Source: Fibrobacteraceae bacterium
Lineage (GTDB): Bacteria > Fibrobacterota > Fibrobacteria > Fibrobacterales > Fibrobacteraceae
Reading direction: 5' to 3'
DNA: 64,000 bases
NCBI GenBank assembly: GCA_017625775.1
Contig: JAGAKE010000003.1
Span: 82,575-146,574, forward strand
Positions 1 through 64,000 of this stretch are shown here, in pieces (within the stretch, counting starts at the first letter, position 1; every line of letters begins with the position of its first letter). Below the pieces are notes generated by a model. It was not told the DNA's origin. It did no database searches and saw only the letters and a program-made list of their open reading frames with translations. A program made the position numbers and the translations under genes.

Positions 1-1
1 T

Positions 2-379
2 TGGGTTCGCGGTAACAAGGCTCATGGTCCGAAATCGCATGACTATTTTGAAAAAGTAAACAAGAAAGTGAAACGCGTTGCGTTCCATTCCGCTCTCTCT
101 GCTAAGGCTCTTGAAGGTAAAGTTCTCGTTTTTGAAGCTCTTTCATTTGAAGCTCCAAAAACTAAGGATTTCCTTTCTGTGATGCTTAAATCTGGCATTG
201 AACAGCGTAATGCACTTTTGATTGTTGGTGAACAAGATAAGAATCTTCAGCTTTCCTCTGCAAACGTGCCTTGGTGCCGTTGCGCTCGCGTTGCTGATGT
301 TAATACTTATGATCTCGTTCGCGCCAACAACATTGTTATCTCCCAAGCTGCTTTGGCAGAACTCGAAGGGGGGCGCTAA
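2..379 (+). CDS. rplD: 50S ribosomal protein L4, 3' part (cut by window start)
   Basis: C-terminal part of ribosomal protein L4, an early-assembly protein of the large subunit that lines the exit tunnel. The frame is open from base 2 and reads WVRGNKAHGPKSHDYFEKV, matching the L4 region before its conserved basic helix. The first ATG, at 68, is internal and is not a start. The stop overlaps the rplW start by one base (TAATG), as expected for the S10 operon order rplC-rplD-rplW. The N-terminal portion lies outside the window. Confidence 0.95.
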   Translation, partial: WVRGNKAHGPKSHDYFEKVNKKVKRVAFHSALSAKALEGKVLVFEALSFEAPKTKDFLSVMLKSGIEQRNALLIVGEQDKNLQLSSANVPWCRCARVADVNTYDLVRANNIVISQAALAELEGGR

Positions 380-681
380 TGAAAGAAATTCATGAAATTT
401 TAGTAGCTCCGCACATTACAGAAGATTCTACTAAGAAAATGGTAGATGCTCGTACTGGTGTGCGTCAGTATGTATTTAAAGTGGCCATGGATGCCAGCAA
501 GTCAGATATCAAGGAAGCTATTGAAAAGCGTTTCGACGTGAAAGTTGATTCTGTGAATACGCTTATCAATCGTGGAAAGATGAAACGTGTTCGTTTGATT
601 GCTGGAAAGAAATCCAACTGGAAGAAGGCCTACATCACATTGAAAGCCGGCCAGAAGATTGCCGAACTTGAAGGAGTCTAA
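379..681 (+). CDS. rplW: 50S ribosomal protein L23
   Basis: L23 sits at the polypeptide exit tunnel and is the docking site for trigger factor and SRP; the trigger factor gene itself lies at 42909. At 100 residues it is of normal family length. The N-terminus ([16 protein letters not shown]) and the closing [18 protein letters not shown] segment are typical. It starts on the ATG that overlaps the rplD stop, so translation is probably coupled, and it is followed two bases later by rplB. Confidence 0.97.
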
Positions 682-683
682 TC

Positions 684-1517
684 ATGGGTCTGAAAAGTTA
701 TCGCCCGCTAACCCCGACTTTGCGCTATAAGCAAATCAGCGATAAGACTGAAATTACCGCTGAAAAGCCTTATAAGCCGCTAACCGAAGGTATTAAGCGT
801 AGCTCTGGCCGTAACAATGTCGGTGAAATTACTTCTCGCCGTCGTGGTGGTGGCCACAAGAAACTTTATCGTATTATTGATTTCAAACGTAAAGAAACAG
901 AAGTTTCTTGCGTAGTAGAAACAATTGAATACGATCCGAATCGTACGGCTCGCATCGCTCTTGTAAAGTATGCTAATGGAAAGCGTGCTTACATCATTGC
1001 TCCTGCTGGAGTGAAGGTTGGCGATGTTCTTAATGCTGGCGACAAGGCTGAATTTAAAATTGGAAACGCAATGCCTTTGCGCAACATTCCGCTCAACTCG
1101 ATTATTCACAATATCGAAATGAAGCCAGGAAAAGGTGCTCAGCTCGCTCGCTCTGCTGGTGCTGGTGCTGAACTTGTTGCTAAGGATGGAAAACTTTGCC
1201 AGGTTCGTTTACCAAGCGGTGAAGTTCGCTACATTCCAGACAATTGCCTCGCTGTTATTGGCCAGGTCTCTAATATTGACCACATGAATGAAACATCCGG
1301 CTCTGCTGGTCGTTCCCGTTGGCTCGGTGTTCGTCCATCCGTTCGTGGTGTTGTCATGAACCCAGTTGACCACCCACTTGGTGGTGGTGAAGGCCGGACT
1401 TCCGGTGGTCGTCATCCTTGTTCTCCATGGGGTAAAAACTCCAAGGGTGCAAAAACTCGTAACAATAAGCGTACTGATAAGTTTATCGTACGTCGTCGTC
1501 AGAAGAAGAGGGCCTAA
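684..1517 (+). CDS. rplB: 50S ribosomal protein L2
   Basis: L2 binds 23S rRNA and helps form the peptidyl-transferase centre and the subunit bridge. Its 277 residues are full length. Diagnostic segments are [19 protein letters not shown] near the N-terminus and the highly conserved [19 protein letters not shown] near residue 220, which contains the histidine close to the catalytic centre. It is co-directional with rplW and rpsS, with gaps of two and three bases. Confidence 0.98.
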
Positions 1518-1520
1518 TTC

Positions 1521-1802
1521 ATGTCCAGATCCCTTAAGAAAGGTGCTTTCGTGGATTCCCACGTTCTCAAAAAAGCCCAGGAAATGGCTAGCTCTGACAA
1601 GAAGCAGGCCATCAAAACCTGGTCTCGTCGATCCACTATTATTCCCGATATGGTCGGACTTACTTTCTCCGTGTACAACGGTAAGCAGTTCGTTCCAGTT
1701 TATGTAACCGAAAATATGGTTGGTCATAAACTTGGCGAATTTTCTCCTACTCGCTTGTTCCGCGGTCACCGTAAGGATGAAAAGGCTGGAGGAAAGAGAT
1801 AA
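1521..1802 (+). CDS. rpsS: 30S ribosomal protein S19
   Basis: S19 is a small-subunit head protein that pairs with S13 and contacts the A-site tRNA. The 93-residue product begins [19 protein letters not shown] and contains the family motif [16 protein letters not shown] near its C-terminus. Its stop overlaps the rplV start by one base, which indicates translational coupling. Confidence 0.98.
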
Positions 1803-2158
1803 TGCAAGCTGTTGCAAAAGTGAAAAACGTCCGTTATGGCGTTCGTAAGCTTCGCCAAGTTGTTGATTTGATGCGTGGTAAGTCTGTTGCTGAAGCATTT
1901 GCCATGTTGTCAATTCTTCGTACGCAAAAGAAAGGTGCGGTAATCGTAGAAAACGCTTTGAAGTCCGCAGTAGCTAACTTCAAGCAGAAATCTCCAGCTG
2001 CAGTGACTGCTGAAGAATTGAAGATTGTCACCATTTTTGCAGATGGCGCTATGATCATGAAACGCATTCGTCCGCGTTCTCAAGGTCGTGCCTATCGTAT
2101 TGAAAAGCCAATGTCTCATTTGACCGTCGTTGTTTCTAACGACACCGATAAGGAGTAA
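1802..2158 (+). CDS. rplV: 50S ribosomal protein L22
   Basis: L22 extends a beta hairpin into the exit tunnel, where macrolides bind nearby. The product is 118 residues. It has the N-terminal VRKLRQVVDLMRGKSVAEA helix and the C-terminal hairpin signature RIRPRSQGRAYRIEKPMSHL. It starts on the ATG overlapping the rpsS stop; rpsC follows three bases after its stop. Confidence 0.98.
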   Translation: MQAVAKVKNVRYGVRKLRQVVDLMRGKSVAEAFAMLSILRTQKKGAVIVENALKSAVANFKQKSPAAVTAEELKIVTIFADGAMIMKRIRPRSQGRAYRIEKPMSHLTVVVSNDTDKE

Positions 2159-2161
2159 ACC

Positions 2162-2821
2162 ATGGGTCAAAAAACTCATCCGAACGGTCTTCGCCTTGGT
2201 GTTATCAGAGGATGGCAGTCCAAATGGTACGCTGAAGGCAAGTTTGCCGAATTGCTTAATGAAGATATCGTTCTTCGCCGCTATTTGATGAAGCGTTTTG
2301 AACATGCTTCTTTGTCTCGAGTTGGCATTGAACGTACCACCAAGAAAGTGAACGTGAACCTTTATACGGCACGTCCTGGTATTGTGATTGGAAAAAAAGG
2401 TGAAGAATTGGAAAAACTTAAGGGTGAACTTCAATTCTTAACTGGAAAAGATATCTATATTAGCGTTCACGAAATCAAGCGTCCGGAAACGGATGCAAAG
2501 TTGACAGCAGAAAACATTGCTCGTCAGCTTGAAAAGCGTATTTCTTTCCGCCGTGCTATGAAGCGTGCAATCCAAAGCGCAATGCGTATGGGCGTTGAAG
2601 GTATCAAGGTGCAAGTTGGCGGCCGTCTCGGCGGTGCTGAAATTGCCCGTGTGGAAAAATATGCTGAAGGTCGCGTTCCTTTGCACACGCTTCGTGCTGA
2701 CATTGATTACGCGACAGCGATTGCAAAGACTGTTTATGGTTCCATCGGTATTAAGGTGTGGATCATGCACGGTGAAAAGATCGGTAAAGACGTTATGTCT
2801 GACACCAAGAGAGAGAAATAA
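2162..2821 (+). CDS. rpsC: 30S ribosomal protein S3
   Basis: S3 is part of the mRNA entry site and has helicase-associated function. The 219-residue protein has the N-terminal [18 protein letters not shown], a KH domain with the GXXG-like loop [12 protein letters not shown] around residues 77-90, and the C-terminal [20 protein letters not shown] motif. It is slightly shorter than the E. coli protein because the C-terminal tail is short. Confidence 0.98.
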
Positions 2822-2824
2822 GCT

Positions 2825-3238
2825 ATGCTGAGTCCTAAAAGAACTAAGTTCCGTAAGATGATGAAAGGCCGCATGAAGGGCGTTGCCACTCGTGGTAATT
2901 ACATGGCCTTCGGCGATTTCGGCGTTCAGGCTTTGGAAAAGTGCTGGCTCACTGCTCGTCAGATTGAAGCAGCACGTATTGCGATGACTCGTAAAATCAA
3001 GCGCGGTGGCCGCGTTTGGATTCGCGTGTTCCCTGATAAGCCAGTAACTAAGCACCCTGCTGAAGCCCGTATGGGTAAAGGTAAAGGCGGTGTGGAATTC
3101 TGGGCAGCAGTAATCCTTCCAGGACGTATTATTTTCGAAATGGGTGGGGTAGAAAGAGAATTGGCACTAGAAGCACTTCATGTTGCCGCTCAGAAACTTC
3201 CGCTTAAGGTTAAGATTATTGAGGCTTCGGAGATCTAA
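2825..3238 (+). CDS. rplP: 50S ribosomal protein L16
   Basis: L16 organises the A-site region of the large subunit. The 137-residue product begins [19 protein letters not shown] and has the signature [20 protein letters not shown] followed by the [13 protein letters not shown] segment, both characteristic of the family. The stop overlaps the ATG of rpmC by one base. Confidence 0.98.
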
Positions 3239-3429
3239 TGAAAGCTCGTGAATTGAAAGAAATGGGCACTGACCAGCTTCAGGAAAAGCTCGCCCAGCTG
3301 AATCTCGATCTATTTAACTTCCGTCTTACCGCCAAAACCGGTAATTTGGAAAAACCTTCCGCGATTCGTGCAGCTCGTAAAGATATTGCTCGTATCAAGA
3401 CAATCCTTACCGAAAGGGCAAAGGCTTAA
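3238..3429 (+). CDS. rpmC: 50S ribosomal protein L29
   Basis: Small helical protein near the exit tunnel, adjacent to L23. The 63 residues start [18 protein letters not shown], with the typical LFNFRLTAKTGNLEKPSAIR segment and the closing ARIKTILTERAKA helix. Its start overlaps the rplP stop; rpsQ begins after a 15-base gap carrying GAGAGGAA. Confidence 0.97.
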   Translation: MKARELKEMGTDQLQEKLAQLNLDLFNFRLTAKTGNLEKPSAIRAARKDIARIKTILTERAKA

Positions 3430-3444
3430 GCCGAGAGGAATAAA

Positions 3445-3699
3445 ATGGATAGAAATTTACGCAAGGTAAGACAGGGAATCGTATTTTCCAGTGCTATGGA
3501 TAAAACGATTACGGTTGTGGTTGAAAACCGCAAGCGTCACCCGATGTATAACAAAATCATGACTACAACCAAGAAACTTAAAGCTCATGACGAAAACAAT
3601 GAAGCTGGCGAAGGTGACTTGGTAGAAATCATGGAAACCCGTCCCCTTTCTGCAACAAAGCGTTGGCGCCTTGTTCGGATTGTGGAAAAGAAGAAATAA
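3445..3699 (+). CDS. rpsQ: 30S ribosomal protein S17
   Basis: S17 is an OB-fold protein that binds 16S rRNA early in assembly. The 84-residue product has [19 protein letters not shown] and [19 protein letters not shown], the family core. The RBS GAGAGGAA lies just before the ATG. The gene order rpmC-rpsQ-rplN is the standard S10/spc junction. Confidence 0.97.
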
Positions 3700-3720
3700 T
3701 TTCTTTGGAGTAAGGCGAAT

Positions 3721-4089
3721 ATGATTCAAGAAGAAACCAGACTCGTCGTGGCAGATAACAGTGGAGCCAAGGAAGTCGCCTGCATCCGAGTTTTGGGCGG
3801 TACAAATCGTCGTTACGCAAGTATCGGTGATGTAATCAAGGTAGCTGTAAAAGATGCTATCCCCCAGAGCAAGGTGAAGAAGGGCGCAGTTGCTGAAGCT
3901 GTTGTAGTCCGTACACGCAAGGAAATCGGTCGTAAGGACGGTTCCTTAATCCGCTTCTCAGATAACGCTGTTGTTTTGGTAAACAAAGACGGCGAACCAC
4001 GTGGTACTCGTATTTTTGGACCTGTAGCTCGTGAGTTGCGTGAGAAGAAATTTATGAAGATCATCTCCCTTGCCCCTGAGGTTCTCTAA
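3721..4089 (+). CDS. rplN: 50S ribosomal protein L14
   Basis: L14 lies at the subunit interface and contributes to intersubunit bridges. The 122 residues start [19 protein letters not shown] and contain the invariant-type motif [19 protein letters not shown]. It is the first gene of the spc-type section. Its stop overlaps the rplX start (TAATG). Confidence 0.98.
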
Positions 4090-4394
4090 TGGCAAAGATC
4101 AAGAAGAATGATAACGTAAAGGTGATTGCAGGCGCCTCTAAAGGCAAAACCGGCACAGTAATCAGCGTTGATCCTAAGAAGAATCGCGTGATTGTTAGTG
4201 GCGTTAATGTTTGCAAGCGCCATGAAAAGCCTAGCCAGGCCAATCAGGCGGGTGGCATCGTTGATAAAGAGATGCCTATCCATGTCTCCAATGTGATGCT
4301 TTTAGAAGGTTCTACTCCTGTTCGCACACGTCGTGTTCGTGAAGCAGGAAAGAAGAGCGTTCGCGTAAGTGTCAAAACCGGTAAGGCTCTTTGA
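4089..4394 (+). CDS. rplX: 50S ribosomal protein L24
   Basis: L24 initiates 50S assembly. The 101-residue product begins [21 protein letters not shown], the KOW motif of the family, followed by [20 protein letters not shown]. Start and stop both abut neighbouring ribosomal genes, consistent with one transcript. Confidence 0.97.
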
Positions 4395-4402
4395 GGTTAA
4401 AC

Positions 4403-4942
4403 ATGAATTGCATGCAACAACATTATAGAGAAAAAGTAGTTCCGGCTTTGCAGGAACGCTTCGGCTACAAGAATGTAATGCAGATTCCACGCTTAGAAAA
4501 GATTGTTTTGAATATGGGCGTTGGTGACGCAGCAGGAAATCGTAAGATTCTTGACGAGGCTGTGGATACATTATCTGCCATTACTGGTCAGAAAGCTATG
4601 GTTACAACCGCTAAGAAGGCTATCTCTAACTTTAAACTCCGCGAAGGCATGGGCATTGGTGCTAAGGTGACCCTTCATGGAGATAACATGTGGGATTTCT
4701 TCTATCGTTTCGTAAATATTGCTTTGCCTCGTGTTCGTGACTTCCGTGGTTTGGCTCGTCGTGGTTTTGATGGCCGTGGCAACTTTACCTTGGGAATCAA
4801 GGAACAAACGATTTTCGTAGAAATCGACATTGACAAAGTTTCTCACACATTCGGCATGGACATTTCCTTCGTGACATCTGCAAAGACTGATGAAGAAGGT
4901 CGTGCTTTGCTCGAAGCTCTTGGACTCCCGTATAGGAAGTAA
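4403..4942 (+). CDS. rplE: 50S ribosomal protein L5
   Basis: L5 is part of the central protuberance and binds 5S rRNA. Family motifs are [18 protein letters not shown] and [20 protein letters not shown], and the C-terminal half is typical. The frame also allows a TTG start at 4391 that would overlap the rplX stop. I chose ATG 4403 because GAGG at 4393-4396 sits six bases ahead of it, giving 179 residues, the usual length. Confidence 0.95.
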
Positions 4943-4951
4943 GGTAATACC

Positions 4952-5137
4952 ATGGCAAGCAGAAGAATGATTGAAAAATGCAAACGTACTCCGAAATTCA
5001 CAGTTCGTGGGTATAATCGTTGCAAGCGTTGCGGTAGGCCGCACGCCTTTATGCGCCGCTTTGGCCTTTGCCGTATTTGCTTCCGCGAAATGGCTCTTGC
5101 TGGCGAAATCCCCGGTATCACCAAGTCGTCCTGGTAA
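4952..5137 (+). CDS. rpsN: 30S ribosomal protein S14, zinc-binding type (S14Z)
   Basis: Short 61-residue S14 of the zinc-ribbon type. Two CxxC pairs are visible (CKRC around residue 24 and CRIC around residue 40), so it depends on zinc, unlike the long C-minus form found in E. coli. S14 is a small-subunit head protein. It lies between rplE and rpsH, its normal spc position. Confidence 0.97.
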
Positions 5138-5149
5138 GGAGAACTCACA

Positions 5150-5545
5150 ATGTCTATGACAGATCCTATTGCTGATATGCTCACACGCATTCGCAACGCA
5201 TCGCTTGCGAAATTGCCTGTGGTCGATATTCCTGCCAGCAACTTGAAGCGTGAAATTGCACGCGTATTGCAGGAAAAAGGTTTCATCAAGAAGTTCGTCG
5301 TCGTGGAAGATGGCAAGCAGGGTATTTTAAAAGTTCTGCTCCGTTACACGAAGGGCGAATCCGCAATCCTTGGCATCGAACGTGTTAGTACGCCAGGTCT
5401 TCGTCACTATGTTGACGTAGCTAACTTACCTCGCGTTCGCAATGGTCTTGGCTATGCGATAATCTCCACTTCCAAAGGGGTGATGACTGATCACGAAGCT
5501 CGTCAACAGAAAGTTGGCGGTGAAGTCATCGCTAAGGTCTGGTGA
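5150..5545 (+). CDS. rpsH: 30S ribosomal protein S8
   Basis: S8 binds the central domain of 16S rRNA and is the translational repressor of the spc operon in E. coli. The 131 residues begin [17 protein letters not shown], and the C-terminus carries [19 protein letters not shown], the family RNA-binding signature. AAGGAG at the proper distance supports ATG 5150; ATG 5156 is a weaker alternative. Confidence 0.97.
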
Positions 5546-5552
5546 GGTTAAG

Positions 5553-6092
5553 ATGTCCCGTATAGGTAAAGCTATTATTAATATTCCAGCCGGAGTCAAA
5601 GTGGCCGTTAATGGTCAAAACATTCAAGTGGAAGGTCCACTCGGAAAGTTGGCTACGGATGTTCATGAGTTGATTGCAATCAAACTCGAAGGCAATGAAC
5701 TTTCTTTCTCTCGCCCGAACGATCAGAAGTTCTCTCGCGCAATTCACGGTACTACTCGTGCGATTGTAGCGAACATGGTAGAAGGCGTTACTAAGGGTTT
5801 CCAGAAGAACTTGGAAATTGTTGGTGTTGGTTACCGTGTTGAACAGAAGGGAAAAGACCTGAATCTGGTTCTCGGTTTCTCCCATCCGGTAATTTATAAA
5901 GCTCCGGAAGGAATCACATTAACTGCCGTGGATCCGCTCAAGATTTCCATTAAGGGAATTGATAAGCAAAAAGTGGGTCAGGCTGCTGCGGAAATTCGTA
6001 AGTATCGTCGCCCAGAACCTTATAAGGGTAAGGGTATTAAGTACGAAGGTGAAATTATCCGTCGTAAGCAAGGCAAGAAGACAGGTAAATAA
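5553..6092 (+). CDS. rplF: 50S ribosomal protein L6
   Basis: L6 lies near the factor-binding site of the large subunit. The product has two tandem L6 domains and ends with the signature PEPYKGKGIKYEGEIIRRK. The open frame extends upstream into rpsH, but the true start is ATG 5553 (MSRIGKAIINIPAGV): it is preceded by GAGG at 5544-5547 and gives 179 residues, the usual length. Confidence 0.97.
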   Translation: MSRIGKAIINIPAGVKVAVNGQNIQVEGPLGKLATDVHELIAIKLEGNELSFSRPNDQKFSRAIHGTTRAIVANMVEGVTKGFQKNLEIVGVGYRVEQKGKDLNLVLGFSHPVIYKAPEGITLTAVDPLKISIKGIDKQKVGQAAAEIRKYRRPEPYKGKGIKYEGEIIRRKQGKKTGK

Positions 6093-6101
6093 GGGTAAGT
6101 T

Positions 6102-6473
6102 ATGACTGTTATTGCTAAGAAAAGATTCTTATCACGTATTGCGCGCCATGAACGCGTTCGCAAGTCTGTGGTTGGCACTGCTGAACGTCCTCGTTTGGCA
6201 GTACGTCGCTCCCTTGCCCACATGGTTGCTCAGATTATTGATGATCAGAACAACAAGTCTCTCGCTCAGCTGACAACTGCTTCCAAGGATTTCCAATCTA
6301 AGTTCTCGGAATTGACTAAGAGCGAACAAAGCAAGAAGCTCGGTCTTCTCATTGCGGAAATTGCTAAATCAAAAGGCATTAATTCCGTAGTATTTGATCG
6401 TGGTGGTTTCATTTATCATGGCCGCGTCCAGGCACTTGCAGAAGGTGCCCGTGAAGGCGGACTTGAATTCTAA
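6102..6473 (+). CDS. rplR: 50S ribosomal protein L18
   Basis: L18 binds 5S rRNA with L5 in the central protuberance. The 123-residue product has the basic N-terminal half [20 protein letters not shown] and the C-terminal [20 protein letters not shown] motif typical of the family. It lies directly between rplF and rpsE as in most bacteria. Confidence 0.97.
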
Positions 6474-6483
6474 GAGGTGCACT

Positions 6484-6963
6484 TTGGAACGCGAAGCTCA
6501 AGTTTCAGAATTTGAAGATAAGGTTGTTCATATCAACCGTTGTGCCAAGGTGGTGAAGGGCGGTCGTCGCTTTTCTTTCAGTGCCTTGGTTGTTGTTGGC
6601 AATAAAAATGGCAAGATTGGTGTTGGTCTTGGAAAGGCTAAAGAAGTTTCCGAAGCTATTCGCAAGGGAACAGAAGCTGCCCAACGTAATCTTGTTGAAG
6701 TTCATGTTCAAGATGGTACCATCGCTCACGATATTGAAGTGAAGTTTGGTGCAACACGCATTCTTTTGATGCCTGCCGCTCCTGGTACTGGTGTTATCGC
6801 TGGTGCTGCTGCTCGTGCAGTTCTTGAACTTGCTGGTGTCCGCAACATCTTGACTAAAATTCATGGTTCTTCTAATCCAAGTACCGTAGTATATGCTTGT
6901 ATTGAAGGGCTTAAAGCTCAGAAAAATAAACAGGCTTGCGCCATCTTGCGCGGTAACGCCTAA
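6484..6963 (+). CDS. rpsE: 30S ribosomal protein S5 (TTG start)
   Basis: S5 acts in mRNA unwinding and decoding fidelity. Motifs are [36 protein letters not shown] and the C-terminal [11 protein letters not shown] segment. The open frame runs upstream into rplR, but the only start with a good ribosome binding site is TTG 6484, preceded by AGAGGTG at 6474-6479, giving 159 residues. A TTG start on a very highly expressed ribosomal gene is unusual. Confidence 0.93.
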
Positions 6964-6974
6964 GGAGTAATACA

Positions 6975-7154
6975 ATGAAGAAAGTTCGTATTACCCAAAT
7001 CAAGGGAACTGTCCGTACCCTGCCAGAGCACAGAGCTAATATGCAAGCTCTTGGTTTGCGTGGCATTGGTAAAACCGTGGAACACGTATTGTCTCCAAGC
7101 ATTGCTGGTATGATAGCACGTGTCCGTCACCTGATTAAGGTGGAGGAAATTTAA
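6975..7154 (+). CDS. rpmD: 50S ribosomal protein L30
   Basis: A 59-residue protein beginning MKKVRITQIKGTVRTLPEHR and containing the LGLRGIGKTVEH motif of L30. L30 is an optional protein in bacteria, and its place between rpsE and rplO is canonical. An AAGGAG ribosome binding site lies at 6962-6967. rplO starts two bases after the stop. Confidence 0.96.
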   Translation: MKKVRITQIKGTVRTLPEHRANMQALGLRGIGKTVEHVLSPSIAGMIARVRHLIKVEEI

Positions 7155-7155
7155 G

Positions 7156-7599
7156 ATGGAATTAAATACTCTTAATCCTGGAAAGGCTGCTAAGGGCAAA
7201 AGCCGCAAGCGTATTGGTCGTGGTCCTGGTTCTGGCTGGGGAACGACTGGTGGTCGTGGTCAAAAAGGTGCCGGCGCTCGTAAGAGTGCAAAAGGCGGTC
7301 GTGTTGCTTTTGAAGGCGGTCAAATGCCGATTCATCGTCGCACACCAAAGCGTGGTTTCAATAACCCATTTGCTAAGGAAATTCAAGTTGTTAACTTGAA
7401 CCGCTTGGCTAAAGTTAGTGCGACAGAATTTGATGCCAAGGTTATGTTTGATCTTGGTTTGATTAGCAACATCAAGGTTCCTGTAAAGGTTCTTGCCTTT
7501 GGTACTTTGGATAAAGCTATTTCCGTAAAAGTTAATGCTATCAGCGCAAAAGCAAAAGCTGCTATTGAAGCTGCTGGCGGAAAGGTTGAGATTGTCTAA
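7156..7599 (+). CDS. rplO: 50S ribosomal protein L15
   Basis: L15 is a late-assembly 50S protein with a long glycine- and arginine-rich N-terminal extension. The 147 residues start MELNTLNPGKAAKGKSRKRIG, followed by GRGPGSGWGTTGGRGQKGAG and a C-terminal globular domain ending AAIEAAGGKVEIV. The stop overlaps the secY start by one base. Confidence 0.97.
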   Translation: MELNTLNPGKAAKGKSRKRIGRGPGSGWGTTGGRGQKGAGARKSAKGGRVAFEGGQMPIHRRTPKRGFNNPFAKEIQVVNLNRLAKVSATEFDAKVMFDLGLISNIKVPVKVLAFGTLDKAISVKVNAISAKAKAAIEAAGGKVEIV

Positions 7600-8960
7600 T
7601 GGAATCTCTCAAGAAAGCAATAGATGCGTTCGTCAATGCGTTTAAGATAGCAGATCTTCGTAAAAAGCTTCTTTTTACGTTGGGTGTATTAATCATTTAT
7701 CGCATTGGTGCGCATATCACCATTCCTGGAGTGAATTCTGCCGTTTTAGGAGAATACTTCCGTAACAGTAACAACTTGTTCGGTTTGTATGACTCCTTTA
7801 CTGGCGGTGCTTTTGCTAAGGCTACAGTTTTCGCTTTGGGAATTATGCCCTACATTAGCGCAAGCATTATCATCCAATTGATGGGTGCCGTAATTCCGGC
7901 TATCCAGATGCTTCAGAAAGAAGGTCAAGAAGGCCGAGCAAAGTTAAATCAATACACTCGTTATTTTACGGTGGTTTTGGCTGCTTTGCAGGGCTGGGGC
8001 GTTTCGGTGTGGCTTTCTAACTTAAAAGTTACTACTGCAGCAGGAACTGGTATTTCTGTATTGTTAGATGATTTTGCTTCTGGCATGGGAAATATTGGGT
8101 TCCGTTTGCTTGCAACCCTAACCTTCACTACTGGTACGATTTTTGTGATGTACCTCGGAGAACAAATTACTTCTCGTGGTGTAGGGAATGGAATTTCTCT
8201 TATTATCTTCGCCGGTATCGTTGGCGGTCTTCCGCGGGCCGTTTTCGCCGAACTAGAAATGCTGGTTAACGATATTCAACCATTAGCGATTGAAATCTTC
8301 ATTTTGGTGCTTGTGGTAGCTATTGTTGGCTTTATCGTGTTTGTCGAACAAGCGAACCGTCGCATTCCACTCCAAAGTCCTCGTCGGACGGTCGGAACAA
8401 AAACTATAGGTGGTCAAGCAAGTTATTTGCCGTTTAAGGTAAACACTGCTGGTGTGATTCCTGTAATTTTTGCATCCTCGATTATGTTCATCCCTGCGAT
8501 GATTGCTTCGTGGATGCCGAACGTCAGCTTGGCACAGTCGTTTGCGGCTGCATTTGTTCCTGGGCATATTTCTTATAGTGTGATTTTTGCCCTATTAATT
8601 GTGTTCTTTACTTTCTTCTATACAGCAATTCAATATAACCCAAATGATATTGCTGAAAATTTGAAGAAGTCAGGAGCATTTATCATGGGATATCGTCCAG
8701 GAAGAAACACTGCAGAGTACATCGATTACATTTTAACTCGAATTTCTCTCCCAGGAGCTATTTTCCTCGCTTTTATCAGTGTTGGACCGCTCCATTTGAA
8801 AGACGCTTTGAATATGTCTTTCTATATTGGGGGTACCTCGGTGTTAATCGTGGTTGGTGTTGCATTGGATACGCTTCGTCAATTAGAAGCCCAGCTGCAT
8901 ACCAAGAATTATGATGGTTTCCTTAAACATGGCCGTATTCGCGGCAGGATGGCGTCCTAG
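7599..8960 (+). CDS. secY: Protein translocase subunit SecY
   Basis: Channel subunit of the SecYEG translocon in the inner membrane. The 453-residue sequence has about ten hydrophobic segments. It carries family motifs [17 protein letters not shown], the cytoplasmic loop [16 protein letters not shown] with a following [19 protein letters not shown], and [19 protein letters not shown]. It starts on the overlapping ATG of rplO. Its stop overlaps the GTG of infA, so no adk or map gene lies between them, unlike many bacteria. Confidence 0.98.
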
Positions 8961-9178
8961 TGGCTAAAGAAGAAGGTATTCAGGTAGAAGGCGTTGTGCT
9001 AGAAGCTTTGCCTAGTGCGTTCTTTCGCGTCCAACTCGGCAATGGTCATGAGATCCTTGCTCATGTTTCTGGAAAAATGCGAAAGCATTTCATTCGAATT
9101 CTTCCGGACGATAAAGTATTGGTTGAAATTTCCCCTTATGATTTGAATAGGGGGAGAATCACTTTCCGTTACAAGTAA
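8960..9178 (+). CDS. infA: Translation initiation factor IF-1 (GTG start)
   Basis: IF-1 occupies the A site during initiation. The 72-residue single OB-fold protein contains [39 protein letters not shown] and the closing GRITFRYK, all conserved. The start is GTG overlapping the secY TAG by one base, so coupled translation is likely. Confidence 0.97.
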
Positions 9179-9206
9179 TAGGTCTAAAAACAGAAGGTAA
9201 TAACCT

Positions 9207-9323
9207 ATGAAAATCAAAGCCTCCATTAAACCCAGATGTGAAAACTGCAAGATTATCCGTAGAAAGGGCGTCTTGCGCATCATCTGTTCGAAAAACCCCC
9301 GTCACAAGCAGAAACAGGGATAG
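9207..9323 (+). CDS. rpmJ: 50S ribosomal protein L36, zinc-binding form
   Basis: A 38-residue product, [15 protein letters not shown] and onward, that ends HKQKQG. Cys11, Cys14, Cys27 and His33 form the zinc ribbon of the C-plus type of L36. AGAAGG at 9192-9197 is a plausible ribosome binding site. The infA-rpmJ-rpsM order is standard. Confidence 0.97.
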
Positions 9324-9331
9324 GAGTTCAC

Positions 9332-9700
9332 ATGGCACGTATCGCTGGTGTCGATTTACCAAGAAATAAAACGGTCGAATATGGTCTGACTGCCATTTAT
9401 GGTGTTGGCCTTTTCACCTCCAGACAAGTTTGTGCTCGTTTGGATATCGACAAAAATAAGAAGTGTGATGATCTCACTGAAGAAGAACAAGGTAAGATTC
9501 GTCGTCTTCTTGAAGATGAATATTCCGTGGAAGGTCAGCTTCGCGCGGAAGTAACGCTGAACATTAAGCGTTTGCTTGATATTGGTTGCTATCGCGGCTT
9601 GCGCCACCGTAAGGGGTTGCCTGTTCGTGGTCAGCGTTCTCGTACAAATGCCCGTACTCGTAAGGGCCCTAAGAAAACCGTTGCTAATAAGAAGAAGTAA
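9332..9700 (+). CDS. rpsM: 30S ribosomal protein S13
   Basis: S13 contacts the P-site tRNA and forms bridge B1 with L5. The 122 residues begin [19 protein letters not shown], with the helix-hairpin-helix region ALTAIYG-like and the conserved [20 protein letters not shown] in the C-terminal half, followed by a basic tail. RBS TAGGAG precedes the ATG. Confidence 0.98.
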
Positions 9701-9711
9701 GGAGATTGCAC

Positions 9712-10149
9712 GTGGCTGACGAAGAAATTAAGGAAACGCCGGTTGCAGAATCTGCAGCCGCTTCTGAAGAAGTTAAGGTTAAGAAGGGTAAAAAACGTGC
9801 TGATGTGCAAGGTATTGCTTGCATCAATGCGACCTTCAATAATACGATTATCTCTATCACGGATTCTCGTGGCAATGTGATTGCCTGGGGTTCTCCTGGT
9901 GTTGGAAACGCTTTCAAAGGTTCTCGTAAGAGTACTCCATTTGCTGCCCAGCTTGCTGCTGAAACTGCTGCTCGCAAGGCTTTTGATCTTGGCATGCGCA
10001 AGGTTGATGTTAAGGTTAAGGGTGCAGGCGGTGGTCGTGAATCTGCGGTTCGCGCATTGAAAAACGCTGGTTTGGAAGTTTTGTCCATTCGCGATGTGAC
10101 GGGTATGCCTCACAACGGTTGCCGTCCTAAAAAGAAGAGACACATTTAA
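9712..10149 (+). CDS. rpsK: 30S ribosomal protein S11 with N-terminal extension
   Basis: S11 lies on the platform near the Shine-Dalgarno helix. The core from about residue 30 has [18 protein letters not shown] and the C-terminal [18 protein letters not shown] signature. About 28 residues rich in Glu, Ala and Lys precede the core, longer than in E. coli. I chose GTG 9712 because GGAG at 9701-9704 is seven bases upstream; TTG 9706 is too close to it. The next gene is rpoA, so rpsD is absent here. Confidence 0.95.
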
Positions 10150-10168
10150 TTTACGAGAGGTATCGTTC

Positions 10169-11152
10169 ATGATGTGGAAATCACTTCAGATGCCGCGCTC
10201 TTTCCAAAAAGTGGAAACTGCCGAAGATGGTCGCTATGCAAAGTTTGTCATAGAGGCTTTAGAACGTGGTTGGGGTATTACTCTTGGTAATGCTTTACGC
10301 CGTACGCTTCTTTCTTCGCTACAGGGCGCTGCTATTGTTTCTGTCCGGATTGCCGGTGTGGATAAAGAATTTGCCACTATTCCTGGCGTGAAGGAAGATG
10401 TTACAGACATTATTCTGAACTTGAAAAATATTCGAGTGAAGCTTCTTTCTGACCATGATGAAACGCTTCGTTTAGATATGTCAGGACAAGGACGCGTAAC
10501 TGCGGCTGATATTGAAGATAATCCTAATGTGGTTATCTTGACTCCGGATGTTCATATTGCGACGCTTTCTGGTAATGCTTCTTTAAGTATGGAATTGAAG
10601 ATTTCTTCTGGTCGTGGTTATGTCACGGCTGATGATTTGAAAAATCAATCCGATGAACAGCTTCCAATTGGCGAAATTATGATGGACGCCAATTTCAACC
10701 CAGTTCAGAAGTGTGCAATTCATATCAGCGATACCCGTGTCGGCCAAAGAACCGATTACAATCGTTTGGAATTGGAATTGACTACTGATGGTTCTATTGA
10801 TCCTGAAGATGCTCTTGCTTATGCAGCAAAGTTATTGGTGGATCATCTTGAAATCTTCATCAATTTTGAAGGTGAATTAGAACCTTCTGGTGAAGTAGAA
10901 CAAGACGAAGAACGTCAACGTATTGCTCAACTTTTGCGCATGCGTGTAGATGAATTGGAATTGTCTGTCCGTTCTTCTAACTGTTTACGCATGGCCAATA
11001 TCCATACGCTCGGTGAACTTGTTCATAACAAGGAAACTGACATGCTGAAATACAAGAATTTCGGCCGTAAATCTTTGGTCGAATTGAACGAACTCTTAAC
11101 GTCGATGGGCCTAAACTTTGGCATGGACGTTGATGAATACCTGAAGGATTAA
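10169..11152 (+). CDS. rpoA: DNA-directed RNA polymerase alpha subunit
   Basis: The alpha subunit dimerises to nucleate RNA polymerase. The 327 residues show the N-terminal domain with GWGITLGNALRRTLLSSLQGAA and the C-terminal domain (residues 240-327) with the helix-hairpin-helix LRMANIHTLGELV and YKNFGRKSLVELNELL that binds UP elements and activators. GAGAGG lies eight bases before ATG 10169; a second ATG follows directly. Confidence 0.98.
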   Translation: MMWKSLQMPRSFQKVETAEDGRYAKFVIEALERGWGITLGNALRRTLLSSLQGAAIVSVRIAGVDKEFATIPGVKEDVTDIILNLKNIRVKLLSDHDETLRLDMSGQGRVTAADIEDNPNVVILTPDVHIATLSGNASLSMELKISSGRGYVTADDLKNQSDEQLPIGEIMMDANFNPVQKCAIHISDTRVGQRTDYNRLELELTTDGSIDPEDALAYAAKLLVDHLEIFINFEGELEPSGEVEQDEERQRIAQLLRMRVDELELSVRSSNCLRMANIHTLGELVHNKETDMLKYKNFGRKSLVELNELLTSMGLNFGMDVDEYLKD

Positions 11153-11154
11153 AA

Positions 11155-11628
11155 ATGAGACACGGTGTTAAGAATAAAAAACTAGGTGTTAACGCTCAAC
11201 ACAAGCGTGCCATTCTCCGTAGTTTAGCTACTTCCATTCTCGGTAAGGGTTTGGAATCTGAACAGAGCGATCGTTATGTTCGTACAACATTGCACAAAGC
11301 AAAGCTTGCTCGTAGCGTTGTTGATCGTTTGGTAACTTTTGCTAAGAAGGGCGACCTTTCTGCTCGCCGCGAAGCTGCTCGTTTCGTTCGCGATCCGAAA
11401 GTTTTGCAGGGATTGTTCGATGTAATTGGTCCTCGTTATGCTGCCCGTAATGGTGGTTATACTCGCGTGCTAAAACTCGGTCCAAATCGTCCTGGCGATG
11501 CTGCAGAAATGGCTTTAATTGGTTTAGTTGAAGACGAAATTGCTCCAAAGGCAAAAAAGTCTGATGCTCAAGCAACTGCTGACAAGCCAATTGATATGGT
11601 TGAAGGCGAAGGCAAGTCTGCTGAATAA
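11155..11628 (+). CDS. rplQ: 50S ribosomal protein L17 with C-terminal extension
   Basis: L17 is the last gene of the alpha section. The N-terminal 115 residues are typical (MRHGVKNKKLGVNAQHKRAI, GPRYAARNGGYTRVLKLGPNRPGDAAEMALIGL in two parts). About 30 additional low-complexity residues rich in Ala, Lys and Glu follow, giving 157 against roughly 127 in E. coli. A terminator follows 26 bases after the stop. Confidence 0.97.
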   Translation: MRHGVKNKKLGVNAQHKRAILRSLATSILGKGLESEQSDRYVRTTLHKAKLARSVVDRLVTFAKKGDLSARREAARFVRDPKVLQGLFDVIGPRYAARNGGYTRVLKLGPNRPGDAAEMALIGLVEDEIAPKAKKSDAQATADKPIDMVEGEGKSAE

Positions 11629-11653
11629 TTTAATTGCCATAAAGGCATTTAGC

Positions 11654-11687
11654 AAAAAAGGTTTCAATTTTTATTGAAGCCTTTTTT
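11654..11687 (+). terminator. Rho-independent terminator of the ribosomal supercluster
   Basis: AAAAAAGGTTTCAAT pairs with ATTGAAGCCTTTTTT across a short T-rich loop with one G-T pair. The run of six T residues at the end gives the U-tract. It lies directly downstream of rplQ. Confidence 0.85.
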
Positions 11688-11723
11688 GTATATTTACTAA
11701 CAAATCCTTTTTATGATTTTAGT

Positions 11724-12902
11724 ATGATTTTTCCAAAAATATCAAGACATATATTTTTCTTTTTGGCTTTGATGACATCTTTTCTTTTTGCGAAAGATTT
11801 GTCTATGTATGCCGAAAATACAAGTGCAAAATCAAGAGGCAATATCTCTTTACAGCCTAATATTGCTGAGTCTGCCATAGATTCTACATATAAACTTGGG
11901 CCAGGAGATTTTCTTGATTTATTTATTGAAAACGCCTATTTTTCTGTTCAAGTAAATCCGGATCAAACAATTATTATTGATGAGGTGGGTGCTATAGACG
12001 TTGGTGGCTTACCTTTTTATGAAGCAAAAAAAATTATTCTCGAAAAATTAAGTTCTCGTTATAATACCCGTTATTGTTACGTGCAGTTGTCTAAATTAAA
12101 AAGTTTTAAAATCAATGTAATGGGTGCAGTAAAAAACGCTGGTCAGTTTATTGTAGAACCACAAACTAGAGTTAGTACATTTTTCCGAAATATTAGTGGT
12201 TTTTTACCAGTTTCTGATATGGAAAATATTTTGTTAGTACGAGAAGGTGATTCTCTAAAAGTAAATTTGGATAAAATTTCTAGAGAAGGGTTGCTTCAAG
12301 AAGATTTGTTATTAGAACAGGGCGATTTTTTATTTGTTCCATACCAAGAAATTCAAGATGTGGTGACTTTGGTTTTACCTGATGCAAGAATTGCTTTAGC
12401 TTATAAAGAAGGTTTAACCATTCGAGATTATTATGTAAAGGGTTTTGGTAATACGATAGAAAATGGTGGTTATGTTTCTATAGTGGTGAAAGATTCCTCT
12501 GGGGCTGAAAAGCGAGTGCCAGTAAGTTCGGCTGATGTTATAAAACCTACTTCAGGAATGGAAATTCAATTTGTTGATCAAAGAGGGACCGACGAATTTG
12601 TTTATGTTGGTGGCGCAGTAGCGGCTATGGGAAAAGTTCCTTATAATCCAGATTTTAAAGCATTAGATTACATAGCTGCATCTGGTGTAACTCCAATTAC
12701 TGGATCGTGGGATCAGGTTCGTGTGGTTCGTGGAAATAGGAAAACGCTTGATGTAAATGCGACAGAGGATGTTATTTTGCCCGGCGATTTCATTGAAATT
12801 CCAAAGAGTACATACGAATCTTTTAAAGATTTTACAATGTTTTTAGCTTCGCTTTTAACAGTGGTCTCTTCGTCATTTATTCTTTATATGAATTATAAAT
12901 AG
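11724..12902 (+). CDS. Polysaccharide export outer-membrane protein (Wza-like, SLBB)
   Basis: The product is a 392-residue exporter-type protein. A signal peptide at 1-23 ends in FLFAKD. The Poly_export domain follows, with YKLGPGDFLDLFIENAYFSV and an exported-protein core IDVGGLPFYEAKKIILEKL. SLBB-like units include FKINVMGAVKNAGQFIV and EFVYVGGAVAAMGKVPYNP. A hydrophobic C-terminal segment (FTMFLASLLTVVSSSFILYM) could span the outer membrane, as in Wza. No lipobox cysteine is seen at the signal-peptide end. It starts a co-directional group with the Wzz-like and polymerase-like genes and therefore probably exports capsule or exopolysaccharide. Confidence 0.88.
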   Translation: MIFPKISRHIFFFLALMTSFLFAKDLSMYAENTSAKSRGNISLQPNIAESAIDSTYKLGPGDFLDLFIENAYFSVQVNPDQTIIIDEVGAIDVGGLPFYEAKKIILEKLSSRYNTRYCYVQLSKLKSFKINVMGAVKNAGQFIVEPQTRVSTFFRNISGFLPVSDMENILLVREGDSLKVNLDKISREGLLQEDLLLEQGDFLFVPYQEIQDVVTLVLPDARIALAYKEGLTIRDYYVKGFGNTIENGGYVSIVVKDSSGAEKRVPVSSADVIKPTSGMEIQFVDQRGTDEFVYVGGAVAAMGKVPYNPDFKALDYIAASGVTPITGSWDQVRVVRGNRKTLDVNATEDVILPGDFIEIPKSTYESFKDFTMFLASLLTVVSSSFILYMNYK

Positions 12903-12903
12903 T

Positions 12904-14100
12904 ATGGAACAGAAAGAAAATATTTCACTTCTGGAATTGGTGCTTCGCGTATTCAATAATTGCTTAGCCCATTGGAAAATATTTGGGTTAATTGTCTTTT
13001 TGCCTACACTAGCTATGTTTTGTGTAGTGATGTGGGTAATGAAACCTGTATTTGCAGCAGAGGCCATTGTAACTCCGCCTTCAGGAAAATCGTCAATAGG
13101 AAGTTCTTTAGGAAAAATGTTAGAAAATGTGTCGGGTCTTTCTTCTGTATCTTCTTTATTAGGAAGCGAAGATCAAGCGACGAATATTGTTTGGACATTT
13201 TTTAATTCTTGGCAACTTCATCAAAAGGCTATCGATAAATTTAATATTCGAGATCATTATGAATTTGATGGAAAGTATCAAGCGGATCTTTTAAAGATTT
13301 TTCGAAAAAATTTAACTCTCGAATACAATGATGAAAATATGTTTTATTTGCGTTTTGAAGACGAGGATTATAAACTAGCGGCGCAAATTCTACAATTTAT
13401 TTTGGCTCAAGCTGATTCCATGTACAATGCCTATAACACAAATCAAGCAAGGCAGTCTAGAGAATATATGGATGAAAGACTTTTAGAAGTCAGGAATAAT
13501 ATAGATTCACTAGAAAAAGTATTTACAGAATTTCAATCAAAGAATAATTTATATGATCCAGAAATTCAGTTAGAATCAACTGTGAAATATTTGGGGACGT
13601 TACAATCGGAAAGAGATGCGTTAGTTCAAGAAATTTCTTATGAAAAAATGCAACGTGGTGAAGATACCAAGCGTTATGAAGAATTGAATCGTCGCTTACA
13701 ATCTTTAGATGCATCTATTGCTGCAGCAATTAATGGCAAACGAAATAAAATGGGTGTGCTTGCTTTAAATAAGACGCCAGAGCTTACTGCAGAGTATTTA
13801 AAACTTGAAGGTGAATTAAAAATTCAGCAAACAATTTATAAGTTTTTACGGCAACAAAGTGAACAACTCCGACTTGACGAAGTGAATAAGCCTACTAATT
13901 TGGTAGTGCTTCAACCACCTTGGGAAAATGATAAAAAAGTGCGTCCTGGTCGTAGCGTTATTTTGGTCTTTACGGTTATGCTTTCAGCATTATTTGCAAT
14001 GTTGTTCTGTAATTTTATCGAGTATTGGAAGAATTTGAAGCCAGAATCTTTGGCCGCAAAAGAAATTCGTAAAGTACGAATGTTTTTTAAACGAAATTAA
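12904..14100 (+). CDS. Wzz-type chain-length determinant / polysaccharide co-polymerase
   Basis: A 398-residue inner-membrane protein starting one base after the exporter gene stops. Transmembrane segments lie near residues 22-46 (IFGLIVFLPTLAMFCVVMWVM) and 350-370 (VILVFTVMLSALFAMLFCNF), flanking a large periplasmic part rich in coiled-coil helix (about 170-290). The proline-rich PTNLVVLQPPWENDKKVRPGR before the second segment is typical of Wzz and Wzc. No Walker motifs are present, so this is the kinase-less form. It probably sets polymer length together with the polymerase-like gene downstream. Confidence 0.85.
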   Translation: MEQKENISLLELVLRVFNNCLAHWKIFGLIVFLPTLAMFCVVMWVMKPVFAAEAIVTPPSGKSSIGSSLGKMLENVSGLSSVSSLLGSEDQATNIVWTFFNSWQLHQKAIDKFNIRDHYEFDGKYQADLLKIFRKNLTLEYNDENMFYLRFEDEDYKLAAQILQFILAQADSMYNAYNTNQARQSREYMDERLLEVRNNIDSLEKVFTEFQSKNNLYDPEIQLESTVKYLGTLQSERDALVQEISYEKMQRGEDTKRYEELNRRLQSLDASIAAAINGKRNKMGVLALNKTPELTAEYLKLEGELKIQQTIYKFLRQQSEQLRLDEVNKPTNLVVLQPPWENDKKVRPGRSVILVFTVMLSALFAMLFCNFIEYWKNLKPESLAAKEIRKVRMFFKRN

Positions 14101-14132
14101 ATTTATTCGTGCAGGCTTTTTAGAGAGAACCT

Positions 14133-15467
14133 ATGTTTGATGTCTTGCAAGAATATGGCGTAAGTATCGTATGTTTTTTGCTCGCTATCATTTGTTTGTT
14201 TCAAACTTGGATTTTAAAAAAAGATTTTTTTCGCCCCGCTAATATTTATGCTTTTACTCAAGCACTTACTTTAGGTGTTGCTTATTTAAAGTTAAATTCT
14301 GCCATGTCTGATTTTCGCCCATTAACATGGATTGTGTGGATTGGGGCAATGGTTTCTTTTTTGTTAGGAGCGTTAGTTTTTTCATTAGTTTTCCCAAAAG
14401 AAAAAGCTTTTCAAGATTCTGCGCCAGAAAATTGGTTGCCAAATTCAATGGAGAAACATTATCATTGGAATCGTCATTTTTATTTAATGCTGTTCTTTTT
14501 TGCTGTGTTTTTAGTGGGCGTTTTAGGAATGGTTTCTAAAGTAGGCACGCTTATTGTTTTTACAGATAATGTAAGTAAATGGGTGTCTTCAGAAGCTAAT
14601 TATGGCGTTTTTTCAATTTTTGTAATGTCTTCGCCACTTGTGGTTTTGTTAGCAGGAGTTAGTTCATTTAAATCCATTAATCCTAATCGTTTTATTCGTA
14701 TATCTAGTGTATTTATTTGTGTAGTAACAATTGTACTTGCTGTACTTGCTTATCCAAGCAGAACCTCGCTTTTTTTAAGTGTAGGCATTCTTTTTATTTT
14801 ATTTAATTATTTAAAAAAGAAAGTTTCCGTGTCGTTTATTGTCGTTACCTTATTTTTAGCAGTTGCTTTATTTGTAAGTGTAGCGCTTATTCGAGCACAA
14901 TATGGAACACGTTCTTTGGAAGGTATGGCTATTGATCGAGTGGCTTCCATTCCTTATGATTATATTGCCAATAATTATTGGAATTTAGATTTTATGTTGA
15001 ATCCTATGTCTGATAGAGAGCGACACCCTTCTACATACGGAATAGATGCTTTTCACGGAATTTTTGAGTTTACTATGCTTCCAGGGTTAATCCGTAATTA
15101 TTATGGCTGGGATAATGCTTTTAATAAGAGTGTTCAAAAAATACCTGGCTACAATACAACGGGATATCTTTGGGAGGTGTATAAAGATTGGGGTATTCTA
15201 GGTGTTGTTTTATTTCCGTTTGTTATCGCATTCTTAATTTCATATTTATATGAAAAGGTTCACAAAACAAAAACGCCTTTGCTTTGGATGCTATATGCTT
15301 TATTCCTTTATCATTTAGGTTGGTGGTTTTTCACAGCAGGTTATAAGTCGGGTTTGTTTTGGTTGTGGATTTATGTGATATTTTTTATTGGCAAAGTTTG
15401 CGAGAAACGAAATTCATTTAAAACTCAAGAGATGAATCAAGAAAAAATTATGGTAGAAAAGTTTTAA
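14133..15467 (+). CDS. O-antigen/exopolysaccharide polymerase-like membrane protein (Wzy type)
   Basis: The 444-residue product is strongly hydrophobic, with roughly ten to twelve predicted membrane segments and a loop around residues 270-350 with DRERHPSTYGIDAFHGIFEF and the repeated motif of an oligosaccharide-repeat-unit polymerase. Sequence conservation of Wzy proteins is low, so the call rests on topology and on its place between the Wzz-like gene and acyltransferase genes. RBS AGAGAG lies at 14122-14127. A flippase gene lies at 19173 on the opposite strand. An O-antigen ligase is the main alternative. Confidence 0.7.
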   Translation: MFDVLQEYGVSIVCFLLAIICLFQTWILKKDFFRPANIYAFTQALTLGVAYLKLNSAMSDFRPLTWIVWIGAMVSFLLGALVFSLVFPKEKAFQDSAPENWLPNSMEKHYHWNRHFYLMLFFFAVFLVGVLGMVSKVGTLIVFTDNVSKWVSSEANYGVFSIFVMSSPLVVLLAGVSSFKSINPNRFIRISSVFICVVTIVLAVLAYPSRTSLFLSVGILFILFNYLKKKVSVSFIVVTLFLAVALFVSVALIRAQYGTRSLEGMAIDRVASIPYDYIANNYWNLDFMLNPMSDRERHPSTYGIDAFHGIFEFTMLPGLIRNYYGWDNAFNKSVQKIPGYNTTGYLWEVYKDWGILGVVLFPFVIAFLISYLYEKVHKTKTPLLWMLYALFLYHLGWWFFTAGYKSGLFWLWIYVIFFIGKVCEKRNSFKTQEMNQEKIMVEKF

Positions 15468-15473
15468 TAGGAA

Positions 15474-16442
15474 TTATTTGGTTAAGAATTTTAAGATTTT
15501 TTCTGTATAAATTTTTCGACCTTTAGAGGATAAATGAATTCGATCTTGAAATGATTCGGGATCACTTGAATTAAAAGAAACTGCTTGTTCAAGATAATTA
15601 AAGTTAGAATCTAATTGTTGCATAAATTGTGCTGTAGTTTCTGACAAGGAGAATGTAATGTTTTCTGCTTTAGCTAACTCTACATATTCTTGCATTATTT
15701 TTAAATAATTAGAGTCTAAAGCGATTTCAATATATTTCGGGGTTTCTATTAAAACCAATTCAATACGATTGTTTATGCATAATTCTTTGATTTTTAAAAG
15801 AGCTTCTTTTTGTTCTTGCCGGAAGTTATAGTTTTCCATTATTACAGGAGGTAAACTTCTAATAATACTATCGGTGTTGCCTGGATTAAAAGCTGTGTTA
15901 CCGCCTCTTAAATAACGGGAATCTGTTAGTTTTTGGTTCAGAGGCCATGTCCATAAAATTTCATTGTTAGAAGTAACAAACATTTGAAAAAAATCATTAA
16001 AAGAGGCTAGATTATTTTCTTTAAGAATTTTCCAAAAATTCAACTTGGTAGAAAAATTAGTGTGCAGAAATAAACGTTCATCGCTTACTTTTGGGGGAGC
16101 GATAACTGAATAGGCATACATATCAAGGTATAAAGTTTTAAATTGGACGTTGTTGTCTAAGAGTTCTTTTAGAATAATGTATTCAAAAACAGGCTGATTG
16201 CCATTATAAGCAAGAATCCACGAGGAATTTGGAATTTTATTTTCTAAAACATGAATATCAATACCTTGCCTAAACATAGATGAACCTAAAAAAATATTTT
16301 CTGCTGAGGCTGTTTTAGAGATAAGAGTTTGAATTCCGTATGGAGATTTTTTTGTGAGAAAACGAGCAAATTCATTTTTTGCTAAGATCAAAAGCAGACA
16401 AGTAATGAGAACTAGAAAAAAAATTTTAATTAGTTTTGCCAT
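15474..16442 (-). CDS. SGNH-fold acyltransferase partner of MBOAT (DltD/AlgJ-like)
   Basis: A 322-residue protein with one N-terminal membrane anchor (residues 5-21) and an extracytoplasmic domain. The nucleophile-type motif FLGSSMFRQGID near residue 52 and the C-terminal DRIHLSSKGRKIY (Asp-x-x-His) fit an SGNH esterase/transferase fold. It lies nine bases downstream of the MBOAT gene on the same strand. This is the usual pairing in which MBOAT moves an acyl group across the membrane and the SGNH protein places it on a polymer. Substrate unknown; polysaccharide acetylation is the likeliest role. Confidence 0.72.
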   Translation of the reverse strand: MAKLIKIFFLVLITCLLLILAKNEFARFLTKKSPYGIQTLISKTASAENIFLGSSMFRQGIDIHVLENKIPNSSWILAYNGNQPVFEYIILKELLDNNVQFKTLYLDMYAYSVIAPPKVSDERLFLHTNFSTKLNFWKILKENNLASFNDFFQMFVTSNNEILWTWPLNQKLTDSRYLRGGNTAFNPGNTDSIIRSLPPVIMENYNFRQEQKEALLKIKELCINNRIELVLIETPKYIEIALDSNYLKIMQEYVELAKAENITFSLSETTAQFMQQLDSNFNYLEQAVSFNSSDPESFQDRIHLSSKGRKIYTEKILKFLTK

Positions 16443-16451
16443 TTTTAGATC

Positions 16452-17828
16452 CTAGAAATTAGCGTATAAGAACGGAGAATTTCCTGTTTGACAAAATAGG
16501 AAAATACAGAACAAATGAATTCCGAAAAATAAATACTCTTTATCTTTTTGTTTTTCTTGCAAATATTCTTGAATGAATAGAATAAAAGTAAATATGAGAG
16601 TTGTTAAAAAATGAGCCATGCAAGTGTTTGCATAGGTAAAGGGTAATAACGAATTTGTGATAGCCGAAATATTTAATGAAAAATCAAAAATTAAATGAGA
16701 TAAGAATAAACGTAGAGCATCAAAGGATTCTATTCTAAACAATAACCACCCAAAAAGAACAATAGAGAATGTTAGAAAAAAAGCTAGAATTTTTGTAGGT
16801 AATGAGAATTTGGTAACATCCTGTTTGGGAGTTAGGCTATTAAAAACGCCATGCCAAAGCCCCCATAAAATAAAGTGTAGAGCGTTTCCGTGCCAAATAC
16901 CACATACGCCAAAAGTAGCGAGAGTATTAAAAAATTTCCTTGCGTTTCCTTTGCGGTTTCCTCCAAGTGGAATGTAGATGTAATCACGAAGCCAAGAAGA
17001 AAGAGAAATATGCCAACGTCTCCAGAAGTCTCTAATGTTTAAAGCAAAATAAGGTCTTTTGAAATTATCTTCACAAGAAATTCCAAACATTTTTGTGATT
17101 CCAACGGCAATTTCAGAATACCCTCCAAAATCGCAGTAGAGTTGTAGAGCAAATAAAAGAAGCGCTAGAAGAAGAGCAAAAGATGGGAATGATTCAGGAG
17201 AGTTAAAAATTGTGTTGGTATAGGCAGCGATTCTGTCGGCGATAACTATTTTTTTGAATAAGCCAGAAGTGAGTAAAAGAACGCCTTGCCTAAACAAATT
17301 GGGGTTATAAGAAAGGCCTTTTTTTATTGGTTCTGTGATGGTGTTAGAGCGTAAGATAGGTCCGCAAATAAGATGCGGAAAAAAGGATATGTAAGTGGCG
17401 TAAGAAACAAAGGATGTTTCAACCATGCGAGTTTTCTTAAATACATCAATGAGATAACTAATAGCCTTAAAACTATAGTAGGAAATGCCGAGAGGAAGAA
17501 GAACTGATTTGAAGGATAGTGAAAAGTGTTCTATAAAAAAGTCAAAGTATTTGAATCCTGCAAGAATTCCTAAAACAGACAAAATTCCGAGAACGAGATA
17601 GCATTTTGATTTTTTTGAATTGTCGGAATGTTTTGAAATTTCGTTTGCTATAAAAAAAGTAAGAAGAATTTCTAAAATCAGAAGTCCAAGAAATCGAAAA
17701 TCACATAATCCATAAAACAAAAAACTAGAAGTAAAAAGAATGAAAGGCCTAGCTTTTTTGGGAAAAAGATAAAAAATAGCTAAGGTAGTGAAACAGAAAA
17801 GTAGAAATAGATAAATGCTGAATTGCAT
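16452..17828 (-). CDS. MBOAT family O-acyltransferase (AlgI/DltB-like)
   Basis: A 458-residue polytopic protein with about ten membrane segments. The N-terminus is FLYLFPKKARPF-like, and the conserved middle part contains GGYSEIAVGITKMFG, NFKRPYFALNIRDFWRRWHI, SLSSWLRDYIYIPLGGNR and the catalytic-histidine region GIWHGNALHFILWGLWHG. These motifs identify the AlgI/DltB class. It is the first gene of a two-gene minus-strand operon with the SGNH protein and diverges from the lipoprotein gene at 17952. Expected function: transfer of acetyl groups to exported polysaccharide. Confidence 0.92.
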   Translation of the reverse strand: MQFSIYLFLLFCFTTLAIFYLFPKKARPFILFTSSFLFYGLCDFRFLGLLILEILLTFFIANEISKHSDNSKKSKCYLVLGILSVLGILAGFKYFDFFIEHFSLSFKSVLLPLGISYYSFKAISYLIDVFKKTRMVETSFVSYATYISFFPHLICGPILRSNTITEPIKKGLSYNPNLFRQGVLLLTSGLFKKIVIADRIAAYTNTIFNSPESFPSFALLLALLLFALQLYCDFGGYSEIAVGITKMFGISCEDNFKRPYFALNIRDFWRRWHISLSSWLRDYIYIPLGGNRKGNARKFFNTLATFGVCGIWHGNALHFILWGLWHGVFNSLTPKQDVTKFSLPTKILAFFLTFSIVLFGWLLFRIESFDALRLFLSHLIFDFSLNISAITNSLLPFTYANTCMAHFLTTLIFTFILFIQEYLQEKQKDKEYLFFGIHLFCIFLFCQTGNSPFLYANF

Positions 17829-17951
17829 AGGTGTTAAATATAAATATTACAAGCATTCACTTTTTGATTAGCTACAAAAATTATCTTAATTTTGCCTAAG
17901 AATCGGAATAAATTTTCATCAAATTATTTATGGTTTGCTATTTTGAGTGTT

Positions 17952-18563
17952 ATGAGTTTGTGGCGACGGTTACAGTTTTTTTTATTTGCCCTTTGTTTGA
18001 ATTTTTTTGGCTGTGGACTTCAAGAGGAAACCTCAGAAATTTGCTTTGTTGGCGATTCAATTACAAGACTTTGGGATTTAGAATATTATTTTGCGGGGCG
18101 AAATATTCATAAGCATGCTGTTAGCGGCGCAATTCTTGAAGATGTTGCCGAATGGAATACAAGTGATTGTAAAGATATTCCAACGGTAATGCTTATAGGA
18201 ACAAATAATTTGATTTTGGGTATGCAAGCGGATACCTTAACGGATGATTTTATTCTTGATTTTGTGAATAAATATGTGGAACAAGCGAAAAAATTTCAAG
18301 CGAGTTCTTTTTATGCCGTTTCAATTTTGCCTCGAAATTATTTGTGGAAACAGAATCCGAAAATTAATGAAGAAATTCGAAATTTAAATCAAGAAATAGA
18401 AAAATCATTAAAGCTATCGGGGATCGATTTTTATTTTGTGAATTTGTATTCGGAATTCCTATCTCGAGAAAATGAAATTGAGAAGGATTATTATTTCGAT
18501 GGTTTACATTTAACGCAAGAAGGTTATGAATTATTGAGTTGGTATGTGGAGGAGGCTTTATGA
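17952..18563 (+). CDS. SGNH/GDSL hydrolase, probable lipoprotein
   Basis: The frame begins with a possible TTG at 17892, but ATG 17952 gives a clean lipoprotein signal (MSLWRRLQFFLFALCLNFFGC, two basic residues, hydrophobic core, Cys). Block I reads CFVGDSITRLWD, block III GTNNLI, and the C-terminal DGLHLTQEGYELL carries Asp and His, completing the Ser-Asp-His set of GDSL esterases. Mature length about 180 residues is normal. It is probably an esterase acting on acylated surface sugar. It overlaps the next gene by four bases. The start remains somewhat uncertain because no strong RBS is visible. Confidence 0.8.
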   Translation: MSLWRRLQFFLFALCLNFFGCGLQEETSEICFVGDSITRLWDLEYYFAGRNIHKHAVSGAILEDVAEWNTSDCKDIPTVMLIGTNNLILGMQADTLTDDFILDFVNKYVEQAKKFQASSFYAVSILPRNYLWKQNPKINEEIRNLNQEIEKSLKLSGIDFYFVNLYSEFLSRENEIEKDYYFDGLHLTQEGYELLSWYVEEAL

Positions 18564-19168
18564 AAAAAAGTGCAGTATTTGTTCTGTTAATTTGCTTGCT
18601 TTTTGGAAATTCGTTTGCAAAAGAAAACGAACTTTTCGCTGGAATGCGAAATGAACGTTATGCGTTTATTGGAGTTCAAACAAAGTATCGATTTGGTTTG
18701 GCTTTAGAAAATTCTGTTTTAGTTCAAAAGCCTAAAATTCAGTATATTCGATTAGCTCCTTATTATTTTCAGGAAATTCCATTTGGATTAAACCTTTCGT
18801 ATGTGTTGTACGCAGGTATGCGATACGATTTTGATTTTTATGATTTAGGCACAAGAATTTCTGCGGACTATTCCATACTTTCTGAACGCTTGCAAGTGTT
18901 TGGAAGTTTTCAAGTCTTTTATGATAGTGATTTAGGAACAGAACTTACATATTTAGCAGGAACAAGGTTATTCTTTTTGCCAGAAGTAGGTTTTCAACTT
19001 TGTATTAAGAACATGCCAGAATACCGGAAACCAGAGCATCGCGTGGCTGGTGGATTGATTTTTAGAACAGATAGAATTTCTGTGTTGCCTGAAATTTCCA
19101 CTCCTCTTGATGGTCAAAGCCCATTGACGAGAGTTTCGGTTTCTTTCATATATCATTTACCGTTTTAA
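18560..19168 (+). CDS. Small secreted envelope protein, probable beta-barrel
   Basis: The start is ATG 18560, overlapping the SGNH stop (ATGA) with GGAGG at 18550-18554; the longer frame from 18539 is out of line with this RBS. A signal peptide (MKKSAVFVLLICLLFGNSFA) precedes about 182 residues with alternating hydrophobic and aromatic residues (YRFGLALENSVLVQKPKIQY, FNLSYVLYAGMRYDFDFYD-like) ending in an aromatic residue (YHLPF). This pattern fits a small outer-membrane barrel. I do not recognise a named family. Its coupling to the SGNH lipoprotein suggests a shared role at the outer membrane. Confidence 0.7.
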   Translation: MKKSAVFVLLICLLFGNSFAKENELFAGMRNERYAFIGVQTKYRFGLALENSVLVQKPKIQYIRLAPYYFQEIPFGLNLSYVLYAGMRYDFDFYDLGTRISADYSILSERLQVFGSFQVFYDSDLGTELTYLAGTRLFFLPEVGFQLCIKNMPEYRKPEHRVAGGLIFRTDRISVLPEISTPLDGQSPLTRVSVSFIYHLPF

Positions 19169-19172
19169 AAAT

Positions 19173-20408
19173 TTAGAAAGCATATTTTTTTTGGCGAAAA
19201 GCATCGTAAGCAAGAATTGCTGTGAAAACAATTTCTCCAGAAAGAACAAATAATGCTGTTTTTTCAACACCGTAAAAAGATATTCCTAAAAAGCAACCTA
19301 TAATATTGCAAAGGCCTCCAATTGCAATAAAACTAACGTATTTCCAAACTTGTTTTTCTTTAAGAAGCATAGATATATAAGGCAATCGTATGGCTTGGAA
19401 TAATAAAGAAAGCGTAAGAAGTTGAAGAATTTCGGAGGAGGCTTTTAGAACTTCATTTGTCCATGGAGCTGCAAAGAATAAAACTTGTAAAATTTTGTGG
19501 GGAAAAAGAAAAATGGGTAGGCAAACGACTGCAATAAATAGGAAAAAGAGGAGCTGGTCTTTTATATGAATTTTTCCGTCATTTGTTTTATGAAGAGATA
19601 TTAAAGAAGATGAAATGAAATGAACCATTAAGCCTGAGGCCAAGACGATTAATTTATTAGCAAAGTTATAAGCGCTTAAATAAGTAGAAGAAGCAAAGGA
19701 ATCTACAAAGTAAAGCCCTGCTGGTAAATAAGCGAAACTAGCTAAACTAGCAAGAGCATACGGAAGAGCGGCTTTGTACATTAATGCAATAAATTTGATT
19801 GTTCGTTTTGTGAATTTAAAAAGCTTTCGATTAAAAGCATTTGAAACTCCAAAAGCCCAAGCCGGTAATGCAGAAAGAACCATGCAAAGGGCAATACCCT
19901 CTATACTTTCGATTCGGAAATAAATCAAGGCAATAGCCATAATAGAGGCATAAGAACAAGTATGAAGAATTTTTGAAATCAGTAATTTTTTCCAAAAAGA
20001 GGCGCAAGTAAAATACCAATCAAAGAAAGCGTGCTGTAAAATCAATCCCGGAATCATAATCAGTTCTGCAAAAAAAATTGGATGGTGACGCCGCACTAAA
20101 AATACAAAGGCGAACATAAGTCCTGCCGTAAAAAGGGAAGCAAAGAAACGAAGTTGTAGAATATTTACGAAAAGTTTTCCCTGCGTGGCTCGTTTGGCAA
20201 AAAAAGCCAAAATTAAAGTAGCCATTCCAAAATCAGCAACGGCAGAAAAAATCATAAAATCGTTTTGCAGAATACCAAAAAATCCATAACGTTCATTTCC
20301 TAAGTTTTTGGCAATAAAATTCTGTACCAAAAAACCTGTTCCTTGAATTAACAGATTTACAAATGAAAGGAAAACGCCAATTTTGATATTTTTCAAAACG
20401 GAAAGCAT
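19173..20408 (-). CDS. Polysaccharide flippase (Wzx / MATE-like translocase)
   Basis: A 411-residue protein with about twelve hydrophobic segments. The N-terminus VLKNIKIGVFLSFVNLLIQG followed by the NLGNERYGFFGILQ segment is characteristic of polysaccharide_synt / Wzx proteins. It should flip lipid-linked oligosaccharide across the inner membrane before polymerisation. It converges with the 18560 gene, with only four bases between stops, and closes the polysaccharide locus. It is separated from Region 3 by a 230-base gap. Confidence 0.85.
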   Translation of the reverse strand: MLSVLKNIKIGVFLSFVNLLIQGTGFLVQNFIAKNLGNERYGFFGILQNDFMIFSAVADFGMATLILAFFAKRATQGKLFVNILQLRFFASLFTAGLMFAFVFLVRRHHPIFFAELIMIPGLILQHAFFDWYFTCASFWKKLLISKILHTCSYASIMAIALIYFRIESIEGIALCMVLSALPAWAFGVSNAFNRKLFKFTKRTIKFIALMYKAALPYALASLASFAYLPAGLYFVDSFASSTYLSAYNFANKLIVLASGLMVHFISSSLISLHKTNDGKIHIKDQLLFFLFIAVVCLPIFLFPHKILQVLFFAAPWTNEVLKASSEILQLLTLSLLFQAIRLPYISMLLKEKQVWKYVSFIAIGGLCNIIGCFLGISFYGVEKTALFVLSGEIVFTAILAYDAFRQKKYAF

Positions 20409-20604
20409 GTCAAAAAAAAGTAAAAATTCAATTTAAAGGGTAATATAAAAATTTGAACAGCAGAAAAATAATTTGTGTTTAATTAGAATCATTCATTCAA
20501 TAGAACTAAACTTTACGCAAAAAAAAGCCTTGTCAAAAAATGTGACATACAGTATAATTTTGCAAGGTAAATATAATGAGTGTTTTTGAAGAGTTGTAAA
20601 AAAA

Positions 20605-20626
20605 GGCCTCGGCTTGCGCCGAGGTC
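20605..20626 (-). terminator. Terminator of the VTC/HlyD/TolC operon
   Basis: CCTCGGC (20607-20613) pairs perfectly with GCCGAGG (20618-20624) around TTGC. On the minus strand the stem is followed by seven T residues (complement of 20598-20604). It lies 14 bases beyond the stop of the lamin-tail gene. The rest of 20409-20604 shows no gene. Confidence 0.8.
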
Positions 20627-20639
20627 TAAGTAATAGAAA

Positions 20640-22199
20640 TTATTTTTCGCCAGGAGTTGGTAAATTTGCCGTCCATGCTCCAGGATCACTTCCTGGCATA
20701 GAATAATCGGCTCGATGTAAACTCATTCCCATGCCATCGGCTTCTTCAGACCAAAGGCCATCATCAGAATAGAGCACCACATCTGACCAACGATAGCACC
20801 AATCAATCGCATTTGGCTTTGTTAAGTCTTCTACAAAAGCGTAAGGTTCCTTTACGAGAATTTGTTCGCCTCGGTTAGAAATTTTTCCTGAATATTTTTG
20901 AAGAACAACATCTTTTGAAAGTGTTGCTGCATAGGCCTCTAAATCTAAAATATTTGTGTCTGGAAGCATTAACAAAAGACCACCCGCAGGAATGCTAAGT
21001 GTTTCTAAATCAGAATCTCCTAGACCGCTAATTTCCCAAACGCCTGTTTTGCTTCCAATAGGTAATGAAAGTGTTACTGCGGAATCTGCAGTGTTTATGA
21101 TTTCAATAAATTCTAATTGGCCTTCTGGAGGATTGTAAAAAATTTCATTGACATAAAGTGGCCCAGATAATAATTCAGAAACGTTCTTCTTTTCAGGAGT
21201 AGCTTTTTTCAAACTTCCCTGCATAAGAGAGCCGTCAGAAAGTTCTAAAATGCCTGCTGTTCCCGAAGGAGTCGCTGGGTATTCTAGACCAGTTTCCGAA
21301 AGAGTCCAGGTACCATTTACATATTCGCGTAAATAGAGATTTTCGCCGCGTTTTAGCAAAAGAAGATCGTCTTCAAATTGTTCTTGTTTGAGAACAAAGT
21401 AACTTTCGGCAGGCACGATACTTCCTTCAGGAATGCTTAATGTATCGCCTCGGCGGCTAGCAATTAGAAGCCAACCAGAAATATCAACATCGTTTTTTCC
21501 TGAATTATAGAATTCAATCCAATCTTCAGAGCCATCTGTTGGGGCAACCTCGTTTATGCGAACAGTTAAAGGAGCATAAACTTCATCTTCGCTAGAGCCT
21601 GGATTGCCTCCATTCTTTTTGCTTGCAGCCCAGTTATTTGGCATAGAAGCATTTCCGCCTAAGAATACAAGTGAAGAACCGGCTCCATCAGCAAGACTTG
21701 GCCAAGGGGGAGAGTTATCAAAGGAACAATCAATGTCGCCAGCTCCGCGTAATTTTACAGAAATGACATCGCCACCATTGGATAATTTTTCGACTTCGCC
21801 TTTATTGTCATTATTCCAAGGTCCAAATAAACGACCATTAAAATCAGGGTATGCCTTTTTGAATGCATCAAGGTCTCCAGTTACAACAAGGCGTTCACCT
21901 TTTTTCATGGGTTCTTCTGGGAAGTTGTATTCTACAGCACCATCTAAACGAAGTTCAGAAAGAGCCATGTTTTCAAGATCCTCGCCAGATTCAATATAAA
22001 TTTCAACCCATTCTACAAGCGAATCTGGGTGATGGTACATGATTTCAGAACATGCCATTTGAGTGAGTGGTTTTGAATCGCTAGGAGAATTTCCATCGCC
22101 GTTTCCTGAGGAACTAGAAGATGAATCGTCGCTACAAGCAATCAATGCAGAGGATGCTAAACATAGAAGCATCGAGTATTTTAAAGGATTTAGATTCAT
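20640..22199 (-). CDS. Lamin-tail domain lipoprotein
   Basis: A 519-residue lipoprotein: signal peptide with lipobox LIAC at residues 19-22, then a serine-rich linker (DDSSSSSSGNGDGNSPSDS), then at least three lamin-tail-like units. Their starts read CSEIMYHHPDSLVEWVEIY, VRINEVAPTDGSEDWIEFYN and YVNEIFYNPPEGQLEFIEI, and the second is followed by DVDISGWLL, the usual LTD strand. Bacterial LTD proteins are surface proteins of mostly unknown role. It is the last gene of the five-gene operon starting at 26190, with a 43-base gap after the VTC gene. Such domains often occur with CotH kinases, but no CotH motif is seen here. Confidence 0.85.
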   Translation of the reverse strand: MNLNPLKYSMLLCLASSALIACSDDSSSSSSGNGDGNSPSDSKPLTQMACSEIMYHHPDSLVEWVEIYIESGEDLENMALSELRLDGAVEYNFPEEPMKKGERLVVTGDLDAFKKAYPDFNGRLFGPWNNDNKGEVEKLSNGGDVISVKLRGAGDIDCSFDNSPPWPSLADGAGSSLVFLGGNASMPNNWAASKKNGGNPGSSEDEVYAPLTVRINEVAPTDGSEDWIEFYNSGKNDVDISGWLLIASRRGDTLSIPEGSIVPAESYFVLKQEQFEDDLLLLKRGENLYLREYVNGTWTLSETGLEYPATPSGTAGILELSDGSLMQGSLKKATPEKKNVSELLSGPLYVNEIFYNPPEGQLEFIEIINTADSAVTLSLPIGSKTGVWEISGLGDSDLETLSIPAGGLLLMLPDTNILDLEAYAATLSKDVVLQKYSGKISNRGEQILVKEPYAFVEDLTKPNAIDWCYRWSDVVLYSDDGLWSEEADGMGMSLHRADYSMPGSDPGAWTANLPTPGEK

Positions 22200-22242
22200 A
22201 AGACTCCTTCTGTTTATATAGGGAATATACTTTTTTCTAGTT

Positions 22243-23067
22243 CTAATCAGAAAAATTTCCCGCTAAGTGAGTGTAATTTGGAGTACGAAAACCCCTAGGG
22301 TTTTCATAAACTCTTTGCCATTCTGCGGCGGCATTCCCAAATTTTGAAAATCCGGCTAATTTTAAATTGAGCATGTGAATTAAATCCATCATCCAAAATG
22401 GAACTTGAGAACAAGGGCATTTTAATTCGAGAACAGCGTCACAACCAGGCGCAAAAAAACGAGGTAATCCAGTAGAATGCATGTAACGAGGATCTACAGT
22501 ATAATCAAAACCATTTTCTTCGCGGAATCGCATACAAGTATCAATGGTTACTCTTGAGTATTCTTCTGTGGTGCTGAACCAAGCTCGCCTTTTATATTGA
22601 GTTAATAATCTTGGATTAGCGTTAAACGTTTTTACTTTATATAAGTATTCTTCTAAATATTTTCGGTCGCGTTCTGTTTTTACAGGCCATTCTTCAGGGG
22701 AATGATTAAATACAAATGAAGGATTTTCTCCTTTAATAGTAGCTCTGCTTTTAAAACAAACATTTCGGATTTTTCTTTTTACTTCAAAGTGGAAAGTTCC
22801 TTTTGGGTCGGGATGTTCTCCATAGGTTCTGATTCGCATATTAAATCTATCAAGCAACCTTGATTTTTTCCATCTTAAAAAAGTCCAATTAGGAGAATCA
22901 AGATAAAGATTGGTTATCCAATAAAAACCACCTGGCGTGATTTTTGAATAATAATCTTCTTCGCAATATGGTGAAATAATTTGACCAATAAGATCAGCCC
23001 ACTCCACAGGAATGTGGTATTTTAATTCAAAACGTTCTAGTAGGCTAAATCCACGGGCTCCCGCCAT
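22243..23067 (-). CDS. VTC-domain protein (polyphosphate-polymerase-like)
   Basis: About 274 residues forming one VTC domain, the tunnel fold of the yeast Vtc4 polyphosphate polymerase. Visible strand motifs in order: ERFELKYHIP, NLYLDSPNW, FNMRIRTYGEH, FHFEVKRKIR, LLTQYKRRAWF, RVTIDTCMRF and AVLELKCPC, carrying the Glu/Lys/Arg residues that line the tunnel and bind triphosphate and metal. The start chosen is ATG 23067, which overlaps the upstream stop (TAATG) and has GGGAG just upstream; ATG 23082 would add five residues. There are no SPX or membrane segments, so it is a soluble cytoplasmic enzyme candidate. Confidence 0.88.
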   Translation of the reverse strand: MAGARGFSLLERFELKYHIPVEWADLIGQIISPYCEEDYYSKITPGGFYWITNLYLDSPNWTFLRWKKSRLLDRFNMRIRTYGEHPDPKGTFHFEVKRKIRNVCFKSRATIKGENPSFVFNHSPEEWPVKTERDRKYLEEYLYKVKTFNANPRLLTQYKRRAWFSTTEEYSRVTIDTCMRFREENGFDYTVDPRYMHSTGLPRFFAPGCDAVLELKCPCSQVPFWMMDLIHMLNLKLAGFSKFGNAAAEWQRVYENPRGFRTPNYTHLAGNFSD

Positions 23068-24389
23068 TAACGATTCTCCCATTCAAAATGTTTGGAAATA
23101 TCTTTTGCGGCTAGCTTCCCAGCGTAATCCAAGATAATTAAATAGCGAGAATAAATTTCGTATTCTAATTCAAGCGCTTTCATTTCACTTTCAAGAGACA
23201 CATCTTTAGCTCGCAATAATAATAATGGGTCTGAACCAGAACGAGCAGCAAACTCTTCAAATACATCGCCAGCATCAACACGTTCTACAAAGTTTTTTTG
23301 AACGTTACGTTGAGCGATTAAAGCAAGAGTTTCTTCACGAATACGTGCTACTTTTTGAGTGATGTCTCGTTTCTCATCTAAATAATCACTTTCGGCTTCA
23401 AGGACGTCTAATTGCCTTTTTGTTTCATCTCCACCATCAGTGCCAAAGAATGGTAAACGTAGTGAAAGGGTGGCGTAAAATTTATCTCGCGTGCGTCGGT
23501 CGTCATCTTTTTTAGTGATTTTCCATTCTTTATCTGCGACAGCAACTTTATTTTCGTAATCATAGGAATATGTTCCTGTTTTTACAGAATCGTATTCATA
23601 AGAGCCGAAGGAATGTTTGTACCCAATTCCAATGGAAGAAATGATTTTGTTCGCTCCTGTTTTTTCTTGTTCGTATTGTTTTGATTCTACATTCCATTTT
23701 TGTTTTGCCATAGCGACTGCTGGGTAAGTATCATCAACAATGAGATTCCCTTTTAATATAGATTCAATTTCTGAAATGCTTGGAAGAAATCCTGAATCTA
23801 ATGCAACAGAATCAAACTCCACCCAAGAACGAAATTTCATTTCAATATCGCGCAAAGCATTACTGTCTGCGATGAGTTTTGCTTGCAATTCAGATTCTCG
23901 TTCAAGAGCGCTAATTAAGTTGTCTGGACTAAATGTTTCGCTTCCACTTTTTAAATGCAAAACTTCAAGTCTATCTTTATTTACGGTTTCCATATCCCAA
24001 TGCAATTGTTGTTTGCGCTTTTGGGTTAAATAACGGAGCGCCCTTTCGTATCTTTCATAAACAAAGTAAGATCTATAAAAGTCGGCACGACTTTGTTGGT
24101 AAGAACTTTGAGCTTCCCAATAAGATTTTGTGCTGTTGCCTTCTCCAAATACTTTTGGTTTAAAACGGAGTTCAAAATCGTGTTCCATAAAGCCAAAGCC
24201 ATCAAGTTTATATTGGAGTTCAAGGCTATTCCATAATTTTACAGAAGTGCCTGTTTGAATGGCGTTCTTTTTCTTTTCTCCTGCTAAAACGGCAGGCTCT
24301 GTTTCAACAGAACTTATTAACCGCTCAAAAGTTAATGGCTCGGCAGCAATCGGTAAAGCGAAAAATAATCCTAGAAGTAGTTGTTTCAT
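23067..24389 (-). CDS. TolC-like outer-membrane efflux protein
   Basis: A 440-residue protein with an N-terminal signal peptide (MKQLLLGLFFALPIAAEP) and long helical, repeat-like halves rich in Ala, Glu, Lys and Arg, as in TolC-family channels. A beta-type segment ISSIGIGYKHSFGSYEY and DKFYATLSLRLPFFG precede the second helical hairpin. Family resemblance is moderate. Neighbours support it: the HlyD-like adaptor lies 21 bases upstream and the VTC gene overlaps by one base. It would form the outer-membrane exit of a tripartite assembly. Confidence 0.8.
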   Translation of the reverse strand: MKQLLLGLFFALPIAAEPLTFERLISSVETEPAVLAGEKKKNAIQTGTSVKLWNSLELQYKLDGFGFMEHDFELRFKPKVFGEGNSTKSYWEAQSSYQQSRADFYRSYFVYERYERALRYLTQKRKQQLHWDMETVNKDRLEVLHLKSGSETFSPDNLISALERESELQAKLIADSNALRDIEMKFRSWVEFDSVALDSGFLPSISEIESILKGNLIVDDTYPAVAMAKQKWNVESKQYEQEKTGANKIISSIGIGYKHSFGSYEYDSVKTGTYSYDYENKVAVADKEWKITKKDDDRRTRDKFYATLSLRLPFFGTDGGDETKRQLDVLEAESDYLDEKRDITQKVARIREETLALIAQRNVQKNFVERVDAGDVFEEFAARSGSDPLLLLRAKDVSLESEMKALELEYEIYSRYLIILDYAGKLAAKDISKHFEWENR

Positions 24390-24410
24390 TTGTTCCTCAT
24401 CTAGTGAATT

Positions 24411-25505
24411 TTAAGGTGCTGTTACCGAAAGAGAGTCATTATTTGCCGATGTATTTAAAAGGTTTTTCCAATCAGGAAGTTCTGTGATGGAAACTTTTTC
24501 TCCAAGAAGAAATCCACTATTTTCTGGAATAGCTACATTCACTTCTCTTCCATACATTGGAAAATCAGGAGACTTTAAAAGGCGTAGAGGGAATGGAACA
24601 ATTTGGCTACTCATTCCAACGATTTTACCGCGTACTTTAGATTGAGTTCCAAGAGTTGATACTTCTACTTCATCACCGACTTCAATTTTACTATGTAGAT
24701 TTTCGTGAAGATAGCCACGAACAAGAGAAGGCTCTTTTCTAGTGAGAGTCATTAAAGGATTAAAGGAAGAAACTTTTTCTCCGTCTCGAGCGAGAATGGA
24801 GCCAACGACCCATTCGCCTTTAGCCAAAATCGTTTGTTCTTTCATTTCTTGTTGCAAACGTTCTAATTCTTTTTGCAAAAGCTTTGCTTCCGAAGCGTTA
24901 GATTCTGCTTGTTTTCCTTTGCTTCCTCGTAACAAGCGAATTTGAGTAGCTGCATTGGCTTCTAAAACAGAAAGTTCCTTTTTCATACTTTGAATTCGTG
25001 CTGCCATAGCATCATTTTCGCTAGATGGTCCTGTTCCAGAAAGAGATTTTAAACGAGCGGCTATCGCGAGATTTTGCTTGTATTCTGATTCTAATTTTTG
25101 AATTTCAAACTTGAGTGTATTTCGACGCGTATCTAAATCAGCTTTGATTTCTGCCACTTTTTGATCTACAGAAGCCATTGAAACATTTCCTCTGCCTTCA
25201 AGTGCGTCTAATTCCCTTTTAAGTTCGTTCATACGAAGCGCTAAATCTGGACGACTAAGTTCTATTAGGGTATCACCGTCTTTTACTTCTTCACCGACTT
25301 CTACATGCAATTTGATGACTTCAACCGCAGAAGGAACACTTACTGTAATCGCTGTAGCTTCAGCAATTCCGCTAAAGACTACATCACTTCCTTTGGTGAC
25401 ATAAGAAACAGAAATAATCGCTGCAAGAGAAAGAGTCCATGCAATGCCCATTTTTTTGGAGACGATTGTTTTTCTATCAAAGAAGGCGTGGATTTTTTCA
25501 AACAT
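24411..25505 (-). CDS. HlyD-like membrane-fusion (periplasmic adaptor) protein
   Basis: A 364-residue protein with one N-terminal membrane anchor (residues 22-41), then a biotinyl-lipoyl-like half motif (IKLHVEVGEEVKDGDTLIEL), a long coiled coil at about 75-230 (VDQKVAEIKADLDTRRNTLK and KLLQKELERLQQEMKEQTI), and the second lipoyl half plus beta barrel (KGEWVVGSILARDGEKVSSF). This is the normal order of an MFP. No RND, ABC or MFS pump gene is adjacent: the only membrane neighbour is the DUF4956 protein, one base upstream. Confidence 0.88.
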   Translation of the reverse strand: MFEKIHAFFDRKTIVSKKMGIAWTLSLAAIISVSYVTKGSDVVFSGIAEATAITVSVPSAVEVIKLHVEVGEEVKDGDTLIELSRPDLALRMNELKRELDALEGRGNVSMASVDQKVAEIKADLDTRRNTLKFEIQKLESEYKQNLAIAARLKSLSGTGPSSENDAMAARIQSMKKELSVLEANAATQIRLLRGSKGKQAESNASEAKLLQKELERLQQEMKEQTILAKGEWVVGSILARDGEKVSSFNPLMTLTRKEPSLVRGYLHENLHSKIEVGDEVEVSTLGTQSKVRGKIVGMSSQIVPFPLRLLKSPDFPMYGREVNVAIPENSGFLLGEKVSITELPDWKNLLNTSANNDSLSVTAP

Positions 25506-25506
25506 A

Positions 25507-26190
25507 TTACATCTCCGTTACAGCATCTTGCATCATGAAATTTACATCGGAAACGCCTTCTATAGAAGATAAAGCGGAAAGAACTTCTGCCGCGGGATGC
25601 TTTCTTGATAAGCGGACTTGGTAAGCTACATCCATTCTTTCTCCTCCATCAACTTCTCGCATAGTAATTAGAACAAACGTTCGAATGTTTGCTTTCATCA
25701 CTTTTTCTACAGCAAGCCTAGCCTCGCTTTCGTTGGGCATGGCAAATCGTAACATGCCGTCATAAAAATGCCTTGTGCCAAGCCCTGTTCCGCTTAATAT
25801 AAAGGCGACAATACAAAAAGCGAGAGTTCCACCTGCAGCAACGCCCCAAGCAAAAACACCGCAGCCAATTCCTGCGCCGAGGGCTGCAAAAAGGAACATG
25901 ATGTCTCTAGGGTCTTTAAAACTAGTTCGGAAGCGGACAATAGAAAGAGCTCCAAGCATTCCGAGACCGCGCCCAACGTTGTCGCCAATAGCTTGCATTA
26001 CGGTAGCAGAAACTACAGTAGAGAGTACGAGCGCCTGGACGAAATTTCTAGAATAAGATAATCCTTTAAATGTCTTTTCGTATGTCCAACCAATAAGAGA
26101 CGAAAGAACAAACGCTAAAAGAAGTGTGTAAACCATGGTCACCAAAGTAGGATGAGCCGTGCTAGATTGGACTGCCATGAGGTCAAGCAT
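25507..26190 (-). CDS. DUF4956 membrane protein (polyphosphate-associated, MgtC-like region)
   Basis: A 227-residue protein with four hydrophobic segments (about 17-34, 48-66, 95-115 and 117-136) and a cytoplasmic ferredoxin-like C-terminal half (150-227). The motif GRGLGMLGALSIVRFRTSFKDPRDIMFLFAALGAGIG (in two parts) is characteristic of DUF4956 proteins. These genes are often found beside VTC-domain genes. It is the first gene of the operon; GGAG is placed five bases before ATG 26190. Its biochemical role is unknown. It is the only candidate for an inner-membrane partner of the HlyD/TolC pair here. Confidence 0.85.
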   Translation of the reverse strand: MLDLMAVQSSTAHPTLVTMVYTLLLAFVLSSLIGWTYEKTFKGLSYSRNFVQALVLSTVVSATVMQAIGDNVGRGLGMLGALSIVRFRTSFKDPRDIMFLFAALGAGIGCGVFAWGVAAGGTLAFCIVAFILSGTGLGTRHFYDGMLRFAMPNESEARLAVEKVMKANIRTFVLITMREVDGGERMDVAYQVRLSRKHPAAEVLSALSSIEGVSDVNFMMQDAVTEM

Positions 26191-26436
26191 AAATGCTCCA
26201 ATATGAAAAGAATAAAGTTACCATAAAAGTTATTTTCTTCTAAGGAAAAACAGAGTGAAATTTTTGTAAAAAACATCAGAAAATGGGTAAAAATAGAAGT
26301 GTTATGAGAGAAAAAGTCCCTTTTTAACATAAAAGAAGTAAAAAGAAAGAAAAATTCATTTTATAACGAGGTTTTTAGCGGTTGTTTTTTTGGGAATTTT
26401 TATTTATATATTCGAGAAAATCACCAAGGAGTATAT

Positions 26437-27015
26437 ATGTCAAAGTCCATTAAGGGAACTCAAACAGAAAAGAATCTTCTCAAGGCTTTTGCCGGCGAAT
26501 CTCAAGCTCGCAATCGTTACACATATTTTGCTGGCGTTGCAAAAAAAGAAGGGCTTGTACAAATTTCTTCAATTTTTGAAGAAACGGCTAATCAGGAAAA
26601 AGAACACGCTAAACGTTTTTGGAAGTTTCTGGAAGGTGGTTGCGTTGAAATTACAGCTTCTTACCCAGCAGGAGTTTCTTCTAATACTTTAGATAACTTG
26701 AAGGCAGCAGCAGACGGCGAAAATGAAGAATGGCATGATTTGTATCCAGAATTTGCCAAAGTTGCTCGTGAAGAAGGTTTTGAAGCAGTCGCTCTTGCTT
26801 TTGAAAATATCAGCGTTGCAGAAAAACAACACGAAAAACGTTATCGTGATTTATACAACAATCTCGCTGAAGGCAAAGTCTTTAAACGTGATGGTGTAGT
26901 TACATGGCGTTGCCGTAATTGTGGATTCTTGCATGAAGGCTTAGAAGCTCCAGAAGTTTGCCCAGCTTGTTTGCATCCTCAGGCTCATTTTGAATTACTT
27001 GGAGAAAACTGGTAA
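26437..27015 (+). CDS. Rubrerythrin
   Basis: A 192-residue non-haem iron protein that reduces hydrogen peroxide in anaerobes. The N-terminal ferritin-like four-helix domain has ExxH-type motifs such as EETANQEKEHAKRFW and ENISVAEKQHEKRY, which bind the di-iron site. The C-terminal rubredoxin-like domain has CRNC near residue 157 and CPAC near residue 174. It is a monocistronic unit: AAGGAG sits before ATG 26437 and a bidirectional terminator follows. Fits an anaerobic host. Confidence 0.95.
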   Translation: MSKSIKGTQTEKNLLKAFAGESQARNRYTYFAGVAKKEGLVQISSIFEETANQEKEHAKRFWKFLEGGCVEITASYPAGVSSNTLDNLKAAADGENEEWHDLYPEFAKVAREEGFEAVALAFENISVAEKQHEKRYRDLYNNLAEGKVFKRDGVVTWRCRNCGFLHEGLEAPEVCPACLHPQAHFELLGENW

Positions 27016-27030
27016 TTTTTTCTTTATACA

Positions 27031-27064
27031 AAAAAGGCGGAAGAATAAACTCTTCCGCTTTTTT
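27031..27064. terminator. Bidirectional terminator between rubrerythrin and nhaA
   Basis: AAAAAGGCGGAAGA pairs with TCTTCCGCTTTTTT around ATAAAC, with one G-T pair. The T tract is present on the plus strand and the A tract serves as the minus-strand U tract, so it can stop both convergent transcripts. Confidence 0.85.
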
Positions 27065-27076
27065 TTATTCTATAAG

Positions 27077-28411
27077 TTATTTTTTTGAGCTTTTACCAAT
27101 AATGGAAAGATAAACTGTTCCTATAATCGCCGCACTAACACTTCCTAAAAGAATCCCTAGTTTTGCTGAATCCTGGCGAAGACCTGGGTCAAAAGCGAGA
27201 CCTGCTACAAAGAGCGCCATGGTAAATCCGATACCTGCAAGCATACCACCGCCGAGAAGTGTGGTCCAAGAATACCCTGAAGGTCTTTTTGAAATACCGA
27301 TTTTTACAGCAAGGAAAGAGAAAATGAAAATGCCGATAGGTTTTCCTACAATCAAAGCAACAGCAACAGCAATCAACACAGGAACTTCAATACCGCCACC
27401 AAGCTTGATTTCAACACCTGCATTGGCAAGAGCAAAAACTGGCATAATCAGATAATTTACCCAAGGATTCAATGTTTTATAAAGACGTTCTTGTAAAGGA
27501 AGACTTTCACGAGCCCCTTTTTTCAGAGTATTAAAAATTTCAAATTTCTGGTGGCTATCAATGGCCGGGCCTCCTTGTAAGAAGTTACCGATTCGTGCTG
27601 TGTAATTAGCAAGTGTTTCACTCCCAACAATAGATTTTGCCGGGATTGAAAGGCCAAGGAGAACACCTGCAATTGTTGGGTGAACGCCACTTTTTACAAA
27701 TGCTGCCCAGACAACAATTCCTAAAACAAGGTGAATCATAAAGGAACGAACACCTAAACGGAAAAGAACGTTGATTAAAACAAGACAAGCAAATGCAACA
27801 CCAAGAGCCGTAAATACAACACCTTCACCAGAAGGGTAACCTATTGCGATCACGAGAATGGCTCCAATGTCATCAGCAATGGCGAGAGTCAAAATCATAA
27901 CGCGTAAAGCATGCGGTACTTTTTTGCCAAGAATCGCCATACACCCAACAACAAAGGCTATGTCTGTAGCTGTAGGAATTCCCCAGCCACGAGTGGCATC
28001 GGGAGGGCAAAGAGCTAAGAATATGAGCGCCGGAGCAAGCATCCCGCCAGCGGCAGCAATTATTGGAAGACTAGCTGCTTTGGGATCTCTTAACTCACCA
28101 TATGTGATTTCACCCTTAACTTCTAGACCAACCACAAAGAAGAAGAGCGTCATTAACGCATCGTTAATAATCCAATGCAAATCAGCTGAACCAGTCCAAG
28201 AACCAATGGTTAAAGATACTGCTTGATGGAAGAAATGTTTGTAGGAATCTGGAGAGAGATTCGCCCACAAAAGTGCCGCGATGGTCATAATGATAAGAAC
28301 AATACCGCCCGTCATTTCCATTCGGAGCAGGCGTTCTATCGGGGTAGTGATTTTCTGGATTGGGGAATCCGGAAGAAGCTTGTCTATGCTGTCGCTACTC
28401 GTGACTTTCAT
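27077..28411 (-). CDS. nhaA: Na+/H+ antiporter NhaA
   Basis: A 444-residue, roughly twelve-segment antiporter. Conserved motifs: GGIVLIIMTIAALLWANL, DALMTLFFFVVGLEVKGE (line of GLEVK), GWGIPTATDIAFVVG and LTLAIADDIGAILVIA, the last carrying the paired Asp residues of the Na+/H+ site. I chose ATG 28411 because AAGGA is correctly spaced upstream; the upstream ATG 28453 gives an unlikely 14-residue extension. It lies downstream of the PRPP synthetase gene on the same strand, separated by a GC-rich hairpin. Confidence 0.95.
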   Translation of the reverse strand: MKVTSSDSIDKLLPDSPIQKITTPIERLLRMEMTGGIVLIIMTIAALLWANLSPDSYKHFFHQAVSLTIGSWTGSADLHWIINDALMTLFFFVVGLEVKGEITYGELRDPKAASLPIIAAAGGMLAPALIFLALCPPDATRGWGIPTATDIAFVVGCMAILGKKVPHALRVMILTLAIADDIGAILVIAIGYPSGEGVVFTALGVAFACLVLINVLFRLGVRSFMIHLVLGIVVWAAFVKSGVHPTIAGVLLGLSIPAKSIVGSETLANYTARIGNFLQGGPAIDSHQKFEIFNTLKKGARESLPLQERLYKTLNPWVNYLIMPVFALANAGVEIKLGGGIEVPVLIAVAVALIVGKPIGIFIFSFLAVKIGISKRPSGYSWTTLLGGGMLAGIGFTMALFVAGLAFDPGLRQDSAKLGILLGSVSAAIIGTVYLSIIGKSSKK

Positions 28412-28444
28412 AGGGTTCCTTTTTGTTATGAAAAGTGAATCCAA

Positions 28445-28465
28445 CCCCGCCAAGAATTGGCGGGG
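28445..28465. promoter_or_regulatory. Hairpin between prs and nhaA
   Basis: CCCCGCCAA (28445-28453) pairs perfectly with TTGGCGGGG (28457-28465) around GAA. It lies in the 62-base gap between the prs stop and the nhaA start. No T tract follows on the minus strand, so it may be a processing or attenuation structure rather than a full terminator. Confidence 0.5.
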
Positions 28466-28473
28466 AAATGAAA

Positions 28474-29643
28474 TTAATAGAAATTAGGTGGCGGCCAACG
28501 AGGGTTTTTAGAACTCATGTCAACCTTGTAGAAATCCTTTTGGAAACGACCGTCATTTAAACCATACATTTGCATAATGTGACGAGCAAGCCATTTTCCA
28601 AGTTTCATTACAGTAAGTTTGCGACGAAGGCGACCCTGGCAGTCGCGGTTCATAATATCTGGAAGAGTAGAAGTCGTGAGAATTTCATCAATAGCCGGGC
28701 TATTTAATTTTTCGCGAGCTTCTGGACTTGTGTGGAAGTGAGTAACGCCAAAACAAACTCGGTTCGGATTGCCTTTCTTAATGTGTTCGCAACATTGAAC
28801 GATTGTAGTGCCTGTGCGAACCATGTCGTCAAATACGATGACATCTTTTCCTTCCACTTCTTCAATGCTTATGTCGGAAAGTTCTGGATTAAAGGTCATG
28901 CTAATTTCGCGTTCGCCTGTACGCACCTTGTCCATTACTACACGTTTACAACCAGATAATTGTAAAGAATCGAAGACGGCGTTCATAAATGGCCTTGCCC
29001 CTTTGTCTGGAGCGACAATAACCAAGTTATCTCCATCCTTACCTGTTTGTACAAAATTTGAAGTCTTGATATAGTGAGCGTAAACTTCAGTTGGAATCAA
29101 GTTATGGAAGTGACCATCGAAAATTTCAGCAAATAAATTTTGAACTTTAATGCTATGGTTGTGAACGGTGACCACAGAATCTACGCCAGCTTTTTTCAAA
29201 AGTTCTGCATAAAGAAGACTTGTAAAAGCTTGTCCATCAAATTTTTTGAGATCTACTTCAGGGCGATCTTTTTCTAATTCTCCAATGCGATGTGGACCAC
29301 GGTCTTGAGCGCTGTAGAATAAATCTGGTTCTACAAGAACGACTTGTTCGGCGCCGTTATCTTTGGCAGCACGGGCCAAAATACAATTACGCATTGCATA
29401 ATCATTGCGACTGCGTTCGTGGTTTGAAACAGAACAAATAAGGACAATTTTTCCTTCTAGGCGGTTGCCTATATGTTCCATATCGTCCACATCTAGCATA
29501 TAACGTGGGCAGAATTCTGAATTTGCGAAGGTTTTAAGAGAAACCATATCGGAAATATCTTCACGGAGTCCGATATATTGCGCCATGTCAATGGCGAACG
29601 GATCGTCGGTGAAGTTGCCAGTCACGATAAAACGATCAGACAT
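28474..29643 (-). CDS. prs: Ribose-phosphate pyrophosphokinase (PRPP synthetase)
   Basis: Makes PRPP from ribose 5-phosphate and ATP for nucleotide and amino-acid synthesis. The 389-residue protein has two phosphoribosyltransferase-like domains. The PRPP-binding loop VIVFDDMVRTGTTIVQC lies near residue 270 and the flexible motif around VTVHNHSIKVQNLF near residue 160. It is longer than the bacterial class I enzyme of about 315 residues and its N-terminus diverges, so it may be an unusual member. RBS AAAGGACC precedes the ATG. Confidence 0.88.
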   Translation of the reverse strand: MSDRFIVTGNFTDDPFAIDMAQYIGLREDISDMVSLKTFANSEFCPRYMLDVDDMEHIGNRLEGKIVLICSVSNHERSRNDYAMRNCILARAAKDNGAEQVVLVEPDLFYSAQDRGPHRIGELEKDRPEVDLKKFDGQAFTSLLYAELLKKAGVDSVVTVHNHSIKVQNLFAEIFDGHFHNLIPTEVYAHYIKTSNFVQTGKDGDNLVIVAPDKGARPFMNAVFDSLQLSGCKRVVMDKVRTGEREISMTFNPELSDISIEEVEGKDVIVFDDMVRTGTTIVQCCEHIKKGNPNRVCFGVTHFHTSPEAREKLNSPAIDEILTTSTLPDIMNRDCQGRLRRKLTVMKLGKWLARHIMQMYGLNDGRFQKDFYKVDMSSKNPRWPPPNFY

Positions 29644-29760
29644 AAAGGTCCTTTTTTGAAAGGGAGAATTTGAGTGTCACAAATATAAAAAATTTATTAT
29701 TGGCTTTTTTTCTCATTTCTAAAAAGGCGATAAATTGCAGGATAAATGCGAAAAAAAGGA

Positions 29761-29789
29761 TTTCTCCGATAGCGCAGCTATCGGAGAAA
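29761..29789 (-). terminator. Probable terminator of lysA; perfect 13-bp palindrome
   Basis: TTTCTCCGATAGC pairs perfectly with GCTATCGGAGAAA around the loop GCA. On the minus strand it is followed by TCC and seven T residues, so it can terminate lysA, whose stop lies about 35 bases upstream. The interval 29644-29823 holds nothing else visible. A structure with the same loop lies at 38678-38702. Confidence 0.6.
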
Positions 29790-29823
29790 AGGTTAAAACA
29801 TTATGAATAATGAGAATTTAGAG

Positions 29824-31083
29824 TTAAAAATCAATCACTTTATCGTTTTGAAGCATCTGTTCAAAAGATTGCCTTTCCCGAATAAGTTTGAGTTCACCTT
29901 TTGAATACATGGCTTCTGCAGCATAACGACGACTATTATAATTACTGCTCATAGAAGCACCGTAAGCACCGGCATCGTGAAGAATTAGCAAATCACCGAC
30001 TTGTGCTTTGGGCAAATTACGGGTAACAACAAAACCGCCTTCTTCTTGAGTGAAAACATCGCCGCTTTCACAAAGAGGTCCTGCCACAATGACATTTTCG
30101 GATTCATTTAATTCGCGGTCGTCGCTAGCGATAATAGAAATCCCATGATAACTACCATAGAAACTCGGGCGAACCAAATCGGTAAAGCCTGCATTCACTA
30201 AGTAGAATGTATTATCGGCTTGCTTTTTAATGGCTCTGATTTCTGATACGAGATAACCGCTTTCTGCTACAAGATAGCGCCCTGGCTCAACTTCTAAAGA
30301 AACAGAATGTCCAATGCTTTGTTCAATACGTTTTCTCGCTTTATCCCAAAGTTCAAAATAAAGTTGCATATCAATCCGGTTCCCTTTTTCTTCTTCTTTA
30401 TAAGAAATAGGGAGACCTCCGCCGGCAGAAATAGTTTTAAGATGGCTACCAAGAGCGCGGGCTGCATCGCACATAGAATCGCAAACTTTGGCTAAGTGTT
30501 CAAAGTCTGAACCAGAACCAATATGCATGTGTAAGCCAGAAATCCACATTCCATGTTTTTGAGCTAACTTAACACATTCTTTGATTTGCTCATGCCAAAC
30601 GCCATGCTTTGATAAATCACCTCCAGTATTTACCTTGCTTGAGTGACCATGTCCAAAACCAGGATTCACGCGAAGAGTAAGGTCTGTACGAATACCTGCC
30701 GCAGCCAGTTGTTCAATCATATCTGGAGAGCCAATATTCACCGGAATTTTGTGTTGCTTTACAAGTTCTAAAGCGTCTGCGTCAAAAATGTCAGCAGTAT
30801 AAACAATTTCTGGAGCTTTCCCTTTTTCTATTCCACCTTTGTAACCGGCTTTTAAAGCACGAACAATTTCGCCCGCCGAAACGGCATCTACTACAACGCC
30901 GAGGCGTTTCATTAATGCCAAAACAGAAAGGTTTGAACAAGCTTTTTGTGCATAGCGCACCACATCAAAAACTTTTGTTTCTTTGACGCGTTCTTCTATA
31001 GTTTCGCGGTTATATATCCAAAGAGGCGTTCCATACTCTTTGGCAGCCTTTACAAAAATATCTTTAGGAATAGAATAATTCAT
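29824..31083 (-). CDS. lysA: Diaminopimelate decarboxylase (PLP fold III)
   Basis: Last step of lysine synthesis: decarboxylates meso-diaminopimelate. The 419 residues include the alanine-racemase-like barrel with the PLP-lysine region VRYAQKACSNLSVL near residue 46, the glycine-rich phosphate site ISAGGGLPISYKEE, and the C-terminal GPLCESGDVFTQ motif with the substrate-binding cysteine. Closest alternatives are other fold-III decarboxylases. GPLCESGD supports LysA strongly. Confidence 0.92.
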   Translation of the reverse strand: MNYSIPKDIFVKAAKEYGTPLWIYNRETIEERVKETKVFDVVRYAQKACSNLSVLALMKRLGVVVDAVSAGEIVRALKAGYKGGIEKGKAPEIVYTADIFDADALELVKQHKIPVNIGSPDMIEQLAAAGIRTDLTLRVNPGFGHGHSSKVNTGGDLSKHGVWHEQIKECVKLAQKHGMWISGLHMHIGSGSDFEHLAKVCDSMCDAARALGSHLKTISAGGGLPISYKEEEKGNRIDMQLYFELWDKARKRIEQSIGHSVSLEVEPGRYLVAESGYLVSEIRAIKKQADNTFYLVNAGFTDLVRPSFYGSYHGISIIASDDRELNESENVIVAGPLCESGDVFTQEEGGFVVTRNLPKAQVGDLLILHDAGAYGASMSSNYNSRRYAAEAMYSKGELKLIRERQSFEQMLQNDKVIDF

Positions 31084-31112
31084 AAAGAAAATTTAGTAAA
31101 ATGTTGTAGGGC

Positions 31113-31526
31113 TTACAAAATAAGTTCAATTAAACGTAAAGAATTCACCTTTTTGCGATACCACCCTTTAGAGCGAACGTTTCCAAATAAATTGGCATTC
31201 TTATTAAATGGAATTTGATTGGGGTGGGTTGCAATTTTCCATGAAGTTTCATCGTCAGTTCCATTCCTGTAATAGCGCTTAACTTTACAGGAACCCTTTT
31301 GTATGAAACGATTTTTAAAAGAATCAGAGGAAACTTCTACATTTTGATTATAACAATGAATTGGTATTGATTTTGTTTGCGTAAAAATAGGTGTTTGTTT
31401 TGTAAAAAGAGTTAAATTTTTTAAGTAATCATCAACTTCTTGACTATCTTCCTTGGCTACGTAAATGAAGTGAATTTTGAGTAAGTCCTTGATTAATTTT
31501 TCAAGTTCGCTCTTAGTAATATGCAT
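31113..31526 (-). CDS. Hypothetical protein, 137 residues
   Basis: No family recognised. No signal peptide or membrane segment; about 20 of the residues are Lys or Arg and the C-terminus is basic (RSKGWYRKKVNSLRLIELIL). AAGGAT lies about eight bases before the start ATG at 31526. It lies 30 bases upstream of lysA on the same strand and may be co-transcribed with it. Its low-GC coding style is like the secreted-protein island that follows rather than the housekeeping genes. Confidence 0.5.
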   Translation of the reverse strand: MHITKSELEKLIKDLLKIHFIYVAKEDSQEVDDYLKNLTLFTKQTPIFTQTKSIPIHCYNQNVEVSSDSFKNRFIQKGSCKVKRYYRNGTDDETSWKIATHPNQIPFNKNANLFGNVRSKGWYRKKVNSLRLIELIL

Positions 31527-31634
31527 TTTTATAAATCCTTGTTTCTAAATCAAAATTATTGCTTTAATCTTGAATGTAAACAAAAAAAAACAAAAGCAAG
31601 TAAATTTTAGAAAACATGGATTTTTTACAAGAAC

Positions 31635-32714
31635 TCAATCTTTTCGTAAATACCGCACGGCACGTTCTTTGCCATACAAGATATTACTGGATTTGTTGTT
31701 TTTAGAATTTGTGCCATTGATTCTGTAGATTGCCTGGGAATAGGGTTTAATAATATTTTTGTTTTTAAAAATAAGCTGGGGTTCTTCCTCGTTATAATGA
31801 ATTTTTGTATACGTAGTATCTATGCTATCTGCCATATAATTATTTGCTATGTGATAAGACAATTCACTTACATTAATATTTTTACAAGTAAAAATACGTT
31901 CTGGAGAGAATCCATAGTGTTCTATGTAAACAAACTCTCCTTCTATACACTCAGAAGGGGTTATCATACTGTATTTATGACATATTTTATTTAGTGTCTT
32001 TTTAATTTCATATTTAATGAACTTAAAATCATAATAACATGTCGCATAAGAAGTATCTTTTTTGTACACTAAAAAAAGAGAGTCATCAAATCGCATATTT
32101 AATAAAAAATTCCCCATAGAATCGTTGTAAAATGAATGTGAAATGTGAAAGTATTTTTCTTGTTTTAAGGAATCTGTAAATTGTCTTGATTCTAAAAAAT
32201 CGTTTCGAAAATCAAAAGCTTTAGTAGAATCAGGAATGTAGCCTATAGGAGCAATCCATAAAGAATCAGAGTAATTTTCTTTTTCTATTGTCAAAATACC
32301 AATGTGATGTAATTGAACATACGGAAGAGGTTTAGGGCGCGAATATTCTTCATTTATTTGGATTATGAGTGGAGGGATTACAGGATTTGATTTATCTAAA
32401 CCACCAATTTCTAAAGCATAATAACTTATAGTGTCAAACATATATTTATAAGAGGTACAATTATCTGCTGGGTCTAAAAAAACACCATTAGAATCATAAT
32501 TTATAACATTCGCGATATGATAATAGGGGTCATTTATGCTAAAAAATTTTGAGGATTCATCTATAACATTTGGGGAGAAAAATTGAACAGGCCAATAAAA
32601 TCTATAATTACAATTAAATTTTAAACCCTTATTCACATCATCTAAATGCAAATATCTGGTTTGTGTATATCCTATTAAAGAAAAGAAAACGATTATGAAA
32701 GCAAGCTTTTTCAT
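31635..32714 (-). CDS. Secreted protein of a local paralogous family, copy 1
   Basis: About 359 residues with an N-terminal signal peptide (MKKLAFIIVFFSLIGYTQT). The body shares segments KENYSDSLWIAPIGYIPD, FRNDFLESRQFTDSLKQEKY and the closing NGTNSKNNKSSN, GKERAVRYLRK with copies 2 and 3. ATG 32714 is homologous to the other copies' starts; ATG 32726 adds four residues. No enzyme motif recognised. It is the second copy of a tandem pair, eight to twenty bases after copy 2, so they are probably one transcript. Confidence 0.75.
   Translation of the reverse strand: MKKLAFIIVFFSLIGYTQTRYLHLDDVNKGLKFNCNYRFYWPVQFFSPNVIDESSKFFSINDPYYHIANVINYDSNGVFLDPADNCTSYKYMFDTISYYALEIGGLDKSNPVIPPLIIQINEEYSRPKPLPYVQLHHIGILTIEKENYSDSLWIAPIGYIPDSTKAFDFRNDFLESRQFTDSLKQEKYFHISHSFYNDSMGNFLLNMRFDDSLFLVYKKDTSYATCYYDFKFIKYEIKKTLNKICHKYSMITPSECIEGEFVYIEHYGFSPERIFTCKNINVSELSYHIANNYMADSIDTTYTKIHYNEEEPQLIFKNKNIIKPYSQAIYRINGTNSKNNKSSNILYGKERAVRYLRKD
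31639..31679. repeat. Identical 3'-end block in copy 1 of the family
   Basis: 41 bases identical at 31639-31679, 32739-32779 and 37508-37548, all at the 3' end of the three paralogous genes and encoding the GKERAVRYLRK tail. Outside this block the genes diverge more. This suggests strong selection on the tail or gene conversion. Confidence 0.8.
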
Positions 32715-32734
32715 ATTCAATTTCATCCAATTAT

Positions 32735-33826
32735 TTATTCTTTTCGTAAATACCGCACGGCACGTTCTTTGCCATACAAAACATTACTGGATTTATTGTT
32801 TTTAGAATTTGTTCCGTTTATTCTGTAAATTGCTGGGTAGTAGGTTTTAACAGAGTTCTTATTTTTTAATATAGGTTGAGGTGGATTGTTGTAATCAAAA
32901 GTCCAATATATAGTATCCAATTCAAAAGGCAATATGATTTGTTTTATAATTTTATAAGCCAATTCATTTTCATTAACTTGTTTACAAGTAAAATAACGTT
33001 TTGAAAGATATTCGTATTTATTTGTATGAAATTTTTTTTCTTTTAAGCAAGTATCCTTTTTATCGTTATATACTTCACAGATAACACCTTCTGAATATGA
33101 GTATTGAGTGAGAGTTTTGACAGATGCATATTCATAATCATAGTAACATACTGCATAAGAAGTATCCTTTTTATATACGAAAAAGAGCGAGTCGTCATTT
33201 TTTCGAAAGTTTAGAGACATGTTTCCCATAGAATCGTTAAAAAAAGCATGTGAAATGTGAAAGTATTTTTCTTGTTTTAGGGAATCTGTAAATTGTCTTG
33301 ATTCTAAAAAATCATTTCTGAAATCAAAAGCCTTAGTCGAATCATGAATGTAACCCATAGGAGCAATCCATAATGAATCAGAATAATTTTCTTTTTCAAT
33401 TGTCAAAATACCAATGTGATCTGATGATATATTTGATGATGTTGAATTTGATGATGTTGATGCAAGTACTCCTACACCCCCTTGAAGCATTTGCACAATT
33501 AATGGAGGAAAAACAGAATCCTTTAAATCATAAAATGCTAATGCATAATGTTCCCTTGGGTTTGATATGTACTTATAGTTTGAACACGTATCTCCATAAT
33601 CAAATAAAACACCACTGGAATCAAAATTTATAATGCTAATCGCGCGAGTGTCGTAATTGTAAAGAGGGTAGTATGAGTCAAAATATTCTGCAGGCCAAAA
33701 TATATCGTAATAAATATCTAAACAGTATTCAAAAAACTCATACTTATCATCGTAAAAATGCAAATATCTAGTTTGTGCATACCCTAGTAAAGAAAAGAAA
33801 ACGATTATGAAAGCAAGCTTTTTCAT
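32735..33826 (-). CDS. Secreted protein of a local paralogous family, copy 2
   Basis: 363 residues with a signal peptide (MKKLAFIIVFFSLLGYAQT), the shared central block and the same C-terminal tail ending in GKERAVRYLRKE. Its 5' portion is more diverged from copy 1 than its 3' end. AAGGAGG precedes the ATG. It starts nine bases after the subtilisin-like gene's stop, suggesting co-expression with that protease. Function unknown. Confidence 0.75.
   Translation of the reverse strand: MKKLAFIIVFFSLLGYAQTRYLHFYDDKYEFFEYCLDIYYDIFWPAEYFDSYYPLYNYDTRAISIINFDSSGVLFDYGDTCSNYKYISNPREHYALAFYDLKDSVFPPLIVQMLQGGVGVLASTSSNSTSSNISSDHIGILTIEKENYSDSLWIAPMGYIHDSTKAFDFRNDFLESRQFTDSLKQEKYFHISHAFFNDSMGNMSLNFRKNDDSLFFVYKKDTSYAVCYYDYEYASVKTLTQYSYSEGVICEVYNDKKDTCLKEKKFHTNKYEYLSKRYFTCKQVNENELAYKIIKQIILPFELDTIYWTFDYNNPPQPILKNKNSVKTYYPAIYRINGTNSKNNKSSNVLYGKERAVRYLRKE
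32739..32779. repeat. Identical 3'-end block in copy 2 of the family
   Basis: Second copy of the 41-base block shared with 31639-31679 and 37508-37548. Confidence 0.8.
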
Positions 33827-33835
33827 ATTCCCTCC

Positions 33836-36800
33836 TTATTCTGTGGCTGCCTTAAAAAGTATAGGCAAAATGGTGTAAGGTAAACTTTCAATCTTTTTAA
33901 TTTTATAACCATAATCTTTGGTATCTTTGTTATCACTATCTAAAACAATCTTTAATTTGTTTGTACGGAGCGTCATGCGTTTACCAGATAGTGAAGAACC
34001 GGCGTATTTGCCAAGCAATTTATCTTTTGCATCATAAATATAAATGGTGTCTCCAGAACCGAGAGCAGCTTCTGCACCAAAAGTAACGTAATTTTCAAGA
34101 TTATCCCCTAAATCATATTCACATTGCAAAGTTGACATTGGCGGGTATGGAGAAATTACGCCACAAATTGAATCATTTAAAGGAACATCACTTGCTAAAG
34201 ATACAACTTGGGCGCTTGTATCTAAAATACCATTCCCTTGGGTAACACTTGTTCCCATTACAACCACTTGCCATATTCCTGATTCAGGATTATCTACATC
34301 AACAACTTCTACATTATTTAAATGGTCAAAACATTCAGAATCTAATTTATAAGGTTTGTTACAATCTCTTACGGCGTCTTGAATGTCACTTAATTTTATT
34401 TTTTCCGTACCCTTATGATGCCATCCAAAGGTTGTTTTTTCTAATTCATCTGTTGGTAATGGGTTTAATCTCCATGGATAATAATATTTCCCTGAAGGTG
34501 AAATTAAATATATATCCAAATCATTGATCAATTTAGAATCCGTATAGAAAAGTTTTGGGGGGATTATCGAATCTATCTCTCCATAAGCATCGTCCCAAAC
34601 CATGGTTACACGGAAGGCGTCTTTGTTTGGTGCAATATACAGATTCCAACGTTTTTCTACACCATTTGCAACTTCTGTTTCCATATAGCGATTTTCTTCT
34701 AATAGCTGAAGAGCTTTTTTTGCATTGACTTTACCCCAACCTGTAGCAAAATCAGGACCTTTTCCATAAGGTGTATAATAATTATTCCCATCATTTTCAG
34801 AATGTGTAATATCAGGGTTGGGTCTCATGTATTTTTTTGTTTCTTCTGTAATGGACACTTCCATATCTTCTGCGGTGTGAATGAGCATGGCTTTAATAGT
34901 TGAATTCCGTAAGGATTTTTTTTCTAAAGGTATTCCAGTGATTTCTCGGTAGCGTTGATAGATTAAAGCGGCAATGCCTGAAACAAATGGGGCAGACATA
35001 GAAGTTCCACCATCTGGCATATCAAAATAACAACTTTCCATATTTTTTTCATTACATGGGTAGGGAGAATGAATAGGGATTACTTTTTCATTAACTATTT
35101 CTAATTCTGCTCCGGGAGCCATTACATCAGGTTTAATACGACCATCCCAAGTTGGTCCCATACTAGATTTAGAAAAGCGAATTCCTGTTAAAGCAGAGTA
35201 ATTCCCAACTGTAATTGCGTTTTTTGAATTAGAAAGAATGGAATGATAACCAATTTGGTAACCGTATTTTTCTCCTGGACTAGCAAACCCATTATTGCCA
35301 GCTCCTACAACGACTGCTTTTGTTAACGTATCACCATCATCAGTAAAAGTTTTCCAATTGTTAAAAATATTTTTGTCGACATTATAATTCGTTATTTCAT
35401 ACCAGCCACACTTATTAACGTCTGTATGAGAATGATTAACCACATGCCCTATTTGTTTGTAGTACTCCATACTACTTGAATAAAAATGTACTTTAGGAGC
35501 AACACCACGATATTTGTATTCAGGTGAAAAAGAACCATTACCTCCCAAAATACCCGCAACTGTTGTTGCGTGCCAAGGCTCATCTTCCTCGGGATCTGAT
35601 GGATTATATTCTTTCATTTCTTTCAATACGTTATCCTTATTCTCTTCTTTAACAAATAACTCCTCTTTTCGAACTTTTCTAGGAACCATATTTCCATTTT
35701 CATCTATTTCATTAAAATCGGGGTGACTCCAATCAATTCCAGAATCATATACTCCTACAACAATTCCTTCTCCAGTATAACCGGCATTAGATAGCCATTC
35801 TAAATCAGCATTTTTTTGTTTTAAATACTTTTGCCATTCTTCTGAATTTTGCAATTCGGTCACACGAATCGCTTCTCTACCAACGTCGTTTAAAGGAGCT
35901 CCTAAACGCACAACACCTACATACTCAATGTCATTATGTTCTAGCAAACAGTCTTTTTGATTTTTGGGCAATAATCCTAAAATCTCATGGTGGTCGATTT
36001 TAACATTTTTTACGCCACAATTTTGCGCAATGCTTTTACATACTTCCATAGAAACATCAGCAAAACAAGAAATTGTTATAGAAAATGAATCTAAATTTTC
36101 CTCTTCAGGCAAAAGTTCTAATGTTAATTTTGTAGTATCATCAACAGGAAACGCATTATAAAACCCATACATATTTTCATTTAGAATTTTCTTAATTTGT
36201 TTGGGATTGACTTTTAATAAGTACAACGAAAAGCCCTGATATTTACTTCCTTCTAAATCGTCTATCCCATTTTGTTTTAATAGTTTTCTTTCTTTGCTTG
36301 ACAAAGGAGTTTCTTTTAATAACCAAAAACGACCTGGATTTAAAATTTCTGTTGAATCTGAATATGGATAAATTACAGATTTTCCGCCTCTATCATACCA
36401 CAAAACAACATCAGATTTTCTTTTGCCAGAAATGGGATCAACTCCCCACAGCAATTCTTTTGAAGCGTCATAAACAGCTACCCAATAATGCGGTTCTTGT
36501 GTAGCTGATTTTTGTTGGTAAGAAAAATCTTTTGAGCAATCCCATGCACTCCAATTATTTTTATGTATTCTAAAATGAATATCTAGTGATTGGGAGGGTT
36601 GTAAAACACCCGTTAATTTTATTTGAAAAATATTATATGCTCCAGTAATAAATGATTCTACCTTTGTTGAATAAAAATAAGTGACGTAATCCACATCTAA
36701 AACAAGACTAGAATCTTCTGTATTTTCTGCAAAGTAATAAACTTCTGGATTGATAATTGATGTGGTTGATGTATTGGTAATTTTTAATCTGTATTCAACC

Positions 36801-36913
36801 CAATTCCATTCAGTGCGATGTCTTTCTGAAAGTAACTGAATTGTCAAGGGGACTTGTTCCTTGGCCAATAACTGTATTGCAAACAGCAGCAAAAGACAAA
36901 GACCTCTCAACAT
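33836..36913 (-). CDS. Subtilisin-like (S8) serine protease, secreted
   Basis: About 1025 residues. The upstream TTG at 36928 is possible, but ATG 36913 gives a proper signal peptide (MLRGLCLLLLFAIQLLAKE) with AGG spaced ahead. After roughly 370 residues without recognised motifs comes the S8 catalytic domain: Asp in VGVYDSGIDWSHPDF (about 390), His in WHATTVAGILGGNG (about 448) and Ser in GGTSMSAPFVSGIAALIY (about 638). C-terminal beta-rich regions follow, including one like a proprotein-convertase/CUB-type domain (IYIYDAKDKLLGKYAGSS). It lacks a visible C-terminal sorting motif. Flanked by copies of the paralogous family. Confidence 0.9.
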   Translation of the reverse strand: MLRGLCLLLLFAIQLLAKEQVPLTIQLLSERHRTEWNWVEYRLKITNTSTTSIINPEVYYFAENTEDSSLVLDVDYVTYFYSTKVESFITGAYNIFQIKLTGVLQPSQSLDIHFRIHKNNWSAWDCSKDFSYQQKSATQEPHYWVAVYDASKELLWGVDPISGKRKSDVVLWYDRGGKSVIYPYSDSTEILNPGRFWLLKETPLSSKERKLLKQNGIDDLEGSKYQGFSLYLLKVNPKQIKKILNENMYGFYNAFPVDDTTKLTLELLPEEENLDSFSITISCFADVSMEVCKSIAQNCGVKNVKIDHHEILGLLPKNQKDCLLEHNDIEYVGVVRLGAPLNDVGREAIRVTELQNSEEWQKYLKQKNADLEWLSNAGYTGEGIVVGVYDSGIDWSHPDFNEIDENGNMVPRKVRKEELFVKEENKDNVLKEMKEYNPSDPEEDEPWHATTVAGILGGNGSFSPEYKYRGVAPKVHFYSSSMEYYKQIGHVVNHSHTDVNKCGWYEITNYNVDKNIFNNWKTFTDDGDTLTKAVVVGAGNNGFASPGEKYGYQIGYHSILSNSKNAITVGNYSALTGIRFSKSSMGPTWDGRIKPDVMAPGAELEIVNEKVIPIHSPYPCNEKNMESCYFDMPDGGTSMSAPFVSGIAALIYQRYREITGIPLEKKSLRNSTIKAMLIHTAEDMEVSITEETKKYMRPNPDITHSENDGNNYYTPYGKGPDFATGWGKVNAKKALQLLEENRYMETEVANGVEKRWNLYIAPNKDAFRVTMVWDDAYGEIDSIIPPKLFYTDSKLINDLDIYLISPSGKYYYPWRLNPLPTDELEKTTFGWHHKGTEKIKLSDIQDAVRDCNKPYKLDSECFDHLNNVEVVDVDNPESGIWQVVVMGTSVTQGNGILDTSAQVVSLASDVPLNDSICGVISPYPPMSTLQCEYDLGDNLENYVTFGAEAALGSGDTIYIYDAKDKLLGKYAGSSLSGKRMTLRTNKLKIVLDSDNKDTKDYGYKIKKIESLPYTILPILFKAATE

Positions 36914-36931
36914 TTGAAAACCTATCAATTG

Positions 36932-37354
36932 TTAAAATTCTTTTTGTTGAATAGCCACTAGAAATACAGCGTTAGAAACACCTGTAATTTTTTTATAAAC
37001 AACATTCACAGGATAGCGGTGATTTGCTGCTGACATTGCTATTGAACCTGTCATAACCATGTTCAATGCATCAGCATTTTCGTTTTCGTCAAGGTAATAG
37101 AATATGCGTAATGGAACAGAAGTTCCTGAAATATTGGTCGTTTCGTATTCTAAGCAATTAGCTGTTTTACCGATATGAAAATTGAGTATTCTTTTGGCAG
37201 GCGTAGATTCTTTTGAGTTCATATCATAGGCAAGGCCACAAACATAACCTGTTGCATGACAAGTACCTGTAGGAAAATTTGAATCATTGCAAATTTCTGC
37301 TGTAAAGGCGTTTGTTGCAAAAAGTATGCAAAAAAGCATAAAGAACTTTTTCAT
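36932..37354 (-). CDS. Small secreted protein, 140 residues
   Basis: Signal peptide MKKFFMLFCILFATNAFTAE, then about 120 residues with Cys in CNDSNFPTGTCHATGYVC and one later Cys, so disulfides are likely after export. AAGGAG is placed ideally before ATG 37354. It ends four bases before the TTG and 19 bases before the preferred start of the protease on the same strand, so the two are probably co-transcribed. No family recognised. A role as inhibitor or chaperone of the protease is only guesswork. Confidence 0.65.
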   Translation of the reverse strand: MKKFFMLFCILFATNAFTAEICNDSNFPTGTCHATGYVCGLAYDMNSKESTPAKRILNFHIGKTANCLEYETTNISGTSVPLRIFYYLDENENADALNMVMTGSIAMSAANHRYPVNVVYKKITGVSNAVFLVAIQQKEF

Positions 37355-37503
37355 TTTAAACTCCTTGCCTTAAAGGTGTGTAAGAAAAATATATTTTTCT
37401 TGAGTTGGTGTCAAGAAATTTTTGTTACTCTAAAAAGAGCAATGCGATTGATAGAGCCCAGGGTGATATCGTGATTTTACTTTCTAAGATAACATAAAAT
37501 CAT

Positions 37504-38562
37504 TCAATCTTTTCGTAAATACCGCACGGCACGTTCTTTGCCATACAAGATGTTACTGGATTTATTGTTTTTAGAATTTGTGCCGTTTACTCTGTAAATC
37601 GCTGGGGAGTAGGTTTTTCTAGTGTGATTTTGATGAATAAATCCAGTTAGAATTTTATAACTACTATCAATATATGATGGGGGAGGAGTGGGTTTTATAA
37701 TGGAATAAATAATTTCATCTTCATTAACCTGATTGCAAATAATATATGGATTATGCCTGTAATTGTAATATCTTTCGACTAAAAATGTTTTTTCAATACA
37801 TTGAGAACCATCATCAGTATATCGTGTGCATTTTACATCACTAGATTCAGAAAGTAAATCCTTAGCTTTTAATACATCTTCAGTTGGATAATAATTAAAG
37901 TCATAACGACAAACCGCAAAAGAAGTATCCCTTTTATAAATAAAAAATAAAGAATCATCCGAGCGCAAATTTACAGAAAAATTTCCTATTGAATCATTAT
38001 AAAATTTACCTGGTGAGTCAAACCAGTAATAAGACATATCATCAAAATACTTTTCTCTCTCAAGAACAGAAAAAAAGTCCCGAGACTCTAAAAAATCATT
38101 TCTAAAATCTAAAACTTTACTAGAATCAGGAATATACCCTATTGGAGCAACCCATAATGAATCAGAGTAATTTTCTTTTTCTATTACAAGAAAACCAAAT
38201 GCAAAATGACCACAAGACGCCCCCCACGATCCCCAAAGAGGACATCCTACATTTTCTTGTGCATGTAAAATTAATGGCGATATGGGCATAGAATCTGGTA
38301 AAACTGTAGAATCTAATATCATTGCATTTGGAATAGAATCATGAAAGTAATCATAATCAATGTCTTCAAGAATGACCTCTGCAGAGTCAAAAACAAGAAG
38401 TCTCGTAGAAATCACACTCCACTGACCAAAATATAAAAACCAATCAGAAACGACTATTTCGCTTTGCGTTCCATCCTCATGTTCAGAATTTAAATATAAA
38501 TATCTAGTTTGTGCATACCCTAGTAAAGCAAAGAAGGCTATTATATAAGCAAGCTTTTTCAT
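37504..38562 (-). CDS. Secreted protein of a local paralogous family, copy 3
   Basis: 352 residues with a signal peptide (MKKLAYIIAFFALLGYAQT). Shares KENYSDSLWVAPIGYIPDSS, DFRNDFLESRDF and the C-terminal NGTNSKNNKSSN and GKERAVRYLRKD with copies 1 and 2, but the middle part has diverged. GGAGGGG precedes the ATG. It lies on the other side of the protease from copies 1 and 2. The 17 bases just upstream match the 3' end of the S8 gene, so it seems to have been duplicated from a protease-plus-family-member unit. Confidence 0.75.
   Translation of the reverse strand: MKKLAYIIAFFALLGYAQTRYLYLNSEHEDGTQSEIVVSDWFLYFGQWSVISTRLLVFDSAEVILEDIDYDYFHDSIPNAMILDSTVLPDSMPISPLILHAQENVGCPLWGSWGASCGHFAFGFLVIEKENYSDSLWVAPIGYIPDSSKVLDFRNDFLESRDFFSVLEREKYFDDMSYYWFDSPGKFYNDSIGNFSVNLRSDDSLFFIYKRDTSFAVCRYDFNYYPTEDVLKAKDLLSESSDVKCTRYTDDGSQCIEKTFLVERYYNYRHNPYIICNQVNEDEIIYSIIKPTPPPSYIDSSYKILTGFIHQNHTRKTYSPAIYRVNGTNSKNNKSSNILYGKERAVRYLRKD
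37508..37548. repeat. Identical 3'-end block in copy 3 of the family
   Basis: Third copy of the 41-base block. The match continues less perfectly for about 70 bases into each gene. Confidence 0.8.
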
Positions 38563-38566
38563 ATCC

Positions 38567-38595
38567 CCTCCTTATTCTGTGGCGGTCTTATGGGG
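38567..38595 (-). pseudogene. Remnant of an S8 protease 3' end upstream of copy 3
   Basis: 17 bases (38567-38583) are identical to 33831-33847, which joins the S8 stop to the copy 2 start. Read on the minus strand they give KTATE and a stop; the protease ends KAATE. The similarity stops within a few codons, so only a fragment of a duplicated unit remains. Confidence 0.45.
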
Positions 38596-38677
38596 AAACT
38601 AACATGTACCCAAAATATATCTTTTTTCTATTTGGAGTCAGGAAATTTTTCTGAATAAAAAAATTCGAAAAGAAACA

Positions 38678-38702
38678 TACCGCCGAGCGCAGCTCGGCGG
38701 TA
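38678..38702. repeat. Perfect 11-bp palindrome with GCA loop
   Basis: TACCGCCGAGC pairs with GCTCGGCGGTA around GCA. Same architecture as 29761-29789 (stem, GCA loop, arms ending AGC/GCT). It lies in the gap between the CBM48 gene (minus strand) and copy 3. A U tract is not clear on either strand. Confidence 0.6.
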
Positions 38703-38803
38703 GATTCTTATGACAAAATTTAAGAGCAAAACTAGCAGAATGTCAAGATTTCTAAAAACTGAAACTCACTCAACGCCAGTCTTAGCCAAATTCAACAACA
38801 AAA

Positions 38804-39181
38804 TTAAACGTGTTTAATCTTGTTATCGCCTTCGTCCCAGTTTTTGCCATCGCATACGAACTTGTATTCGTAATCGCCAGGAAGAAGAGAAAGTTTTGCC
38901 TTCCAAAGGCCGGTTTTCTTTTCTTTCTTGAGCATGTCTGCATCAACAGCCCAATTGTTGAAAGCGCCAGCGACAGAAACTGTAGTAGCAAGCGGACAAT
39001 CAGCAACAAATTCAACAGAAACCTTTTTTGGGGCAGCTTTCTTAGCAGCAGGTTTTTCGGCTTTTGCTTCGCAAGCTTTTTTAGTAGCGCAAGCTTTTTT
39101 TGCCGGAGCCTTAGTAGCGCAAGTTTTCTTGGCAGCAGCCTTTGGTGCTTTTTCTGCAGCTGTTTTCTTTGTGGTTGCCAT
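38804..39181 (-). CDS. CBM48-like (isoamylase-N / glycogen-binding) protein with Lys/Ala/Cys-rich N-terminal tail
   Basis: 125 residues without a signal peptide. Residues 1-52 are low complexity, rich in Lys, Ala and Cys, with [18 protein letters not shown]. Residues 54-125 form a stand-alone CBM48/AMPK-beta-like carbohydrate-binding domain: VEFVADCPLATTVSVAGAFN, NNW, LLPGDYEYKFVCDG. The tryptophan and the GDYEYKFV strand are typical of glycogen-binding modules. RBS AGGAGA precedes the ATG. A soluble glycogen- or starch-binding protein is likely, and Fibrobacter stores glycogen. The tail shares a near-identical stretch with the enolase C-terminus. Confidence 0.82.
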   Translation of the reverse strand: MATTKKTAAEKAPKAAAKKTCATKAPAKKACATKKACEAKAEKPAAKKAAPKKVSVEFVADCPLATTVSVAGAFNNWAVDADMLKKEKKTGLWKAKLSLLPGDYEYKFVCDGKNWDEGDNKIKHV

Positions 39182-39348
39182 ATTTCATTTCTCCTATTAG
39201 TAAAGTGGAAAATCGAGAAAAAACTCAAATTTCCAAATGTTGTCGCAATATTAACAAAATTTTACGAATTTGACTAGATGTCTTTTGACGAGCGTTCTTA
39301 AAAGAGGGATAGAACCACAATGGAAGGGAATCTTTTTATATTTGGGTT

Positions 39349-40002
39349 ATGAGTTTACAGCAAATTATCGCTCCAAGTGTGTTAAATGCCGATTTTCTTG
39401 AATTAGGCAAAGGTTTAAAAGCTATTGAAAATGGTGGTGCAGGTCTTGTTCACTTAGATATTATGGATGGGCATTTTGTTCCAAATGTGAGCTTTGGTCC
39501 TGGCGTTTCTAAATGTATCGGCAAAGGAACCTCTCTTCCGCTTGATTGCCATTTAATGATTTCAAACCCAGAACAATATGTGGAAGAATTTGCTAAAGCA
39601 GGTGCTGCTTATATTTCTGTTCATGCTGAAACTACAAATCATTTAGACCGTTTATTACACCAAATTCGTGAACTTGGTTGTAAGCCAGCAGTGGCGTTAA
39701 ACCCGGCAACTCCGTTAGAAAGTATTCTACACGTATTAGACATTGTGGATATGGTGCTTATTATGTCGGTAAATCCAGGGTTTGGTGGTCAAAAATTGAT
39801 ACCTTACACGCTTGAAAAAATAAGAAGACTTAGAGCGCTATGTCCCGAAAAAGATATTCAAATTGATGGTGGTGTAAATCTTGAAACGATTCGAATGGCT
39901 AAAGATGCCGGTGCAAATATTTTTGTGGTTGGTAGCGCAATTTTCTGCACTTCAAACCCAGAAGAAACTTGCAAGCAATTTGTTATGAAAGTTTCTGGTT
40001 AA
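39349..40002 (+). CDS. rpe: Ribulose-phosphate 3-epimerase
   Basis: Pentose-phosphate enzyme converting ribulose 5-phosphate to xylulose 5-phosphate. The 217-residue TIM barrel has IAPSVLNADFLELGKGLK, HLDIMDGHFVPNVSFGP and MSVNPGFGGQKLIP, with DGGVNLETIR carrying the phosphate-site region. Length is normal. It stands alone on the plus strand between the CBM48 gene and the OmpA gene. Confidence 0.96.
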   Translation: MSLQQIIAPSVLNADFLELGKGLKAIENGGAGLVHLDIMDGHFVPNVSFGPGVSKCIGKGTSLPLDCHLMISNPEQYVEEFAKAGAAYISVHAETTNHLDRLLHQIRELGCKPAVALNPATPLESILHVLDIVDMVLIMSVNPGFGGQKLIPYTLEKIRRLRALCPEKDIQIDGGVNLETIRMAKDAGANIFVVGSAIFCTSNPEETCKQFVMKVSG

Positions 40003-40144
40003 AAATTAATGGCTCTAGTTTACTGATTTGTAGGGGAAAATGCAGGAAATATTAAACGTAGCCTTGCAGTGAAATTACGAAAATATTACATTTCGCACTG
40101 AATTAACGATTTTTTTAATCAATTCTGTCTTAGGGAGAAACACA

Positions 40145-42427
40145 GTGAAAAAAATATTGGCTTGTTCTTTGGTGGCTGCAGGCCTTACATTTGCTCAAAC
40201 AGGGCTAATGGGAGGAACTTCAGGTATTCATCAACAAAACGCTTATACACTTGGTCAATGGGGAATTGAAGTAGGAACCGGCGGCGATGTTGCCTTTGAT
40301 TCTTGGTCTCTTTCTCGTGGTGGACTCATTTATAAAAATGGTCAGCCTTCAGTTTTCCACGATTATTCAGGAACGTTTGCTGGTAATATCCATGCAGCAA
40401 TTGGCTTGGCTGATTTCTTAGATGTTGGTTTGGCACTTCCTCTTTACTATGACCATGCAAACGCAAAAGCTCTTTCTCTTGGAGAAGGAGATCTTTGGAA
40501 GGCTAGCCGTGGTGATGTAAATATGTGGTTAAAGGTTCGCGCTTTAGGCGATCAAAATACATTATTTGCGCTAGCTGCCTTGGTTGATTTGTATTTGCCA
40601 ACAGGCGATGTTGCTGTAGGAGTTCGTCCTCGTCATGCTTGGTATTTAAGTGATGAAGGTTTAAGCACTAATCCATTTACTTCAGACGATTTAAATATTG
40701 GAGCAACTGTTGCCATGACGTTCAATTTCCTTACAGTGGGCGCCCCATTAGTATGGAACTTGCATGCTGGTGTAGTATATGCAGACAAGGGTTCTAGCAC
40801 ATTAGTTTACGGAACTGGTTTGAATTACATTCCTCTTTCTTGGATGGAAGCCTTTGTTGAATTTTCCGGAGAATTCCGTTTAGAAAGCGATGCTTACGAC
40901 ATGGATATTATGGAAGATCCGATGATTTTAACGCCGGGCTTACGTTTCCATTTGCCATGGAATCTTGATTTTGCTCTAGGTTTAGATATGTCTATCCGTG
41001 CCTTAAGAAATATTGGTTATGATTATGAAGATGAAATGAAGAATGTTGAAAAATACACGCTTCATTACTATGACAAAAATGGAACTCGTGTAGAATATGG
41101 TTATGTACCAACTCCAAATTTCGCAGGAACAGCGACTTTGACTTGGCATTTCGGTGGCAAGAATCGTAATGACTCTGATGGAGATGGTGTAGAAAATGAA
41201 ACCGATAAATGCCCGCATACTCCAAAAGTGGCTACAGTAGATTCAGTTGGTTGTCCAATTGATTCCGATGCCGACGGAATGGTAGATGGCTTTGATAAAT
41301 GCCCAAATACTCCAAAGGGTGCGGAAATCGATACTACTGGTTGCCCAAAAGATTCGGACAAAGACGGAGTATTTAATGGTTTAGATAAATGCCCGAATTC
41401 TGTCGCAGGAGCTTCTGTTGATTCCACTGGTTGTGAAGCAGATGGCGATAAAGATGGTGTTATTGATTTGAACGACAAATGCCCAAATACGAAGGAAGGC
41501 GTTTCTGTAGATTCTGTTGGTTGTTCGCTTGATGCTGATAAAGATGGCGTTGCCGACGAATTAGATAAGTGTCCAAACACGAAGGAAGGCGTTTCTGTAG
41601 ATTCCGTTGGTTGTTCACTTGATGCTGATAAAGATGGCGTTGCCGACGAATTAGATAAGTGCCCAAATACGAAGGAAGGTGTTTCTGTAGATTCTGTTGG
41701 TTGCCCTCTTGATTCCGATAAAGATGGCGTGGCTGATAATTTAGACAAATGCCCAAATACAGTTGCTGGAACTGCTATTGATGCTGCTGGTTGTCCACTT
41801 GATTTTGATAAAGATGGCGTTCCTGATGGAATGGATCAATGTCCAAATACAAAAGAAGGGCTTGCTGTTGATTCAATCGGTTGCAGCAGCGATTTAGATA
41901 AAGATGGTGTGGCTGATGGTTTAGACAAATGTCCAAATACAAAAGAAAATATTCCGGTAGATACCACTGGTTGTCCACTAGATTCTGACAAAGATGGCGT
42001 GGCTGATTTTGAGGACAAATGCCCAAATACTTTGCCTGGAGTTAAAATTGATAAAAAAGGTTGCCCTGTAAATAGAAAAGAAGATTTAGAACGTCTTAAG
42101 AAGGGAATCGCATTTGAAACCGGTTCTACAAAGCTAACTAAAGCAAGTTATGCAACGCTAGATGATATTATCAAATTGATGAAAAAGATTGAAGCTGCAA
42201 ACTTGGAAGTTCAAGGTCATACTGACAACACTGGTTCTGAAAAAACGAATGAAAAATTGTCTCAAGGTCGTGCTCAAGCGGTGGTTGATTATTTTGTAGA
42301 AAAAGGTATTGCTCCGAATCGCGTTCGTGCTGTTGGCTTTGGTTCTCGCATGCCAATTGCAGACAACAAGACGAAGGCGGGGCGTGCTAAGAATCGCCGT
42401 GTTGAATTGGTGCCTTTTCAGCAATAA
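40145..42427 (+). CDS. OmpA-family outer-membrane protein with ten TSP type 3 repeats
   Basis: 760 residues. Signal peptide MKKILACSLVAAGLTFAQT; GTG start at 40145 with AGGGAG ahead. Residues 20-335 look like an outer-membrane beta-barrel. Residues 343-642 are ten repeats of 30 residues of type DxDxDGVxDxxDKCPNTxxG, calcium-binding thrombospondin type 3 repeats. Residues 645-760 form the peptidoglycan-binding OmpA domain with VQGHTDNTGSEKTNEKLSQG and RAKNRRVELV. Probably ties the outer membrane to peptidoglycan through a calcium-stabilised rod. Confidence 0.92.
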   Translation: MKKILACSLVAAGLTFAQTGLMGGTSGIHQQNAYTLGQWGIEVGTGGDVAFDSWSLSRGGLIYKNGQPSVFHDYSGTFAGNIHAAIGLADFLDVGLALPLYYDHANAKALSLGEGDLWKASRGDVNMWLKVRALGDQNTLFALAALVDLYLPTGDVAVGVRPRHAWYLSDEGLSTNPFTSDDLNIGATVAMTFNFLTVGAPLVWNLHAGVVYADKGSSTLVYGTGLNYIPLSWMEAFVEFSGEFRLESDAYDMDIMEDPMILTPGLRFHLPWNLDFALGLDMSIRALRNIGYDYEDEMKNVEKYTLHYYDKNGTRVEYGYVPTPNFAGTATLTWHFGGKNRNDSDGDGVENETDKCPHTPKVATVDSVGCPIDSDADGMVDGFDKCPNTPKGAEIDTTGCPKDSDKDGVFNGLDKCPNSVAGASVDSTGCEADGDKDGVIDLNDKCPNTKEGVSVDSVGCSLDADKDGVADELDKCPNTKEGVSVDSVGCSLDADKDGVADELDKCPNTKEGVSVDSVGCPLDSDKDGVADNLDKCPNTVAGTAIDAAGCPLDFDKDGVPDGMDQCPNTKEGLAVDSIGCSSDLDKDGVADGLDKCPNTKENIPVDTTGCPLDSDKDGVADFEDKCPNTLPGVKIDKKGCPVNRKEDLERLKKGIAFETGSTKLTKASYATLDDIIKLMKKIEAANLEVQGHTDNTGSEKTNEKLSQGRAQAVVDYFVEKGIAPNRVRAVGFGSRMPIADNKTKAGRAKNRRVELVPFQQ
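41171..42070 (+). repeat. Ten tandem 90-bp repeats (TSP3)
   Basis: Ten 90-base units within the OmpA-family gene. Units five and six (41531-41620 and 41621-41710) differ at only a few bases, suggesting recent duplication or conversion. Each encodes Asp-rich calcium loops with one Cys in DKCP and one in GC near the end. Confidence 0.85.
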
Positions 42428-42460
42428 TTAAAAGCAATTTCAATATATAAGAAAAAGTTA

Positions 42461-42499
42461 AATCTCTTGTCTGGTTCATTTCAGATAAGAGATTTTTTT
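42461..42499 (+). terminator. Terminator of the OmpA-family gene
   Basis: AATCTCTTGTCTG (42461-42473) pairs with CAGATAAGAGATT (42482-42494) with one G-T pair, followed by six T residues. It lies about 35 bases past the stop. Confidence 0.8.
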
Positions 42500-42568
42500 G
42501 TAGAGTGGAGTTGGCTCAAAAGAAGAATCGATGTTGTTGAGTTGGAAGAGGGATTGATGCCCGAATGG

Positions 42569-42610
42569 GGACGGACGCTATGTAGCGGCTGGACGGACGC
42601 GTTTTACGCG
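42569..42610. repeat. Composite intergenic hairpin element
   Basis: GGACGGACGC occurs at 42569-42578 and 42591-42600. The first copy overlaps a small stem CGCTA-TG-TAGCG (42576-42587) and the second a stem CGCG-TTTTA-CGCG (42598-42610). GC content is higher than the flanks. The interval 42500-42793 has no gene; this element is its only structure. Confidence 0.5.
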
Positions 42611-42793
42611 ATACCGCGAAAGCCCGTTCCTAGGCATTTGCATAGGACTTCCCAAAACACTAATTTTTTTTTATATTTGCACTCGTTGCTCTGAATTGCA
42701 ATTTTTTGGGCGTTATTTTTATCATTTTTCGCCAAGAATAGAATTTGAAAGGCTGACAAGCGAGTTAAGTTTTTCTATTTTTGGACCGAAAAC

Positions 42794-42873
42794 GCGAGAG
42801 TGGCGGAATTGGCAGACGCACCAGACTTAGGATCTGGCACCTCGGTGTGAGGGTTCGACTCCCTCCTCTCGCA
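42794..42873 (+). tRNA. tRNA-Leu (anticodon UAG)
   Basis: Acceptor stem GCGAGAG (42794-42800) pairs with CTCTCGC (42866-42872), then discriminator A. The D-loop reads TGGCGGAATTGGCAGACGC, the anticodon stem CCAGA-TCTGG holds loop CTTAGGA with anticodon TAG at 42828-42830, and the T arm reads GGGTTCGACTCCC. A long variable region (CACCTCGGTGT) marks class II. CCA is not encoded. The trigger factor gene begins 35 bases downstream. Confidence 0.97.
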
Positions 42874-42908
42874 CGCTTTTGAAAATCAATACAAGGTTCG
42901 GAGTAATT

Positions 42909-44177
42909 ATGACCGTAGATATTCAAGAAACAAGTGCTGTTGAACGCACATTGAACGTTTCCATTCCACAAGAAGATTTGAAAGCTCCTTTTGAAAAGAA
43001 AGTGCAGCATTATCGTAAAGAAGTACAGTTGAAGGGGTTTCGTCAGGGAAGTGTTCCAAAACAGATGATTATCGCTCGCTTTGGTGATGCTATTCGCCAA
43101 GAAGTTGTTGATGAAACTGTGAACGCTCTTTTGACTGAAGAATTGAAAAAAGCAAAGATTATTCCTGTTGGTCGCCTTCAAGTAGTTGATTTTAAAGATG
43201 ATAAGGAAAATCCTATTTCTATCGTTGCTAAGGTAGAAGTAGATCCAGAAATTGATATCAAGGGTTATGATTCTTTGGGAATTACTGTTCCTGATACAAT
43301 GATTCTTGAAGACGAAGTGATGGCTGAATACAATCGTCTTCTCCAAATGTGGTCTCGTGATGAACATGTAGATCGTGCTGCCGAAAAGGGCGACGTTGTA
43401 GTCGGTAATTACATTGAAGTGGTTATCGATGGTGAAACTCAAGAATTGCCAGAACAAAAGGAATTCCGCTCTTTACTTGGTGAATCTGCTTCTCCAGGAT
43501 TTGATGAAGGTTTGATGGGTGTTAAGCAAGGCGAATCAAAAGAAATTGCTTTTACTTATCCAGAAGATCATAAAGAAGAAAGGTATCGTGGTAAAAAGGC
43601 TCTCTTCAAAGTTGAAATCACAGATGTACGCGCTATCGTACCTCCTGTAATGGATGAAGAATTCTTCAAGCAACTTGGCGTAAAAGACGAAGCTGAATTG
43701 AAATCCAATATTCAAGAAAGTCTTGTTACGAATAAGCGTAATGCAGCTAAGGCTAAGGCTGTGAATGAAGCGATTGATAAGTTGATTGAAATGAACCCGT
43801 TTGAAGTGCCAAATGGTCGTGTAGAAGAATTAGTAAAATACACTTTAAATCGCCATGCTGCAAAGCCAGAAGATGAAGTAGCTCCTTCTGAAGAAGAAAT
43901 GAAAACTCTTGCTCCAGAAGCTATTCGTGAAATCAAGAAACATCGCATTCTTGAATTCGTAGCTAATGCAGAAAAGTTGAAAGTGGCTCAAGCTCAGGTA
44001 GATGAACGCTTGCAACAAATGGCTGATGCTTATCATGTAGATTTTGATTCTATGAAATCACATTTCCGTCAGAGTGGTCGAATCATAGCTCTTCGCGAAG
44101 AAATTCGTTTTGAAATGGCTGCTGATTTTATCGTGGGGATTCGCCCGGCCGCTACTGAAAAAGAATCTGAAAATTAA
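42909..44177 (+). CDS. tig: Trigger factor (ribosome-associated chaperone / PPIase)
   Basis: Binds nascent chains at L23 of the exit tunnel. The 422-residue product begins TVDIQETSAVERTLNVSIP and has the ribosome-binding loop GFRQGSVPKQMI near residue 45. The PPIase domain around residues 150-240 has KGDVVVGNYIEVVIDGETQE and FTYPEDHKEERYRGKKALF, followed by the helical C-terminal arms. I chose ATG 42909: GGAG is correctly spaced, whereas ATG 42879 would start ten codons upstream inside the tRNA-adjacent leader. It begins the tig-clpP-clpX-lon cluster. Confidence 0.96.
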   Translation: MTVDIQETSAVERTLNVSIPQEDLKAPFEKKVQHYRKEVQLKGFRQGSVPKQMIIARFGDAIRQEVVDETVNALLTEELKKAKIIPVGRLQVVDFKDDKENPISIVAKVEVDPEIDIKGYDSLGITVPDTMILEDEVMAEYNRLLQMWSRDEHVDRAAEKGDVVVGNYIEVVIDGETQELPEQKEFRSLLGESASPGFDEGLMGVKQGESKEIAFTYPEDHKEERYRGKKALFKVEITDVRAIVPPVMDEEFFKQLGVKDEAELKSNIQESLVTNKRNAAKAKAVNEAIDKLIEMNPFEVPNGRVEELVKYTLNRHAAKPEDEVAPSEEEMKTLAPEAIREIKKHRILEFVANAEKLKVAQAQVDERLQQMADAYHVDFDSMKSHFRQSGRIIALREEIRFEMAADFIVGIRPAATEKESEN

Positions 44178-44189
44178 TTTGGAGAAAGA

Positions 44190-44771
44190 ATGGTCATCCC
44201 AACAATTATAGAGAATACTGGTCGCGGTGAACGTGCGTATGATATTTATTCTCGTTTGTTGAAAGAGCGCATTGTTTTTCTTGGCACTCCGATAAATGAC
44301 GAGGTGGCTAATAATATTATGGCGCAGTTGATTTTTTTGGAATACGAAAATCCGGAAAAAGACATTACGCTTTATATTAATAGTCCTGGCGGTTATGTGT
44401 CTGCTGGTCTTGCTATTTACGATACCATGCAGCATATTCGCCCAAATATTGCAACTATTTGCATAGGTAATTCTGTGTCTATGGCTGCTGTTTTGCTCGC
44501 TGCGGGTTCTAAAGGAAAACGTTACGCTTTGCCGAATTCAAGAATTATGTTGCATCAACCATCTGGTGCGGCGAGTGGCCAATCTTCAGACATTCAGATT
44601 CATGCAAAAGAAATCATGCGGACTCGTGAAACTCTTGCAGAAATAGTCTCTAAACATTCTGGTCGTTCCTTGGAGGAAGTCTATAAAAAAACGGACAGGG
44701 ATTTTTATTTAAGTCCTTCGGAAGCCTTAGAATTTGGTATTATAGACGAAATTTTAGCTCCTCGTAAATAA
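44190..44771 (+). CDS. clpP: ATP-dependent Clp protease proteolytic subunit
   Basis: Serine protease barrel that works with ClpX. The 193-residue product has [20 protein letters not shown], the catalytic Ser in [14 protein letters not shown] (about residue 98), catalytic His in [14 protein letters not shown] and Asp in the [17 protein letters not shown] region. Length is normal. It lies 12 bases after tig and six before clpX. Confidence 0.97.
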
Positions 44772-44777
44772 GGTTTT

Positions 44778-46058
44778 ATGTATCGTAACGGAAAAAATTC
44801 CTCAGGTGCGTCAAGAATTTTCTGCAATTTTTGTGGTAAAACTTCTGAACAAGCTGGTAAGTTAATTACGGGTGGTGGCGCTCGCATTTGTCCAGATTGT
44901 ATTGTTGCTTGTTATGGTCTTTTAGAAGCATCTTCAGAAAAGAAAGCAGATTCTCTTCCTCCAGTGGAAGAAAAACCTCTGCCTTCTCCAAGAGAATTAA
45001 AAGCTCATCTTGATGAATTTGTGATTGGTCAAGATGATGCTAAGATGGCTTTGTCTGTTGCTGTTTATAATCATTACAAGCGTTTGCGTTACAATGCAAA
45101 GAAAGGCGAATCCGCTGTTGAAGTAGATAAATCTAACTTACTTTTAGTGGGGCCAACAGGTTCTGGAAAAACTTTGCTTGCTCAAACTTTGGCTCGCTTT
45201 TTAGATGTTCCGTTTACGATAGCCGATGCAACGGTTTTGACCGAAGCTGGTTATGTAGGCGAAGATGTGGAAAACATTTTAGTCCGCTTGTTACAAGCTG
45301 CCGATTACGATGTTGCTCGTGCTGAACGAGGTATTATTTTTGTTGATGAAATCGATAAAATCGCTCGTAAAACAGCAAACCCTTCTATTACTAGAGATGT
45401 TTCTGGTGAAGGCGTTCAACAAGGCTTATTAAAAATTTTAGAAGGAACTGTTGCGGCGGTTCCTCCAAAGGGCGGCCGAAAACATCCAGAACAGAATTTA
45501 GTACAAATTAACACTCGGAATATTTTGTTTATTTGTGGTGGAGCTTTTGAAACATTAGACAAAACAATTGCTCATCGAGTTAACAAAGGCGGAATGGGAT
45601 TTGGTGCCGATATTCGAAGTGAAAAAGATAATACGCTTTCGGCTTTGTTCCGTTTGTTAGAACCAGAAGATTTAATCAAGTTTGGCTTGATTCCTGAATT
45701 AGTGGGGCGTTTGCCTGTAGCTGTAGCGCTCGCTGAATTAGACGAAGACGCTTTGTTAAAAATTTTAACAGAGCCTAAAAACGCGCTAGTGAAACAGTTT
45801 ACGCAGTTGTTTGAAATGGATGGAATTAAAGTAACTTTTGAAGAAGGTGCTTTGAGAGAAATTGTTCGACAAACAATGGAACGCAAAACTGGAGCTCGTG
45901 GACTTCGTTCAGTTTTAGAAAAATCATTACAGCAGGCTATGTTTGCTTTGCCTGGTAGTGGGCAAAAAGAATTGATAATAAGCCGAGAATTAGTTCGAAG
46001 TGGGCTGGGGTTGGAAGCCTTAGCTGATGAGAAAAAAGACACAGAAATTGTCGCTTAA
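44778..46058 (+). CDS. clpX: ClpX ATPase subunit
   Basis: Hexameric unfoldase of ClpXP. Its N-terminal zinc-binding domain has [14 protein letters not shown] followed by ICPDC, a C4 site. The AAA+ module has Walker [13 protein letters not shown] (about residue 124), Walker B region [11 protein letters not shown], and the IGF-type loop region for ClpP binding further downstream. 426 residues, full length. GFGADIRS is the conserved segment leading to this loop. Confidence 0.97.
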
Positions 46059-46070
46059 GGGGTTTAAAGT

Positions 46071-48461
46071 ATGGCGAAGAAAACCGCTAAGCCGGAGAAT
46101 AAGGAAAAAGAAATCTCCGGTCGTTCTTTAATGTTAGATTTAAATCAGCCTTTACCATTGTTGCCGTTGCGAGATTCATTAGTATTGCCTAGTACTTCTT
46201 CTCGAGTTTGGGTTGGGCGAGATATTTCGCTTGCCGCTTTGCAAGCGGCCGATGAAAAACATCATGGAACCATTCTGCTTGTATTGCAGAAAGATCCAAC
46301 CGTAGAAAACATTACTTTAGATGATTTGCATGGAATAGGAGTTCTTGCTCGAATTATGCAAGTGACTACTATGCCTAAGGGTTTTTGTAAAGTTCTTTTT
46401 GAAGGCTTGTTTGCTGTTGATATTTTAAATGCGAAAGTAAAAAAGAATTCTTATTGGGAAGCTTTAGCGGTTCCGCGCCCTGCTTATTTCAACCCTTCAG
46501 AAGAAAATAAAAAGAGAGCGTTAGATATTTTGCAATTATTCCGTGATTATGCAGAACGCTCCAATATTCCTTCTGATTTGCTGGATTCATTAACTTCCAC
46601 AGATTTACCTTTACAGATTTATTTTTCCATGGTGCCGTTTTTGCGCCTTTCTCTTGAAGACAAACAATCATTGCTTAGTTGTTTGAATTTAGAAAGTGTT
46701 GCTGAAAAAGTGGAATCTTCTTTGCAAGCTTTGTTAGAAATGGAAAAAACGCAGAAGCGCGTTCACAGTGAAGTTCAGCGCCGAATGCAGCAATCTCAAA
46801 AGGATTGGTTGATTTCAGAACAAATTCGTCTTTTGCAGAATGAGTTAAGCAATAGCGATCCTTCAACAGACATTGATTTACTTCAAAAGAAATTAAAAGC
46901 AAAAAATTATCCGGAAGACATTCAAGAAAAATTAGACGAGGAATGTGCAAGGCTTCGTTTAATGCCGCCGGCAAGTCCTGAATATTCTCAACTTCATAAT
47001 TATTTAGAATGGTTCTTGACTTTGCCTTATGGCGTTTATTCAGAAACAGAATTAAAATTAAAACAAGTTAAGAAAAATCTTGATGAAAGGCATTTTGGAT
47101 TAGAGAAGGTTAAAGAACGAATTCTTGAATATGTTGCGGTTTTACGTTTAACGGGAACAGAACGCCGTGCTCCAGTTTTATGCCTTGTCGGACCTCCTGG
47201 TGTTGGAAAAACGACTTTAGTTGCTTCTATCGCAGAAGCGATTGGCAGAGAATATGTTCGAGTGACTTTGGGGGGCGTTCGTGATGAAGCGGAAATTCGT
47301 GGGCATCGCAGAACTTATATTGGAGCAATGCCTGGGCGATTTGTTCAAGCTTTGCGTCGTGCAAAATGCATGAACCCGGTGATTTTACTTGACGAAATTG
47401 ATAAGATGGCCTCCGATTTTCGAGGAGACCCAGCAAGCGCTTTGCTTGAATTACTTGACCCTGAACAAAACAAATATTTTTCAGACCATTTTATGGAAGT
47501 TGGTCTGGATTTCTCAAGAGTTTTGTTTATTGCTACAGCAAATACTGAACAAGATATTCCGCCGGCCTTATTTGATCGTTTAGAAGTAGTGCGTTTGCCT
47601 GGCTATTATAAGCATGAAAAAATTCAGATTGCGGAAAAACATTTGTTACCTGCAGCAGCAAGTCGTTCTGGAATTGAGTTAGGTAAAGATTTCTCAATCT
47701 CTCAAAAATTATTAGAAAAAATTATTTCAGATTATACGCGTGAGGCAGGCGTTCGCGAATTAGATCGCTTATTAGAAAAACTGACTCGTTCTCGAGCAAA
47801 GGAAATTGTGCTAGGGAAAAAAATCGAACCAGAAATTTCAGAATCAGTGATGCTGCGCTATTTAGGCGCCCCTCGTTTTACGAATGGTGTATTACCAGCT
47901 CCAGGGCATTTTGGTCGAATTACTGGGCTTGCTTGGACTTCTGTTGGTGGTGAAATTCTAACTATCGAATGTATGCTTTTGAGCGGTCGTGGAAAAGTAA
48001 CATTAACAGGGCGCCTTGGCGACGTAATGAAAGAATCTGTTCAAATCGCAATCAGTTTGGTTCGCGCTCGATTGAAACGTTATGGTGTGGATCCAGATCT
48101 TGTTCGCAAAACAGATATTCATATTCATGTGCCAGAAGGCGCCGTTCCTAAAGATGGACCTTCTGCAGGAATAGCAATGACTTTAGTGATTCTTTCAGCA
48201 TTTACTCGGATTCCAGTGAAACCAGATATTGCTTTTACTGGAGAAGTTAGTTTGTGCGGAGAATTATTGCCGATTGGCGGTTTGAATGAAAAATCGTTAG
48301 CAGCAAAAGAAGCCGGTGTTAAAACTTTGTATGTACCAGAAGGTAATGGAAAAGATGTTCTTGAATTGCCGCTTCCAGCGAAGAAAGCATTGAAAATTCA
48401 TCAGAAAAAGCATATTGATGAAATTATCAAGGATTTATTTCCTTTGCCCAAAAAGGTTTAA
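46071..48461 (+). CDS. lon: Lon protease
   Basis: ATP-dependent protease for misfolded and regulatory proteins. The 796 residues contain the LonN domain (LPLLPLRDSLVLPSTSSRVW), a coiled coil, Walker A GPPGVGKTTLVASIAEAIG (about residue 370), LDEIDKMASDFRGDP, and the protease domain with the catalytic Ser in VPKDGPSAGIAMTL and Lys in the GEVSLCGELLPIGGLNEKSL segment. Length is that of the bacterial LonA type. Confidence 0.97.
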   Translation: MAKKTAKPENKEKEISGRSLMLDLNQPLPLLPLRDSLVLPSTSSRVWVGRDISLAALQAADEKHHGTILLVLQKDPTVENITLDDLHGIGVLARIMQVTTMPKGFCKVLFEGLFAVDILNAKVKKNSYWEALAVPRPAYFNPSEENKKRALDILQLFRDYAERSNIPSDLLDSLTSTDLPLQIYFSMVPFLRLSLEDKQSLLSCLNLESVAEKVESSLQALLEMEKTQKRVHSEVQRRMQQSQKDWLISEQIRLLQNELSNSDPSTDIDLLQKKLKAKNYPEDIQEKLDEECARLRLMPPASPEYSQLHNYLEWFLTLPYGVYSETELKLKQVKKNLDERHFGLEKVKERILEYVAVLRLTGTERRAPVLCLVGPPGVGKTTLVASIAEAIGREYVRVTLGGVRDEAEIRGHRRTYIGAMPGRFVQALRRAKCMNPVILLDEIDKMASDFRGDPASALLELLDPEQNKYFSDHFMEVGLDFSRVLFIATANTEQDIPPALFDRLEVVRLPGYYKHEKIQIAEKHLLPAAASRSGIELGKDFSISQKLLEKIISDYTREAGVRELDRLLEKLTRSRAKEIVLGKKIEPEISESVMLRYLGAPRFTNGVLPAPGHFGRITGLAWTSVGGEILTIECMLLSGRGKVTLTGRLGDVMKESVQIAISLVRARLKRYGVDPDLVRKTDIHIHVPEGAVPKDGPSAGIAMTLVILSAFTRIPVKPDIAFTGEVSLCGELLPIGGLNEKSLAAKEAGVKTLYVPEGNGKDVLELPLPAKKALKIHQKKHIDEIIKDLFPLPKKV

Positions 48462-48462
48462 T

Positions 48463-49179
48463 ATGGAACTTTCTTTAACAGAAATGCAAAAGCGTTATTT
48501 GGAGTTAAAGTCAAGAATGACTTTGGCTTTAGAAAAGGCTAAGCGAAATTCTGAAGAGGTGAAGTTAATTTGGGTGAGTAAATTTCATTCTGCGGAAGCT
48601 GTTGAAAATGCAATTGCATTGGGAGCAACAGACTTTGGTGAAAATCGAGTACAAGAAGCCGAATCAAAATTTTCTGTAAAAAGAGATGGAATTCGCTGTC
48701 ATATTATTGGCCCAGTACAAAAAAACAAATTGAAAAAAGCGGTTCTTGTTGCTGATTGCATTCATTCTATTTCAAGCGAAGAAGCTTTAGAAAAATTGGA
48801 AAAAGTTTGTGCTGAAAATGAGAAAGTTTTAGAAATTCTCTTTCAAGTAAATGCTGGCGAGGAAGAAACAAAAAGTGGCCTTGATGTTAATGAAGCGGAA
48901 GCCTTTTTATCTTCGTTAGAATTTAAGCACTTTCCTCACCTTCGTTTTCGTGGCTTAATGACTATTGGTAAAAATACAGGAATCGCAGAAGATAGTCGTA
49001 GTTGTTTCTCGTTTTTAAGAAATCTTCAACAGAAATTTTTAAAGCGTGGCGGAATTTTTTCAGAATTTACAGAACTTTCTATGGGAATGACTTTAGACTT
49101 AGAAGTGGCTATAGAAGAGGGCGCTACAATGATTCGTGTCGGTACTGCTCTTTTTGGTGAAAGGGAGTATCCAATTTAA
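48463..49179 (+). CDS. YggS-family PLP-binding homeostasis protein
   Basis: A 238-residue alanine-racemase-like barrel without the second domain. The PLP lysine is in LIWVSKFHSAEAVENAI (about residue 37), and the phosphate-binding MTLDLEVAIEEGATMIRVGT motif lies at the end. Members balance free pyridoxal phosphate and do not act as racemases. ATG 48463 begins one base after the lon stop; the longer frame from 48415 is inside lon. Confidence 0.92.
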   Translation: MELSLTEMQKRYLELKSRMTLALEKAKRNSEEVKLIWVSKFHSAEAVENAIALGATDFGENRVQEAESKFSVKRDGIRCHIIGPVQKNKLKKAVLVADCIHSISSEEALEKLEKVCAENEKVLEILFQVNAGEEETKSGLDVNEAEAFLSSLEFKHFPHLRFRGLMTIGKNTGIAEDSRSCFSFLRNLQQKFLKRGGIFSEFTELSMGMTLDLEVAIEEGATMIRVGTALFGEREYPI

Positions 49180-49273
49180 ATAAATGTTAAAAACATTTTC
49201 TGAAACCTTTTTCCACTCTTTTTCTATATTATTCACAACTAATTTTTCACTCTTCAACAAAAAAGGCTAAAAT

Positions 49274-50701
49274 ATGGCATCTAAAATTAAATCCGTTGTT
49301 GCCCGCCAGATTCTTGATTCTCGCGGCAATCCTTCTCTCGAAGTTGACGTAACCCTTGAAAATGGTGTTGTCGGTCATGCTGCTGTTCCAAGTGGTGCAT
49401 CTACTGGCGAACGCGAAGCTTGCGAACTCCGTGATGGTGATAAGAAGACTTACCTTGGCAAAGGTACTTTGACTGCAGTTAAGAACGTCAATACAAAAAT
49501 TGCTAAGAAGCTCATCGGTATGGATCCTTCCAAGCAAACGGAAATTGATGATGCCATGATCGCTCTTGACGGCAACCGTATGCTCAAGAACAAGCTCGGC
49601 GCTAACGCAATTCTTGGTGTTTCTATGGCTGTTTGCTGCGCTGCTGCTAACGATGCAAAAATGCCTCTTTATCAGTACATTGCAAAGCTCCATGGCACAG
49701 AAAAGCTTACTCTCCCATGCCCAATGTGTAACGTTATTAATGGTGGTGCTCACTCTTCTGCTCCAATTGATTTCCAAGAATTCATGATCGCTCCAGTTGG
49801 TGCAAAGACCTTCTCAAAGGGTCTTCAGATGGTTACCGAAATTTTCCACGCTTTGAAGTCTGTTCTCAAAGATGGTGGCTTCGATACAACTGTTGGTGAT
49901 GAAGGTGGTTTCGCTCCTGGTGTTGCTATCAAGCCTGCTAAGAACAAGTTCGGTTATGAAATCAAGGGTGTAATGACTCTTGAAAAAGCTCTTGCTGCTT
50001 TGAAAACCGCTACAGAAAAAGCTGGTTACAAGTTTGGCACAGATATCAAGATTGCTCTTGACGTTGCTTCTTCTGAATTCTGCGACAAGAACACCAAGAA
50101 GGGCAAACCAGAAACTTATACATTCAAGAAGAGCACTAAGAAGACTCTCAAGTCTGCTGACATGGTAAAGCTCTATGAAAAGCTCATCGACAAGTATTCA
50201 ATCTTCTCAATTGAAGATGGTCTTGATGAAGCTGACTGGGCTGGTTGGAAGGTTATGACCGATAAGCTCGGTGCAAAGATTAACCTCGTTGGTGACGATT
50301 TGTTCGTAACAAACCCAACTATTTTTGATGAAGGTATCAAGGCTGGTATTGCTAACGCTATCCTTATCAAGGTTAACCAAGTTGGTTCTGTTTCTGAAAC
50401 TCTTGCTGCTATCAAGCGTGCTCAGGTTGAAGGTTATGCTCCAGTTGTTTCTCACCGTTCTGGCGAAACTGAAGATACCTTTATTGCTGACCTTGCCGTT
50501 GGTACAGCTGCAGGTCAAATCAAGACTGGTTCACTTTCTCGTACAGACCGCGTTTGCAAGTACAACCGTCTTCTCCGCATTGAAGAAGAACTTGGAAAGG
50601 CTGCAGTATATGCTGGCGATCCACGCAAGGCTTGCAAGGCTGTAAAAGCTCCTGCTAAGAAAGCATGCGCTTGCAAAAAAGCTTGCAAAAAGAGCAAGTA
50701 A
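49274..50701 (+). CDS. eno: Enolase with Lys/Ala/Cys-rich C-terminal tail
   Basis: Glycolytic enzyme interconverting 2-phosphoglycerate and phosphoenolpyruvate. Core motifs: [68 protein letters not shown] and the catalytic-lysine region [19 protein letters not shown]. At 475 residues it is about 40 longer than usual. The extra part includes a C-terminal tail [20 protein letters not shown]. Codons are optimised as expected for an abundant protein. Confidence 0.96.
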
Positions 50702-50723
50702 TCTTTAGCTTGTAAAGCAAATG

Positions 50724-50758
50724 AAAAGCGCAGACTCTTAAAGAGTCTGCGCTTTTTT
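50724..50758 (+). terminator. Terminator of eno
   Basis: AAAAGCGCAGACTC pairs perfectly with GAGTCTGCGCTTTT around TTAAA; the U tract is part of the 3' arm. It lies 22 bases past the eno stop. Confidence 0.85.
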
Positions 50759-50814
50759 GTTTATTCATAGTTTTCAGATAAATATTTTTTTCCAAATTTC
50801 CTTAATGCGAAGTC

Positions 50815-50845
50815 AATGAATCCAGGCATTCTCCAACAAGTAAAG
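50815..50845. repeat. 31-bp exact repeat, copy A
   Basis: AATGAATCCAGGCATTCTCC and the rest through GTAAAG occur identically at 50815-50845 and 54632-54662, bracketing the secreted-protein group. Next to this copy ATTCTCCAACA also pairs with TGTTGGAGAAT further on (about 50862-50872), so the segment can form a hairpin. Confidence 0.8.
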
Positions 50846-50848
50846 AAA

Positions 50849-51892
50849 TTATGTTGATTGATGTTGGAGAATCCAATATACTTGACAAGAATCCTGTTTG
50901 TACATTTCTCTTTCCCAGTGTTGTGAATAATCCAAAGGTGTTTCTTCTTCGTTTTTTGGAATTGTAGAGCACTTGTCATTTACGCGAATTGTATATTCAT
51001 CAAAATCTGTAATATTTTCCTTACTCGTTTTATATTCAATATTCCATTTAACTTTAAAATTTCTTGGATAAAAAGAATCTATTCTTATGAATTTATCTGT
51101 CAATAGTTTTAAATTTATTTTGTTGGGAATCGGAAGTCTAATACCTCCCCATAAGATATGTTCTTTTGAACAAATATTTCGTTCTCCATAGGTCATAATA
51201 TTATATATTCCTAATGAATCTAAATCTAAACTCATATTTTTTTCATATTCATATTTACCATTAATTTCCAATTCAAATGAATCTAATAAATGTTTTTGTG
51301 GTAAATAAGAAAGTATTTTAGTTTTATGTAAAACGAAATCATCATCAATACAATATTCTGCAAGCAACAAAGGCATTTCGCATGCACCAATAATTTTCGC
51401 TTTAAATCCCTTTTTATATGCAATATTCGTATTGCTTAAATTGGTTTCCCATAAACCTAAAAACTCTTTTCCATAAAACTTATTTAAATCACGGCAAGCG
51501 TTTTCAAATATTTGTGTCTGACGAAAAGAAGGATCTAATTCAGTTTTTAATAAAGGTGTTTGAAGTTTTACTTCGCAAGAATCGCAATGATGGCATATAT
51601 GAAAACCTGATAAATACCCTCTAGGTGAACGATACCAATCCCCATTTACAACAGCCGGCGTTCTTCGCGGTGACTGTAACGAAAAAGAACTATTCCATCT
51701 AACTTCACAATTTGTATATCCACAACACACGGAATCAGGATATATCCAATTTGTATCAGGTTCAATTACAATTTTATTGATTAGATGCAGATTATATTTA
51801 TTGCAGTCCTTTGAAAAAGTTACACAAAATTCGGCAATATTTTCCGCATAGCTCAAAACTATAAAAAATAGTATTGCGTAAAAATACTTCAT
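50849..51892 (-). CDS. Secreted protein, 347 residues
   Basis: Signal peptide MKYFYAILFFIVLSYAEN. The rest has many Cys residues, including CDSCEVKL and CRDLNKFYG, and is low in G+C; no family recognised. The C-terminus ends at a TAA at 50849. In the adjacent frame a further reading continues through LLVGECLDSLTSH to a later stop, and a similar string is coded at the second copy of the 31-bp repeat, so the true C-terminus may have been lost by a frameshift. Confidence 0.6.
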   Translation of the reverse strand: MKYFYAILFFIVLSYAENIAEFCVTFSKDCNKYNLHLINKIVIEPDTNWIYPDSVCCGYTNCEVRWNSSFSLQSPRRTPAVVNGDWYRSPRGYLSGFHICHHCDSCEVKLQTPLLKTELDPSFRQTQIFENACRDLNKFYGKEFLGLWETNLSNTNIAYKKGFKAKIIGACEMPLLLAEYCIDDDFVLHKTKILSYLPQKHLLDSFELEINGKYEYEKNMSLDLDSLGIYNIMTYGERNICSKEHILWGGIRLPIPNKINLKLLTDKFIRIDSFYPRNFKVKWNIEYKTSKENITDFDEYTIRVNDKCSTIPKNEEETPLDYSQHWEREMYKQDSCQVYWILQHQST

Positions 51893-51913
51893 TCTCGTTC
51901 CGATGACTTAATG

Positions 51914-52084
51914 TTATTCACATTCACATTTGTAACTATTTTTAAATTCAATTTCTAAATCCATTAATGCTTCCGTTACGTTTATTCTATGCTCTGATAT
52001 ATTGTTAACGTCAAGGTCGTCCCAAGTATTTTGCATATTCAGCAATTCTCGGTAAGAGTTTTTATCATGGGGTGCTTTTTTCAT
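51914..52084 (-). CDS. Small protein of 56 residues, translationally coupled
   Basis: Reads MKKAPHDKNSYRELLNMQNT and ends SYKCECE. It overlaps the 3' end of the upstream gene by 20 bases (52065-52084) and ends 22 bases before the next gene's start, filling the gap with an open, acidic, polar frame. It is too short for statistical proof, but the lack of stops and the coupled position support it. No signal peptide; no family recognised. Confidence 0.5.
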   Translation of the reverse strand: MKKAPHDKNSYRELLNMQNTWDDLDVNNISEHRINVTEALMDLEIEFKNSYKCECE

Positions 52085-52715
52085 TTGCTTTGTTCTCTTT
52101 TAGCTCTTGCTTTTTTCGTTCTCTAATTGCTTTTAACTGTTCCTCGGTGCAGAAACCTGAAATGTAAATGGTATTGTCTCCAGAAATTTTCTGTTTTTGT
52201 TTTCCCATTTCTAAGTGATACTCCCATGTCAGTCGCTTTGTTGTTTTGAAAAGAGACTTTACATATAAAGAATCTTTTTGGAGAAAGTAAAAATCAATCA
52301 AGTCATAAGGTTTTATAACTCTATTTCTATTACATTTTGCCTTAGGATATTTGCACAAATCCTTATTTTTTTCGCAAATATTACTATAAGAATAGCACTT
52401 TCCCCCTTGCGTTCCGCGAAAAAAATCTGTTCGTATTTTTTCTTGATTTAGATCCGGAAGTTTCGTTCCAAACATGGAGAAATGCATCGTACTTTCATAA
52501 TCAATGATAATCGTAAACTCATTTCGCATTTCATAATAAGATAATGTATAGACGTTATCTTCTTTAATCCAAGGAATCGTATCCTCGTAAAAACAAAAAT
52601 AAGCAAAAATAGGGTCATCCTCATCAGAATCTTTTTCTGGATAGTCACTAGCATTGCAAAATGCAAACACAAACGCAATAAAAATGCACATTCTATAAAT
52701 CATTTGGACAAACAT
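52065..52715 (-). CDS. Secreted protein, about 216 residues
   Basis: The open frame begins at 52808, but the only start with a clean ribosome binding site is ATG 52715 (AGAGGAAG spaced ahead), giving the signal peptide MFVQMIYRMCIFIAFVFAFCNAS. This start lies inside the upstream gene by 23 bases. The mature part is acidic near the start and has several Cys; the C-terminus is very basic and polar (REEKKQELKENKANEKS-like). No family recognised. Confidence 0.6.
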   Translation of the reverse strand: MFVQMIYRMCIFIAFVFAFCNASDYPEKDSDEDDPIFAYFCFYEDTIPWIKEDNVYTLSYYEMRNEFTIIIDYESTMHFSMFGTKLPDLNQEKIRTDFFRGTQGGKCYSYSNICEKNKDLCKYPKAKCNRNRVIKPYDLIDFYFLQKDSLYVKSLFKTTKRLTWEYHLEMGKQKQKISGDNTIYISGFCTEEQLKAIRERKKQELKENKANEKSTP

Positions 52716-54508
52716 AATCTTCCTCTGGGTAATCAAATGAACCATATTTTTCATGATACAAATCCCTTGCTCTATTAAAACGTTTCGTATATTCTTTTTG
52801 CATTTCATCTAAATAAGGCTTTATCGCATCTTCTATAGCCGCATTCAACGCGCCTTTTTCGTTACAGGCTTCAACTTCAATTTCTATATACTTACTTTCA
52901 TTAGAAAATTTATTCGCAATGCATTGAAAGTCTGCCACATGGCCTTTTTCATGTTTTTCTACTGCGTCATGGTCTATTTGTGTTGTTACATAGCCGTCGG
53001 GAAAAACATAACCAACATTCACGACATAATAATCAATACTATTAAGTTTCATTTGTAGTGTTGTTCCAAATTTTACCCAAACTTTCTTATATTCACATCC
53101 TTTTATTATGCATGTTTCATCTAAGAATTTATCGTCTAGTACTTTAGGTGTATCAAACAATGGGTCTGCCTTAAAACAGGTGATGCCGCCAACTTTTTGA
53201 TCATTTTCAATAACCCCATAATCTTCACGAAGAATACCACAATCTTGTTTTTTCAAAAGAACTCGATTGGAATGTTGTAAGTTTAATTCTTTAAAAATTT
53301 CCTCAATACTTTGTTGTAACTGAATATTTGCATTATGATTTTGCATTTTTCTATTGATTTTTTTATAGAAAATTTGTCGGGTAGATTTGGCCATACTAAT
53401 TCCTCTACCTAATGCATCGAAGTATCTTGCTGTATTCAACAAATCAATAGAATAGGCATTATCCTTTCTACTACTTTCATCATTGAAATCAGCCGTTCGT
53501 TTCATTAAAGCAATTCCATCTGGGCATCGTTCATCATTGTTTTTTTCTTCGAATGGCTCATCACAATCCACTTCTTCGTACCACGAGCCAATATTGTGTG
53601 TTCCGAAGTTTTCGCCAGTCCAAAGCCAATCGTTGTAGCAATCACTTCCGCGGTCAGAGTTGCATTTGTAACACTTGCCGTTTGCTGCAAAGCAAGCGTT
53701 TTGTGGGGCGTTTGGAACTTTTTTTAACGGATGAACGGGGCATTGTCCCACAAATTCTTCTGGTGCTTCTTCCGCTAAACCAGTTTCACAATCTACTTCT
53801 TCGTACCACCAGTCAATATTTGCAGAGTTAAAGTCATAAATCCACAGCCAATCATTGTAGCAATCACCTCCGCGGTCAGAGTTGCATTTGTAACACTTGC
53901 CGTTTGCAGCAAAACATGCACTATGTGGGGTGCTCGGGACACTTTCAAAAGGGTGTTCTTGACAAAGTTCAAAAGCAGAACTAGATGAATTTTCTTCAAA
54001 GCCAGAACTACTTTCAAAAGAAGAACTTGAAGAAGATTCTGCTAATTCACATTTACCTACCACACACCAGCCGCGTTCAGAAAGTGTTGTGTCGTATTTT
54101 GCAATTCCCATAGAAAGAGCGCAACTTTCAACAGAATCAGTTAAAGCCACTTCAACTTCATAGGAATAACCGAAACAATCCTCATCATGAGGGAGCCATT
54201 CACCTCGGCAAAATTCATTCATTTTATTTGCAGAAGGAAAACGAGGGTTTGCTTGTAAAAAAGCTTGTTCAAGAGTGTGCGTGGTTATGTTTTCTGGTAA
54301 AGGGCGATTCATCCAAAAGAATGTATATCTTTTTCCATTTGTTGCCATAACGTAAAGTGGCTGTGTAGCTTCATTGATTTCCATGATAACAAGGGCAGGA
54401 AAAACTTGATGAACTTGGAGTAATTTGTTGAAAAGAAGAACTTGTTTGAGCTAGCGCTGAGCTTGCTAGTACAAATAAAGTAATAATTGTGATTTTTAAT
54501 TTATTCAT
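52693..54508 (-). pseudogene. Secreted HExxH putative metallopeptidase with frameshifted 5' end
   Basis: A main open frame covers 52693-54384 (563 residues from ATG 54384). It holds a serine-rich linker (residues 118-140), two tandem Cys-rich units (ACFAANGKCYKCNSDRG twice), and a C-terminal domain with EKHEKGHVADF (residues 478-482 are HEKGH) plus a helical end, resembling DUF922-type putative zinc peptidases. Just upstream, in the other frame, ATG 54508 gives MNKLKITIITLFVLASSALA, a perfect signal peptide, that runs to a stop at about 54371 after QTSSSFQQITPSSSSFS. One frameshift near 54384 would join them, so the gene is broken, wrongly read, or regulated by frameshift. Confidence 0.7.
53500..53960. 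repeat. Tandem Cys-rich units within the HExxH protein
   Basis: The two Cys-rich units are nearly identical over a core that codes CFAANGKCYKCNSDRG and YNDWLW. They are about 200 bases apart and end in WYEEVDC. Duplication appears recent. Confidence 0.7.
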
Positions 54509-54609
54509 AAAAGAGCGGAAAATCTATGTAAGAAAAATATAAGCAAACATCTGTTGCGAGTCAATAAAGATTTTGTAAAAAAGGTTTAGGAATTTTCACG
54601 TCAAAAATA

Positions 54610-54789
54610 TCATTCTACTTTTTTATTTGCTAATGAATCCAGGCATTCTCCAACAAGTAAAGCATCTATTTTGTATGTCAAAGTGGTGTCGTTAGAATTA
54701 TAGCCTTGCAAAAAATGTTGGTTTAAAAAGAACGTGTGCTGAAATTTTTGCGATTTTTGAAAATAATGTCTTAAACAAGAACTTGAATC
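54610..54789 (-). pseudogene. Possible 3' remnant of a coding region
   Basis: An open frame with no ATG codes about 59 residues ending KIDALLVGECLDSLANKKVE and a TGA at 54610-54612. The DALLVGECLDSL region includes the 31-bp repeat that also lies at 50815-50845. It has the look of an orphan C-terminus left after a deletion or duplication. Confidence 0.35.
54632..54662. repeat. 31-bp exact repeat, copy B
   Basis: Identical to copy A at 50815-50845. The 54509-54941 interval otherwise holds the possible remnant coding region, the leader of the frameshifted gene and, towards its right end, the upstream region of the ABC transporter operon. Confidence 0.8.
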
Positions 54790-54941
54790 TTTTATAAGAA
54801 AGGTAAATATTTGTAAACAAACGAGAGGCGTATGAATTTTTAAACACTTTTTTTTGATGCAAAATTATTTTTTCCAAAAAAAAACATATATTGAACACGA
54901 CTTTTCATCTTGGCCTTATTGGTCAGAAAAATGAGGATAAA

Positions 54942-56807
54942 ATGGTTGGTTTCAAGACTATTGCTAGAACCGCTCTGGCTGTTCCGGCATGTTTTGCGTT
55001 TTTAACGGGTTGTGGTGAATCACAAAACGTTTCCGATGGAGTTTCCTTGCCAAGGCAAGAAACTCTTTATTTATCAGGTCAGCAATGGGGTACACCTACA
55101 TCTTTTAACCCTCTCGCTGAAAGTTGGATGGCTACTTGGCCTGTAGGCGGTCGTTTCAATTTAATGTACGAACCGCTTATTACTTACAATACCTTAAATG
55201 GTGCTCTTGAACCGCTTCTCGGTACATTAGTTCCAGAGCTTTCAAATAACGACAGTGTTGTGATTGATTTGAATCCAGCTGCTCGTTGGAGCGATGGCAA
55301 ACCAGTGAACTCAGAAGACGTTAAGTACATCTTTACCAAGGGTTCTGTAAGTACAGTAGAACAAATTGCAGCCATTCATGTAGATACTCTTTATGAAGCA
55401 TCTGCAGATTCTGCTTCTCCTAAGAAAATGATTGGAGAACGCCTTTCATTTATGGTGGCTAAAGACAAACGTAATAACCCGCTTTCTGTGATGGATTTAT
55501 TGCAGGCTATTCGTATTGTGCCTTCCCATGTATTTGCTGAGCTTGAAAAGCAAAATAAAGGTGATTTAGCTGAAGTAAAAAAATTGATGCTTGACAAGAA
55601 CCCATTAGATGGTAAGGCTCCTGTGGTTTCTGGTCCATATAACCTCGATAGTTACTCTTCGACAAAAATTATCCTCAAGCGTCGTGATGATTATTGGGGA
55701 AATGCAGCACTTCACGAAGGTAAGTTACCTGCTCCAAAGTATATCGTTCACCCGATTTACAAATCAAACGAACATAGCACTATCGCTATGCGTGAAGGTA
55801 ACCTAGATGCTTCTATGAGCTTTATTCCTCGCATTGAAAGAAAAGCAATTTCTGGGATTCACACTTGGTACGATCAAGCTCCTTATTTTGTACCAGGTGC
55901 TATGCCAATGCTTTTCATTAACACTACGAAGGAACCTTTGAATAATAAAATCTTCCGTCGTGCATTAGCTACAGCTATTGATTATGTTGCTATTAAGCAA
56001 TTTGCTGTATCCAAATACACTGCAGATATTCGTTCTGGTTTGATTATGCCAACTTCTCTTGAAGGCGAATACATTAACGAGGAAGATGTTGAAAAGTATG
56101 GTGTGAAGTTGAATCTTCGCGGTGCTGACAAAATCAATACCGTTAAGAAAATGATTGAAGAAGCTGGCTTCAAGTCTATTTTCAACAAAGACGGTTCTCT
56201 TTCTCACATGGAAACTAAAGATGGAAAGAAACTTCCTACGCTATTTATTACTTGCCCGGCTGGTTGGACTGACTGGGAAGCAATCGTGACGATTGCGGTT
56301 GAAGGAATGCGTGCTGCTGGTATCGATGTTCGTGAAGGATTTGTAGATGGTGGTCAATACTGGCCTGCAATGGGAACTGGTAACTTTGACCTTGTAATGC
56401 ACAAGCCTTCTGCAGACGTTTCTCCTTCGCTTCCTTGGAGCCGATTCAATGAAGTCATGGGTGTTGCTCGTGATTGGCAGCCAATTGGCGCTTGGGCCGG
56501 AACAAATATTGGCCGTTACAATAAGCCTGGTTCTCCTGAATATCGCCCAGAAGTAGATAGCCTTTTGAATCTTATTCCTCTCATGACTGATAGCGAACAA
56601 AAGAAAGAAGCTTATCGTACTTTGAATCGCGTGTTTATGGAAGATCAGCCAGCTATTCCTCTTGCTTATCTCCCAGAACAATTCTATGAATTCAGCGATC
56701 GTGTTTGGACAAATTGGCCTACCGAAAAGAATCCATACGCTCCTCCACAGCTTCCTTGGATTGCCTCCGGTATTAAAATTCTCTGGAACCTCCAGCTTAA
56801 AAAATAA
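54942..56807 (+). CDS. ABC transporter substrate-binding lipoprotein (peptide/oligopeptide type)
   Basis: About 621 residues. The frame starts upstream, but ATG 54942 has GAGG five bases ahead and gives the signal peptide MVGFKTIARTALAVPACFAF with lipobox LTGC. It belongs to the SBP_bac_5 family, seen in GALEPLLGTLVPEL, PAARWSDGKPVNSEDVKYIF, SGPYNLDSYSSTKIILKRRD, KIFRRALATAIDYVAI and the C-terminal part. Peptide, dipeptide or nickel are typical substrates; which one cannot be told. It is the first gene of a five-gene importer operon. The signal anchors it to a membrane facing the periplasm. Confidence 0.92.
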   Translation: MVGFKTIARTALAVPACFAFLTGCGESQNVSDGVSLPRQETLYLSGQQWGTPTSFNPLAESWMATWPVGGRFNLMYEPLITYNTLNGALEPLLGTLVPELSNNDSVVIDLNPAARWSDGKPVNSEDVKYIFTKGSVSTVEQIAAIHVDTLYEASADSASPKKMIGERLSFMVAKDKRNNPLSVMDLLQAIRIVPSHVFAELEKQNKGDLAEVKKLMLDKNPLDGKAPVVSGPYNLDSYSSTKIILKRRDDYWGNAALHEGKLPAPKYIVHPIYKSNEHSTIAMREGNLDASMSFIPRIERKAISGIHTWYDQAPYFVPGAMPMLFINTTKEPLNNKIFRRALATAIDYVAIKQFAVSKYTADIRSGLIMPTSLEGEYINEEDVEKYGVKLNLRGADKINTVKKMIEEAGFKSIFNKDGSLSHMETKDGKKLPTLFITCPAGWTDWEAIVTIAVEGMRAAGIDVREGFVDGGQYWPAMGTGNFDLVMHKPSADVSPSLPWSRFNEVMGVARDWQPIGAWAGTNIGRYNKPGSPEYRPEVDSLLNLIPLMTDSEQKKEAYRTLNRVFMEDQPAIPLAYLPEQFYEFSDRVWTNWPTEKNPYAPPQLPWIASGIKILWNLQLKK

Positions 56808-56816
56808 GGAAGAACC

Positions 56817-58067
56817 ATGTTAAAACAATATCCTACTCTACGCTATGTTCTGCAGAAGGGTTTTTGGTATCTCCTAACCTTTATTGTAGCCATTGCGATT
56901 AACTTTACGCTTCCACGTCTTGGAGAAAACAATCCGGTGGATATTATTATGGGTAAGGCTGCTCAAGGTCTTTCCCCTGATGAAGCCAAAAAGAAAAAAG
57001 AAGGTCTTCTTGTTTCTTTTGGTATGGCAGAACTAAACAAAGATGGTTCTGTAGTTTATGACTCTATTCCAGAAATGGATGGCGACAAACCAGTGATGGA
57101 ACGTGTTCCTGAACTAGACGCTCAGGGCAATGTGGTCACAAAATCTGTAGCAGTTCTTGATTCTGCTGGAAAGCCTGTTTTGGATTCAGCAGGTGTTGCC
57201 GTTTCAAAACTTGATACGGTATTCACAGAACGCCAGAAAATGACTGGAGAACCTCGCTTGGCTTCTGGAATTTCTCAGTTCTTCGTTTACATTAAAAATG
57301 TATTCAAGGGCGATTTCGGTTTATCATATAGCCAATATCCGAAGCCTGTGATTGAAATCATTAAGGAATCCTTACCATGGACTCTTGCTATTCAATTCCC
57401 GACCATTGTGTTAGGTTGGATTGTAGGTAACTTGCTTGGCGCTTTTGCTGCTTACAAGCGCGGTATCTTTGATAAGGTATTCTTCCCACTTGCAATGTTC
57501 TTGAATGGCGTACCTTTCTTCGTGTTTGGTATGTTGCTTGTGGCTCTTTTCTCCATTACTCTTGGTTGGTTCCCTGCAATGGGTGCTTATGGTCAAGATA
57601 TTGTGCCTAGCTTCTCTTGGGAATTCTTTAAGAGTGTTGGTTGGTACTATGTTTTGCCATTCTTCTCTGTGTTCCCTATTTTGCTTTCTGGTCAAGCAAC
57701 AGGTATGCGTTCCATGTCTATTTATGAACTTGGAACCGATTACATGAAATATGCTAAGTGGCTCGGACTTCGTGAAGGTAAAATTATTAGTTATGTGTTC
57801 CGCAATGCTATGCTTCCACAGTTGACTGGTCTTGCTCAGTCTCTTGGCTCCATGGTGGGTGGCGCTCTTATTACAGAAATGATTTTCTCTTACCCAGGTC
57901 TTGGTATGGCGATGCTCACGGCTATTCAGCAAAACGACTATGCAACTATTCAAGGATGTACCTTGATGATTTCAACTTGCGTATTGCTTGCAAACTTTGC
58001 TGTTGATGTATTGATTGCCGTATTTGATCCGCGTGTAAAAGCTGGTCTTCAGATGGGAGGTAAATAA
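56817..58067 (+). CDS. ABC transporter permease 1 (DppB/OppB-like) with large periplasmic insertion
   Basis: 416 residues against the usual 310-340. TM1 lies at 15-33. Then comes an unusual periplasmic stretch of about 110 residues (about 50-160) that is rich in Asp, Glu, Val and Lys with DSAG repeats, followed by the conserved core of five TM segments (about 180-400) with the EAA-type motif LGTDYMKYAKWLGLREGKI near residue 305. The signature RVFRNAMLPQLTGLAQSLGS lies in the following loop. It begins ten bases after the SBP. Confidence 0.93.
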   Translation: MLKQYPTLRYVLQKGFWYLLTFIVAIAINFTLPRLGENNPVDIIMGKAAQGLSPDEAKKKKEGLLVSFGMAELNKDGSVVYDSIPEMDGDKPVMERVPELDAQGNVVTKSVAVLDSAGKPVLDSAGVAVSKLDTVFTERQKMTGEPRLASGISQFFVYIKNVFKGDFGLSYSQYPKPVIEIIKESLPWTLAIQFPTIVLGWIVGNLLGAFAAYKRGIFDKVFFPLAMFLNGVPFFVFGMLLVALFSITLGWFPAMGAYGQDIVPSFSWEFFKSVGWYYVLPFFSVFPILLSGQATGMRSMSIYELGTDYMKYAKWLGLREGKIISYVFRNAMLPQLTGLAQSLGSMVGGALITEMIFSYPGLGMAMLTAIQQNDYATIQGCTLMISTCVLLANFAVDVLIAVFDPRVKAGLQMGGK

Positions 58068-58069
58068 CC

Positions 58070-58915
58070 ATGTTGAAACTTCTAAAAAATTTGATGAAGT
58101 CGCCGATGTTCGTTGTCGGAATCAGCCTCTTCTTATTAACGCTCATTATTGCATTCTTTGGTCCGATTGTTTACAATGTCGATACCAATGCTCGCGATAT
58201 TGTTGCTGGTCCTTATGCCGCTTCTTCAGCAGAACACTTGCTTGGCACTGATCACCTTGGTCGTGATTATATGTCATTGTTGATTAGTGGTTTGCGTTCT
58301 TCACTTTATGTAGGTTTTGTAGCAGGTATCATTGCAACTGTTCTTGGTGTTTTCATTGGTCTCTTCGGCGGTTTCCGCGGTGGTTGGATTGATGAAGTTT
58401 TGAACATGCTTACAAACCTCTTTATTGTGATCCCTTCTTTCGTAATTCTCGTTCTCATTAGCTCTGCAGTGAAGGATGGGCGTTCTTTAACATTGATTGG
58501 CTTGATTATTGGTTTAACGACTTGGAGCTGGTCTGCTCGTGCGGTTCGTGCTCAAGCTTCTTCTCTGCGTAGCCGTGACCACATTTCTCTTGCTCGAATC
58601 AATGGTGCAAGTTCCTTGACAATTGTTATCAAGCATGTGCTTCCGTATTTGCTTTCTTACGTGTTCATGGTGTTTATTATGCAGGTTTCTTCTGGAATTC
58701 TTTCAGAAGCCTCCATTTCCATGATTGGTCTTGGTCCATTAGATTCTACATCACTTGGAATTATTTTGAACCAAGCAAAAGATAACGGAGCTCTTTCCGA
58801 TGGTATTTGGATTGCATTCCTCCCGGCAACCATTATCATTACGCTTACTGTGTTCGCCTTGTATTTGATCAATACTTCTATGGAAGGCGTCTTTAACCCA
58901 CGTCTCCGTAAGTAA
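58070..58915 (+). CDS. ABC transporter permease 2 (DppC/OppC-like)
   Basis: 281 residues with about six membrane segments and the BPD_transp_1 EAA-like motif RSRDHISLARINGASSLTIV near residue 165. The N-terminal hydrophobic helix and EHLLGTDHLGRDYMSLLISG segment are typical of OppC proteins. It starts two bases after the first permease stops. Confidence 0.94.
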   Translation: MLKLLKNLMKSPMFVVGISLFLLTLIIAFFGPIVYNVDTNARDIVAGPYAASSAEHLLGTDHLGRDYMSLLISGLRSSLYVGFVAGIIATVLGVFIGLFGGFRGGWIDEVLNMLTNLFIVIPSFVILVLISSAVKDGRSLTLIGLIIGLTTWSWSARAVRAQASSLRSRDHISLARINGASSLTIVIKHVLPYLLSYVFMVFIMQVSSGILSEASISMIGLGPLDSTSLGIILNQAKDNGALSDGIWIAFLPATIIITLTVFALYLINTSMEGVFNPRLRK

Positions 58916-58926
58916 GAGGTAACGAT

Positions 58927-59925
58927 ATGTCAGAAAATATTTTTGAAGTCAAAAATTTGAGTCTCCATTACCTTGGTCGTTTTGGAGATAAGACTCACGC
59001 AGTGACCGACGTTTCCTTTGCGATGAAACAAGGTGAAATTTTAGGTATTGCTGGTGAATCTGGTTGCGGAAAATCCACTTTGGTTAGCGGTCTTATGGGA
59101 ATGTGTATTCCTCCGCTTTTCCCAACTTCAGGTGATGTTCTTGTGAAGAATGGCGATAAAATGGAATCTTTGATGAATCGTTCCATTGAAGACATTCGTT
59201 CAAACGTTTTAGCTCAAAAGGTTTCTATGATTCCTCAAGGAGCTTTTAACGCATTGAACCCTGTTCGTAAAATTAAGGATATTGCAGCTGACGTGATTGC
59301 TGCTCACCAAAAAGCTGGTAGCAACCTTAACAAAAATGAAATTTACGATCGTTTGCGTGAACGTTTTGATTTGTTCGGAATGGACACCAATCGCGTTTTG
59401 AATTCTTACCCGATTCAATTGACTGCTGGTGAACGCCAACGTTCCGTTATTGGTATTTCTACTTTGCTTAACCCGCAAATGGTGATTGCTGATGAACCTA
59501 CATCTGCTTTGGACGTAAGTACTCAAAAAGAAGTGATTAAAATGATTTTTGATCTTCTTGATAAAGGTATTTTCTCCACAATGATTTTCATTACTCACGA
59601 ATTGCCTTTGCTTTACCATGTAGCCGATAACATCGCTATTATGTATGCTGGTGAAATTGTGGAAAAAGGTACAGCTGAACAAGTTGTTAAAGACCCACGT
59701 CACCCTTATACTCAAGCATTGATGGGTGCTATGCTCAGTACTGAACAGAGTCAGCGTACTCGTAAGCCTGTAGCTATTGAAGGAGCTCCTCCTTCTTTGA
59801 AGAAAGCTATTGTAGGCTGCCGTTTTGCTGATCGTTGTGCTCGTGCTTGCGCAGATTGTAAAAAGAATACTCAGGAACTCCGCATTGTCGGTGATCGTCA
59901 GGTGAGGTGCGATTATGCCAAATAA
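58927..59925 (+). CDS. ABC transporter ATPase 1 (DppD/OppD-like)
   Basis: 332 residues. Walker A is GESGCGKSTLVSG, Walker B is MVIADEPTSALD, and the H-loop lies in FITHELPLL. The signature segment reads LTAGERQR instead of the common LSGGQ, a weak point. The C-terminal oligopeptide-type domain is present with several Cys (CRFADRCARACADC), a possible iron-sulfur or metal site. The stop overlaps the next gene's start. Confidence 0.94.
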   Translation: MSENIFEVKNLSLHYLGRFGDKTHAVTDVSFAMKQGEILGIAGESGCGKSTLVSGLMGMCIPPLFPTSGDVLVKNGDKMESLMNRSIEDIRSNVLAQKVSMIPQGAFNALNPVRKIKDIAADVIAAHQKAGSNLNKNEIYDRLRERFDLFGMDTNRVLNSYPIQLTAGERQRSVIGISTLLNPQMVIADEPTSALDVSTQKEVIKMIFDLLDKGIFSTMIFITHELPLLYHVADNIAIMYAGEIVEKGTAEQVVKDPRHPYTQALMGAMLSTEQSQRTRKPVAIEGAPPSLKKAIVGCRFADRCARACADCKKNTQELRIVGDRQVRCDYAK

Positions 59926-60724
59926 TAAATCTGTTGTTTTTTCTGCTCAGAATGTCAGCAAAACATTTGGCGCTGGCAAGAATTTGAAAACCGCAGTAGA
60001 TAATGTTTCCTTTGATATTTATGATGGAGAAATCATTTCTATCGTGGGTGGTTCTGGTTGCGGAAAGAGCGTTCTTGCAAAGATTATGCTTGGACTTTAT
60101 CAACCTTCAAACGGAACATTCCTTTATCGTGACCATCAAATCAAGAATTTGAAGAATCACTGGAATGAAGTTCAATCGGTGTTCCAAGATCCGTTCAGCT
60201 GCTTTAACCAGTTTTTCTCTATTCGTTCTCAATTGGAAGATTCCTTAAATATTTTGAAGGATAAACCAAGTAAAGAAGAAGTTAAAGCTCGTGTAGATGC
60301 AGGTCTTTTGGCTGTGAACGTAAAGCCTTCAGATATTGAAGGGAAGTATCCTTTTGAATTGTCTGGTGGTCAGATGCAACGTATGCTTTTGGCTCGTATT
60401 TTTGCATTGCGTCCAAAAGTACTTATTGCTGATGAACCAACTTCGATGGTGGATGCTTGCGTTCGTGCAAACATTCTTGATTATTTGATGAAACTTAAGC
60501 AAGAACTTCAAATGACTATTGTTTTCGTGACTCACGATATTGGCCTTGCAAACTATGTAAGTGACCGTATCTTTATTATGCACGATGGCAAAATTGTGAA
60601 CCAGGGAACTCCAGAAGAAGTTTTGGATAAAACCCAGGAACCACATACTTTGAAGTTGCTTGACGATATTCCTGAAGTTCATAAGACGGAATGGATTAAG
60701 AATAGTCACAGAAGCAAGAAGTAG
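59915..60724 (+). CDS. ABC transporter ATPase 2 (DppF/OppF-like)
   Basis: 269 residues. Walker A GGSGCGKSVLAK, signature LSGGQMQRMLLAR, Walker B VLIADEPTSMVD. It is shorter than typical OppF (about 330) and lacks the extra C-terminal domain seen in its partner. It overlaps the partner by 11 bases, and a terminator follows directly. Confidence 0.94.
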   Translation: MPNNKSVVFSAQNVSKTFGAGKNLKTAVDNVSFDIYDGEIISIVGGSGCGKSVLAKIMLGLYQPSNGTFLYRDHQIKNLKNHWNEVQSVFQDPFSCFNQFFSIRSQLEDSLNILKDKPSKEEVKARVDAGLLAVNVKPSDIEGKYPFELSGGQMQRMLLARIFALRPKVLIADEPTSMVDACVRANILDYLMKLKQELQMTIVFVTHDIGLANYVSDRIFIMHDGKIVNQGTPEEVLDKTQEPHTLKLLDDIPEVHKTEWIKNSHRSKK

Positions 60725-60740
60725 ATTATTGTCAAAAATG

Positions 60741-60777
60741 AAAAACTCGGAAGCTTTATGCTTCCGAGTTTTTTTTA
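60741..60777 (+). terminator. Terminator of the ABC transporter operon
   Basis: AAAAACTCGGAAGC (60741-60754) pairs with GCTTCCGAGTTTTT (about 60760-60773) around TTTAT, followed by a run of T residues. It lies just after the last ATPase gene. Confidence 0.88.
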
Positions 60778-60898
60778 TGGAGAAAATGGGTGGAGGGAAA
60801 AAATACTTGACTTTTTTTAGAAAAATAATTAATTTAACTACATCAAATTTTTATAAATGATAAAATTAAAATCAAAAAGATGTTGTTGGAGTGGATTT

Positions 60899-61960
60899 AT
60901 GAGAGAAATGAATTTTAAAAAACGGTGTCTAAATCTGATGACTCCAGAAATTTTGTTTCTTCTTTCCAAGATTCACGAATTCAAAGGGGAACAAAATTTG
61001 TTTTTAGAATCACGTGCAGATGAATTAGAGCATTTGTTAGAAGTTGCTCGAATTCAAAGTACGGAAGCTTCAAATAAAATTGAAGGAATATATACATCAA
61101 GTGAGCGATTGAAATTAATTGCTCTTGATAAAACGATGCCTAAAACTAGAGATGAATTTGAAATAGCTGGCTATCGAGATGTTTTAAATACGATTCATAA
61201 AAATTATGAATATATTCCTGTAAAGCCTTCTATTATTTTGCAATTTCATAGAGATTTGTATAAATTCAGTGCACAAGAACTAGGAGGACGGTATAAAAAC
61301 AACGACAATGTTATAAAAGAATTTGTAGATGGAAAAGAGAAAATACGTTTTATTCCTGTAGCGGCTTGGGAAACTCCGGGAATGATTGAAAAATTGTGTT
61401 TTGAATTTGAAAAAGAAGTCAAAGAAGATTTTTTAGAACAGTTGTTGTTAATACCTTTGTTTGTTTTAGATTTTTTATGTATTCATCCTTTTAGAGATGG
61501 TAATGGAAGAATGAGTAGACTACTCACATTATTACTTCTTTATCGAGCTGGGTATATTGTAGGAAAATATATCAGTATTGAAAAATTGATGGAACAAACA
61601 AAAGATTCATATTATGAAGCTCTGAAATTAAGTTCGCTAAATTGGCATGAAGCAAGTAATAATGATGAATATTTTGTAAAATACATGTTAGGTGTAATTA
61701 TTAGCGCTTATAAAGATTTTTCAACAAGAATTTGGAAAGTAACGAGGGTAAATTTATCAAAAACGGAAAGAGTTCGTGAGCTTATTAAAGAACATTTAGG
61801 AACAATTACTAAAGCTGAAATAGTGAAAAAGAATCCTGATATTAGTGAAATTACCATACAACGTGCTTTAGCAGAAATGCTGAATAAAGGTGAAATAATT
61901 AAAATTAATGGTGGCAGGTATGCCAAATACATTTGGAACCAAGAAGGGGGTCAAAAATGA
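60899..61960 (+). CDS. Fic family protein (putative AMPylase, N-terminal inhibitory helix type)
   Basis: About 353 residues. ATG 60899 has GGAG seven bases ahead; the upstream ATG 60857 is less likely. The Fic motif CIHPFRDGNGRMSR (about residue 197) contains the catalytic His and the HPFxxGNGR set. An upstream inhibitory helix SNKIEG matches the (S/T)xxxE(G/N) rule, so an intramolecular inhibitory helix is present. A C-terminal helix-turn-helix-like part (KAEIVKKNPDISEITIQRAL) suggests DNA binding. It overlaps hsdM by four bases (ATGA), so the two are co-expressed. Confidence 0.9.
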   Translation: MREMNFKKRCLNLMTPEILFLLSKIHEFKGEQNLFLESRADELEHLLEVARIQSTEASNKIEGIYTSSERLKLIALDKTMPKTRDEFEIAGYRDVLNTIHKNYEYIPVKPSIILQFHRDLYKFSAQELGGRYKNNDNVIKEFVDGKEKIRFIPVAAWETPGMIEKLCFEFEKEVKEDFLEQLLLIPLFVLDFLCIHPFRDGNGRMSRLLTLLLLYRAGYIVGKYISIEKLMEQTKDSYYEALKLSSLNWHEASNNDEYFVKYMLGVIISAYKDFSTRIWKVTRVNLSKTERVRELIKEHLGTITKAEIVKKNPDISEITIQRALAEMLNKGEIIKINGGRYAKYIWNQEGGQK

Positions 61961-63453
61961 TAACAGGTGAATTAAAAAATAAAATCGATGCTATGTGGGA
62001 TGTTTTTGCCGCAGGCGGATTAGTTAACCCACTTGAAGTGATTGAACAAGTTACATACTTAATGTTTATTCATGATTTGGATGATGCCGATAACATACGA
62101 GCGAAAGAAAGCGCTATGCTTGGCTTGCCCTACAAAAGTATTTTTTCGAAAAAAGTGCAGATAGGAGAAAGAATAGTAGATGGAACTCAATTGAAATGGT
62201 CTAAGTTTCATGATTTCCCAGCTGCTCGTATGTATTCAGTTGTGCAAGAATGGGTCTTTCCTTTTATAAAAAATCTTCACGGAGATAAAAATAGTGCTTA
62301 TTCAAAATATATGGATGACGCTATATTTAAATTACCAACCCCATTATTACTTTCTAAAGTAGTGGATTCGTTAGATGAAATATATGGGCTAATGACCAAA
62401 ATTAAAGATGTTGATATTCGTGGAGATGTTTATGAATACCTACTTTCTAAAATTGCTCAATCAGGAAGAAATGGACAATTCAGAACACCTCGACATATTA
62501 TTCGGATGATGGTTGAATTAATGCAGCCAAAGCCAGATGATGTTATTTGTGACCCAGCTTGTGGAACTTCTGGATTTTTGGTAACAGCAAGTGAATATTT
62601 AAAAGAAAATCACAAAGAGGAAATCTTTTTTAATAAACGGAAAAAAGACCATTATATGAATCATATGTTCTTTGGTTATGATATGGATAGAACCATGCTT
62701 AGAATTGGGGCAATGAATATGATGACTCATGGAGTGGAAAGTCCTTTTATTGAATACCGAGATAGTTTGTCCGATCAGAACCCCGACTCCAACAGATACT
62801 CCATCATCCTTGCTAACCCTCCGTTCAAGGGAAGTCTTGATGCCGATACGGTATCCACCGACCTTCTCAAGGTGTGCAAGACCAAGAAAACGGAGCTGTT
62901 GTTCTTGACACTCTTCCTCCGCATGTTGAAGATGGGTGGTCGTTGTGCGTGTATCGTTCCCGACGGTGTCCTCTTTGGATCGTCCACGGCTCACAAGGCA
63001 ATTAGACAAGAAATCGTTGAGAAGAACAGACTCGAAGCTGTGATCTCAATGCCTTCAGGCGTATTCAAGCCCTATGCAGGCGTATCCACCGCTATCCTCA
63101 TTTTCACCAAGACAGGACACGGCGGCACCGACAAGGTTTGGTTCTACGACATGAAAGCCGATGGATTCAGCCTTGACGATAAGAGAAGCCCTGTTAGCGA
63201 AAACGATATACCCGACATTATTGCTCGATTCCACAACCTCGCAGGTGAAGAAGGTCGTGAGAGAAGCGAGCAGAGTTTCTTTGTTCCCAAGAAAGAAATC
63301 GTGGATAACGGATATGACCTCTCCATCAACAAGTACAAAGAAACAGAATATGAGGTTGTCGAATATCCCTCCACCAATGAACTTCTCACACAAATCGAAG
63401 AATTGGAAACGAAGATCAACGCAGGGATCAAAGAACTAAGGAGAATACTGTAA
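61957..63453 (+). CDS. hsdM: Type I restriction-modification DNA methyltransferase (HsdM)
   Basis: About 498 residues. ATG 61957 has GGGGGT ahead and overlaps the Fic stop; the longer frame from 61933 is within Fic. The N-terminal helical HsdM region (KIDAMWDVFAAGGLVNPLEV), AdoMet-binding motif DPACGTSGFLVTAS and catalytic ANPPFKGSLD (NPPF type) identify an adenine methyltransferase. From about 62760 the G+C rises from about 30 percent to about 50 percent and codon choice changes, without losing the frame. hsdS follows and overlaps by one base. No hsdR is seen in the window. Confidence 0.94.
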   Translation: MITGELKNKIDAMWDVFAAGGLVNPLEVIEQVTYLMFIHDLDDADNIRAKESAMLGLPYKSIFSKKVQIGERIVDGTQLKWSKFHDFPAARMYSVVQEWVFPFIKNLHGDKNSAYSKYMDDAIFKLPTPLLLSKVVDSLDEIYGLMTKIKDVDIRGDVYEYLLSKIAQSGRNGQFRTPRHIIRMMVELMQPKPDDVICDPACGTSGFLVTASEYLKENHKEEIFFNKRKKDHYMNHMFFGYDMDRTMLRIGAMNMMTHGVESPFIEYRDSLSDQNPDSNRYSIILANPPFKGSLDADTVSTDLLKVCKTKKTELLFLTLFLRMLKMGGRCACIVPDGVLFGSSTAHKAIRQEIVEKNRLEAVISMPSGVFKPYAGVSTAILIFTKTGHGGTDKVWFYDMKADGFSLDDKRSPVSENDIPDIIARFHNLAGEEGRERSEQSFFVPKKEIVDNGYDLSINKYKETEYEVVEYPSTNELLTQIEELETKINAGIKELRRIL

Positions 63454-64000
63454 TGAAGAAATTCCTTGATTGTATTTCTGTCGTCGGCACAACGCCGAGC
63501 AGATTCCAAGGAACGAAGAAATATGTCAGCACTGGTGCGGTAGCAACAACCGAGATTGATGAATCAGAGGTTGTTGAGGTTACATACGAGGATAGACCTT
63601 CTCGCGCAAACCTCTCCGCCGAATCAGGTGACATCCTGTTTGCAAAAATGCAAGGAACAAGGAAAACTCTTCTCTTGGACTCTGAAACAGAAGAAAACAT
63701 ATATTCAACGGGATTTTATGCTGTGAGAGCAAATCCCGAAGTGATCACAACAGAATGCTTATACTACCTTGTTGACAGCGAATTGTTCCTCACACAGAAA
63801 GATAAGCATTGTTCAGGAGCCACGCAGAAAGCCATCACTAACGGTGGTTTGGCAAAAATCGAAATTCGTGTTCCTCCTCTGTCTGAACAAGGTGTTCTCA
63901 CAGAAAAATTGAGATATTTGACTCAATTAATCGCTGACAAGAGAAAACAACTCGAATTATTTGATGAAGTCATAAAATCCCGATTTATCGAGATGTTTGG
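63453..64000 (+). CDS. hsdS: Type I restriction-modification specificity subunit (HsdS), 5' part
   Basis: Open from ATG 63453, which overlaps the hsdM TAA, to the window end, with 182 codons visible. The first target-recognition domain ends in CSGATQKAITNGGLAKIEI followed by VPPLSEQ, the conserved TRD/coiled-coil junction, and a helix IADKRKQLELFDEVIKSRF follows. The HsdS recognises DNA. It is cut by the window end, so the second target-recognition domain is not seen. Base composition is of the GC-richer type of the hsdM 3' half. Confidence 0.85.
   Translation, partial: MKKFLDCISVVGTTPSRFQGTKKYVSTGAVATTEIDESEVVEVTYEDRPSRANLSAESGDILFAKMQGTRKTLLLDSETEENIYSTGFYAVRANPEVITTECLYYLVDSELFLTQKDKHCSGATQKAITNGGLAKIEIRVPPLSEQGVLTEKLRYLTQLIADKRKQLELFDEVIKSRFIEMF

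Follow-up and report, generated by a model that had tools for sequence, protein, structure and literature searches.

Adaptor/TolC conduits are known export routes, and the known HlyD/TolC pairs need an ABC, RND or MFS pump. We know of no dedicated bacterial polyphosphate exporter. Bacterial polyphosphate is reported to act outside cells, going by the title of a reference listed in PMC12345266. In yeast, the tunnel of the VTC polymerase opens onto a membrane channel (available part of PMC9911596), and changes of R264, R266 and E426 have been used to inactivate Vtc4 (available parts of PMC8749416 and PMC9911596). For Streptococcus intermedius, the available part of PMC12345266 describes SIR_1592 as a protein with four membrane segments and an ACT domain, and SIR_1594 as CotH; the Streptococcus protein is described there as MgtC-like. 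SIR_1592 is here taken to be a DUF4956 protein. Within a window of 64,000 nucleotides from a Fibrobacteraceae bacterium, which is the whole stretch of DNA analysed, we describe an operon in which DUF4956 and VTC genes are joined by genes for an adaptor, a TolC-type channel and a lamin-tail protein. Our literature search found no paper describing this combination.

The five-gene locus

All five genes lie on the minus strand. The first encodes a DUF4956 membrane protein of 227 aa, the putative inner-membrane component (25507..26190; PF16316, 50.7 bits). It is followed by genes for a HlyD-type periplasmic adaptor of 364 aa (24411..25505; HlyD_3, 31.4 bits), a TolC-type outer-membrane channel protein of 440 aa (23067..24389; OEP, 26.0 bits, cut-off 22), a VTC-domain protein of 274 aa, predicted to be a cytoplasmic polyphosphate polymerase (22243..23067; PF09359, 110.9 bits, cut-off 23), and a lamin-tail-domain protein of 519 aa (20640..22199; LTD PF00932, 77.7 bits, two stretches). 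The spacings, in the same order, are 1, 21, -1 and 43 bases; an alternative in-frame ATG at 23082 would extend the VTC protein to 279 aa. A sequence-only reading of this DNA had placed five tightly spaced genes at these coordinates, which were confirmed, with all Pfam families scoring over their cut-offs. It had also let the genes end at one terminator. Indeed, an intrinsic-terminator-like hairpin on the minus strand (20607..20624; 7 pairs, 6 of them G-C) with a T run, CCTTTTTTTA, stands 3' of the lamin-tail stop codon. The terminator scan gave no overall excess (6 hairpins versus 4.9 in shuffles); this hairpin, 20624-20607, had the highest G-C pair count among those found. Repeats inside the operon were limited to short pairs. 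The N-terminus of the lamin-tail protein reads, by eye, as a lipoprotein signal (LIAC).

Upstream of the operon lie a divergent rubrerythrin gene and then a Na+/H+ antiporter gene. Downstream, past the terminator, a Polysacc_synt flippase gene is found on the same strand as the operon. MBOAT and GDSL genes also lie downstream. The earlier statement that no pump adjoins the HlyD/TolC pair in the window thus holds, and the Pfam scan of the five operon genes revealed no cognate ABC, MFS or RND pump. Both neighbouring transporters were considered as the missing pump and rejected: the divergent gene stands between the antiporter and the operon, and the flippase (19173-20408) sits past the terminator and recurs, by gene length, in locus L031 only, being missing from the other same-genus locus, L032, and from other genera. 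CotH was not among the ten window proteins scanned with Pfam; three CotH matches, without listed positions, are present in the genome.

Conservation of the gene set

The HlyD protein was found in 93 of 150 searched Fibrobacterota genomes. In 90 of these 93 a VTC gene lies 1.8-3.4 kb from it; in the remaining three, HlyD and VTC fall on different contigs. Of 163 HlyD matches, 120 were listed, and every organism name given there belongs to Fibrobacterota, in which we place Hallerella and Chitinispirillaceae. For comparison of gene order, we picked 40 of the 125 VTC places listed, so that the choice spanned genera and the two classes. The order DUF4956-adaptor-TolC was seen in 22 loci (two with an extra gene between adaptor and TolC), of which 21 continue with VTC and 19 also with the lamin-tail gene. 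The search for conserved DUF4956-HlyD-TolC-VTC neighbourhoods proposed in the sequence-only reading therefore returned 21 of 40 fetched loci. The five-gene arrangement is not due to chance, because it is conserved across much of the phylum, and the genes are a conserved set that likely forms one envelope-spanning machine. In the second Fibrobacterota class, which is diderm, VTC-DUF4956 occurs without an adaptor. The lamin-tail protein is not universal; in part of the relatives CotH is found in or beside the operon. CotH labels in the locus comparisons were assigned with iterated profiles and could extend to other surface proteins; the genome count is from Pfam.

DUF4956 was present in 239 genomes across three draws, and the Bacteroidota sets were found through DUF4956 searches. 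The order seen in Fibrobacterota was also found in a Bacteroidota genome and, with a CotH-like gene (by profile) replacing the lipoprotein, in Delongbacteria. A different order, adaptor-VTC-DUF4956, occurs in Bacteroidota, Ignavibacteria, KSB1, Zixibacteria and Neomarinimicrobiota. TolC is missing from 28 of 29 contiguous Bacteroidota runs holding adaptor and VTC. Of 78 Bacteroidota loci, 50 had an adaptor within four genes of DUF4956, compared with 2 among 40 loci from Bacillota (p 1.7e-10, a rough value, since loci within a phylum are not independent samples), and both Bacillota adaptors stand beside separate ABC ATPases, apart from the DUF4956 operon. Within Bacteroidota, the DUF4956 type matching that of the operon had a periplasmic adaptor at most four genes away in 50/59 loci; the other (strong) type had an adaptor in 0/19 loci and VTC in 17/19. 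A DUF4956 tree of 201 rows needs seven label changes for the two adaptor arrangements, with starred branches forcing at least two per arrangement, gain and loss being indistinguishable. Genes were called with a simple ORF picker, which missed the HlyD of L046, recovered by other searches, and the VTC of L050 and L195. Six loci without a scored DUF4956 (L057, L060, L094, L130, L207 and L217) were dropped before the counts of adaptor neighbours and gene orders, and three of them (L094, L207 and L217) carry adaptor-VTC pairs. In L146 an adaptor was scored in one analysis and absent in two others.

Some sets lack the VTC gene: 18 of 80 Bacteroidota loci have DUF4956-adaptor-TolC without it. Twenty of the 50 adaptor-linked Bacteroidota loci were scored without VTC; in 19 the genome has no VTC anywhere, and one has VTC in the locus. 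The adaptor/DUF4956 unit is thus not dependent on VTC. DUF4956, adaptor and TolC may accordingly export something else, for instance a polysaccharide or protein of the cell surface, with VTC-made polyphosphate serving as regulator, counter-ion or phosphate source. We consider this a credible alternative, although a doubtful one. Besides the sets in genomes lacking VTC, it draws on the MBOAT, GDSL and flippase genes downstream in the window. CotH, polyphosphate polymerase and DUF4956 are also accessory genes of Gram-positive Pel clusters (available part of PMC7112168), and S. intermedius SIR_1592 and SIR_1594 mutants show altered Pel and reduced aggregation (available part of PMC12345266). However, VTC lies inside the operon in 21 of the 22 fetched Fibrobacterota sets, and the downstream genes recur, by gene length, in just one (L031) of the two other same-genus loci. 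Moreover, PPK1 is present in all 20 genomes of loci scored without VTC, a count made on these 20 genomes alone.

The VTC protein

A VTC profile built from 28 relatives matched yeast Vtc4 (3g3q) at 1e-16. The equivalents of Vtc4 R264, R266 and E426 in the window protein are R78, R80 and E214, and they are kept in 69/69 adaptor-linked and 133/134 other VTC proteins. Loss of the tunnel catalytic residues had been named as an outcome that would refute the earlier reading; they were retained in every adaptor-linked protein. We predict that the VTC protein synthesises polyphosphate inside the cytoplasm. PPK1 or PPK2 was found in just 12 of the 93 Fibrobacterota genomes with the set, and VTC is thus usually the sole recognised polyphosphate synthase found in them. 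The tunnel serine S241 is substituted in 8 of the 69 adaptor-linked proteins. This substitution would suit a same-fold enzyme that handles polyphosphate or triphosphate and is not a polymerase, in a set that imports or senses surface phosphate polymers. The tunnel fold also hosts hydrolases, and the C-terminal domain of DUF4956 is ACT-like, as in many ligand-binding proteins. Given the retained R264, R266 and E426 equivalents and adaptor/TolC conduits known for export, we regard such a role as very improbable.

DUF4956, the adaptor and the pump question

DUF4956 consists of hydrophobic helices followed by a C-terminal ACT/ferredoxin-like domain (AlphaFold2 model, pLDDT 77.7, pTM 0.58). An R-x-R pair, R86 and R88 in the window protein, is kept in 235/235 DUF4956 proteins. 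The membrane part matched no channel fold (VIA-align lists none, and Foldseek gave no match at E 0.001), and the DUF4956 alignment found no PDB relatives by sequence. A search with a single DUF4956 protein returned one match, AmoD, which was chance-like and was rejected. The earlier reading is supported in part, and its suggestion that DUF4956 may act as the inner-membrane component of the complex is among the supported points: the protein recurs with adaptors, and partly with TolC, in several phyla and gene orders. DUF4956 is a good inner-membrane candidate because this co-occurrence extends to varied gene orders and persists even without VTC, and we consider it probably the partner of the adaptor.

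The predicted HlyD model has an N-terminal helix, a two-helix hairpin (86-153, 163-222) and beta parts (pLDDT 82.9, pTM 0.53), and Foldseek matched it to EmrA (2.9e-16) and MacA (5e-14). In sequence searches, the window HlyD fell below the cut-off of a second adaptor model, HlyD_D23, and passed none of the NCBIfam thresholds (MdtN scored best, 50.5 bits versus 376). The TolC match is weak though over its cut-off, and relatives have TolC in the same place. A second adaptor family found in the other sets is likewise an adaptor (MacA 9e-11; matched at 98.8% to the first family by profile).

The HlyD and TolC proteins might work with an ABC, RND or MFS pump whose gene lies elsewhere, with DUF4956-VTC as a separate phosphate-homeostasis pair sharing the operon. 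Known HlyD/TolC pairs require such a pump, and 11/11 loci from a large Fibrobacterota genus (g2; L033, L335-L344) carry two ABC-2 permease genes downstream of the operon and on its strand, along with another TolC and another adaptor (332 aa). Since this system comes with an adaptor and a TolC of its own, it was treated as separate. By tblastn (1e-8), its components are absent from the window and from the 22 other class-1 Fibrobacterota loci, and relatives of the permeases were found in L033 alone among 96 adaptor-linked loci. One further candidate, an RND-size protein in L084, is encoded on the opposite strand and has a TolC and an adaptor to itself. Motif and hydropathy scans otherwise gave scattered, non-recurring pump-like matches; these crude scans, one reaching at most four genes from DUF4956, yield weak negatives since the ABC-2 permeases of L033 escaped them. 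A co-inherited pump had been named as refuting the earlier reading. None recurs across the sets, but the ABC-2 exporter does follow the operon in g2, which slightly lowered the probability we give to the whole export mechanism and raised that of a pump elsewhere. Across several phyla and in at least two gene orders, adaptors of two families are encoded next to DUF4956 or VTC-DUF4956, and a pump elsewhere appears unlikely to us.

Discussion

We infer that the cargo of the set is polyphosphate made by VTC. The VTC protein would build polyphosphate in the cytoplasm, and DUF4956, standing in the usual place of a pump and docking HlyD, would hand the chain to the adaptor and thence through TolC to the outside. 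The invariant R-x-R pair may handle phosphate, and synthesis itself may push the chain, a mechanism suggested for the VTC complex of yeast. At the surface, the lamin-tail protein, or CotH in relatives, may hold or use the product. As a whole, export of VTC-made polyphosphate through DUF4956, HlyD and TolC is a tentative proposal, which we rate at somewhat below an even chance. A more specific version, a pump-less adaptor/TolC class in which the growing chain itself is driven through a DUF4956 channel and lamin-tail or CotH proteins anchor polyphosphate or use it as phosphate donor in an extracellular space without ATP, is conceivable but doubtful. If true, polymer synthesis alone could power export through both membranes, which would be a novel type of route; the adaptor/TolC family would gain a new inner-membrane partner, DUF4956 a role, and CotH kinases a link to an extracellular phosphate source.

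The operon can be set beside four described systems. Like MgtC-type proteins, DUF4956 combines membrane helices with a C-terminal ACT/ferredoxin-like domain, and Foldseek gave a weak match to the MgtC C-domain (2lqj, E 0.034, rank 33). The membrane part was unmatched in a fold search that barely probed it, Pfam gives DUF4956 only, and the genomic context of MgtC-type proteins is unlike that of the operon. With the Gram-positive Pel accessory genes it shares VTC and DUF4956 side by side; those cassettes, as described in the available parts of PMC7112168 and PMC12345266, have no adaptor or TolC. The Pel accessory cassette includes CotH, which lies near the operon in many relatives and is not part of the operon in the window. 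In common with EmrAB-TolC, MacAB-TolC and HlyBD-TolC, the tripartite efflux and type I secretion systems, the operon has a HlyD-type adaptor with a long hairpin and a TolC-type channel; unlike them, it has no ABC, MFS or RND pump, and DUF4956 is found in the pump's place. With the yeast VTC complex (Vtc1/3/4, the vacuolar polyphosphate synthase-translocase) it shares the catalytic domain, with the R264/R266/E426 equivalents kept, and the idea of synthesis coupled to membrane passage (available part of PMC9911596). The yeast subunit has SPX and membrane domains, whereas the window protein is a VTC domain only; in place of the Vtc membrane domains the operon has DUF4956, and, because there are two membranes to cross, it adds an adaptor and TolC.

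Conservation of the operon within Fibrobacterota

The five minus-strand genes described in the sequence-only reading (DUF4956, HlyD adaptor, TolC channel, VTC polymerase and lamin-tail lipoprotein) were confirmed in place in the window, and Pfam names all five above its cut-off. Successive genes are spaced by 1, 21, -1 and 43 bases; 3' of the last one is a hairpin that resembles a terminator. The genome, which is 71% complete, holds one VTC domain, one DUF4956 and three CotH matches; neither PPK1 nor PPK2 was found in it. Just downstream of the operon (16452-20408) lie genes for an MBOAT acyltransferase, a GDSL hydrolase, an unnamed 209-aa protein and a Polysacc_synt flippase, perhaps a small group for surface-glycan modification. 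Judged by gene length, this group also occurs in one locus of the same genus (L031) and is absent from another (L032).

Among 150 Fibrobacterota genomes, VTC was detected in 121, DUF4956 in 119 and the HlyD family of the window in 93. In 90 of these 93 the distance from HlyD to VTC is 1.8-3.4 kb; in the other three, which are drafts, the two genes are on separate contigs. Gene neighbourhoods were fetched for 40 VTC places, chosen by hand from 125 listed to span genera and both classes of locus. DUF4956-adaptor-TolC was present in 22 of the 40, continuing with VTC in 21 and with the lamin-tail gene in 19. The ORF picker overlooked VTC in L050, where a genome-wide search detected it, and HlyD in L046, which is a 23rd set. 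The overlap of the TolC and VTC genes seen in the window is shared, according to the ORF picks, by 18 of 21 listed loci. Most of the remaining fetched loci belong to the second class, in which VTC-DUF4956 has Cthe_2159- or CotH-type neighbours and adaptor and TolC are absent. Loci of this class include L039, L040, L043, L052, L054, L055, L061, L065 and L070; in L055, genes for a Cthe_2159 protein, a Porin_O_P-like protein and CotH adjoin the pair.

Distribution of the adaptor in other phyla

In a draw of 296 Bacteroidota genomes, 74 carried DUF4956, at 81 places of which 80 were fetched and 78 scored. A same-strand adaptor lies within four genes of DUF4956 in 50 of the 78 loci. It accompanies 50 of 59 DUF4956 proteins with a weak Pfam score, the type found in the window, and none of the 19 that score strongly (p = 1e-11, a rough guide, as loci of one phylum are not independent). 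From 299 Bacillota genomes, 46 with DUF4956, we fetched 40 of 53 places. VTC was present in all 40 and an adaptor in two, both adjoining an ABC ATPase away from the operon. In these samples the adaptor is therefore confined to groups expected to have an outer membrane, though it does not occur in all of them. TolC is more variable than the adaptor: it lies within four genes of DUF4956 in 20 of the 78 Bacteroidota loci and is missing from 28 of 29 contiguous runs holding adaptor and VTC. Such runs would need a TolC encoded elsewhere. A short DUF4956 type (185-186 aa) was seen in six Bacteroidota loci (L185, L188, L190, L191, L193, L196), with genes of 631-640 aa and 236-241 aa upstream in five; neither adaptor nor VTC adjoins it in these six.

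A multi-phylum genome scan for DUF4956, from which the best 80 of 577 loci were taken and 78 scored, gave an adaptor in 22, with one more (L094) outside the count. Judged from their names, the lineages bearing it are all taken as diderm; no adaptor was seen in other diderm-looking scan loci (deltaproteobacterial, planctomycete, poribacterial). The gene orders found include adaptor-VTC-DUF4956, adaptor-VTC-DUF4956-TolC (L076), DUF4956-HlyD-TolC-VTC-CotH (Delongbacteria, L118) and DUF4956-HlyD-TolC (Algoriphagus, L096; Cyclobacterium, L126, with TolC split in two). On a Hymenobacter plasmid the order is adaptor-DUF4956-TolC, and no VTC was detected up to 7 kb away. The second adaptor family, found beyond Fibrobacterota, is by its sequence a true adaptor. 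Its profile matches MacA, ZneB, EmrA and AcrA and aligns with the HlyD family of the window (98.8% in profile comparison), and 8 of 19 members have an HlyD_3 match.

Sets without VTC and polyphosphate synthases

Twenty Bacteroidota loci were scored as having an adaptor without VTC; 19 of the genomes lack any VTC and one has VTC in the locus. PPK1 was found in all 20 genomes. These loci show that adaptor-DUF4956-TolC is a unit in its own right, which strongly supports DUF4956 as the inner-membrane partner of the adaptor. Of the earlier proposal that DUF4956 may be the inner-membrane part of a complex exporting or anchoring polyphosphate or a linked surface polymer, the linkage to the adaptor holds even without VTC. 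The cargo part is weakened, as VTC may not be the source in every case, unless PPK1 substitutes for it there.

Bare DUF4956-HlyD-TolC runs were noted in 16 Bacteroidota loci (L212, L213, L216, L221, L223, L224, L228, L229, L231-L234, L236-L238, L243), mostly flanked, by gene length, by a DUF6580 gene (~182 aa) and a short-chain dehydrogenase gene (~240 aa). In L212, the sole one checked with Pfam, the TolC-like protein has no Pfam match.

PPK1 was found in 50 of the 150 Fibrobacterota genomes and PPK2 in 21. Among the 93 with the set, 12 have one or the other and 81 neither, so that polyphosphate metabolism in the latter may rest on VTC. PPK1/PPK2 were found in 8 of 51 hand-picked genomes of the window's family with completeness of at least ~90%.

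A probable ABC-2 exporter beside the operon in a single genus

The largest genus sampled is represented by 11 loci: L033, from the 40 fetched above, and ten more (L335-L344). In all 11, four further genes follow the operon on the same strand, coding for another TolC, another adaptor and a pair of ABC-2 permeases (1526-6701 in L033, the equivalent place in L335-L344). No ABC ATPase was seen on this side of the operon in these loci. By tblastn, none of the four genes occurs in the window or in 22 other loci of the first class, and L033 alone carries relatives of the permeases among 96 adaptor-linked loci from all phyla. The simpler reading is that the four genes form a separate exporter, complete with adaptor and TolC, although in that genus a role shared with the five-gene operon is possible.

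Features of the proteins

A search with the VTC profile finds yeast Vtc4 at 1e-16. Changes at Vtc4 R264, R266 and E426 inactivate the yeast enzyme (PMC9911596, PMC8749416). The equivalents of these three residues, whose loss would have spoken against the earlier proposal, are retained in all 69 adaptor-linked VTC proteins and in 133 of the 134 others. Most of ten further aligned tunnel positions are equally constant, the exceptions being S241 (changed in 8 of 69 adaptor-linked proteins) and R108 (changed in 70 of 134 others).

The predicted DUF4956 model (pLDDT 77.7, pTM 0.58) has five helices (16-41, 47-68, 72-87, 94-111, 115-135) followed by a ferredoxin/ACT-like domain (139-226), with similarity to ACT domains and weak similarity to the MgtC C-domain. 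R86 and R88 are invariant across all groups (235 of 235 proteins) and may lie where the membrane domain opens to the cytoplasm. The HlyD model comprises an N-terminal helix, a hairpin of 68 and 60 residues and beta parts, with EmrA and MacA closest. HlyD is enlarged to ~654 aa in L058, L059, L066 and L067, and in L058 the additional C-terminal part matches the beta-propeller families DUF3616 and SdiA-regulated. In L064 (5712-6668; phytase-like match below cut-off) and L069 (5971-6891), HlyD and TolC are separated by a gene whose product, by eye, is similar to that part. The beta-propeller-like part is perhaps an additional periplasmic component of the machine.

Proposed mechanism and comparison with known systems

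The five-gene set is best read as an envelope-spanning polyphosphate synthase-exporter; we infer both that the gene products form a complex and what its cargo is. VTC would synthesise the chain, DUF4956 would move it through the inner membrane, HlyD and TolC would convey it outward, and the lamin-tail protein or CotH would work outside the cell. In yeast, where the VTC tunnel leads to a channel in the membrane, a coupled model has been proposed (PMC9911596); such coupling would make a separate pump unnecessary. A search by title and start of abstract, covering few subscription journals and no preprints, found among the papers listed no description of VTC or DUF4956 combined with HlyD/TolC. One Clostridium perfringens paper names CotH and a VTC domain, and a review deals with the distribution of VTC domains across eukaryotes (PMC10657179).

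Across the 150 Fibrobacterota genomes, VTC and CotH show a strong tendency to occur together: 119 have both, 2 VTC only, 6 CotH only and 23 neither; CotH is present in 92 of the 93 genomes with the window's HlyD family. The operon of the window contains no CotH. A Pfam CotH match lies immediately upstream of DUF4956 in five genomes (G025, G045, G053, G075, G081) and one gene farther upstream in G021, so that CotH is a member of the operon in part of the phylum. CotH and DUF4956 also occur, with a polyphosphate polymerase, in published Gram-positive Pel clusters (PMC7112168). Streptococcus intermedius strains mutated in SIR_1592 or in SIR_1594 (CotH) have altered Pel levels and aggregate less; SIR_1592, which we take to be the DUF4956 gene, encodes four membrane segments and an ACT domain (PMC12345266). 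That study states that its own analyses did not detect CotH, polymerase and DUF4956 in that order outside the Pel locus; here, VTC-DUF4956 with CotH-like genes was seen in several phyla.
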